DNA from: Solobacterium sp.
Lineage (GTDB): Bacteria > Bacillota_I > Bacilli_A > Erysipelotrichales > Erysipelotrichaceae
Reading direction: 5' to 3'
NCBI GenBank assembly: GCA_017469885.1
Contig: JAFUFO010000032.1
Coordinates: 1 to 33,763 of the forward strand
Length of the DNA stretch: 33,763 nt
This document shows positions 1 to 33,763 of this stretch, in pieces. How positions within the stretch are numbered: position 1 is the first letter of the stretch; the number at the start of each line of letters is the position of its first letter. Below the pieces are notes generated by a model. The model did not search any database, had not been told where the DNA came from, and saw nothing but the letters and a program-made list of their open reading frames with translations. Position numbers and translations under genes: made by a program.

Positions 1-113
1 CCCTGATATTTGGCCATCCACTGGTCCAGATAATCACTCCAGCCCGATTTCAGATATCCGCCGCTTATCAGATCCAGCAGGCCGTCATCCATTAATTCCT
101 TTTTTTCTGCCAT
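1..113 (-). CDS. Small protein with double-glycine-type leader (partial, cut by window edge)
   Basis: Only the first 37 codons are in the window. The ATG at 113 follows AAGGAGA with 6 nt spacing. Residues 8-19 read MDDGLLDLISGG. Counting back from the GG, Ile is at -4, Leu at -7, Met at -12 and an acidic residue at -11, which fits the double-glycine leaders cleaved by C39-peptidase ABC transporters; the usual Glu at -8 is Leu here. What follows, YLKSGWSDYLDQWMAKYQ, is aromatic and amphipathic. A secreted peptide or bacteriocin-like precursor is an inference: no C39 peptidase gene is in the window, and the C-terminus is not visible. Proteins at 9102 and 33738 carry similar GG motifs. Confidence 0.6.
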   Translation of the reverse strand, partial: MAEKKELMDDGLLDLISGGYLKSGWSDYLDQWMAKYQ

Positions 114-234
114 ATTGTTTCTCCTTTTCTCATCAGTATATGAAGATTCTGCCGTTATCATTACTACATGGAGCCCTCATATTCACGGTAGCGAACGGCC
201 TCAGTCCGGCTGAACTGTTCGTTCTTCAATTACT

Positions 235-262
235 ACTATATAACACACGATCTTTCTGTGGA
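235..262 (-). promoter_or_regulatory. Promoter for the GG-leader peptide gene
   Basis: On the minus strand there is a -35 box TCCACA (257-262), a 16-nt spacer and a -10 box TATAGT (235-240). It would give an approximately 115-nt leader to the ATG at 113. The -35 is only a 4/6 match. Confidence 0.4.
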
Positions 263-303
263 TGCTGTCTTTTCAGATCAGCAGAATATTACATGCAAGA
301 TAG

Positions 304-348
304 AAGTAACCAATTCGTGCAATTAGAATTCGCCAGAATTGGTTACTT
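304..348. repeat. 13-bp perfect inverted repeat, 19-nt spacer
   Basis: AAGTAACCAATTC (304-316) is matched by GAATTGGTTACTT (336-348). The arms are AT-rich. The right arm runs into TTTT on the plus strand, but no plus-strand gene ends here, so a terminator is not obvious. It could be a protein-binding palindrome or the end of a lost element. Confidence 0.6.
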
Positions 349-480
349 TTAAATGCCTGATGTCTGCCTGTATAAAGTGGATGTTTCCGTCAAATTCTGC
401 TGATCTGTTTCTCCGGTTCAGCAGCCATACCTTCCAGCCGCCGATCAGTAATGCCTTCATAGTCGGGCTTCTTTTATTAC

Positions 481-1401
481 TTAATTCATATCAATGCGCT
501 GATCCTGGTAACGTGGATTGCGAAGGAGCTCCGGATCATCACCGGTAAATGCCTTTGCGGCTTCTTCATCTCCCTGTAACTGCCACATGAACCATGCGGT
601 CACATAACCATCGCCTTCAAATACCGTTGTGCCATGCTGGGCACCGGTTCTGCGTGCGCATGCCTTCGGGGCATTGAGATGGTCATACAGAAGATTGTAT
701 TTCTCATACGGAATGACCGTTTCGATCTCAAATTCCCCTTCCGTACCGGCAAGCAGGAATACCGGGATCTTCACGGCATTCAGATCAAAGTGCCAGCCCA
801 GCGCATCTGCCAGTTCTTCATGGGTCGGAGACAATGCGGCTGCGGCTTTATACAGATCGCTGTGCTCGTGATCGCAGATCGTATGGAATACAGCAGCGCC
901 TCCCTGAGAGTGGCCGTAGGTACCGATGTTGTCATAGTCCACCCTGCCGTAAAAGATACTGTTCGGATTTCCGTCTTCCTCCAGAATCCAGTCAAGTGTC
1001 AGTTCTGCCGGAAGTCCTGACCAGGATTCCGGATCATCATTGGCCAGGACAATAAATCCCCAGGATGCCAGATGCTTATACAGGTTTTTATACTGGGAAC
1101 CCTTCTGTCCGGTTCCGTTGGAATATACAACCACCGGATACGTTTGTTCGGATTCCTTCAGATCGGACGGATAGAAGACAAGGATTTTCTTTAACGAATC
1201 ATCTCTGCGTACGGTCATGGACGATACCTCATGACTTCCCATCGCAAGATACTTCGCCTCAATGTCTCCGCCGGTCGGTGTTGTTTCTGTATAATTCCGG
1301 CTGATGATCTGCCGGTGATTCATGTAAAACAGAAACAATGCGATGAGTGCGGCGAGAACCAGGAGTATGATTCCGATGGTTTTCAGGATCTTCCGGATCA
1401 T
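481..1401 (-). CDS. Membrane-anchored alpha/beta hydrolase
   Basis: A 306-aa predicted serine hydrolase. Residues 8-27 form one hydrophobic anchor, so the catalytic domain is probably outside the membrane. The nucleophile elbow GHSQG is at 163-167 with Ser165 as nucleophile, and a late GAQHGTT supplies a likely catalytic His. The strand-loop PVVVYSNGTGQKG around 89-101 resembles the oxyanion-hole region of the dienelactone hydrolase/PAF-acetylhydrolase-like group. I chose the ATG at 1401 because it overlaps the TGA of the upstream methyltransferase as ATGA, indicating translational coupling; a longer frame would run back into that gene. It is the last gene of the leftward operon 2731-481. Substrate unknown. 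Confidence 0.85.
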   Translation of the reverse strand: MIRKILKTIGIILLVLAALIALFLFYMNHRQIISRNYTETTPTGGDIEAKYLAMGSHEVSSMTVRRDDSLKKILVFYPSDLKESEQTYPVVVYSNGTGQKGSQYKNLYKHLASWGFIVLANDDPESWSGLPAELTLDWILEEDGNPNSIFYGRVDYDNIGTYGHSQGGAAVFHTICDHEHSDLYKAAAALSPTHEELADALGWHFDLNAVKIPVFLLAGTEGEFEIETVIPYEKYNLLYDHLNAPKACARRTGAQHGTTVFEGDGYVTAWFMWQLQGDEEAAKAFTGDDPELLRNPRYQDQRIDMN

Positions 1402-2000
1402 GCCGGTTTCCTCAGGAATACATTCAGCCACTTCTCATCCGCCCGTCCCGGACGCACATCGGACGTTATGGTTTCTTTAAGAATCTCCATCGCAGGAACT
1501 TCCTTCAGAAGATCATTGAATCTCTCCTCATTCATATCCGTAAAGTAACGTCCGTTCCGCTCGCCTTCAAAGTCTCCGTATTTGAAGGAGACATAGATGA
1601 CGCCGCCGTTCTTTAATGCTTTATACATCCGGGTCATGATATCCGGCAGCGCTTCCAGCTTTACATGCAGGATCGAAGCACAGGCAAAGATGCCATCATA
1701 TTTCTCTGTTTCATTCAGCTCCCCAAACAGCATATGCTTCACTTCAATGCCGGTATTCGCAGAAGCGATCTTTACCATCTCTTCTGAGCCGTCCATGGCA
1801 TCCACACGGTATCCCTTCTTCAGGAAATACCGGGTATCTCTTCCCGAGCCGCATCCAAAATCCAGGATATACGCCCCTTCCTGCAGGTAACTGAGAAAGG
1901 TATCCTGAATCTCCGAGAATTCCACATCCAGGGTTGTGCCGGTAAAAGACTGTGAGTTCTGATTGTAATAGTCCAGTGTTCTGTTTTCTGTGTCTGTCAT
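1398..2000 (-). CDS. Class I SAM-dependent methyltransferase
   Basis: A 200-aa small-molecule-type methyltransferase (Methyltransf_11/25-like). Motif I DFGCGSG lies at 47-53 and an acidic end of strand 2 (VDAMDGSEEM) follows at the expected distance. The later segments YDGIFACASILHV and GGVIYVSFKYG match motifs post-I and III. The start at 2000 has AGGAAG about 10 nt upstream; an ATG at 2039 would add 13 residues but lacks a ribosome site. It lies between the MBL hydrolase (48-nt gap) and the alpha/beta hydrolase (4-nt overlap), so the three are probably co-transcribed. Substrate cannot be deduced. Confidence 0.88.
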   Translation of the reverse strand: MTDTENRTLDYYNQNSQSFTGTTLDVEFSEIQDTFLSYLQEGAYILDFGCGSGRDTRYFLKKGYRVDAMDGSEEMVKIASANTGIEVKHMLFGELNETEKYDGIFACASILHVKLEALPDIMTRMYKALKNGGVIYVSFKYGDFEGERNGRYFTDMNEERFNDLLKEVPAMEILKETITSDVRPGRADEKWLNVFLRKPA

Positions 2001-2047
2001 AATCGTTTTCTTCCTGAAGAAATTGTAATACACGGGCATTCACTTTT

Positions 2048-2731
2048 TCAGTGATCACATAGCAGCACCGTAAATCCCAGGTCATATACCGTAATCGTAT
2101 GTCCGTGAAAGGACTCCACTGTGCCGGGAATCTCCCTGTTTATCACCTTTTTACTTCCTTCGAGAAGCTGCCCGATGAGTTCCGGCCGGATCGGAATATC
2201 CCCGTGTGACGGCCAGAGTTCCTCGAAGCGGTCCGTCATCTGATTCAGTTTCTCAAGACTCTTAATATAATCGTTCATATTCCGGTGTGAGCCGAACATG
2301 AAGATACGCCCGTTCTGCTGGACGGGATCTCCGCTGATCAGTACACGGCTGTTTATATCCAGAACTGCGATACTGCCGGCGGTATGTCCGGGCAGATGAA
2401 TGATCTGTAAGGGACGGTCTCCAAGATCAAGGATATCTCCCTCATTGACCGGGATTACGGTATTTTCCACATGATAATTCACCGTTTCCTTTGGATGCAT
2501 ATAACACTGACTGAACTGCGCATTACTTCCGATGTGATCCATATCCGCGTGGGTATTCAGAAGAAAGATGGGAAGACTGGTTAATGATTCTGCGATTTCC
2601 TTTGCGTTATGCACCTGCATACCCGAATCAATTAACAATGCCTTTTCTCTGCCGGTAAGCAGGAAAAAGCGGACGCCGTGATCTTCGATCCGCCAGGTGT
2701 TGTCATTCATTTTAATGATCTGATAGTCCAT
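2048..2731 (-). CDS. MBL-fold metallo-hydrolase
   Basis: A 227-aa metallo-beta-lactamase-fold hydrolase, probably cytoplasmic. The metal motif is HADMDH at 61-66 (His61, Asp63, Asp65, His66); the usual second His is Asp63, a variant seen in some MBL subfamilies. Further ligands are His116 in LPGHTAGS, Asp135 in ISGDP, and a C-terminal WPSHGD. This glyoxalase-II-like layout supports hydrolysis of a thioester, phosphodiester or lactone, but the substrate is unknown. The start at 2731 follows a perfect AGGAGG (CCAGGAGGAACTATG). It is the first gene of the operon with the methyltransferase and the alpha/beta hydrolase. Confidence 0.88.
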   Translation of the reverse strand: MDYQIIKMNDNTWRIEDHGVRFFLLTGREKALLIDSGMQVHNAKEIAESLTSLPIFLLNTHADMDHIGSNAQFSQCYMHPKETVNYHVENTVIPVNEGDILDLGDRPLQIIHLPGHTAGSIAVLDINSRVLISGDPVQQNGRIFMFGSHRNMNDYIKSLEKLNQMTDRFEELWPSHGDIPIRPELIGQLLEGSKKVINREIPGTVESFHGHTITVYDLGFTVLLCDH

Positions 2732-3012
2732 AGTTCCTCCTGGTTCTATAATAAATGGTTTATATAACATGAACGGATAATGATGCCCGGAAAAATTTTT
2801 TATTTTGCGGGGGAATTTTTCGGTGGCGCACTATAAGAAATATGTACGCTGTGGTTTTAACGCGGCATTGGAATCGGGCGGCAGCGATGCGTCGGTGATC
2901 ATCACGAAAATATGGTTGTGATATCCGTATTATCGTATTATTGTGTTATAACAATAGTGAACAGACCATCACGCATATCCTTCCATGCCGCAGAATAAAG
3001 GAGGGCTGTCTG

Positions 3013-3858
3013 ATGATGCGTGATGTATTTGTGCCGTTCTGCAATGACCGGATGTTCTGTTCTGTCCTGATGAGAAACCCGGATCTTGCCAGAGAACTGC
3101 TGGAACTGATTCTGGAAGTAAAAATCGAGCTGGTCGAATGTATCAATGCCCAGCAGGTGCTCAATTATTCGACGGACAGAAAATCCGTCCGTCTGGATGT
3201 GTTTCTGAAAGACGGTCAGAAAATCACCTATGATCTGGAAATGGAAACCGGCAAAAACCCTGGCCGGCTGAAAATTCTTCCGATCCGTTCCAGACTGTAC
3301 GGCGGAGCGATCGATATGGAAATGTATCCAGCAGGAGCCAACTACAGTGATGTAAAACCGGCATATGTCATCTTTCTCTGCCTGCACGATCCGTTTGGCA
3401 GAGGACTGGCAAAGTACAGCTGTTCCGTAACCTGTACACAGGATCATTCTGCAGGAGTACAGAACGGTCTCACCTATGTGTATCTGAACTGTAATGCGAA
3501 CATCTGGAATATTTCTGACGAGCTGCACAGTGTTCTGTCCTGCATCCGGGACCGGACAATCTGTGAAACCGAACTTGTGAAGCGAATCGATTCTGTCGTG
3601 AGACAGTACAACGAAGATTGTGAGTGGAGGCGTTGGTATATGACACTGGAACAGAAATTAAATGAACGTTTTGAGGACGGAAGAGACCTGGGAATTGAAC
3701 AGGGAATAGAAGAAGGAAGAAATCAGGAGAGGACAAAGACAATCACCGCAATGATCGAAAACGGTTTTAATGACAGTATGATTATGTCTGTCTTTGAAAC
3801 TGTCACCGCCGAAGACATTGCGGTGATTCGCCGGCAGATGGCGCAGGCATCTCAATAA
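3013..3858 (+). CDS. Rpn-family recombination-promoting nuclease / PD-(D/E)XK transposase-like protein
   Basis: A 281-aa protein of the Rpn (PDDEXK_2, transposase_31-like) group. The core VRLDVFLKDGQKITYDLEME (59-78) gives Asp62 and Glu76 of the nuclease motif; the family's usual E-M-Q reads E-M-E, so the Gln is replaced by Glu78. The early FVPFCNDRMFCSVL segment is also typical. The C-terminus holds a charged helical stretch (DLGIEQGIEEGRNQER) as in many Rpn proteins. AAGGAGGG ends 7 nt before the ATG at 3013; an upstream TTG in frame has no such site. Family members are metal-dependent DNA endonucleases that stimulate RecA-independent recombination, with links to phage defence. It stands alone, convergent with the ABC operon. 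Confidence 0.88.
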   Translation: MMRDVFVPFCNDRMFCSVLMRNPDLARELLELILEVKIELVECINAQQVLNYSTDRKSVRLDVFLKDGQKITYDLEMETGKNPGRLKILPIRSRLYGGAIDMEMYPAGANYSDVKPAYVIFLCLHDPFGRGLAKYSCSVTCTQDHSAGVQNGLTYVYLNCNANIWNISDELHSVLSCIRDRTICETELVKRIDSVVRQYNEDCEWRRWYMTLEQKLNERFEDGRDLGIEQGIEEGRNQERTKTITAMIENGFNDSMIMSVFETVTAEDIAVIRRQMAQASQ

Positions 3859-3865
3859 GGAAAAC

Positions 3866-3891
3866 CGGCGGAGGAATCAATCCCTCCGCCG
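3866..3891. terminator. Bidirectional terminator between convergent genes
   Basis: A perfect 9-bp stem, CGGCGGAGG / CCTCCGCCG, with an 8-nt loop. On the minus strand it is followed by GTTTTCC. It separates the Rpn gene from the ABC exporter operon. Confidence 0.8.
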
Positions 3892-3910
3892 TTCATATAT
3901 TGGACAATAT

Positions 3911-5701
3911 TCACTCAAACTGGCTTGCGTACATCTTGTAATAGGCACCTTTTGCGCGCATCAGTTCATCATGGGTTCCCTGTTCCACCACATTGCCATG
4001 GTCCATCACAAGAATGTGATCCGCATTCTGAATCGTGCTGAGCCGGTGGGCAATCACAAAGCAGGTCTTGTTTTTCATCAGGGAACGGATGGCTTTCTGT
4101 ACCTGCCGTTCCGTTGTGGTATCGACGTTGCTGGTGGCTTCATCAAGTATAAGCATGTTCGTGTTATACAGCATTGCCCGGGCAATTGTTAACAACTGCT
4201 TCTGTCCTTTGGAGATATTCCCGCCGTCTTCGGTGATCACGGTATTGTATCCCTGCGGCAGACGCATGATGTAGTTGTGGATGCGGGCGGCCTTGGCTGC
4301 CTGCACAACCTCTTCCATTGTCGCATTCTCCTTGCCGTAGGCAATATTGTCAAAGATGGTTCCCTGAAACAGCCAGGTATCCTGCAGGACCATCGCATAA
4401 TTGCGGCGCAGGCTCTTCATCGTATACTGGCGCTGCGGTTTTTCATCCAGCCGGATGACCCCGCTGTCAGGATCGTAGAAGCGCATTAACAGATTGATAA
4501 TGGTTGTCTTTCCGGCACCGGTATGTCCGGCAATCGCAATCGTCTCGCCGGTCTTCGCCTCCATGTTCAGATGATGGAGCACGGTCTTGCCCGGCAGATA
4601 GCCGAAACTGACATCCTCTGCCTCGACATGGCCATGGCAGTCTTCCAGCGTTTCCGCATGTTCAATATCCTTACATTCTTCCGTCTGGTCCAGCAGCTGG
4701 AATACCCGTTCTGCCGCCGCAAGTGCACTGAAGATTTCATTGATGATATTGGAGATCTCATTGATCGGTCCGGAGAACTTGCGGCTGTACAGGACAAAGC
4801 TGGAGATCTGTCCGAGCGATACCACTTCCAGCATATACAGCACGGCACCGCCCATACCGATTGCGGCCAGGCCGAAGTTTGAAATCATACCGATGGTGGG
4901 ACCCATCCGCATGCCCATACCGTCGGCGTTTTTATATGCCTCAGCCGCAGCCCGGTTGATCTTCGAGAACTTCTCGGAGATCCGCTCTTCCTGCGCATAG
5001 GCAAGGATGGTCTTCTGTCCGGTGAACATCTCTTCCGCAAAGCCGTTCATCGTGCCGTAGGAGGCCGACCGCTTTGCGTACAGGGGACGGGTGATCTTGC
5101 TCATACGGCGGGTGAACCAGATCGATACCGGTATCGTAAACAGCATGCATATCACCAGCGGAATGGAAATCGTACACATGATGATAAAGCTTCCTGCCAC
5201 GGTCACCATACTGGTGAGGATATGAATCACATCCGCCGAAAGGCTGGTGGAAACCACATCGATGTCATAGGATACCCGGCTGATGATATCGCCGGCCTGG
5301 TGCTTGTCAAAGTAGCCGACCGGCATGCGCATCAGCTTGGCAAAGACATCCCGCCGCATGTTTTCGGCGACCTGTCTTCCGACCCGAGCCATTCCGATGG
5401 AGATCAGGAAGCTCAGGATATTGGAGCCTACATACAGTCCCAGCATGATGAATGCATAGTGCCGCACCAGTCCCATGTCGATCTGTCCGATGCCGGCTTT
5501 ATAGCCTTCTTCTGCGGCGGTAATCGCCTTTCCCGCAAAGCGGGGTCCCAGGAGATTGCCGATATTGGAGAAAAAGGAACAGATCAAAAGAATGAGCACG
5601 ATCCACTTATACTCCAGAAGATACCGGATGATCCGGATCAATGTGCCTCTGGTGTCCTTTGGTCTCTCTTTTTTTCCGCCGCGGTCACCGCGTCCCGGCA
5701 T
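3911..5701 (-). CDS. ABC exporter, permease-ATPase subunit with catalytic Walker B (heterodimer partner 2)
   Basis: A 596-aa type IV ABC half-transporter. The transmembrane domain covers about 20-325 and the nucleotide-binding domain about 355-590. Walker A GHTGAGKTT is at 392-400, Q-loop Gln440, Walker B NMLILDE ends in the catalytic Glu521, and the H-loop is His552. The signature at 495-500 reads NISKGQ instead of LSGGQ, so it is degenerate. This is the pattern of the BmrD/TM288-like subunit of asymmetric exporters: the site built from this Walker A/B and the partner's intact signature hydrolyses ATP, the other does not. Start at 5701 has AGGAAGG 7 nt upstream. It begins 24 nt after the partner gene. 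Likely exports drugs, lipids or peptides. Confidence 0.93.
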   Translation of the reverse strand: MPGRGDRGGKKERPKDTRGTLIRIIRYLLEYKWIVLILLICSFFSNIGNLLGPRFAGKAITAAEEGYKAGIGQIDMGLVRHYAFIMLGLYVGSNILSFLISIGMARVGRQVAENMRRDVFAKLMRMPVGYFDKHQAGDIISRVSYDIDVVSTSLSADVIHILTSMVTVAGSFIIMCTISIPLVICMLFTIPVSIWFTRRMSKITRPLYAKRSASYGTMNGFAEEMFTGQKTILAYAQEERISEKFSKINRAAAEAYKNADGMGMRMGPTIGMISNFGLAAIGMGGAVLYMLEVVSLGQISSFVLYSRKFSGPINEISNIINEIFSALAAAERVFQLLDQTEECKDIEHAETLEDCHGHVEAEDVSFGYLPGKTVLHHLNMEAKTGETIAIAGHTGAGKTTIINLLMRFYDPDSGVIRLDEKPQRQYTMKSLRRNYAMVLQDTWLFQGTIFDNIAYGKENATMEEVVQAAKAARIHNYIMRLPQGYNTVITEDGGNISKGQKQLLTIARAMLYNTNMLILDEATSNVDTTTERQVQKAIRSLMKNKTCFVIAHRLSTIQNADHILVMDHGNVVEQGTHDELMRAKGAYYKMYASQFE

Positions 5702-5725
5702 ACACAGACCTTCCTTTCTGTTTCA

Positions 5726-7480
5726 TCATTCCTGCATGGCTCCCATCTGAATCTCACAGATATCCCGGTACGGTGCACACATCTCCATCAGTTCTTCATG
5801 CGTGCCGTAGCCGATGCACGTTCCGTTATCGAGCACCAGGATATTCGTCATATTCATCACACTGCTTACCCGCTGGGCAATCATGACCATCGTGGCATTG
5901 GGATAATTCTCTTTGATCGCATTGCGCATGGCGGCGTCGGTCCTGTAGTCCAGGGCCGAAGAGCTGTCATCGAGAATCAGGATCTCCGGTCGTGCGGCTA
6001 ATGCACGGGAAACGAGAATCCGCTGTTTCTGTCCGCCCGAAAGATTGGCGCCCCGGATCGCCGCCTCATGGTCCAGTCCTTCACTTAAGGAATCGATGAA
6101 CTCATCCGCCATCGCACTCTTTACCGCAAGGGTAATATCATCGCTTTCCATATCCCGTCCGAAGATAATGTTTTCCTTCAGGGTATCCTGGAAGATCATG
6201 TCATTCTGAAAGACGGTCCCAAACTTACTGCGCAGCTCCCTGCGCTCATAGGTACTGACGGGACGGCCATCTACAGAGACGGTTCCCTCATCTGCCTCAT
6301 AGAAGCGCATCATCAGATTGATGATCGTGGTCTTTCCGGACCCGGTCGGGCCGATGATGCCGAGGCTTTCGCCCTTCTTCAGCACAAAGCTGATGTCCTG
6401 GAGGGCATTCTCTCTTGTTTCACCCGCAAAGTCTTCGCTATTGTCGCTGCCCTCGCCATAGGCAAAGCTCACATGGTCAAAGCGCACGGCTTCTTCACTG
6501 TCCGTGTGTTCTATTCCTTTTTCCACAAGCAGTTCCTTATTCTCCGCCTGTAATACCGCATCGATGCGGTCCGCGCTGGCACTGGCCTTGGACATGGTCA
6601 TGAAGATGCGGTTGAGTCCCATGACGCCCATGGCGATCATGTTGAAATAGGTCAGGAAGGCCAGGATCACACCCGGCTTCATTAATCCCTGATTGACTCT
6701 GGATGCGCCGATGAGCACGACCAGTGTCAGGCCCATGTTCAGACACATCTGCATTAACGGAGACGGCATCGCCATGATGGTTGCGGCCCGGACATCCGTC
6801 TTTTTCATTTCTTCATTGGCAGTCCTGAACCGGCGGATCTCATAGTCTTCCTTGCTTAATGCCTTGACGACCCGGATGCCGGTGATGTTTTCCCGCATGA
6901 TGCGGACTACGGTATCGAGCTTTTCCTGTACCTTCGCATACATCGGAATGCCGCGGGAAGAAATAAATATAATGATCAGTACGAGCACCGGCATGATACA
7001 GACCATGATCATTGCGAGCTCCCTGTCCATGACCAGGGCTACGCTGATTCCCCCTACCAGCAGGATCGGTGCCCGTACACAGAGCGTCTGAAACTGCTGT
7101 ACGGCAGACTGCACATTATAGCTGTCACTGGTCATACGGGAAATCAGGGAAGGAAGGGAGAAGGCGTCAAACTGTTCCCCGGTCAGATTCATCGTTTTTT
7201 CAAACAGGCTCTGGCGCACTTCATAGCTGATCTGATGTGCATTGTTAATTGCCCTTGTGTTCGCAAGCACATTAAAGGCGCGGCAGAAGATGGCCACCGC
7301 AAACATCATCACACCCCAGAACAATACCCGCTTCAGGTCATTGAGGGGCACGATGTCATCGATGATATGTTCGAGAATATACGGCAGTAACAGCTCGGAC
7401 ATCGTGCCGATCAGCTTGATGAAAATGACCAGCACCACCGCTCCGCCGTACTTCTTCAGATACCGGAAGATCAGCTTCAT
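5726..7480 (-). CDS. ABC exporter, permease-ATPase subunit with degenerate Walker B (heterodimer partner 1)
   Basis: A 584-aa half-transporter. The membrane domain spans about 1-300 with several hydrophobic segments and the ATPase domain about 330-580. Walker A GPTGSGKTT is at 377-385 and a canonical LSGGQ at 480-484. Walker B reads LILDD, with Asp505 in place of the catalytic Glu, and the switch position is Gln535 (IAQR) instead of His. The changes complement those of the downstream subunit, so the two almost certainly form one heterodimer with a single active ATP site (BmrC/TM287-like role). The start at 7480 follows GAGGAG with 5-nt spacing. A strong promoter lies at 7585-7613. Confidence 0.93.
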   Translation of the reverse strand: MKLIFRYLKKYGGAVVLVIFIKLIGTMSELLLPYILEHIIDDIVPLNDLKRVLFWGVMMFAVAIFCRAFNVLANTRAINNAHQISYEVRQSLFEKTMNLTGEQFDAFSLPSLISRMTSDSYNVQSAVQQFQTLCVRAPILLVGGISVALVMDRELAMIMVCIMPVLVLIIIFISSRGIPMYAKVQEKLDTVVRIMRENITGIRVVKALSKEDYEIRRFRTANEEMKKTDVRAATIMAMPSPLMQMCLNMGLTLVVLIGASRVNQGLMKPGVILAFLTYFNMIAMGVMGLNRIFMTMSKASASADRIDAVLQAENKELLVEKGIEHTDSEEAVRFDHVSFAYGEGSDNSEDFAGETRENALQDISFVLKKGESLGIIGPTGSGKTTIINLMMRFYEADEGTVSVDGRPVSTYERRELRSKFGTVFQNDMIFQDTLKENIIFGRDMESDDITLAVKSAMADEFIDSLSEGLDHEAAIRGANLSGGQKQRILVSRALAARPEILILDDSSSALDYRTDAAMRNAIKENYPNATMVMIAQRVSSVMNMTNILVLDNGTCIGYGTHEELMEMCAPYRDICEIQMGAMQE

Positions 7481-7506
7481 GAGAGCTCCTCTGTATTCCG
7501 CGCATT

Positions 7507-7532
7507 GAAAAACCCTCCGGCAGAAGCCCGGA
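7507..7532 (-). terminator. Possible attenuator hairpin in the ABC operon leader
   Basis: On the minus strand a TCCGG/CCGGA stem with a 7-nt loop is followed by GGG and TTTTTC inside the approximately 98-nt leader, upstream of the ribosome site. The stem is short, so premature termination control is only a suggestion. Confidence 0.3.
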
Positions 7533-7584
7533 TTCCCCGCATGGCTATGACGGATTGTTTCGACTGCGTTGTCTTCACACGCAA

Positions 7585-7613
7585 ATTATCACGGTACCCG
7601 GTGGCGTTGTCAA
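7585..7613 (-). promoter_or_regulatory. Sigma-A promoter for the ABC exporter operon
   Basis: Minus strand: perfect -35 TTGACA (7608-7613), 17-nt spacer, -10 GATAAT (7585-7590, 5/6). The expected start is near 7578, giving a leader of about 98 nt before the ATG at 7480. Confidence 0.75.
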
Positions 7614-7670
7614 AAGGCAGAATGCATGTTCTGAACCATTTTTGGTTTTCAGCGGAATTCGTTCCGTTTC

Positions 7671-7699
7671 TTGGATTCCGGAGCGCATTCTCCTATAGT
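7671..7699 (+). promoter_or_regulatory. Promoter for the ferredoxin gene
   Basis: A -10 box TATAGT (7694-7699, 5/6) with a weak -35 TTGGAT (7671-7676) at 17-nt spacing. The -10 ends 6 nt before the ATG at 7706, so the transcript would begin at or next to the start codon. Confidence 0.45.
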
Positions 7700-7705
7700 G
7701 AATAT

Positions 7706-7933
7706 ATGGAAACCAACAGAATACAGCCTGCAGATTCATCCCGTGCGGGACCCGTGATCCCATACAGCGTCAATCCCGGTGCCTGTGTCACCTGCGGCAG
7801 ATGCCGGCGCATCTGTCCGGCGGACGCCATTGTCATCACGGACATTTCCGCGATCATTAAGGAAAACTGCATCGGCTGCGGGAAGTGTGAATCCGTCTGC
7901 CCGGCCAGTGCAATTCATAAAAACCGAAGATAA
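7706..7933 (+). CDS. 2[4Fe-4S] ferredoxin-type protein
   Basis: A 75-aa protein with two classical cluster motifs, CVTCGRCRRICP and CIGCGKCESVCP. Each supplies CxxCxxCxxxCP, so it should bind two [4Fe-4S] clusters and act as a small cytoplasmic electron carrier, as in clostridial ferredoxins. The 20 or so residues before the first cluster are longer than usual. The ATG at 7706 is preferred because a -10 box sits just before it; the longer open frame reads into the divergent promoter. There is no Shine-Dalgarno sequence, suggesting a leaderless message. An alternative in-frame GTG at 7754 would give a more usual ferredoxin N-terminus but also lacks a ribosome site. It is monocistronic, ending at a terminator. 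Confidence 0.8.
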   Translation: METNRIQPADSSRAGPVIPYSVNPGACVTCGRCRRICPADAIVITDISAIIKENCIGCGKCESVCPASAIHKNRR

Positions 7934-7946
7934 TCAGAAGACAGAA

Positions 7947-7980
7947 AATACCCGCAGGACAGGGATGCCCTGCGGGTATT
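7947..7980. terminator. Bidirectional terminator
   Basis: A 12-bp perfect stem, AATACCCGCAGG / CCTGCGGGTATT, with a 10-nt loop. It lies between the convergent ferredoxin and esterase genes. The minus-strand side continues into TTTTCTG. Confidence 0.85.
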
Positions 7981-7982
7981 GT

Positions 7983-9008
7983 TTATTCATCCTTCGGAAA
8001 GATCCGCGGCAGTGCATTATAGAAATATTCCCGGACGGTATTCATATCATGAAGACCGTCTTCTTTTATGGCATAAATCATATTCTCCGCACAGAACTCC
8101 TGACGCCGCTTCATTTCCTGTACCTGGGTATCGATGTTTTTAAACATCGGGTCCCCTCTGCCGGCACAGGCATAGATGAAATAGTCATCCAGATGATACC
8201 GCTGATCATGAACGGCCGTTACCAGGGAGTGCACCGTTAACTCCGGCTTCAGTAATCCCCCGTTGGATCCGCGGATCCAGGAATCACAACTCATCGGAAT
8301 AAAGCTGTGAATGAGATCCAGATTGAAGAGGAACTGGTGCCAGGTGGTCACGGCGCCCATGGAGAAGCCGCCGAAGGCACGATGATCACGCGAGGCCCGC
8401 AGCCCTTTGATCGATGTCTTTTCTGCGTATGTGCTTAACTTCTCCTCGAGATACGGCATGGCATATTCCCGCAGTTCATACTGAAACAGGGCAAGTTCCT
8501 CTACGGAACGCTCATAGCTCTGTGCTTCATTGTCCCGGTCAAACGTCAGACAGACCGCAATAAACGGTTCGGTTCTTCCGTCTTCAATCAGATGATCAAA
8601 GAACTGTTTTATCCCATAAGGTTCCTGCAGGTAGTCCTGCGCCTGCATCATCCATCCGTGCATCAGATAGAGCACATCATACTGCACGGACTCATCATAG
8701 CCATACGGCAGATATACATATGCCGGTTTGGTGATTTCTTCATCGGTCAGATAATCCCTGGATGGATAGTCGATGGCGATCACCGTTCCCTGACGGGACG
8801 CCGGTACGGTATACTCCTGCGGCACCGGTTCCGTGGATATCGTAACCAGTTCGGAGGAGCGTTTCCAGTAACTGCCGTAGCGTTCCCATAACACCAGCGC
8901 ACACAACAGGAAAAGCATGACCAGCGAAACGATCGCTGCCCGGCGGATACTCTGATTCGGCTGTGTCCTTTTGCGCTTTGCCATATGGGTTTCTGTCAGA
9001 TTAATCAT
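7983..9008 (-). CDS. Membrane-anchored esterase (esterase D / enterochelin esterase-like fold)
   Basis: A 341-aa hydrolase of the PF00756 type, the family that includes feruloyl esterases and enterochelin esterase. A basic N-terminus is followed by one hydrophobic anchor at about 23-41, so the enzyme is likely extracytoplasmic. The signature VLYLMHGW at 112-119 precedes the nucleophile elbow GFSMG at 214-218 (Ser216). A late GLHD gives the probable catalytic His. The start is uncertain: ATGs at 9008 and 8984 are both in frame and neither has a clear ribosome site. It could deacylate plant cell-wall phenolics, which would suit the tannase-like lipoprotein nearby, but the substrate is unproven. 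Confidence 0.85.
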   Translation of the reverse strand: MINLTETHMAKRKRTQPNQSIRRAAIVSLVMLFLLCALVLWERYGSYWKRSSELVTISTEPVPQEYTVPASRQGTVIAIDYPSRDYLTDEEITKPAYVYLPYGYDESVQYDVLYLMHGWMMQAQDYLQEPYGIKQFFDHLIEDGRTEPFIAVCLTFDRDNEAQSYERSVEELALFQYELREYAMPYLEEKLSTYAEKTSIKGLRASRDHRAFGGFSMGAVTTWHQFLFNLDLIHSFIPMSCDSWIRGSNGGLLKPELTVHSLVTAVHDQRYHLDDYFIYACAGRGDPMFKNIDTQVQEMKRRQEFCAENMIYAIKEDGLHDMNTVREYFYNALPRIFPKDE

Positions 9009-9044
9009 ACCGTTTCATGTGCTGACATGCATACCCTCTCCGCA

Positions 9045-9074
9045 TGGACAGATCTTTGATCCGGCGTATATAGT
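9045..9074 (+). promoter_or_regulatory. Promoter for the 59-aa GG-motif peptide gene
   Basis: -35 TGGACA (9045-9050, 5/6), 18-nt spacer, -10 TATAGT (9069-9074, 5/6). The expected start is near 9081, just upstream of the AGGAG at 9089-9093. Confidence 0.6.
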
Positions 9075-9101
9075 ATTGTTAAGGTGACAGGAGAAATGCA
9101 T

Positions 9102-9281
9102 ATGGACGAAAAGAAGAACGTACTGGATACTTTGCTTGACAACCTGTCCGGCGGCACGGACCAGCCGGTCGAAGACGGCAGTTTAAAGATCGGAAAAAAT
9201 TCGCACCGGGATAATGGAAAACAGGTTCCGGGCGGAAATGAAGATATCCTGGATCCGAAAAAACATACGATACTGGACTGA
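9102..9281 (+). CDS. 59-aa small protein with N-terminal double-glycine motif
   Basis: AGGAG (9089-9093) lies 8 nt before the ATG at 9102; the ATG at 9096 is too close. Residues 7-18 read VLDTLLDNLSGG, with hydrophobic residues at -4, -7 and -12 relative to the GG, which resembles a double-glycine leader. The remaining 41 residues are hydrophilic, with a second GG in VPGGNED. With its own promoter and a strong terminator it is a compact single-gene unit. It might be a secreted signalling peptide, but the mature part lacks the usual Cys or hydrophobic features of bacteriocins. A small cytoplasmic protein is an equal possibility. Not recognised as a known family. Confidence 0.65.
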   Translation: MDEKKNVLDTLLDNLSGGTDQPVEDGSLKIGKNSHRDNGKQVPGGNEDILDPKKHTILD

Positions 9282-9292
9282 ACGTACCATTG

Positions 9293-9318
9293 ACAGAGGC
9301 GCGCGGCCTCTGTTTTTT
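9293..9318 (+). terminator. Intrinsic terminator of the 59-aa peptide gene
   Basis: 8-bp stem ACAGAGGC / GCCTCTGT with a 5-nt loop, running into a T6 tract (9313-9318). Confidence 0.88.
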
Positions 9319-9331
9319 ATGCCTGACAGAA

Positions 9332-9359
9332 AACCCGCAGAACATTTATCCTGCGGGTT
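9332..9359 (-). terminator. Terminator downstream of the giant membrane protein gene
   Basis: 9-bp stem AACCCGCAG / CTGCGGGTT with a 10-nt loop. The minus-strand product ends GGGTTTTC. The plus side is followed by GTTTTAC, so it may work both ways. Confidence 0.75.
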
Positions 9360-9383
9360 GTTTTACGTATTGTGCAGACGGAC

Positions 9384-12300
9384 TCAGAGAATCATCTCAT
9401 ACAGGTCACATACCGCCTGTACAAGTGCGCCCTCTGTGTTCAGCGCTGAGGTTCCCTGATGCGCCGGCAGATAGTTTGTCACAAACCAGTACACCGCAAC
9501 ACCGATGCAGGCAAGGACCACAACTGCCAGAACGATCAGAAGGACTTTATTTCCGGATTTCCCCTCCGGTTCTTCATCCGCTTCTTCGTCTTCCGTATCC
9601 TGCGCAAGCAATGCTTCAATCTGCTTATGCACGGTCGTCCTCGTCAGCATCCCCGAATCCTCGTCACCGCCCGGCAATGCACGGCTTACCGGTACTGCCG
9701 GTGTGACGTCTTCCGTCTGCTTCAGCTCCAGGACTTCCGGCTCTGAAGGTTTCTCTGGTTCTGCCGGTACCTTCTCGGTCTCTTTCTTCTCAAAGGCCTC
9801 AAGCTTTTCCTGATTCTCGCGGTAGATCTCTTCCCACTTTGTGCCGATGGCTTCGACTTCTTCGCTCAGCGGATAGGAGATATCCCGGCTTGTGAACTTG
9901 AGGGACAGATTCCGTCCGGCTTCCTTGAAGGAGGTAAAGGCACGGCACAGTTTCAGGAATGCCATTTCCTCAAGACCTCCGGCCTCAAAGCCTTCCAGCT
10001 TTGTATTGAACTCCCGGATTCCGTCCGACAGCTTTTCCAGTTTCCGGTCTACCTTTTCCGGAATGGAATCCACAAACGCATCCGCTTCGGAAGTATCCGA
10101 GTCAAAGGATACATTCTTATCCCCGTCCTCATTGACCTTCGGTTTGATTCCGTTCTGAATCTTTAACATCAGGGTGCGGGCTACCGTTGAACTGAAGTTA
10201 TTCCAGTCCTCCCGGAAGGATTTGAGCTCCGCATCTTTCTGGTCCAGATATGACAATGCCTCAGCGGTATATGCCTTCACCGCAGGATCTTCCTCCGGCT
10301 GTACAGGTTCTTTCGGTTCCGGCTCTGTTTCTTCGGCCGGTTCTTCACTTACAGCGTCTTCTTCGGCATCTTCCGGTTTGTCCGTCTCCGGTTCTTCGGA
10401 TTCCGATTCGTTTTCTGCGGGTTCAACAGATTCTTCTGTGACGGTTTCCGCTTCCGCCTCGTCCGATACCGGCTCCTTTTCCGACTCACTTACGTCGGAT
10501 TCCGGCGCTTCCGGTTCCGGCTCCTGTTCCTCAGCTTCTTCCGGCTCAGTTTCTTCCGCAGTTTCCGCTTCCGGATCGTTGGAATCGTCGTCTTCACGTT
10601 TTTCTTCCTCTGACCCTTCCGGTTCCTTTTCGGACGCCTCCTCCGGAGCTTCTTCCAATACTTCCTCAACCGGTTCCGGCTGTGTTTCCGGTTCCCCGGA
10701 CTGTTCTGTCCCTTCGGATTCTTCCGTGGCTGTCTCCGGTTCTGCAGCTTCTTCCGCAGCGGTCTCCGGGACGTCTGTTTCCTCAATTTCTGTATCCGGT
10801 TTTTCGGAATCTGATTCATCTTCTGCGGATTCTTCCGCAGCGTCCGTTTCTTTGACGTCCGCATCTTCGCTCACTGCTTCCGCTTCGGGTTCTTCCGGAT
10901 GTTCCGGTTCAGCCTCAGCTTCTTCCTCTGCTTCAGCCGGTTCCTCTGTGACCGGTTCGGTTTCTTCCGCGGCTGTTTCCGGCTCCGCAGGCGTCTCCTC
11001 TTCCGGTTCCGGCAGTTCACGTTCTGCCGGCTCCTGACTGGATTCAGTGAATTCATGAATTGCGGTTTCCATCGCAGTCATGTTGAAACCAAGGGTATCG
11101 AAAGCCGGATCACGGTCTTCCAGAACATCCATCGGAAGGTCTTCAAACAGATGCTCGGCCGGTGCCTCCGGATTCACAGCTGCTTCTTCCGCTGCCGGTT
11201 CGGCGCCGTCTTCCGGTTTTTCTTCCAGGAAATCTCTGACCAGATCATCCGAGTCGCCCATGTCACTCATCGCTTCATCGACTTCGGTGGAACCTGTTTC
11301 CTCTTCCGGTTCAATATCTTCGAGTCTGACCTCCGGTTCAATCTCTGCGCCGGTCAGTTCTTCGAGCTGTCTGCGAAGATCCACTTCTTCCATGCCCAGC
11401 GCTCTGCGCAGGTCATTCAGCAGAATGATCTTCATCTCGCTGCCCTTCTGTTTCAGTTCCCGTGCGGCCGCGATCTTTGTCTCTCCCGCTTCTGCCGGGT
11501 TACATACCAGATAGTCGGTCCGGGCAGTCACCAGATTTCTGCGGATACCGCCGTTTGCCTCGAGACGATTGAGTATTTCCGGGAAGTCCGCAAGACCTGC
11601 GGCTCCGGTAAAGACGAAGAGTGCATCTTCCACATTGATCTGCGGATTGCGCGCAATCTCCTTGCCGTGAAGTGAGATCCACTTCCATTCCTGTTTCAGC
11701 GCACTGCGCAGACGGTCTGCCCGGAACTTCTTCGCAATGTCTTCCCGGGTCTGCGGTTTTTCGTCAATGTGCGGTTTTGCCGGTTCTGTGCTGATCGGCT
11801 GTGCGGTTTCTGTGCTGTTTCTAACAATTGTTTCCAGCCAGTTATATGCCGCTTCACGGAACTGTTCATCATTTCCTTCACTGTTGAAATAGATATTTCC
11901 CTGATAAAGGTCATCCTGATCAAGCACCAGGAATACAAAGGATGCGCCGTCTGCCTCCGGATCGGTTTTTCCCGAGGTCTGTGCCGCAACCACGGCATAA
12001 TCCTTACCGCCGCATACGTACTCCACCGGATAGTGTTCATTGAACTTGTTGTTTCGTTTGAGATTTGCGGTCAGGAACTGAACCAGCTGGCTCTGCACAT
12101 CCGCTTCTGTGCCGTTTTCAAACAGCACACCGAAGCCGGAGTTCCGTACCGGATTCCCGATATTCACACAGAAGCTGCCTTCTGTGTAGCGGTTGAAGCC
12201 GCCGTAATAATCTGCCGGAATTGCCGCAAGGGTATAGATGCCATGGAGCTTGGTCAGGAATTCCGGATCGTTGACTTCGGTTTCCGGTGCCTGGTCAAAG

Positions 12301-15300
12301 GTGATCATCCGATCCGGCAACAGTCCGGTAAGACCGCCCAGTGTAAATTCATGGTTTTCGTGATAGGTCAGATCACGGTAGGTCGGAACCACTGCCTTTT
12401 TCTCTTCCGGCTGCTTATCAAGTTCCGCAAACTGTGCCCGCAGGTCGTTCATATACGGAACGGCCGCATGAACCGTATCATCGATGCCGGTGACGGTTTC
12501 ACTTCGCTCCGCAATGCCGTTTACGGCAGGACGGAATGTCTCAAGCAGCTTTGTCACGGCAGGACTTTCCGGGTTGCGTGCCCTGAGCGTTTTGATGGCG
12601 GAGATGCCGGACTCCAGGAAATTACTGTAGTCTTTCGCCCAGGTATCCAGGTATTCCTGCAGGTCTGCCCGGAACGCAGCTTCCCCGTCCACACCGTATG
12701 CGCCCTTTGCGTAACGCTGTCTTGCGAGTTCCACATTGTCGCGGCAGCTGCGCTCAATCACCGTATAGCGGAGATCACAGGCTTCCTTCCACTCGGACGC
12801 AAGCCGTGCAGTCAGCGGCTGACTGCTGAAGTATGTATCATTGAGTGCCTTTGTCTCTTCAAAGTCCTCCGCAGATGTCATCGTGCGGACCCATTCGAGC
12901 ACCATCCGGTCACAGGAAGGAATGTCTTCCTCTTCTGCGCCGAGCACCTGTGCACGCATGGTCTTGATATAACCCGGCATGACGATACTGATGTTGTACA
13001 TGAAGTTGCCTTCGTTATAGCCGGCGATAATGGATCCGGCCGGATGTTCTTTATTCAGTACGATCAGGCGGTTCTTTTCCGCAAGCAGACGCAGTGCGTC
13101 GGCCTGCCAGTAGTTGGATTCTGTCAGTAATGCGCAGATCTGCGGGGTTAACAGACGGGTATCGATCCGGTTCTTTCCGGCTTCTGCGCCGGCATAGAAG
13201 GTAATACGGGAACTGTTGTAATCCGCATTCTGCTCGCCCGGCAGCCAGGCGATAAAGTCTCTGCCTTCCGCATGCGGTTCCAGACGGAATCCATCCGGAA
13301 TGGAAATGCGGTAATGTTCATTTCCGCAGTTTCTGCCTTCCGAATAGGTAAGCTGGTACTTCGGATTGCGGATTTTCTGTTCCATGACATCGGTGTCATA
13401 AATCCGCTCCCGGAATTCATATTCTTCCTCCGGCTCTTCTTCGATGACCGGCGCGCTTTCTTCTGCCGGTGCACTTTCCGGCTCCAGAACGCCGAAGTCA
13501 TTCATCGCCTTGGTCAGTTCCAGCGAATCCGGGAACGATGCCTCTGCGACCGGCTCCGCGAAGATATCGGAAACATCCGGTTCATCTGCCGCTTCCGCAG
13601 GAATCTCTTCTTCCGGAAGGTCCACAGCCTCCGGCAGATCATCTTCCGCTGCGGATACCGGTTCTTCGGCCACAGGCTCTGCGGGAAGTTCCGGCAACTC
13701 CGGTTCATCAATTCCGGTTTCCGGTGTTTCCGCCGCAGGTACGTCAGTGACAGCTTCAATCTCGGGTTCCCTGTCGCCGAACAGCTCTTTCATGACATCG
13801 GAGAGTTCCGGCGGTACCGGCGCTTCCACACGGACCGGCTCCGGTTCAGGCTGCGGTTCGAAAACCGGCGAAATGACAGGCGCTTCGGCTTCCGCAGCCG
13901 GAGTCACTTCCGTTTCAGCAGGCTGTATCTCCGGCATGCCCGGCACTTCTTCTGTGACAGGTACATCCGGTTCTTCCGCTGCCTGCGGTACTTCCGGTGT
14001 GTCTGTTTCTGCCGGTTCTGCCGGTGTTTCCGCCGCAGCTTCTTCCCCGTCCCTTGTTGCGGCGGTCAGCTCGCTTGCGGCAGCGTACTGTTCATATTCG
14101 TGCTCGACGGTGCCGAGCAGTTCAAAGACCTCTTCCACCGAGAGGTTGTTTATGGCTTCATCATCATAGGGTCTTCCCTGGGCGCGCAGCGCTTCCTTCA
14201 GCGGGCTGTCGAGCTTTTCTTCCTTCGGCGTTTCAATACGCTCCGGATAGTCCTTGCCCCAGTCGGGATCCACTTCTTCCATCTGCCGGAAGAGCTGTAC
14301 TTTCTGCGCAAGCTCCGGATCATCCAGCACATCGAGGGCGCGCTCGTACCACTCCATGGCCTTCTTCATATTGCCGTCGGTGCCGTAGGCATACTGATAA
14401 CAGTTGCCGAGGTTGCGCATCGCAACCCCATAGCCCTGTTCGGCTGCGGACTGAAACAGCGAGAAGGCTCTGCGCTTGTCCTGCGGCAGACCCGTTCCCT
14501 GCATGAGGAAGGTACCCAGGTTGTTCTGGGCCTCCCGGTTGCCGAGATCGGCACCGTGTTCATACAGTTCTGCGGCTTTCTCCAGATTCTTTTCCACGCC
14601 GCGGCCGTGTTCATACAGCAGGCCCAGCACCCAGTAACCGAATCCGTTTCCGGCCTTTACGGACTGTTCTGCCCAGCGGCGGCTGGCCGCATAGTTCCCT
14701 TCCGCATTGTCCCTGTCCAGTGAACCGGCAAGCACCATATAGGAAGCCGCAAGTTCTGCCATTGCCTGGGCATCATTTATCTTTGCCTTGGCCTCATCTT
14801 TTGCCATGGTCTCATACTGCGCGGCAGCCTGCTTTGCCTTGGGATGCCCTGCCCGGGCTGCTTTATGCATGAGCTCGGCAGCCTGTTCAAAACTGTGCGA
14901 CGTGCCAAAGCCCCGTGCAGAGAAGAGACCGACCTTATACAGCGCATCCGCATCGCCTTCTTCCGCAAGGCGGTTCATCCAGAAGTAGGCCTTCTTCGGG
15001 TCCGGCGCAATTTCTTCCGGTTCATAACCGGTGACATATTTGTTTGCGATATCCCGCATTGCTTCGGTGTCGCCGTCTTCCGCTTCCTCCAGCCGTGCTT
15101 CGAAGGCGGACAGCTCCATGCCAAGGGCAGAGACGAGTTCATTTTCATACGGACGGGCAAGCTCCACATTGCCGACCATGTTCCGTACGGCCAGCGGCGG
15201 ACGGTTCTTTCCGCGCACCCGCTGGAAGGTAGGTTCATCCCCATCGCGGCGTACGATGATGCCTTCCCGGTCAGGGTCGTAATCCGGGTAGAGCTTCGCA

Positions 15301-15671
15301 AATCCGAAGCGGTCACTGTACCGCTTGAGGACAGAGGCAGCGCGCATGAATAACAGGAGCTGTTTCATTCCATCGCCGCTGATCTTTCCCGAACGATGGA
15401 ATTCCGGCTTTGCATTTCCCGGGTGAATCACGATGGAAAGGTCCGGCTCCATATAGGCACCGAATTCATTCCGAATATACAGCTCGAGCTTTGCGTCTCC
15501 GTTTTCAGCGCTGGCTTCACAGTGGAACGGCTGTTCGATGATATCAATGACAAAGTGATCGCCGTCTTCGATCAGGAATCCGTCGATCTTCTCCTTGTCT
15601 GTCTTATAGGCGAGCCACTCATTGACTCTGCCTTCCATAAAGAATTTCAGACCTTTGATGTTATCTGCCAT
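9384..15671 (-). CDS. Giant Sel1-repeat / BRCT-like single-pass membrane protein
   Basis: A 2095-aa protein of unknown function. In order: an N-terminal globular domain (1-190); Sel1-like alpha-helical repeats (about 200-460), for example YWVLGLLYEHGRGVEKN and AQNNLGTFLMQGTG; an acidic Pro/Glu-rich linker (about 540-800); a large globular segment (about 800-1330); a BRCT-like domain (about 1345-1425) with FVFTG, an EANGG turn and TDYLVC as in NAD-dependent DNA ligase BRCTs; a second, longer Glu/Pro-rich linker (about 1445-1800); a helical region; and one transmembrane helix near 2040-2062 with some 33 residues beyond it. There is no signal peptide, so most of the mass should be cytoplasmic. 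GGAGGC lies 8 nt before the ATG at 15671; a further 36 upstream codons do not look coding. Sel1 repeats and BRCT domains suggest a scaffold. Confidence 0.85.
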   Translation of the reverse strand: MADNIKGLKFFMEGRVNEWLAYKTDKEKIDGFLIEDGDHFVIDIIEQPFHCEASAENGDAKLELYIRNEFGAYMEPDLSIVIHPGNAKPEFHRSGKISGDGMKQLLLFMRAASVLKRYSDRFGFAKLYPDYDPDREGIIVRRDGDEPTFQRVRGKNRPPLAVRNMVGNVELARPYENELVSALGMELSAFEARLEEAEDGDTEAMRDIANKYVTGYEPEEIAPDPKKAYFWMNRLAEEGDADALYKVGLFSARGFGTSHSFEQAAELMHKAARAGHPKAKQAAAQYETMAKDEAKAKINDAQAMAELAASYMVLAGSLDRDNAEGNYAASRRWAEQSVKAGNGFGYWVLGLLYEHGRGVEKNLEKAAELYEHGADLGNREAQNNLGTFLMQGTGLPQDKRRAFSLFQSAAEQGYGVAMRNLGNCYQYAYGTDGNMKKAMEWYERALDVLDDPELAQKVQLFRQMEEVDPDWGKDYPERIETPKEEKLDSPLKEALRAQGRPYDDEAINNLSVEEVFELLGTVEHEYEQYAAASELTAATRDGEEAAAETPAEPAETDTPEVPQAAEEPDVPVTEEVPGMPEIQPAETEVTPAAEAEAPVISPVFEPQPEPEPVRVEAPVPPELSDVMKELFGDREPEIEAVTDVPAAETPETGIDEPELPELPAEPVAEEPVSAAEDDLPEAVDLPEEEIPAEAADEPDVSDIFAEPVAEASFPDSLELTKAMNDFGVLEPESAPAEESAPVIEEEPEEEYEFRERIYDTDVMEQKIRNPKYQLTYSEGRNCGNEHYRISIPDGFRLEPHAEGRDFIAWLPGEQNADYNSSRITFYAGAEAGKNRIDTRLLTPQICALLTESNYWQADALRLLAEKNRLIVLNKEHPAGSIIAGYNEGNFMYNISIVMPGYIKTMRAQVLGAEEEDIPSCDRMVLEWVRTMTSAEDFEETKALNDTYFSSQPLTARLASEWKEACDLRYTVIERSCRDNVELARQRYAKGAYGVDGEAAFRADLQEYLDTWAKDYSNFLESGISAIKTLRARNPESPAVTKLLETFRPAVNGIAERSETVTGIDDTVHAAVPYMNDLRAQFAELDKQPEEKKAVVPTYRDLTYHENHEFTLGGLTGLLPDRMITFDQAPETEVNDPEFLTKLHGIYTLAAIPADYYGGFNRYTEGSFCVNIGNPVRNSGFGVLFENGTEADVQSQLVQFLTANLKRNNKFNEHYPVEYVCGGKDYAVVAAQTSGKTDPEADGASFVFLVLDQDDLYQGNIYFNSEGNDEQFREAAYNWLETIVRNSTETAQPISTEPAKPHIDEKPQTREDIAKKFRADRLRSALKQEWKWISLHGKEIARNPQINVEDALFVFTGAAGLADFPEILNRLEANGGIRRNLVTARTDYLVCNPAEAGETKIAAARELKQKGSEMKIILLNDLRRALGMEEVDLRRQLEELTGAEIEPEVRLEDIEPEEETGSTEVDEAMSDMGDSDDLVRDFLEEKPEDGAEPAAEEAAVNPEAPAEHLFEDLPMDVLEDRDPAFDTLGFNMTAMETAIHEFTESSQEPAERELPEPEEETPAEPETAAEETEPVTEEPAEAEEEAEAEPEHPEEPEAEAVSEDADVKETDAAEESAEDESDSEKPDTEIEETDVPETAAEEAAEPETATEESEGTEQSGEPETQPEPVEEVLEEAPEEASEKEPEGSEEEKREDDDSNDPEAETAEETEPEEAEEQEPEPEAPESDVSESEKEPVSDEAEAETVTEESVEPAENESESEEPETDKPEDAEEDAVSEEPAEETEPEPKEPVQPEEDPAVKAYTAEALSYLDQKDAELKSFREDWNNFSSTVARTLMLKIQNGIKPKVNEDGDKNVSFDSDTSEADAFVDSIPEKVDRKLEKLSDGIREFNTKLEGFEAGGLEEMAFLKLCRAFTSFKEAGRNLSLKFTSRDISYPLSEEVEAIGTKWEEIYRENQEKLEAFEKKETEKVPAEPEKPSEPEVLELKQTEDVTPAVPVSRALPGGDEDSGMLTRTTVHKQIEALLAQDTEDEEADEEPEGKSGNKVLLIVLAVVVLACIGVAVYWFVTNYLPAHQGTSALNTEGALVQAVCDLYEMIL

Positions 15672-15708
15672 ATGCCAGTGCCTCCGCGAATCGTTATCTG
15701 CCGTCGTT

Positions 15709-15740
15709 GAAAACCCCATTTTCAGATAAAACGGGTTTTC
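15709..15740 (-). promoter_or_regulatory. Hairpin in the leader of the giant gene
   Basis: GAAAACCC (15709-15716) pairs with GGGTTTTC (15733-15740), and an inner TTTT/AAAA helix extends it. It lies about 40 nt upstream of the ATG, with a TATAAT (15756-15761, minus) just above it but no good -35. It could be a terminator of the upstream zinc-ribbon transcript or an mRNA leader structure. Confidence 0.45.
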
Positions 15741-15821
15741 GTACATATATAAATAATTATATACAAGTTCGCGGACCATGCATCACGACTGTTTTCATGG
15801 AATGTAAGAAATTTTCACGGT

Positions 15822-16016
15822 TCAGTCTTCAATCATTGCCATGAATTCCAGAAACTCCCAGTCTTCCTTTGCCCGGGCACACCGTTCACAGTACAGCTTC
15901 CCGTCCGCATACAGAAATTTCTCATCCGGCCGGATCTTCTTCCCGCAGGCATCACACCGCGCATCCTTCGGCAGGATGATCTTCGTTTCCCTCTTTGCCT
16001 TATGAAACAGTCCCAT
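15822..16016 (-). CDS. 64-aa zinc-ribbon / LIM-like miniprotein
   Basis: The protein has two CxxC knuckles, CDAC and CERC, 19 residues apart (residues 21-43), consistent with one structural zinc. The spacer contains IRPDEKFLYADGKLYCE, resembling half of a LIM or zinc-ribbon fold. The C-terminus is acidic and helical. The ATG at 16016 follows AGAAGGA with about 8-nt spacing. It lies 150 nt upstream of the giant Sel1/BRCT gene on the same strand and may be co-transcribed with it. It could be a protein- or nucleic-acid-binding adaptor; the function is not recognised. Confidence 0.75.
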   Translation of the reverse strand: MGLFHKAKRETKIILPKDARCDACGKKIRPDEKFLYADGKLYCERCARAKEDWEFLEFMAMIED

Positions 16017-16066
16017 ATGGTTTCCTTCTTTCTGATTACAGTTTCAGTATTACCCGCTGACATGAC

Positions 16067-16092
16067 AAAAAAATGATCCGCATGTGCGGATC
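16067..16092 (-). terminator. Intrinsic terminator of the membrane hydrolase gene
   Basis: Minus strand: GATCCGC / GCGGATC stem, 4-nt loop, then A and T7. It follows the hydrolase stop at 16121. Confidence 0.9.
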
Positions 16093-16120
16093 TGCATTGG
16101 TTTTTAAAATGGTATGCCGT

Positions 16121-16921
16121 TCACTTCAGGAACGCAAGAATCTTCCAGGCGGTTTCCTTTTCCTGAAAGTAAACCGGAATCAGCGCCTCCCCATCACCGC
16201 TCTGTACACCGTAATGCGCAAAGCCGGCGTGATTTCCGCCCGTAATGATATATTCCTGCGCATCCTCCGGCCAGTACCGGCGGCTGGCTTCATACTCCTT
16301 CCGGTTCAGACAGCCGTCTTCACTGCCGTATATTGATAACATCCGTACGCCGTGAAGATCCTTTGCCGGATATGACCCAAGCAGAATGACACCGTCGATT
16401 TTATCCAAATGTCGTGCGGCCCAGACAGACGCCGCAAATCCGCCGAGCGAATGACCGCCGATATACCAGGATTCATACTTCCCGTCCGCCATAGCCCGTT
16501 CGATGCCATTTGGATCAAGCATCGCGATGTGAAGCGGCGGATCCAGCAGATAACAGTCGAGGCCGCCTTCCGCCAGCGTCCGCATCAGCGGCGCATACGC
16601 TTCAGACTGCACTTTCGCACCGGCATAAAAGACAAACGCACTGTCCGTTCCCGGACCATCAAACTTCCAGCCCCGTTCCATACCCGTCACCTCGACGGTA
16701 TCCGTGGACTTCATGGCGTCCAGTGCTTCTTCCTGCGCGTGGTAATAGACTGCGGTATATCCAAGCGCAGAAAGAACAATCAGAAACAGACTTAACAGAA
16801 GTTCCAGAACGATCCGGAACGGCAGAGATATCGGTCTGTGTTTTGCGATGCGGCGGATGATCAGAATGGAGGCCGTGATGCACAGAATCATCACAGCGCT
16901 GCCGGCGGCTGCGTATTTCAT
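16121..16921 (-). CDS. Membrane alpha/beta hydrolase (Abhydrolase_5-like)
   Basis: A 266-aa predicted serine hydrolase with two N-terminal transmembrane helices (about 3-23 and 35-55) and an outside-facing catalytic domain. The nucleophile elbow GGHSLGG gives Ser158, YGSEDG gives Asp202, and GGNHAGF gives His231, a complete triad in the right order. Similar proteins are annotated as dienelactone-type hydrolases of unknown substrate. I prefer the ATG at 16921; a longer in-frame start at 16978 lies inside the preceding terminator. TATAAT ends 7 nt before this ATG and no ribosome site is visible, so the message may be leaderless, although no convincing -35 is present. It lies downstream of the tannase-like gene but behind its terminator. 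Confidence 0.83.
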   Translation of the reverse strand: MKYAAAGSAVMILCITASILIIRRIAKHRPISLPFRIVLELLLSLFLIVLSALGYTAVYYHAQEEALDAMKSTDTVEVTGMERGWKFDGPGTDSAFVFYAGAKVQSEAYAPLMRTLAEGGLDCYLLDPPLHIAMLDPNGIERAMADGKYESWYIGGHSLGGFAASVWAARHLDKIDGVILLGSYPAKDLHGVRMLSIYGSEDGCLNRKEYEASRRYWPEDAQEYIITGGNHAGFAHYGVQSGDGEALIPVYFQEKETAWKILAFLK

Positions 16922-16944
16922 GGGTTCTATTATACGCTCCCGTA

Positions 16945-16975
16945 CGAAAAACCGGCACCCGATGGATGCCGGTTT
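16945..16975 (-). terminator. Intrinsic terminator of the tannase-like gene
   Basis: Stem AAACCGGCA / TGCCGGTTT (16949-16957 with 16967-16975), with a further CC/GG inside. On the minus strand it runs into TTTTTC. Confidence 0.85.
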
Positions 16976-16993
16976 CATTGTGCGTTTCTGTGC

Positions 16994-18841
16994 TTATTTT
17001 GTGCAGCTTTCCACCCACTCGATGAAGTTGTCCGAGGCGTTTCCGGTGCGCTCTGCCTGGGTATGACCCTGGCCCCATACGGTTTCGAAGTCTACGCTTT
17101 CAACAGAATCATAATTCTCCAGTGCCAGCGCAAGGTTCATCTCGGTGGACAGTGCGCAGTCCCCCTGGTTAAGGCCGGTGCGGATCCGCCAGTACTTCGC
17201 AACGGTGCTTGTTTCATATCCTTCTTCGCTTTCCAGCAGGTAGTACAGCGGTGTATACATATCGACTCTGGTCTCTGCGGTATTGCCTGCACTGTCGGTT
17301 TTCAACAGATCCTGAAGATATTCGTCCGCATATTCATTTCCAAGTTCGGAGAGGATATTTGCCAGTGTGCTGTCAAAGTGTGCGCCGCTTCCGTCGCCGT
17401 ATCCAAACAGCGTGTTCTCACCCTGTCCGGCATCGAGCTGATCAAATGCGCCGAGGCTCTTGGAGGCATTCTTCAGTGCCTTCACAAAGGAAGCAATATC
17501 CGTGATCTTCGCGGTGTTGGTTTCCGCATCATAGGTAACCCATTCACCGTTCGCATTCAGCGCATCAATATAATCCTGCACAGTTTCATACGTGCCGGAC
17601 AGGGAGAGTCCGGAGCCGCTTGTCTCAGTGCGGGAAATGTCATCGATTGCCTCAAAATTCACTTCGCCGGATTCTGTATTGTTCTGTCCCATGCCGTCCG
17701 GACGCTGTCCGCCGAAGTCCGGTGCGCCTTCATGACTTCCGGAAGGACGTTCTCCGTTTCCGTGTCCGCCCGGCATTCCGCCGCCCATACCGCCAGAAGA
17801 AGCCTCATACGGGAATTCCGTATCCGCAAGGAAGTTGTTCAGGGACGTTTCTATGACCGACTTCATATATTCGTAATAGGTACCTGCCTGATAAATGCCG
17901 TCTTCGGATTCTTCCAGGGTCAGTACCGTGCCGTTTTCATCTTTGAGTCCGGCATTGTTTACATATTCCGCATAGGCTTCTGCCAGCTGATCGGAAATCG
18001 CCTGTTCTTCTTCGGACAGTCCGTCTCTTGTTACTCCCAGCATCCATTCATATGCCTCATCTGCGGTATCAAGGTTGGTGATCGGGCACCAGCACATCGA
18101 ACCAAGCACCGCATCGCTTACGCCCTGTACCGCACCGATTTCGGTAAGATACGGCTCATACAATGCGCTGTCTCCGGTGGAGCCCATGACGGCGGACTGT
18201 GCACCGCCGCCGGACATACCGAAGGTGAAGATGGATTCCTCATCACCCGGTACGGTGTCATCGGAATAGCGTACATAGCGCACCGCTGCCTTAAGATCGG
18301 TAACGCCTGCCGGCGCACCGGCATCTCTGCCGCGGCAGCCGGCATGGACATAGACAAATCCGGCACTGGTATATTCCGTCACGGATTTGTATTCACTCAG
18401 CGCGGACTGTGCGGAATAACCCGGTGTATTGATCGGCATGACGATCGGTGCCGTCTCCGCGGTATAGCCGTTTACTTCCGTTTCTGAATTGATTTCGCAT
18501 GTGTAAGTTCCATCTCCGTTATCCGTCGCATTCATGTATGCGCCGGGCACGAATACGGCCAGCGTTTCATAATTCTCATCCGCCGGCGTTTCACAATAGG
18601 AAATGCCGATCTGGTAGTAGACGTCATCCGCTTCGTTGTACTGCCATGCGGAGGCGTCAATTTTCGAAAGGTTTGTCGTAACCGCTGTTGTATTCGTATC
18701 AGCGGTTTCTGTATTCGCGGCTTCCGCCGCTGCGGCAGTTTCTTCCGGTTCTCTGACAGAAGTATCTGTATCGCAGCCCGCAATGCTGAGAACAAGTGCT
18801 GTGCCAAGGATTCCGGTTAGTATGTTTCTGCATTGTTTCAT
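16994..18841 (-). CDS. Tannase-like lipoprotein (subtype B tannase family)
   Basis: A 615-aa secreted lipoprotein. The signal peptide ends in a lipobox, SIAGC, with Cys23 as the lipidated residue, followed by an acidic Ala/Thr-rich linker to about residue 60. The alpha/beta-hydrolase core carries the nucleophile elbow GMSGGGA (Ser210) shortly after GCRGRDAG, as in bacterial tannases, and the C-terminal WGQGHTQAE supplies the catalytic His. Tannases hydrolyse galloyl esters of plant tannins, so this would act on dietary polyphenols at the cell surface. A Gly/Met/Pro-rich low-complexity stretch at about 345-385 interrupts the lid region. AAGGAG lies 11 nt upstream of the ATG. Family placement is good; substrate is inferred. 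Confidence 0.82.
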   Translation of the reverse strand: MKQCRNILTGILGTALVLSIAGCDTDTSVREPEETAAAAEAANTETADTNTTAVTTNLSKIDASAWQYNEADDVYYQIGISYCETPADENYETLAVFVPGAYMNATDNGDGTYTCEINSETEVNGYTAETAPIVMPINTPGYSAQSALSEYKSVTEYTSAGFVYVHAGCRGRDAGAPAGVTDLKAAVRYVRYSDDTVPGDEESIFTFGMSGGGAQSAVMGSTGDSALYEPYLTEIGAVQGVSDAVLGSMCWCPITNLDTADEAYEWMLGVTRDGLSEEEQAISDQLAEAYAEYVNNAGLKDENGTVLTLEESEDGIYQAGTYYEYMKSVIETSLNNFLADTEFPYEASSGGMGGGMPGGHGNGERPSGSHEGAPDFGGQRPDGMGQNNTESGEVNFEAIDDISRTETSGSGLSLSGTYETVQDYIDALNANGEWVTYDAETNTAKITDIASFVKALKNASKSLGAFDQLDAGQGENTLFGYGDGSGAHFDSTLANILSELGNEYADEYLQDLLKTDSAGNTAETRVDMYTPLYYLLESEEGYETSTVAKYWRIRTGLNQGDCALSTEMNLALALENYDSVESVDFETVWGQGHTQAERTGNASDNFIEWVESCTK

Positions 18842-18913
18842 ATGCGTTTTATCTCCTTAAGCACTCTCATCATTACACCGCTCTGTGAACAATGTGTGAC
18901 GGTTTTCCCACAT

Positions 18914-19138
18914 TCAGTTGAACATTCCGTCATCTTCCCTTCGGATGCGTTCCATGATCGCATCACACTTTTTCTCAAATACCTTCTGCGGTCCAGGGAG
19001 TTCACTGCCGTCTTCCAGCAGTTTATTGTGCATCCGGTAAAGCACCTTTCCGTTATCCCGCAGCTCATAGGTATGACAGGGCTTGCCGATGATGTTTTTC
19101 CCGTAATAATCCGCAATCGTAAATGCATGTACTTTCAT
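18914..19138 (-). CDS. 74-aa conserved-looking small protein of unknown function
   Basis: The ATG at 19138 follows GGAGGA with good spacing. The protein (MKVHAFTIADYYGKN at the start) is mixed alpha/beta, with a charged C-terminal helix (FEKKCDAIMERIRRED), and has no membrane segment or known motif. It lies 72 nt upstream of the tannase-like gene on the same strand and may share its transcript. I do not recognise the family. Confidence 0.65.
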   Translation of the reverse strand: MKVHAFTIADYYGKNIIGKPCHTYELRDNGKVLYRMHNKLLEDGSELPGPQKVFEKKCDAIMERIRREDDGMFN

Positions 19139-19179
19139 GATTCTTTTCCTCCGGACTCAGTGTCGCATTCCCTGCCCGC

Positions 19180-19216
19180 AAAAAAACGAACAGCGTCCCG
19201 GAAAGTTCCGGGACGC
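19180..19216 (-). terminator. Strong intrinsic terminator, end of the accessory island transcripts
   Basis: An 11-bp perfect stem GCGTCCCGGAA / TTCCGGGACGC with a minimal loop, followed on the minus strand by GTTCG and T7. It lies downstream of the XRE gene (19402) and insulates the 74-aa gene. Confidence 0.88.
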
Positions 19217-19347
19217 CGTCTGTTATTACACAACTGATATTAATTCGTTACGCAATGGTATTCCACTTACATGACCATAATACTCCGAGATTTTTTCGAA
19301 TACAGCAATATCTCGGAATTTTGAGTGCGTAGATGCGGCCGGCCCGG

Positions 19348-19430
19348 TGCATAACGTGCATTTTCACAGTATTATTTGCGAGGTATTTTTGTTCTCGCTC
19401 ACTAAGAAGATTGAAGAAGAGGAAGACATG
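19348..19430 (+). repeat. Orphan copy of the leader found at 21552-21640
   Basis: It shares GTGCATTT, a T-rich block and the identical 15-mer CGCTCACTAAGAAGA, then a purine-rich ribosome-site-like run and an ATG, with the leader of the gene at 21638. Here the ATG at 19428 opens only 7 codons before TAA. The 3' end of the antisense XRE gene, including its TAG stop, lies within this copy. Confidence 0.6.
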
Positions 19431-19707
19431 CAATTATTGGACGATCAATAAGCGGCAAAAAAATATCCCGATTCTCACGAACCAGGATATCTTCCACTCT
19501 GACATTCCACAAATCTGTCAGCAGCAACAGATTGGCATAGTCCGGAAGGGTTTTCCCTTCCTGCCATTTGTAGATGGACATTGGGCTTGTAAAGCCGAAT
19601 ATCTCCTGCAAATCGCGGACTTTCATTCCATTCTGCTCTCTCAGTTTGCGAATGTTTTCTCCCGTCGCTCGCATATCGATGACAGGAAACGCAATATTCT
19701 GTGTCAT
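19402..19707 (-). CDS. XRE-family transcriptional regulator
   Basis: A 101-aa protein with one helix-turn-helix of the Cro/CI type at about 15-75 (IRKLREQNGMKVRDLQEIFG, then a recognition helix around SPMSIYKWQEG). There is no further domain. AGGAGGG lies 4 nt before the ATG at 19707. Its promoter (19808-19835) is abutted by an 18-nt palindrome that recurs at the promoter of the TROVE-like gene, so it probably regulates itself and that gene. The last dozen codons run antisense through the orphan leader repeat at 19348-19430, so the original C-terminus may have been replaced by recombination. Confidence 0.85.
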   Translation of the reverse strand: MTQNIAFPVIDMRATGENIRKLREQNGMKVRDLQEIFGFTSPMSIYKWQEGKTLPDYANLLLLTDLWNVRVEDILVRENRDIFLPLIDRPIIACLPLLQSS

Positions 19708-19807
19708 AACACCCTCCTCTTGATTAATTCCATATCGTAATAATGTCAGTGAGATGCCTAATACTTCTTTTTGGTGTTATACCAGTTTTGGAATATTGCC
19801 TATGGTT

Positions 19808-19835
19808 AATATAACATGGTTTGTCTTTTTGTAAA
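19808..19835 (-). promoter_or_regulatory. Promoter of the XRE regulator gene
   Basis: Minus strand: -35 TTTACA (19830-19835, 5/6), 16-nt spacer, -10 TATATT (19808-19813, 5/6). The start near 19801 gives a leader of about 94 nt. Confidence 0.65.
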
Positions 19836-19853
19836 TTAACCTGTTGGTTTAAT
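19836..19853. promoter_or_regulatory. Operator-like palindrome next to the XRE promoter
   Basis: TTAACCTGTTGGTTTAAT on the plus strand, with inverted arms AACC/GGTT. It touches the -35 box of the XRE gene promoter and overlaps the stop codon of the TROVE-like gene. It matches the site at 21529-21546 at 13 of 18 positions, as nTAACCYGKTGGKTTAAY. Confidence 0.6.
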
Positions 19854-21312
19854 TTTCGGGATAAACGATACAGTCGTATCGTTTATCTTGCAATACAGAA
19901 ACCATGTATTCATAAGGTGTCATGGATACACCATTCATCAGGTTTTTGAATACCTGTACGGACTGTCCAGAGACAAGCTGTACAGAGCCAGCATTCAAAA
20001 GACAATGGAATGTATTATTTCTGGCATCCACATTCCAGAACACAAGATTTGGCATGACATAACCTGCTTCCGAAAACCTTTGGTTCATCTCAGATGTGAA
20101 GTCATGTCGTTCTATCGATGTACATACATCGATCTCCATATCCGTGATTACTACAATTGAAGTTGGAAGCTCTTCCTGTGGAATCTGATGTTCCACTGCA
20201 CTTTGAAGAACAAGTTCAAAAGCCGCTTCCAGATCTGTATTCATATCCCAGTGTGCATTTTCAATCCATTTAATTTTCTCATAGAGTGTTTTACCTTTCA
20301 CTTCTACGAGTTCTGGACGAGCAGAAAAGGTCATAAATCGATTATGAAACAGGCCAGTATTACGTTCCGCAAAATACAATGCAAGACCGATGGAAGTAGC
20401 CATTGGCCTTCCATACATGGAACCAGATACATCAGCCATGATTAAAAAGCGCTGATCGCCTTTCACAAGATCCGGCAATGCCTTCCACTGTGCTTCCAAT
20501 ACCGGATTATTCGAATCGATCCCATACAGCACCTGTTCGACGATGTCATATGGATAAAGCACTTCACCATGGATGGATGACTTACCACTGGCTACAGCTT
20601 CCAGATAAGAAGAAAAACGTTCTTCATCGTTGCGGCGGAAGGCTTTACGATACTTTTTCATGGCATAGGATGGAACAGCATCATAACGAATATAATCCAT
20701 GGCTGACATGGATAAATTGCGTTCTGTGACATTGATATAAGCCCGCAACTGAGACATTACCTTCCGGTATTGTTTCTCAGACATGCCAAAAGCACTGGCA
20801 AGTTTCTTAGCCTGTCTTCTGGTCTTTCGAGAAGAAGCATTCACACTTGGAAGCCACTTTGCAAGAAGGGAAACGGGTTTCCCTTCCAGCATATGACTGC
20901 AGTCTTCCTCCAGCTGCGCTGAAAGAAGTGAAATGACTTCTGCTTCTACCGGTGTGCATAACAGATAGATGAGATCATCCCACCGGCCAAATTCCGCAAT
21001 GAAAGGAAGGTTTGGAATAAGCATATTGGCATAATGCTTCGCCAGTACTTGAAACATGATTCTGCCCGTGCGACGTTCCCCTAATCCACCACGGATATCA
21101 CGTGTATAAAACGCCAGTCTTAAAGCAAGCAATGGATTTTCAATGATTGCTTTTTGGAAGACTGTTTCGATTTCGGAGTCTGTACGATTTCGCATTGCCC
21201 CGCATATGGCAAAACAATCCAAAAGCGCGCTGCCAGATGTACGATGACAATCCGCACCGTTTTCGGTGAAAGTCCAGTTCTGTGTAAGTGCTATGGAATT
21301 AAGAATTGTCAT
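19849..21312 (-). CDS. Ro60/TROVE-like (DUF2828-type) RNA-binding protein with vWA domain
   Basis: A 487-aa protein. The N-terminal half (about 1-275) is a helical-repeat domain with the landmarks TENGADCHRTSGSALLD, FYTRDIRGGLGERR (68-81) and AEFGRWDDL, typical of the TROVE/DUF2828 group related to the ring-shaped Ro60 protein. The C-terminal half (about 285-485) is a von Willebrand A fold with a complete metal site: DVSGS (Asp294, Ser296, Ser298), Thr359-Asp360, and Asp391. Ro proteins bind Y RNAs and misfolded or damaged RNA and act in RNA quality control. AAGGAG lies 9 nt before the ATG at 21312. Its promoter (21501-21529) abuts the same palindrome as the XRE gene promoter. Phages and genomic islands also carry this type, which fits the setting. 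Confidence 0.85.
   Translation of the reverse strand: MTILNSIALTQNWTFTENGADCHRTSGSALLDCFAICGAMRNRTDSEIETVFQKAIIENPLLALRLAFYTRDIRGGLGERRTGRIMFQVLAKHYANMLIPNLPFIAEFGRWDDLIYLLCTPVEAEVISLLSAQLEEDCSHMLEGKPVSLLAKWLPSVNASSRKTRRQAKKLASAFGMSEKQYRKVMSQLRAYINVTERNLSMSAMDYIRYDAVPSYAMKKYRKAFRRNDEERFSSYLEAVASGKSSIHGEVLYPYDIVEQVLYGIDSNNPVLEAQWKALPDLVKGDQRFLIMADVSGSMYGRPMATSIGLALYFAERNTGLFHNRFMTFSARPELVEVKGKTLYEKIKWIENAHWDMNTDLEAAFELVLQSAVEHQIPQEELPTSIVVITDMEIDVCTSIERHDFTSEMNQRFSEAGYVMPNLVFWNVDARNNTFHCLLNAGSVQLVSGQSVQVFKNLMNGVSMTPYEYMVSVLQDKRYDCIVYPEN
19860..19887. repeat. 12-bp perfect hairpin inside the 3' end of the TROVE-like gene
   Basis: GATAAACGATAC / GTATCGTTTATC with a 4-nt loop. It encodes the last residues (DKRYDCIVYPEN) and ends some 9 nt before the stop codon. 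No T tract follows, so it is not a classic terminator. Confidence 0.75.
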
Positions 21313-21359
21313 CGTTCATTTCTCCTTTCAAACAACATGAGATGGTTCCTTATTTAACA

Positions 21360-21437
21360 CGGCACAGGAACGCATCTCCTCTTTATCTCTCACATATATT
21401 CATAAGATCTGAGTACTTGGGTTTGCTGTATGTGCCG
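21360..21437. ncRNA. Candidate structured RNA (Y-RNA-like) next to the TROVE-like gene
   Basis: CGGCACA (21360-21366) pairs with TGTGCCG (21431-21437). Inside, ACGCA can pair with TGC-T-GT after small bulges, giving a bulged end helix around an approximately 50-nt loop region. Read on the plus strand, the second arm runs into ATTTTT, like a Y RNA with paired ends and a terminal U tract. Read on the minus strand it would be a leader structure of the TROVE-like mRNA. Y RNAs are commonly encoded beside bacterial Ro genes. Strand and identity are unproven, and I found no tRNA-like YrlA module. Confidence 0.35.
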
Positions 21438-21500
21438 ATTTTTAGTAGGCTGCTTCAATTATTTACATAGCAATCTCCTACTCCTTGTTGAGGCATACTC

Positions 21501-21529
21501 AATATAATTCCAATGCAATACCTTGTCTG
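21501..21529 (-). promoter_or_regulatory. Promoter of the TROVE-like gene
   Basis: Minus strand: -35 CAGACA (21524-21529, 4/6), 17-nt spacer, -10 TATATT (21501-21506, 5/6). The -10 is identical to that of the XRE gene promoter, and the operator overlaps the -35 by one base. The weak -35 next to an upstream operator suits activation by the regulator. Confidence 0.5.
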
Positions 21530-21546
21530 TAACCCGGTGGGTTAAC
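21529..21546. promoter_or_regulatory. Operator-like palindrome next to the TROVE-like gene promoter
   Basis: GTAACCCGGTGGGTTAAC, inverted arms TAACCC/GGGTTA. It matches the site at 19836-19853 in sequence and in its position relative to the -35. It also lies upstream of the plus-strand operon at 21638, so it could control both directions. Confidence 0.6.
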
Positions 21547-21637
21547 TCTCTGTACATATTGTGCATTTCCGCATCCGCATTTTGTGGGGGTTTTTCATCT
21601 CCGCTCACTAAGAAGAATGGTGAAGGAGGACATAAAT

Positions 21638-21961
21638 ATGTCTAGATTGTTTTTTGATTCTCACGATTCTTTCATTGCTTCAGCCACGGACCACTCGCTT
21701 GGTTCACTCCCCGATGCAGAGATATTTGATCTGCTGGAAGAGTTCTATGCGTTAGAGAGACCTGACAGCCCGGCACTTGATTCCTTTGAAGAGAATGCAC
21801 CGGTGCTCAGTCAGGAAGAAGCACGTCTTTGCGACATGATCATTGACCGTATGGAAGCTGGAGGGTTGAATCCGCAGGCTGCGATGCTCCTGGTTTCTAT
21901 GTATGCCTGCAGCGTGGAAGAACGGGTCATGCGCTCGGAGGTAAACAAGTATGTTTGCTAA
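21638..21961 (+). CDS. 107-aa protein of unknown function, first gene of a small operon
   Basis: AAGGAGG lies 8 nt before the ATG at 21638. The protein is acidic and helical, with no membrane segment and no recognised domain; it opens MSRLFFDSHDSFIASATDHS and has EEARLCDMIIDRMEAGGLNP in its second half. Its 3' end overlaps the next gene by 11 nt, with a GGAGG for that gene embedded in it, so the two are translationally coupled. A leader like its own occurs as an orphan at 19348-19430, so this gene pair probably existed in more than one copy. Confidence 0.75.
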   Translation: MSRLFFDSHDSFIASATDHSLGSLPDAEIFDLLEEFYALERPDSPALDSFEENAPVLSQEEARLCDMIIDRMEAGGLNPQAAMLLVSMYACSVEERVMRSEVNKYVC

Positions 21962-22139
21962 GGCTGTCAAGGAGTTTCTGAGCAAGCTGCCGGATGAGAT
22001 GATCATGCTGGTGTTAGAAGCCGTTGACCTTCAGGACCAATTGAATAGTACGACCGACAAACAAGTTCACGATGACATCCAGCACAAACTAGAACTGATC
22101 AATCGGAGAATCATCCAAAGCGCAACAAATATGTTCTAA
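21951..22139 (+). CDS. 62-aa helical protein of unknown function, second gene of the operon
   Basis: The start at 21951 has GGAGG 9 nt upstream and lies 11 nt inside the previous gene. The protein appears entirely helical and amphipathic, with EMIMLVLEAVDLQDQLN in the middle and HDDIQHKLELINRRIIQSA near the end. A truncated homologue of this C-terminus is encoded at 25003-25083. Size and overlap are reminiscent of toxin-antitoxin or regulator pairs, but no motif supports that. Confidence 0.72.
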   Translation: MFAKAVKEFLSKLPDEMIMLVLEAVDLQDQLNSTTDKQVHDDIQHKLELINRRIIQSATNMF

Positions 22140-22151
22140 TGACAAGCCAAA

Positions 22152-22187
22152 AAGGTATCTGCCGGGCATTCGCCTGACAGATACCTT
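22152..22187 (+). terminator. Terminator of the two-gene operon
   Basis: 10-bp stem AAGGTATCTG / CAGATACCTT with a 16-nt loop. It is followed by CAATTAAGTTTT, a weak T tract. The minus side has TTTTTGG, so it may act in both directions. Confidence 0.65.
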
Positions 22188-22230
22188 CAATTAAGTTTTA
22201 CACTATTTTTGTTCATTTGACATCAAAGAC

Positions 22231-22274
22231 GCACTAAATAGAAAAATGAGGGCGGACAAAATAACTCTGCCCTC
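22231..22274. repeat. Left inverted-repeat border of the HigBA cassette, with hairpin
   Basis: GCACTAAATAGAAA (22231-22244) is mirrored by TTTCTTATTTAGTGC at 23023-23037. Inside it, a GAGGGC / GCCCTC hairpin (22248-22274) is mirrored by the CTCCGCCCTC hairpin after higA. Confidence 0.55.
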
Positions 22275-22350
22275 TCCATTACATAATTATTTTCTCCAAA
22301 GTGTTTCTTGGATGATTTTGATTTGGTAAGAACATAGGTCACTATATGTG

Positions 22351-22379
22351 TTGACACGTGTAACGTTACACATTACAAT
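22351..22379 (+). promoter_or_regulatory. Promoter of higBA
   Basis: Perfect -35 TTGACA (22351-22356), 17-nt spacer, -10 TACAAT (22374-22379, 5/6). The -10 ends 6 nt before the ATG at 22386, so transcription would begin at the start codon. Confidence 0.85.
22358..22371. promoter_or_regulatory. HigA operator candidate
   Basis: GTGTAACGTTACAC, a perfect 14-bp palindrome that fills the spacer between the -35 and -10 boxes. A HigA dimer bound here would exclude RNA polymerase, the standard autorepression of toxin-antitoxin operons. Confidence 0.75.
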
Positions 22380-22385
22380 GACATC

Positions 22386-22664
22386 ATGATAAAGTCGTTT
22401 GCGCACAAAGGCCTAAAAGATTTCTTTGAAACCGGGTCAAAAAAGGGCATTCAGCCAGGGCATGCATCAAAACTTGCCAGAATGCTTGATAGACTTGACG
22501 CAAGCACATCGGCACAGGATATGAATCTGCCCGGATACAGACTCCATCCGTTAAAAGGTGACAAAAAGGAAATGTGGTCCGTAACTGTTAACGGAAACTG
22601 GAGAATAACATTTTTCTTTGAGGGCCAAGACGCGTATCTCGTAGACTACCTTGATTATCACTAA
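22386..22664 (+). CDS. higB: HigB-type toxin (RelE/ParE superfamily mRNA interferase)
   Basis: A 92-aa toxin, the normal family length. Conserved HigB blocks are all present: MIKSFAHKGLKDFFETGS at the N-terminus, LPGYRLHPLKGD (48-59), WSVTVNGNWRITFFF (64-78) and the closing YLVDYLDYH. HigB cleaves mRNA on the translating ribosome. The toxin gene precedes the antitoxin, the order typical of higBA. No Shine-Dalgarno sequence is present and the -10 box ends 6 nt before the ATG, so it is probably read from a leaderless message, whereas the antitoxin has a strong ribosome site. That would favour antitoxin production. Confidence 0.95.
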   Translation: MIKSFAHKGLKDFFETGSKKGIQPGHASKLARMLDRLDASTSAQDMNLPGYRLHPLKGDKKEMWSVTVNGNWRITFFFEGQDAYLVDYLDYH

Positions 22665-22680
22665 CAGGAGGTCAATTATT

Positions 22681-22974
22681 ATGATCAGAAGAAAACCAAC
22701 ACATCCTGGGACTGTATTTTTAGAAGATGTAATGAAGCCGTTGTATTTGACTGTTACTGAAGCAGCTGAAATGCTTGGCGTTAGCCGGAAGACGTTATCC
22801 GAATTTGTAAATGAAAAAGCTTCTCTCAGCCCTGAGATGGCCCTAAGAATCAGTAAGGCAACTAACACATCTGCGGAAAGCTGGATGAATATGCAGCAGA
22901 AGTTAACACTTTGGAAAGCTTATCAAAAGGAACCTAAAAACGTTACCGTTTTCCCTTCTGAAGTTTCCATGTGA
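22681..22974 (+). CDS. higA: HigA-type antitoxin (XRE HTH)
   Basis: A 97-aa antitoxin that neutralises HigB and represses the operon. It opens RRKPTHPGTVFLEDVMKPL, the HigA hallmark, followed by an HTH at about 23-62 (LTVTEAAEMLGVSRKTLSEFV). ATG at 22681 follows AGGAGG with 9-nt spacing; an upstream in-frame start at 22651 lies inside higB and is not needed. The gap to the higB stop is 16 nt. Its likely binding site is the palindrome at 22358-22371. Confidence 0.95.
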   Translation: MIRRKPTHPGTVFLEDVMKPLYLTVTEAAEMLGVSRKTLSEFVNEKASLSPEMALRISKATNTSAESWMNMQQKLTLWKAYQKEPKNVTVFPSEVSM

Positions 22975-22982
22975 TTAAAAAT

Positions 22983-23009
22983 GAGGACGGAGAATTGTAC
23001 TCCGCCCTC
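22983..23009 (+). terminator. Terminator of higBA
   Basis: GAGG-A-CGGAG pairs with CTCCG-C-CCTC across a 7-nt loop and one mismatch, then TTT. It is similar in sequence to hairpins at 22248-22274 and 25107-25125. Confidence 0.75.
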
Positions 23010-23022
23010 TTTGCTTCATGTG

Positions 23023-23037
23023 TTTCTTATTTAGTGC
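23023..23037. repeat. Right inverted-repeat border of the HigBA cassette
   Basis: TTTCTTATTTAGTGC, the inverse of GCACTAAATAGAAA at 22231-22244 with one inserted base. Confidence 0.55.
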
Positions 23038-23061
23038 ATTTGAGGTGTTATGACATTCCAA

Positions 23062-23469
23062 TTAGCGGCAAAAGTTTGGCCCCATGGCGCTCTGATAATG
23101 CAAATAGCATTGATCAATAGCATCCAGAAACTTATTAACTTCTTCTTGTATCTCCTCAGCGCTTTGTGGATTGCACTTTCGTATAAGGGATATTTGAAAA
23201 TACCCAAAATTCTCTATTTCGAAGTTGTATTCTCGATATAGTCCTTCCAGTTCCCGTGTAATCCTATTTGTGAATCGAATCCCCTCATTACTCATCCCAA
23301 TATATTCTGATATTTCCAAATTGCTGTCTTCATCTAACATGAGCTTGATGACTACATGCCCTGCATACTGCAAATCCGCGAATAATGAAAGTGTATTATC
23401 TCTTACAAGCAGGTGGGTCCCCTGCTTTTTCAGATTCTTTATGTATGAATTTAATAATTTTCGGTTCAA
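23062..23469 (-). CDS. 135-aa protein of unknown function, TTG start
   Basis: The frame begins with TTG at 23469, preceded by AGAGG at 8-nt spacing; no ATG in frame is better placed. The protein is a mixed alpha/beta cytoplasmic protein with no recognised motif: KNLKKQGTHLLVRDNTLSLF early, then VVIKLMLDEDSNLEISEYIG, and a helical C-terminus. It lies 56 nt downstream of the 239-aa gene on the same strand, at the end of the brnTA transcript. It may be part of that extended operon, perhaps as cargo or as a further toxin-antitoxin component, but nothing in the sequence proves this. Confidence 0.65.
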   Translation of the reverse strand: MNRKLLNSYIKNLKKQGTHLLVRDNTLSLFADLQYAGHVVIKLMLDEDSNLEISEYIGMSNEGIRFTNRITRELEGLYREYNFEIENFGYFQISLIRKCNPQSAEEIQEEVNKFLDAIDQCYLHYQSAMGPNFCR

Positions 23470-23525
23470 TGCATGTACCTCTATTTGATGTTTAATGATC
23501 TCTTTGGAATGCTGTTTTTCTAGAC

Positions 23526-24245
23526 TTAACCCTTGTTGTTTGCACTACCTTGCTGTATATCTCGAAGCAATTCTTCCAGTTCCATCTTCTTGGAAAAATC
23601 ACTGTATTTCATCTGAGCTTCGCCAGCCTTTCCCCGAAGTTCCTCTTCTTCATCCGTCTCTTTGTCAGTGTCAGGAATATAACCAAACTCTTCATGTAAC
23701 ATCTGATCAACTTCTTCCATGCTGAGCACGGATTCCGGGTGATTTCTGGCTTGCTCCTCTGCTTCCTCAAGCGACCGGATTATTTCTTCCCTGCGCTCCT
23801 GTTCAAATCCAATAATCAATGCTTCATGTATTAGAAATGAAAGGAGTTTATGCAGGTAGTGCTGCGTGAGCTTATTATTTGCCACATAATATCCAAGGAT
23901 TTCCTCATGCGGCACAAGGATGCATGAATAAAACTTAGCATTACTTAAATCCTCTTTCAGTTCCTTTTCATAGACCATGCTAAAATCGACATCCTTGCAG
24001 AAGTCCTCGATTATTCGGTAAGCAATGAAGATTTTCGTCTCTCCATCCTCACTTTGACACGGTTTGATGCTTCTCAGCTTATCAATGAATGTGCGAATCG
24101 CCTGTTTGCGATGGTCATAGTATTCGCCGATCAGCATATCCTTGTGGCTCAACCATTCCAGGTCGTCTGGCGGAAAGTCTGCCATATACTGATTTGCGAG
24201 TTCTTCGCTATCTATTTCGCACAGATATTCGTGTACTGTTTTCAT
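23526..24245 (-). CDS. 239-aa protein of unknown function coupled to brnA
   Basis: The ATG at 24245 overlaps the brnA stop as ATGA, so the gene is translationally coupled to the antitoxin. The N-terminal 175 residues look mainly helical (MKTVHEYLCEIDSEELANQY; RTFIDKLRSIKPCQSEDGET) with a central YSCILVPHEEILGYYVANN strand region. The C-terminal 70 residues are highly charged and probably coiled-coil or disordered. No signal peptide or membrane helix. I cannot assign a family with confidence. The position suggests a toxin-antitoxin-linked accessory gene whose expression follows the antitoxin. Confidence 0.72.
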   Translation of the reverse strand: MKTVHEYLCEIDSEELANQYMADFPPDDLEWLSHKDMLIGEYYDHRKQAIRTFIDKLRSIKPCQSEDGETKIFIAYRIIEDFCKDVDFSMVYEKELKEDLSNAKFYSCILVPHEEILGYYVANNKLTQHYLHKLLSFLIHEALIIGFEQERREEIIRSLEEAEEQARNHPESVLSMEEVDQMLHEEFGYIPDTDKETDEEEELRGKAGEAQMKYSDFSKKMELEELLRDIQQGSANNKG

Positions 24246-24457
24246 CTCCAGTTAATTTCTAATTCCTTGTTTTTTGTGGCGCAATCATCAAGATACATGT
24301 TTATTAGGGTCTGATAAGGGATACCGGTTTCACCAGATTTGTTCTTAAAATACTCGATGGTGGTCGGCTTCAGTTTGATTGTTACCGACTTTTTCAACTG
24401 TTTCGCATATGGATTTTTCCTTGGATTCAATTCTTTGATGTTATATTCTTTTCTCAT
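24242..24457 (-). CDS. brnA: BrnA-type antitoxin (ribbon-helix-helix)
   Basis: A 71-aa antitoxin. The ribbon-helix-helix lies at about 24-60 (SVTIKLKPTTIEYFKNKS, then TGIPYQTLINMYLDDCA), with the GIPYQTLIN turn typical of BrnA/CopG-like antitoxins. ATG at 24457 begins 4 nt after the BrnT stop, behind a G-rich GGGGGTGG run that serves as a loose ribosome site; a longer frame would overlap brnT. BrnA binds BrnT and represses the operon. The C-terminus overlaps the next gene by 4 nt. Confidence 0.9.
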   Translation of the reverse strand: MRKEYNIKELNPRKNPYAKQLKKSVTIKLKPTTIEYFKNKSGETGIPYQTLINMYLDDCATKNKELEINWR

Positions 24458-24461
24458 TTTT

Positions 24462-24752
24462 TCACCACCCCCTGACAATCTCAGTGTATTCACTAGCTTC
24501 TTTTTTCGTGGCTTTGCGTGCAGAAATAATTCGAATTACTGTTTCTGACTCCCTGTAACAATGACATACAAGGCATAGGTTATTCCTTTCGCTAATGCCG
24601 ATTAAAAGGAAGCGTTCTTCGTTTTCAGAATGCTCGGGATCATCAAACAATATGGCATTCTCATCAAAGAAAACTGATGACGCTTCAGAAAACGAAATAC
24701 CGTGTTTCTTGATGTTGATTTGATTTTTCTTTTCGTCCCAATCAAATTGCAT
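24462..24752 (-). CDS. brnT: BrnT-type toxin (ribonuclease)
   Basis: A 96-aa toxin of normal length. Family blocks are intact: MQFDWDEKKNQINIKKHGIS at the N-terminus, a central RFLLIGIS strand, and RIISARKATKKE (74-85) near the end. BrnT is a RelE-fold ribonuclease that stops translation until neutralised by BrnA. There is no ribosome site and the predicted transcript starts only about 17 nt upstream. Promoter at 24776-24804. Confidence 0.93.
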   Translation of the reverse strand: MQFDWDEKKNQINIKKHGISFSEASSVFFDENAILFDDPEHSENEERFLLIGISERNNLCLVCHCYRESETVIRIISARKATKKEASEYTEIVRGW

Positions 24753-24768
24753 ATGGTGTAGATTTCTA

Positions 24769-24801
24769 TATAAATACTTTATATGTATTTTATAAATACT
24801 T
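24769..24801. promoter_or_regulatory. Direct repeats at the brnTA promoter, probable BrnA sites
   Basis: TATAAATACTT occurs at 24769-24779 and 24791-24801, 22 bp apart (two helical turns), each covering one promoter box. The second copy is also part of a palindrome, GTATTT-TAT-AAATAC (24785-24799). Confidence 0.6.
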
Positions 24802-24804
24802 CAA
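24776..24804 (-). promoter_or_regulatory. Promoter of brnTA
   Basis: Minus strand: -35 TTGAAG (24799-24804, 4/6), 17-nt spacer, -10 TAAAGT (24776-24781, 4/6). Confidence 0.5.
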
Positions 24805-24875
24805 GTGTTCTTTCTTGATATAACTAATTGACTCATTCTATTGACACTCCGATTTTCTAATGTGCCTCATACAAT

Positions 24876-25001
24876 TCATAGTCCAGCCCGTATTACCCCA
24901 GAATAATAGATCTGTTTCAGCTTCCCTTTTTGTTCCTCAGCCAGTTCGGACTCAGGATCATCATCGTCAAGCGTGCTCACATACGCTTCTGCTACTATCC
25001 C
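24876..25001 (-). pseudogene. C-terminal remnant of a thioredoxin-like lipoprotein gene
   Basis: In frame on the minus strand it encodes AEAYVSTLDDDDPESELAEE followed by QKGKLKQIYYSGVIRAGL and a stop. This aligns without gaps to the end of the intact protein at 30204-30839 (ADMHVSTFDNDDLETEFSDE, then QKSKLKQIYYSGFIRVGL). Only the last 40 or so codons remain; the active-site part is missing. Many changes are conservative, so the parent was a diverged paralogue, not a recent copy. Confidence 0.85.
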
Positions 25002-25002
25002 A

Positions 25003-25083
25003 TTAGATCTTCAGAATGAATTGGATCTGGTGAACCAAAAGATCATTCAGAGTGCGAGTCCTGATCGTTCGATGTGGAGTTGA
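25003..25083 (+). pseudogene. C-terminal remnant of a homologue of the 62-aa protein
   Basis: The plus-strand frame reads LDLQNELDLVNQKIIQSA and on to a TGA at 25081. It matches DIQHKLELINRRIIQSAT at the end of the protein at 21951-22139. There is no start codon or upstream part: the fragment begins exactly where the lipoprotein remnant ends, marking a recombination joint near 25002. Confidence 0.8.
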
Positions 25084-25106
25084 TCTGATACACCAAGCAA
25101 AACTGG

Positions 25107-25125
25107 GGGCGGAAACGATCCGCCC
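25107..25125 (+). terminator. Terminator after the remnant
   Basis: 7-bp stem GGGCGGA / TCCGCCC with a 5-nt loop, then TCTTTC. The flank CCCTCTTTCATTACA matches the hairpin flank CCCTCTCCATTACA at 22271-22284, downstream of the intact 62-aa gene. Confidence 0.75.
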
Positions 25126-25288
25126 TCTTTCATTACAAACCAGAATATCTCGAAGAAATGAAAAAGCGCTCAATCAGGAAACCATTCCCGACTGAGCTAG
25201 AAAGGGAGGTTGCAAATAAGCACAGCATACTGCATGTATTCTCTTTCATTAATATTTCAAATTGCCACAATTAGGAAAAGGATTAGTA

Positions 25289-25317
25289 TTGAGAAATGAG
25301 AATCCCATTCATATTCT
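25289..25317 (+). promoter_or_regulatory. Promoter of the PTS operon
   Basis: -35 TTGAGA (25289-25294, 5/6), 17-nt spacer, -10 TATTCT (25312-25317, 4/6). The start near 25324 would give a very short leader before the ATG at 25336. Confidence 0.45.
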
Positions 25318-25335
25318 AAGTTTAGAGGTGCAGAA

Positions 25336-27273
25336 ATGACCCCGTTATCCGAAAGACAAATTGAGATAATTACTCTCCTGCTGCTCAAAGATGATTACTG
25401 TATAGCAGATGATCTTGCAGATGTTTTATCCGTGAGTAATCGCACAATTCGCAATGATTTGTCTTCAATCAAAACATTCTTAAAAGAGTATGGAGCAGAC
25501 CTCAAAGCCGAGCCCCACAAAGGTTATAAAATAATCGCTGATATAGATTGTAAACAAAAGATACTTGGTCACTTAGACTCCGCTAAGTCTTTAACACGAG
25601 ATAAGCTCGTTAATGCCATTTGTATTTTGTTATTAAGTCTTGAAAGTACAACCTATGAGGATTTGGCATCATATTTAGACATCAGCAAACAAACTTTAAT
25701 AAAGTATATGGATGATGCTGAAGAGAACTTGTCTGAGCACAATATCTTTGTAAACAAGATTAAAGGCAAAGGATTAAATATAGAAGGAAAAGAATCTGAT
25801 ATCCGTGCGTACATGAAGACAATGTTATCCGATTCAGAATCCAGCGGTTTTATTATTTCCTTGGCCGAAAAGACCTTCTTGAATTCTTCCACCTTAGTTT
25901 CTGCAAGACAAATAATCAAAGATGTTGAAACACAGGCGAATGTGCATTTTTACGAGCAAAGACGGCTAGAGTTACTTGTAAGTTATTGCTTATACCGCGT
26001 TCAGATCGGGCACACCCTTGATAAGTACGATGCAATAGATACTACTTTTGCTAATGACGGGCAGTATCAACTGTTTCACGAAATTTTAAAGTCACTGCAA
26101 TTGCCCGAAACCGAAAAGAGTTATTTGATCTCCATTCTATTAGAGACTAAGGTCAAGCATTTAGATCAAAAACACGATAACAACAAGGATGCGGAACAGC
26201 TTGCGAAATTCTTGATGAAAAAACTTCAACTGTTGCACCCTTTCGGCAAGCTCAAAAAAGAGCGTTTCTTAAATGGCTTAACTTCTCATCTTAATGTTGC
26301 GCTTTACAGAATAAGAAATAATATACCAATTCAAAATGAGCTGTTAGACCAGATTAAAATAAGCATTTCATTGATATATCTTTATACAAAACAGCAATTG
26401 CTTTCGCAAGAAGAAAAATACAATGTCACTTTTGATGAAAATGAAATTGCATATGTGGCTATGTATCTGGCCAGCGCTTTTGAAACAAGCATTAACCTCG
26501 ATCAAAAAATTAGAGTATTGATTGAATGCTCGTTTGGCACTACTACAAGCGCAATACTAGATTCGAGAATAAGGCAATTGATTACTGAATGTGAAATTGT
26601 CGGTCCATTTTCAACTTCAGAGGCCAAAGAATACCTAAGTAATGAAGAGGTAGATTTAGTCATTACTACACATGACGGATCAAACTATAAATATCCAACA
26701 ATTATTGTTAACCCTTTGCTTAATTCAGAAGATGCTGATTATGTAAGAACTCGCATCTTTCAGCTATCACATGAAAAGATGTGCCAAAGCTTTATGAATA
26801 GTTATATGAAGCAGGACATTAATAAATCTAAATGCGTTTCTATAAAAGACTTAATTAAAAAAGAAAACATTCAGATCAAAGAATCTTGCGACTCATGGGA
26901 GGAAGCAATACAAACAGCCGCAGCACCTCTAATCCGTGCCAAGCAAATAGAACAACGCTATGTCATAACTATGATCGATGCAGTGAACAGGTTGGGCACT
27001 TATATGGTTTTGTTGCCAGAGACCGCTTTTGTTCACGCCGGTACAGACAGTGGCATATTTGAAGATTGTTGCGCATTACTTGTCCTCAAAAACCCAATTG
27101 TTTTAGGTAATGTCAATGGAAAAATCGTTCGAAACATGATTGTTCTTGGTGTAAAAAACAGAGAACAACTTACACTGCTCGACTTAGTTGCCATTTTCCA
27201 AAAAGAAGAAAACAGATTATTGCTCGCAAACGAGAACATTGATATAGATACAATCTTAAAACTACACAATTAG
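25336..27273 (+). CDS. PRD-domain PTS-responsive transcriptional activator (BglG/MtlR-like)
   Basis: A 645-aa regulator. In order: a DeoR-like HTH at 1-65 (SVSNRTIRNDLSSIKTFL), a second HTH at about 85-155 (YLDISKQTLIKYMDDAEE), two PRD domains (about 180-390, conserved His318 in HLNVALYRIRNN), an EIIB-like domain with Cys398 in ECSFGTTTS, and a C-terminal EIIA-like domain with His567 in AFVHAG. Phosphorylation of PRD and EII residues by HPr and the PTS couples transcription to sugar uptake. GAGGTG precedes the ATG. It is the first gene of the operon, 12 nt before the EIIA gene, and its EIIA domain resembles that protein, suggesting shared ancestry. Markedly AT-rich. Confidence 0.92.
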   Translation: MTPLSERQIEIITLLLLKDDYCIADDLADVLSVSNRTIRNDLSSIKTFLKEYGADLKAEPHKGYKIIADIDCKQKILGHLDSAKSLTRDKLVNAICILLLSLESTTYEDLASYLDISKQTLIKYMDDAEENLSEHNIFVNKIKGKGLNIEGKESDIRAYMKTMLSDSESSGFIISLAEKTFLNSSTLVSARQIIKDVETQANVHFYEQRRLELLVSYCLYRVQIGHTLDKYDAIDTTFANDGQYQLFHEILKSLQLPETEKSYLISILLETKVKHLDQKHDNNKDAEQLAKFLMKKLQLLHPFGKLKKERFLNGLTSHLNVALYRIRNNIPIQNELLDQIKISISLIYLYTKQQLLSQEEKYNVTFDENEIAYVAMYLASAFETSINLDQKIRVLIECSFGTTTSAILDSRIRQLITECEIVGPFSTSEAKEYLSNEEVDLVITTHDGSNYKYPTIIVNPLLNSEDADYVRTRIFQLSHEKMCQSFMNSYMKQDINKSKCVSIKDLIKKENIQIKESCDSWEEAIQTAAAPLIRAKQIEQRYVITMIDAVNRLGTYMVLLPETAFVHAGTDSGIFEDCCALLVLKNPIVLGNVNGKIVRNMIVLGVKNREQLTLLDLVAIFQKEENRLLLANENIDIDTILKLHN

Positions 27274-27285
27274 AAGGGAGACAGG

Positions 27286-27723
27286 ATGGAAGAACTTATA
27301 AAAAAAGACAATATTCGAGCAAACGTTATTGCCGAGCACTGGGAAGACGCTATTAGAAAAGCCGGACAATTATTGATAGATAATAAAAAAATCGAAGAAG
27401 ACTATATAAATAGCATGATTGATAGCGTCAAAGAATTAGGCCCATATATTGTGCTCTCACAAGGGTTTGCACTTGCTCACGCAGCCCCAAATGAAACTGC
27501 TGTTCATGAACCTTGCTTATCATTGGTGACTTTAAAAAAGCCGATCGATTTTGGAAGTCCAAACGATCCAGTTAAAGTCGTTATGTGTTTGGCATGCACT
27601 GATAAAGCCACACATGTAGATTTGTTGTCTAAAGTTGCAAAGAAACTAATGAAGGAAAACATCATCGATGACGCTGCTAAATGCACATCTTCTGATGAGT
27701 TATACCATGTGATCAACGATTAA
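27286..27723 (+). CDS. PTS EIIA component (fructose/mannitol/ascorbate superfamily)
   Basis: A 145-aa cytoplasmic phosphocarrier of the PTS_EIIA type 2 fold. It accepts phosphate from HPr on His65 in GFALAHAAPNE and passes it to EIIB. HWEDAIRKAGQLLIDNKKIE near the N-terminus and the CLSLVTLKKPIDFG strand are characteristic and are mirrored in the C-terminal domain of the upstream regulator. GAAGGGAG provides the ribosome site for the ATG at 27286. The EIIB gene follows after 19 nt. Confidence 0.93.
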   Translation: MEELIKKDNIRANVIAEHWEDAIRKAGQLLIDNKKIEEDYINSMIDSVKELGPYIVLSQGFALAHAAPNETAVHEPCLSLVTLKKPIDFGSPNDPVKVVMCLACTDKATHVDLLSKVAKKLMKENIIDDAAKCTSSDELYHVIND

Positions 27724-27742
27724 TAGAAAGGAGGATAGAAAA

Positions 27743-28030
27743 ATGACTAAGCCTAAGATTCAATGTGTGTGCGGTTTCGGCTGTGGTTCTTCATTGATGT
27801 TACGAATGGCAATTGATGACATCTTAAAAAAGAAATCTTTAGACGCGGATACATTTTGCGGAGATGTTGGAACTTGCCTGAGTAACCCATGCGATTCAAT
27901 TTTTATTTCAAGAGAACTGGCAGCAAGAATCGCGGATCGTGCAAATGTCCCTGTAATCGTTATTGATGACTTTATGAATAGTCAGGAAGTCGAAAGCAAA
28001 GTTCTAGGATACATGAACACTCTGCAGTAG
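27743..28030 (+). CDS. PTS EIIB component (ascorbate/lactose-type)
   Basis: A 95-aa cytoplasmic protein with the phosphocysteine loop CVCGFGCGSSLMLRM at 8-22; Cys10 is the likely phosphorylated residue. It transfers phosphate to the sugar as it crosses EIIC. Length and the GCGSSLML motif fit ascorbate-family EIIB (UlaB-like). AAAGGAGG precedes the ATG at 27743. The EIIC gene follows after 28 nt. Confidence 0.92.
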   Translation: MTKPKIQCVCGFGCGSSLMLRMAIDDILKKKSLDADTFCGDVGTCLSNPCDSIFISRELAARIADRANVPVIVIDDFMNSQEVESKVLGYMNTLQ

Positions 28031-28058
28031 AAATTCAAAAGAAAGGAGATAGAAAATA

Positions 28059-29327
28059 ATGTCAATTTTGAATTTTATTATCAACGAGATATTTGGCCAA
28101 GGCGCTATTTTCTTAGCACTTGTCGCCATGGTTGGTTTGATTCTGCAAAAGAAAAAGCCATCAGAGGTTGTTAGAGGAACTCTGATGACAGCAATAGGTT
28201 TCTTTGTACTAAACACTGGCACGGGTTTAATAACAGGAAACTCTATTGACGGTATTATAACAACTTTCAATACTCTCATGCCAGGTAATGCATCCGCTCC
28301 TGCATCAGTCGACATTGGCGGCCAGTATGGAACACAAATTGGCATTGTTATGTTGATCGGATTTGCATTCAATATTCTTGTTGCGCGTTTTACAAAATGG
28401 AAATCTGTATTCTTAACCGGACACATGTTATATTGGTTCCCTTATGTATTCATCGCAGCAGGTGTTGATGCTGGATTAACTGGCGGAAAACTGATTGGTT
28501 TGGCTGCTATTTTTACCGGCTTATATATGGTAATCGCGCCAAACCTGATGCGGCCTCTTGTTAAAGAAGTTACTGGAAAAGATGATTTCACAATTGCTCA
28601 TCCGACAACAACGTTATCTGTTATCGCCGGTTTTGTTGCTGGACTCGTAGGTGATAAATCCAAGAGTTGTGAGGACATCAAGCTGCCTGAATCACTGGGA
28701 TTCTTGAGAGAGGTTTCTATTACTGGCACAATTTCCATTGCACTTGTTTATATCATTCTTTATTTCGTCATTGGTGTAAATGGGTTAGTCCCAGCGGAAG
28801 TCTTAGGATACTCTGGAAGCTTCTTCTCGTATCTTTTCACTCACTCTGTATATTTCGGTGTTGGTGTCACAGTTATGCTTCAGGGTGTTCGTATGTTAAT
28901 TGCCGAAATCGTTCCTGCATTCAAGGGAATTGCAGAAAAACTTGTTCCTGGTGCTATTCCGGCTCTGGATTGCCCTGTGTTATTTGGATACGGCCCGAAC
29001 TCACTGTTAATTGGTTTCATTGTTGCAGTCATCACTTCTACAGCTACAATCTTAGTGACCAGAGGAATGTTCCCTACAGTAATTATCCCGTTGATCTTTA
29101 CGTGCTTCTTTGAAAATGGATGCGCTGCCATCATCGCTAACGCGAAAGGCGGCATTAGAGGAACAATCATTGCTACTGCACTTAACGGTGTAATTATGGT
29201 TCTGTTAGTTGGTTTTGGAGCATACTTTTTCAACAACACAATTCAGCCGTGGATGTTGGTGTACGGTGGCCAGGACTTCTCGTTATTTGGAATTATTGAA
29301 GGTTTAATTGCTCGTCTTCTTGTTTAA
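28059..29327 (+). CDS. PTS EIIC transporter, ascorbate family (UlaA/SgaT-like)
   Basis: A 422-aa polytopic membrane permease with about ten hydrophobic segments. Landmarks of the UlaA/SgaT family are AIFLALVAMVGLILQKKKPS, a VVRGTLMTAIGFFVLNTGTG helix, the VARFTKWKSVFLTGHMLYW motif, and a late LFGYGPNSLLIGFI. It brings the substrate in while EIIB phosphorylates it. It is slightly shorter than E. coli UlaA. AAAGGAG precedes the ATG. The operon lacks the lactonase, decarboxylase and epimerase genes of ascorbate use, so the true substrate may be another acid sugar or pentitol. Confidence 0.9.
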   Translation: MSILNFIINEIFGQGAIFLALVAMVGLILQKKKPSEVVRGTLMTAIGFFVLNTGTGLITGNSIDGIITTFNTLMPGNASAPASVDIGGQYGTQIGIVMLIGFAFNILVARFTKWKSVFLTGHMLYWFPYVFIAAGVDAGLTGGKLIGLAAIFTGLYMVIAPNLMRPLVKEVTGKDDFTIAHPTTTLSVIAGFVAGLVGDKSKSCEDIKLPESLGFLREVSITGTISIALVYIILYFVIGVNGLVPAEVLGYSGSFFSYLFTHSVYFGVGVTVMLQGVRMLIAEIVPAFKGIAEKLVPGAIPALDCPVLFGYGPNSLLIGFIVAVITSTATILVTRGMFPTVIIPLIFTCFFENGCAAIIANAKGGIRGTIIATALNGVIMVLLVGFGAYFFNNTIQPWMLVYGGQDFSLFGIIEGLIARLLV

Positions 29328-29345
29328 GAACAATTGTAATACGCA

Positions 29346-30089
29346 ATGAAAATTTCATATTTTAAAAAAATAACTGAAATTCTCGAAATAGTTGAAACAG
29401 AAGAACGAGAAAACATATTAAAAGCTGCATTTGAAGTATACAACGCAACTTTAAAGAACAAATCAATATATATCTTTGGTGCCAGCCATGCCGGAATTCT
29501 GACTCAGGAGTCATTTTACAGAGCAGGCGGACTGATTAATATCAATCCGATATTCGCTCCAGAAGTTAGTGTCGAAAGATCACCGATTACTTTAACTAGT
29601 AAAATGGAAAGACTGGTTGGATATGGAGAAACAATTGCTGAATCTGTCGGCTTCAAAAAGGACGATTTATTAATTGTTCATTCAGTTTCTGGAAGAAATC
29701 CTGTTACGATCGAAATGGCAAATACAGCGAAACTAAAAGGCGCCACAGTTATTGGAATCACCAATTTGTCTTATTCGCAACAAGTCACTTCAAGACACCC
29801 TTCACATAAAAAAATGTATGAGTTATGTGATATTGTCATCGACAATCACGGTGAGATTGGTGATGCGTGCATTTCATTAAAAGGTGCACCGCAAAAAGTT
29901 GCCCCTACTTCTACGGTAGTCGGCGCAGCAATCTTAAACTCAATCACCTCTGAAGCAGCAAAGATGCTTACTAGTAAGACTAATGGCGAAATGGTTCCAG
30001 TATTCGCAAGTGCCAACATGGATCATGGTGATGAGTTCAATAAAAAACTATTTGCTAAGTATAAAAAGGTAATTCATTACAGGTATTAA
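29346..30089 (+). CDS. SIS-domain protein (UPF0309-type sugar isomerase-like)
   Basis: A 247-aa cytoplasmic protein with a phosphosugar-binding SIS fold: SIYIFGASHAGILTQESFYR gives the first nucleotide-like loop (about 38-60), and DLLIVHSVSGRNPVTIEMA gives the Ser-rich sugar-phosphate loop. The layout matches UPF0309 (SIS_2) proteins, often found beside PTS genes. It may isomerise or sense the phosphorylated product of the PTS above. The ATG at 29346 lies 18 nt after the EIIC stop and has no Shine-Dalgarno sequence, so it probably depends on translation of the preceding gene. It is the last gene of the operon. Confidence 0.88.
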   Translation: MKISYFKKITEILEIVETEERENILKAAFEVYNATLKNKSIYIFGASHAGILTQESFYRAGGLININPIFAPEVSVERSPITLTSKMERLVGYGETIAESVGFKKDDLLIVHSVSGRNPVTIEMANTAKLKGATVIGITNLSYSQQVTSRHPSHKKMYELCDIVIDNHGEIGDACISLKGAPQKVAPTSTVVGAAILNSITSEAAKMLTSKTNGEMVPVFASANMDHGDEFNKKLFAKYKKVIHYRY

Positions 30090-30127
30090 CACCCTCTCCC
30101 CTTTCAAATACCTGCAAATAAAATCGT

Positions 30128-30170
30128 AAGGCCGGGAATGAATATAGTCTAACTATACATTTCCGGCCTT
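30128..30170 (+). terminator. Strong terminator of the PTS operon
   Basis: A long hairpin: AAGGCCGGGAATG with CATTTCCGGCCTT, and inside it TATAGT/ACTATA with a 3-nt loop. The arm ends in TT followed by TCG; the T tract is short but the stem is very stable. Confidence 0.8.
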
Positions 30171-30203
30171 TCGTATATTCCACATTTAGCCGTTCAATTG
30201 CTA

Positions 30204-30839
30204 TCATAGCCCTACCCTTATAAACCCTGAATAATAGATTTGTTTCAGTTTGCTTTTCTGTTCATCCGAGAATTCTGTCTCAAGATCATCATTATCAAAC
30301 GTACTCACATGCATGTCTGCTACCGTGCCGTTGCGAATACAGATTACACAAGGGATATACAACTGTGTATCGCCGTTTTCATCTGCGCGCATGTTGTCGC
30401 CAACAAGGTCTACAAAACGGTCAAAGGACTCCGATTGATCCTCGGTACGCCATGAATAATCATCTGAAAGATCAACATATTCGACTGTCACATCCATTTC
30501 TTCCGCCGTCTGGTACAGAACCGGCACAGCACGGGCACACCAGGGGCAATCGTCTTTTCCTATACAGATCGCAAAGGACTCTCTTTTATCGATCCTGTTC
30601 ATGATCCGGCTCATCCGAGATTGAATGAACACTTTCTGATCTGCCCCAATCCCATATGGAACCATGTTCGCATAAGTTAGTGCTGTGTCGTCCGGAAGTG
30701 GCTCTGATATAGGCTTCGCAGAAACCTGAATGTCATTGATCGGTTCATCCGGCACAACAAGAGGATCCTGTTTCCTGCATCCAGCAGAAGGGAAGATGCA
30801 CATCAACGCAAGGAACGCTTTAAACAATCTGTCTGTCAT
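30204..30839 (-). CDS. Thioredoxin-like lipoprotein with CPWC active site
   Basis: A 211-aa exported protein. A hydrophobic signal ends in FPSAGC, with Cys21 as likely lipid anchor, although Ser at -3 is atypical. The thioredoxin-fold domain starts near 70; FAICIGKDDCPWCARAVPVL puts the redox pair at Cys98/Cys101. The cis-Pro region is LYIPCVICI. It resembles bacteriocin-transport accessory and TlpA-like proteins that reduce or isomerise disulfides at the cell surface. AGGAGGG precedes the ATG at 30839. It is the last of three leftward genes, 26 nt after the Ltp-domain gene. A diverged copy of its 3' end persists at 24876-25001. Confidence 0.85.
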   Translation of the reverse strand: MTDRLFKAFLALMCIFPSAGCRKQDPLVVPDEPINDIQVSAKPISEPLPDDTALTYANMVPYGIGADQKVFIQSRMSRIMNRIDKRESFAICIGKDDCPWCARAVPVLYQTAEEMDVTVEYVDLSDDYSWRTEDQSESFDRFVDLVGDNMRADENGDTQLYIPCVICIRNGTVADMHVSTFDNDDLETEFSDEQKSKLKQIYYSGFIRVGL

Positions 30840-30865
30840 GAATGATTACCCTCCTGCATCACGTA

Positions 30866-31765
30866 TTAGGCACCAACGGCATCTGCCGCTGCCTGTGCAT
30901 CGGACTGTGAAAATCCCGCCAGAACAAGTTCAACGATAAGCGTGTTACGGTTATCTGTGTTTCGATCATATATGGACATAGCGCGATAGATCGCCTGTTG
31001 CGTCCAGCTTACCGCCAGGTTATCTGCGGCTCTGTCTGCCTGTTCTAAAGTATAGCCAGACGAGAGAAGTTCGCTTATAAGTTCAGCTCTGGACATTCCG
31101 GCATGGTTCGCCATAAGACGTGATGCAGCACTATTTACCGCAGTGTCATCCAGCTTCGACGGGGTGGGAGTAGATGGATTACTTACCGTCCCACTTGCAG
31201 GTTTCGTCCCGCCGATCACTGGCGCAACACCGTTATAGATCGAAGGATCCGGAGTCGGAGACACGCTCGGTTTTGGTGCAGCTTCAGTTTCAGACTCCTT
31301 CTCGTCAGTGTCCTCTTCATCCTCTTCAGATTCCACGTCTTCCTGCTCTTCATCGGTATCTTCTTCTATATCCTCAACCAGTTCTTCCGAATCCTCTTCA
31401 CTGACAGGCGACTCAGAAGGTGATGCAGACGCTTCTGGAGTTGCGGATACTTCCGGAATCGCCGTTTCCACAGTCGGTTCCGCAGTCATGACTGGCTCAG
31501 GTTCTTCCCTGGCCTTTCCAATCAGGGATCCAATGAAGAACGCGGCGATAACAGCTGCTACCGCAAGAAAACCATATACCGCCGGTCTTACACTTCGCTG
31601 TACCATCATGGATGGCTCTGTATCAGGATACTCATCCTGTTCATCATAGATTTCCTCGTCATATTCATCGGTTTCTTCTTCCGTCTCTGCATCAATCTCT
31701 TTGTTTTCGATTTTTGTATCAGAACGGACCATCACATCTAAGTAATCATCTTTCTTTTCTGTCAT
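30866..31765 (-). CDS. Membrane-anchored protein with two Ltp (host-cell surface lipoprotein) repeats
   Basis: A 299-aa bitopic protein: acidic cytoplasmic N-terminus (1-58), one transmembrane helix (about 62-82), a long Glu/Ser/Pro/Thr-rich extracellular stalk (85-205), and two tandem Ltp modules at 210-255 (AASRLMANHAGMSRAELISE...) and 256-298. Each has the A-x-x-Y/L, L-I-x-x-L, G-[YF]-[ST]-x-x-[QD]-A pattern. Ltp domains are HTH-like modules best known from the superinfection-exclusion lipoprotein of phage TP-J34; here they are held by a transmembrane helix instead of a lipid. The start at 31765 lies 3 nt after the previous stop, with a GGGGGATGAG ribosome site. Confidence 0.83.
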   Translation of the reverse strand: MTEKKDDYLDVMVRSDTKIENKEIDAETEEETDEYDEEIYDEQDEYPDTEPSMMVQRSVRPAVYGFLAVAAVIAAFFIGSLIGKAREEPEPVMTAEPTVETAIPEVSATPEASASPSESPVSEEDSEELVEDIEEDTDEEQEDVESEEDEEDTDEKESETEAAPKPSVSPTPDPSIYNGVAPVIGGTKPASGTVSNPSTPTPSKLDDTAVNSAASRLMANHAGMSRAELISELLSSGYTLEQADRAADNLAVSWTQQAIYRAMSIYDRNTDNRNTLIVELVLAGFSQSDAQAAADAVGA

Positions 31766-31768
31766 ATC

Positions 31769-32464
31769 TCATCCCCCTATCTTGATCTCCCCTACCGGGA
31801 TCGCCTGTCTGCTGACCTGGCCGTTGTTGTTCGTTGTTGAAATGCCATAGAACGTGATTGTAGTTTCACCCGCACGCGGAATCGACGTGGTCGGCACCGT
31901 GAAAGTTTCCTCCCCTATCGAAAGAGATATTTGATCACCGCCCGATGTGTATTCCCTGGCGAGCGAGCGATAGAGAAGGAACCCGTTGAGAAGAATGTTC
32001 AGTGCAAGAAGGATGAGGACCGGAACATTGCTTCCGCCCTTTGGCTGTCTGGCAGTATCATCCGCAAACACTTCTTCGTTTTGTTCTTCCGGTTCCTGGT
32101 AAGCATCCGCAGGCATTTGCTCGATCGCATCAAGCTGTTCTCTTGCCTTCTTAATTTCTTCTTCCTGTGCTTTCTCTTTCTGCTTTTTCTTAAGCATGGC
32201 TTCTCTGTTCAATACGGCGATCCTTGCCTTTTCGATCTCTTCTTCTGTGGGAGCGATGTAATCAAGCCCTTCATCGGAATCCAGAAACTTTGAAAGGATC
32301 TCTCTGTATCGCTCATCCCGAAGGTGCATAAACTTCCCGTTCTTCTGTGGAAACGTGATATTGCCGAAACAGATTGTGTACTCCTTCACCATCTCGTTTT
32401 CATCCTTCGCGGTGATCGTTCCGATCTTTGTCCGTCCGGGCTCCATTTTCTTGGGTTCTGCCAT
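31769..32464 (-). CDS. Coiled-coil single-pass membrane protein, unknown function
   Basis: A 231-aa protein with a cytoplasmic N-terminal domain (1-70, containing KEYTICFGNITFPQKNGKFM), a charged coiled coil (about 74-118), one transmembrane helix (about 147-166), and an extracellular C-terminal domain that looks beta-rich (ISLSIGEETFTVPTTSIPR). GGAGGG lies about 8 nt before the ATG at 32464. The next gene begins 3 nt after its stop, so it is tightly coupled to the Ltp-domain protein and then to the thioredoxin-like lipoprotein, suggesting an envelope complex. Family not recognised. Confidence 0.75.
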   Translation of the reverse strand: MAEPKKMEPGRTKIGTITAKDENEMVKEYTICFGNITFPQKNGKFMHLRDERYREILSKFLDSDEGLDYIAPTEEEIEKARIAVLNREAMLKKKQKEKAQEEEIKKAREQLDAIEQMPADAYQEPEEQNEEVFADDTARQPKGGSNVPVLILLALNILLNGFLLYRSLAREYTSGGDQISLSIGEETFTVPTTSIPRAGETTITFYGISTTNNNGQVSRQAIPVGEIKIGG

Positions 32465-32498
32465 CTCTCAATCCCTCCCATTTTTCCGATGTGTAAAT

Positions 32499-32528
32499 AA
32501 AAAGCACACCGTTTTGAGTTCGGTGTGC
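32499..32528 (-). terminator. Terminator of the HTH gene
   Basis: 8-bp stem GCACACCG / CGGTGTGC (32504-32511 with 32521-32528), then T5 on the minus strand. Confidence 0.85.
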
Positions 32529-32604
32529 GCTGATATCATCTTACACAATGCTATCGATGTTGTTATTACGTCATTTGCCACAATGTGTTGCGAGTATGTT
32601 GGTA

Positions 32605-32958
32605 TTACCGCTGATATTTGCTGATCATTGATTTGAAGATCTTCATCATTTCTTTTCTTCTTCTTGCCGGAAATGGACTCTCGGCCTTTATCTGTCCGAT
32701 CATCCAGTTCACTTCTTCCGGACTGAAGCGATGCGACTTCAAATAATAACCAACGCCATTCTCCTGCCATGTGCTGATGTCATAGCCATATTCCTTCAGC
32801 AGGTCGATGTTCGCATAAATCGTCCGCCTCTCAGCAGTAAGACCGTATTCATCCTCCAGAATTTTCGTTAATTCCTTTGTACTGAGCCAATGATCTTCGT
32901 CCGTATATTCGACGAGAACTCTTGCCATCGCAAGGGGAAGTTCTTTTTTGTCTGCCAT
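32605..32958 (-). CDS. Short DeoR/WYL-type HTH protein lacking the WYL domain
   Basis: A 117-aa protein. The N-terminal winged helix (about 8-70: LSTKELTKILEDEYGLTAER, then RTIYANIDLLKEYGYDI) and the wing GVGYYLKSHRFSPEEV match the DNA-binding part of WYL-family regulators. The remaining approximately 200 residues with the ligand-binding WYL domain are absent, and the stop is followed by a terminator, so this looks like a stand-alone short form rather than a frameshift. AGGAGG lies 4 nt before the ATG. It probably controls itself and perhaps the envelope operon downstream. Confidence 0.83.
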   Translation of the reverse strand: MADKKELPLAMARVLVEYTDEDHWLSTKELTKILEDEYGLTAERRTIYANIDLLKEYGYDISTWQENGVGYYLKSHRFSPEEVNWMIGQIKAESPFPARRRKEMMKIFKSMISKYQR

Positions 32959-32995
32959 GGTGCCTCCTGTTTTTAGGATATCAAATACAGAAAAT

Positions 32996-33031
32996 CATGC
33001 ACAATAGAATCTTGCATAGCATGCACTATCA
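32996..33031. promoter_or_regulatory. Repeated motif upstream of the HTH gene, possible operator
   Basis: CATGCACAAT (32996-33005) and CATGCACTAT (33020-33029) are direct repeats 24 bp apart. The second overlaps a palindrome TGCAT-AGC-ATGCA (33013-33025). Confidence 0.4.
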
Positions 33032-33039
33032 GGCAATGA

Positions 33040-33252
33040 TCATTCCGAGAGATCCTCATATGCTTTTCTGTTCTTTTTAATCAGATCTTTTGAAATATCT
33101 AACACTTCTGTATCAGATGCCATTTTCCTTTTTTCATCATCAGAAAAATCAATTGTCAGGTCCGATAGTTTTCCTTTAAGTATTTCTTCCGGATCCTTAT
33201 CAGTCTTTGCAATTCCTCGTAACTCTTTCATGCGTAATGTTTTTTTTGTCAT
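33040..33252 (-). CDS. 70-aa charged protein of unknown function
   Basis: ATG at 33252 follows AAGGAT with short spacing. The protein is highly charged and lysine-rich (MKELRGIAKTDKDPEEILKG; DISKDLIKKNRKAYEDLSE) with no membrane helix or recognised fold. Size and composition resemble small antitoxins or regulators, but no partner is adjacent. It lies between the third GG-motif gene and the HTH gene on the same strand. Confidence 0.55.
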   Translation of the reverse strand: MTKKTLRMKELRGIAKTDKDPEEILKGKLSDLTIDFSDDEKRKMASDTEVLDISKDLIKKNRKAYEDLSE

Positions 33253-33300
33253 ATTATCCTTATCCTACTCATTCTTAAAATACGTTAACTGGCTTCTATC

Positions 33301-33328
33301 AAAAAAGACCCGAATGATGATCCGGATC
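33301..33328 (-). terminator. Terminator of the GG-leader-like gene at 33738
   Basis: Minus strand: GATCCGGA pairs with TTCGGGTC (two G-U pairs) around a 6-nt loop, followed by T6. Confidence 0.75.
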
Positions 33329-33450
33329 CTTTAGTCAGGAACATGCATGGGTATGAATTCCCTGATCTCATTAGTCCTCATTCCCGCTGCTGACACTTTC
33401 CTGTTATTGCTGCGTTACCTTGTTATTTTTTCTGTAATACAATCTCCCGT

Positions 33451-33738
33451 TCAGTCTCCGTAGATTTCTCTCAGCATGGACATCATGGTCGCATGGTCAA
33501 CTGTCTGGCCGTCAATAAGATATAAGTTTTCAGTATCCGGATTATCTGACATTCTGCTGGCCCTCAGTTTAAATGATTCCATTATAAAGAAGGCGACTGC
33601 ACTCTTGGGATCATACTTGTCATAATCCGGATAATGCCGCTTAGCGTATTCCTGAAGCTCCTCGTTTTGTTCTTTTGTTCCGCCATTAATATAATTCAAT
33701 ACAGCGTCATTAATCTGTCTGCCGTTGATTTCTTTCAT
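33451..33738 (-). CDS. 95-aa protein with N-terminal double-glycine leader-like motif
   Basis: GGAGA lies 8-9 nt before the ATG at 33738; a GTG two codons upstream is too close to it. Residues 9-20 read INDAVLNYINGG: Ile at -4, Leu at -7 and Ile at -12 from the GG, again the double-glycine leader spacing. The downstream part is acidic and helical (TKEQNEELQEYAKRHYPDYD; KSAVAFFIMESFKLRA) and too large and charged for a classic bacteriocin. It may be a secreted peptide of the Nif11-like or related leader class, or a cytoplasmic protein with a chance motif. Confidence 0.65.
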   Translation of the reverse strand: MKEINGRQINDAVLNYINGGTKEQNEELQEYAKRHYPDYDKYDPKSAVAFFIMESFKLRASRMSDNPDTENLYLIDGQTVDHATMMSMLREIYGD

Positions 33739-33763
33739 GTTCACAGTCTCCGTTTACTCAATC

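Follow-up and report, generated by a model that had tools for sequence, protein, structure and literature searches.

A predicted tail-anchored protein of Solobacterium that joins Sel1 repeats and a BRCT domain to conserved modules encoded separately in another genome

BRCT domains usually sense broken DNA, and Sel1 repeats are protein-binding modules. According to a review, BRCT proteins are limited in the majority of bacteria to one or two, DNA ligase and a subunit of Pol III (PMC10386641). The single BRCT domains of RFC1, PARP1 and the bacterial ligases constitute one subclass, and in yeast Rfc1 a pocket made up of Thr-Gly-Arg-Lys binds the 5' phosphate of DNA (PMC9359705). Among the known Sel1-like repeat proteins of bacteria (PF08238), the repeats occur in tandem. 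A search of one literature library found no description of a bacterial Sel1-BRCT fusion.

Here we describe a gene of Solobacterium sp., from a gut bacterium, whose product combines the two. The DNA analysed, hereafter the window, is a stretch of 33,763 nucleotides representing contig 34 of a 2.66-Mb genome. Like LigA and RFC1, which are its best profile matches, the protein has a single BRCT domain with the motifs F-V-x-T-G, G-G, T-D-Y-L and T-K, but it differs from both in having neither a ligase nor an AAA domain, in the replacement of the pocket Arg by Phe and in the presence of a predicted membrane anchor. Neither Pfam nor NCBIfam matched the adenylation or OB domains of NAD-dependent DNA ligases anywhere in its 2095 residues. 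Tandem Sel1 repeats are shared with the bacterial Sel1-like repeat proteins; here, in contrast, they are joined to the BRCT domain, to two further domains (A and B), to long acidic linkers and to a C-terminal membrane helix. The parts are thus of known kinds, and their combination is new to the collections searched. In the genome itself the sole clear Pfam BRCT match is a ligase-type protein; together with the review cited above, this agrees with the statement in a preliminary description of the gene that bacterial BRCT domains are mostly confined to DNA ligase and a few repair proteins. A second weak BRCT match in this genome (L010), near the start of what appears by eye to be a glycogen-phosphorylase-like gene, was taken as chance.

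The gene occupies 9384..15671 on the minus strand; the preliminary description had the coordinates right and left the strand unstated. Its reading frame is open for a further 36 codons, from 15779, and the start was placed at the ATG at 15671 (stop at 9384) because a GGAGG ribosome-binding site just 5' of it favours that codon. A terminator-like stem lies 5' of the gene (16092-16075, minus strand), which is probably a single-gene unit. It is flanked by ordinary tannase, hydrolase and esterase genes. The first of these, upstream at 16994-18841, encodes a subtype A tannase (NCBIfam 763.9 bits, cut-off 550). In the closest named relative, a Solobacterium sp. from cattle duodenum (L006), the orthologue is flanked by the same two genes, for an abhydrolase and an esterase.

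The chain, all sections of which are encoded on the minus strand, begins with an N-terminal domain (residues 1-185; 15117..15671) without a Pfam match. The Sel1 repeats follow (about residues 186-500; 14172..15116), recognised by Pfam at E = 3.3e-28 with 97.5 bits against a cut-off of 30.7, four of them passing individually. An acidic Glu/Pro-rich linker (linker 1; residues about 541-745; 13437..14051; net charge -59) precedes domain A (residues 758-964; 12780..13400) and domain B (residues 1092-1290; 11802..12398). Neither has a Pfam model, and a MOG1/PsbP-like identity entertained for both was dropped since no Pfam match supported it. Directly N-terminal of the BRCT domain (residues 1346-1428; 11388..11636) is a basic helix (residues 1312-1345; 11637..11738; pI 11), with a net charge of +6 over 34 residues the most strongly basic section compared; another net-positive stretch covers about residues 76-185. 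A second acidic Glu/Pro-rich linker (linker 2; residues 1436-1795; 10287..11366; net charge -142) is succeeded by a C-terminal region, probably helical as judged by eye (residues 1796-1965; 9777..10286), and by the predicted transmembrane helix (about residues 2043-2064; 9480..9545). The net charge of the whole chain is -287 and that of the BRCT domain itself -1. With no Pfam model for any of them, domains A and B and the N-terminal domain would be new families.

Codon comparison of the window gene with its L006 orthologue gives an overall dN/dS of 0.18, and this purifying selection across the domains shows that the reading frame is real. By section, the ratio is 0.013 for residues 1-185, the most conserved part of the protein, 0.08 for the Sel1 part, 0.18 and 0.16 for domains A and B, and 0.06 for both the BRCT domain and the C-terminal region, reaching 0.25 in linker 1 (75% identity) and 0.33 in linker 2. 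Both linkers also differ in length between the two orthologues. Low values in the domains and the highest ones in the linkers indicate that the folded modules are constrained while the linkers drift. The Sel1 repeats, the BRCT-like domain, the two Glu/Pro-rich linkers and the membrane helix named in the preliminary description are all present, but domains A and B had been overlooked, as had the fact that conservation is highest in the N-terminal region.

The membrane helix is predicted from hydropathy, being the sole region of the chain above 1.6 on the Kyte-Doolittle scale (maximum 3.15), and is present in L006 too. The same scale reveals no N-terminal hydrophobic signal in the 2095-aa chain. 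Lys residues lie on the N-terminal side of the helix, and the 31-residue tail after it lacks Lys and Arg. From the absent signal peptide, the single C-terminal helix and the positive-inside rule used for membrane topology, we infer that the long N-terminal part is cytosolic; a cytosol-facing, tail-anchored topology fits the sequence.

Evidence for the BRCT domain comes from several comparisons. The isolated segment matches the Pfam BRCT model (PF00533) at E = 0.25 and 12 bits, under the 21.3-bit cut-off, and the BRCT domain of human RFC1 at E = 0.013 with phmmer. A PHROG profile of phage NAD ligases matches residues 1303-1407 at E = 1.4e-4, and a second PHROG, of unknown function, also matches the segment (E = 5.8e-4). 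An HMM built from two bona fide BRCT domains, one of them from the genome G051 discussed below, gives the segment 24.5 bits, whereas the highest-scoring of its 20,000 shuffled versions reaches 9.3. With hhalign, the window/L006 pair aligned to a profile of seven BRCT sequences, including RFC1 and the G051 protein (a BLAST homologue), at 93.6% and E = 2e-7, compared with 1.3% or less for all 120-aa windows of the chain outside the domain. The RFC1, G051, HMM and hhalign results share sequences and so are not fully independent of one another; the PHROG match is independent of them. By these sequence tests the BRCT domain is real. AlphaFold models were excluded as evidence of fold because the alignments were too shallow: a model of 717 residues has a pLDDT of 37, and one of the BRCT domain alone, from an alignment of two near-identical sequences, has a mean pLDDT of 52.6. 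The latter shows the element order b-a-b-b-a-b-a, as in BRCT domains, and a Foldseek search with this low-confidence model gave no BRCT among the matches listed.

As read from alignments to the Rfc1 numbering rather than from structure, the window protein, L006 and G051 all retain T, G and K at the positions that form the phosphate pocket in Rfc1, while the Arg is replaced by Phe in the window protein. With three pocket residues kept and one lost, binding of DNA ends by this domain is plausible.

The most informative comparison is with G051, a genome placed in the same genus by a kinship tool. Its 47-kb contig C43 encodes four separate, clustered proteins, each showing homology to a single section of the window protein. 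Residues 40-517 match an 887-aa protein (37.6% identity, E = 1e-99), residues 766-964 a 1062-aa protein (25.6%, E = 7e-20), residues 1092-1282 a 1401-aa protein (23%, E = 1e-8) and residues 1352-1406 a 423-aa protein (E = 5e-5), these E-values being computed against no more than 12 sequences; searched for across the whole genome, the last three gave E = 2.3e-21, 1.9e-9 and 0.003, respectively. The genes for the 887-, 1062- and 423-aa proteins are contiguous and in the order of the window protein (Sel1, A, BRCT). The occurrence of the BRCT gene beside the other three strongly supports both the BRCT assignment and a shared system, and that the domains exist elsewhere as separate neighbouring proteins had escaped the preliminary description. 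The G051 proteins differ in being separate genes and in having extra DYKDS-type/TPR repeats and DUF6273, and the separate A and B proteins carry hydrophobic, membrane-like helices as read from sequence. The homology makes the window protein a one-chain form of four separate components of the G051 island.

Contig C43 also encodes a PARP, a DEAD helicase with an MrfA domain, a DUF2779 protein, SbcD, an SbcC-like protein, HIRAN, a HEPN_Swt1 protein looking ParB-like, an RNA-polymerase-alpha-CTD/sigma-like protein and a second BRCT protein. With 7% contamination listed for the G051 genome, and 34% G+C in C43 against 47% for the window and 36-45% for other sampled G051 contigs, the owner of C43 is uncertain and the island may stem from another lineage. 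The PARP itself (L037:11071-12564; E = 3e-18) is of bacterial type, has a WGR-like stretch by eye and adjoins the SbcCD and MrfA-like helicase genes. A separate curiosity of the contig is a near-identical N-terminal motif, MKIR[KT]DFVTNSSSS[SG]F, in three proteins (L038:754-2025, 3550-4452 and 5544-6614), among which sits a radical-SAM/SPASM protein (L038:4471-5547). This motif could act as a signal for modification.

The PARP/HIRAN/SbcCD context of G051 is absent from the window. The genome of the window yielded no PARP, and a different contig carries its HIRAN genes, so that the one-chain protein, if it functions, does so with most of the G051 island missing. On that other contig (L027:8278-10649, contig C26), two small HIRAN-type proteins, the first over the Pfam cut-off, flank two proteins that by eye look J-domain-like and TPR/Sel1-like, respectively.

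Homologues of the central part were found in 3 of 70 genomes of the genus, and the fusion in two of these, the window's own and G014 (92% identity). G014 and L006 probably represent one and the same record, and the fusion has been seen only in the window genome and this one close relative. A search of a collection of genomes of named organisms retrieved the sister species only, and no further convincing member appeared among 170 genomes of the family, 294 of the order, 395 of the class and two sets of 392 from the phylum (overlapping sets). Only one island of split homologues was seen. Viral contigs, plasmids and phages contained no relatives of the domains beyond Sel1 matches, one match to the DUF6273 region and ligase BRCT domains; phage BRCT matches were set aside as relatives, the two records opened being LigA.

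Since four of its sections correspond to four G051 proteins, the window protein looks like a fused, tail-anchored version of part of a rare system of DNA-damage or defence type. The reading that we favour, with a probability of roughly 0.4, is that it serves a DNA-stress response as a scaffold tethered to the membrane. The BRCT domain, of the ligase/RFC1 class, and its basic leading helix would dock on a DNA end, a nick or a partner; the Sel1 array and the N-terminal domain would hold partner proteins; and domains A and B would sense or bind partners. The acidic linkers may space the modules apart and repel non-specific DNA, with the membrane helix keeping the assembly at the membrane. A membrane-anchored Sel1-BRCT protein whose sections occur separately elsewhere beside PARP, HIRAN and SbcCD constitutes a Rosetta-stone link between these proteins, and opens an unnamed DNA-stress or defence system to testing. 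A bolder version seems improbable at present: the protein would be the membrane-tethered DNA-damage sensor of an undescribed system, one chain bringing DNA breaks to the membrane, where another lineage builds the system from separate Sel1, BRCT, HIRAN and PARP proteins. If true, a eukaryote-like set of damage-response parts would be fused into one giant bacterial chain.

The favoured DNA-stress scaffold has to be weighed against other readings of the same features. The BRCT domain could serve protein-protein contacts alone, in a chain that is a generic scaffold at the membrane with no connection to DNA. Loss of the pocket Arg, the strongly negative charge of the chain and the protein-binding nature of Sel1 repeats are all in keeping with this, but the pocket T, G and K are kept, a basic helix precedes the domain and the split homologues lie beside DNA-processing genes in G051, which leaves the idea doubtful. 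More doubtful still is an anti-phage role, in which the protein, like the G051 island, would recognise ends or replication intermediates of phage DNA close to the membrane and trigger defence. Mixtures of HEPN, PARP, helicase and ParB-like genes such as that of the G051 island occur in defence islands, NCBIfam relates the G051 BRCT protein to the anti-phage protein GapS2 (E = 7e-7), and the gene has a patchy distribution. However, a PADLOC scan of the protein and four of its neighbours gave no match, the protein has no effector enzyme fused to it or encoded next to it, and its domains lack relatives in the phages and viral contigs searched. The gene lies amid ordinary neighbours, the tannase, hydrolase and esterase, of which the last two are kept in the sister species.

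The preliminary description proposed a scaffold at the envelope that takes part in chromosome segregation or cell division, the BRCT domain binding DNA or a phosphoprotein and the tail the membrane. The membrane helix and BRCT domain do occur in one chain, but its absence from all but two or three of the 70 genus genomes argues against a core function, and no segregation or division genes were recognised among the flanking genes scanned. The sole evidence from context, the PARP, HIRAN, SbcCD and HEPN genes of G051, points instead to DNA damage or defence. The proposal is consequently unsupported and the least likely of those considered.

Several other genes of the window deserve brief mention. 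Two small adjoining ORFs at 22386-22974 resemble a HigB-HigA toxin-antitoxin pair by eye, and two more at 24242-24752, on the minus strand, a BrnT-BrnA pair. A DUF2828/DUF7788 protein (19849-21312) matches a phage RNA-binding protein family over its full length (E = 6e-129). Finally, the protein encoded at 30866-31765 matches phage superinfection-exclusion PHROGs (E = 6e-12) and also, weakly, a family of host-cell-surface lipoproteins.
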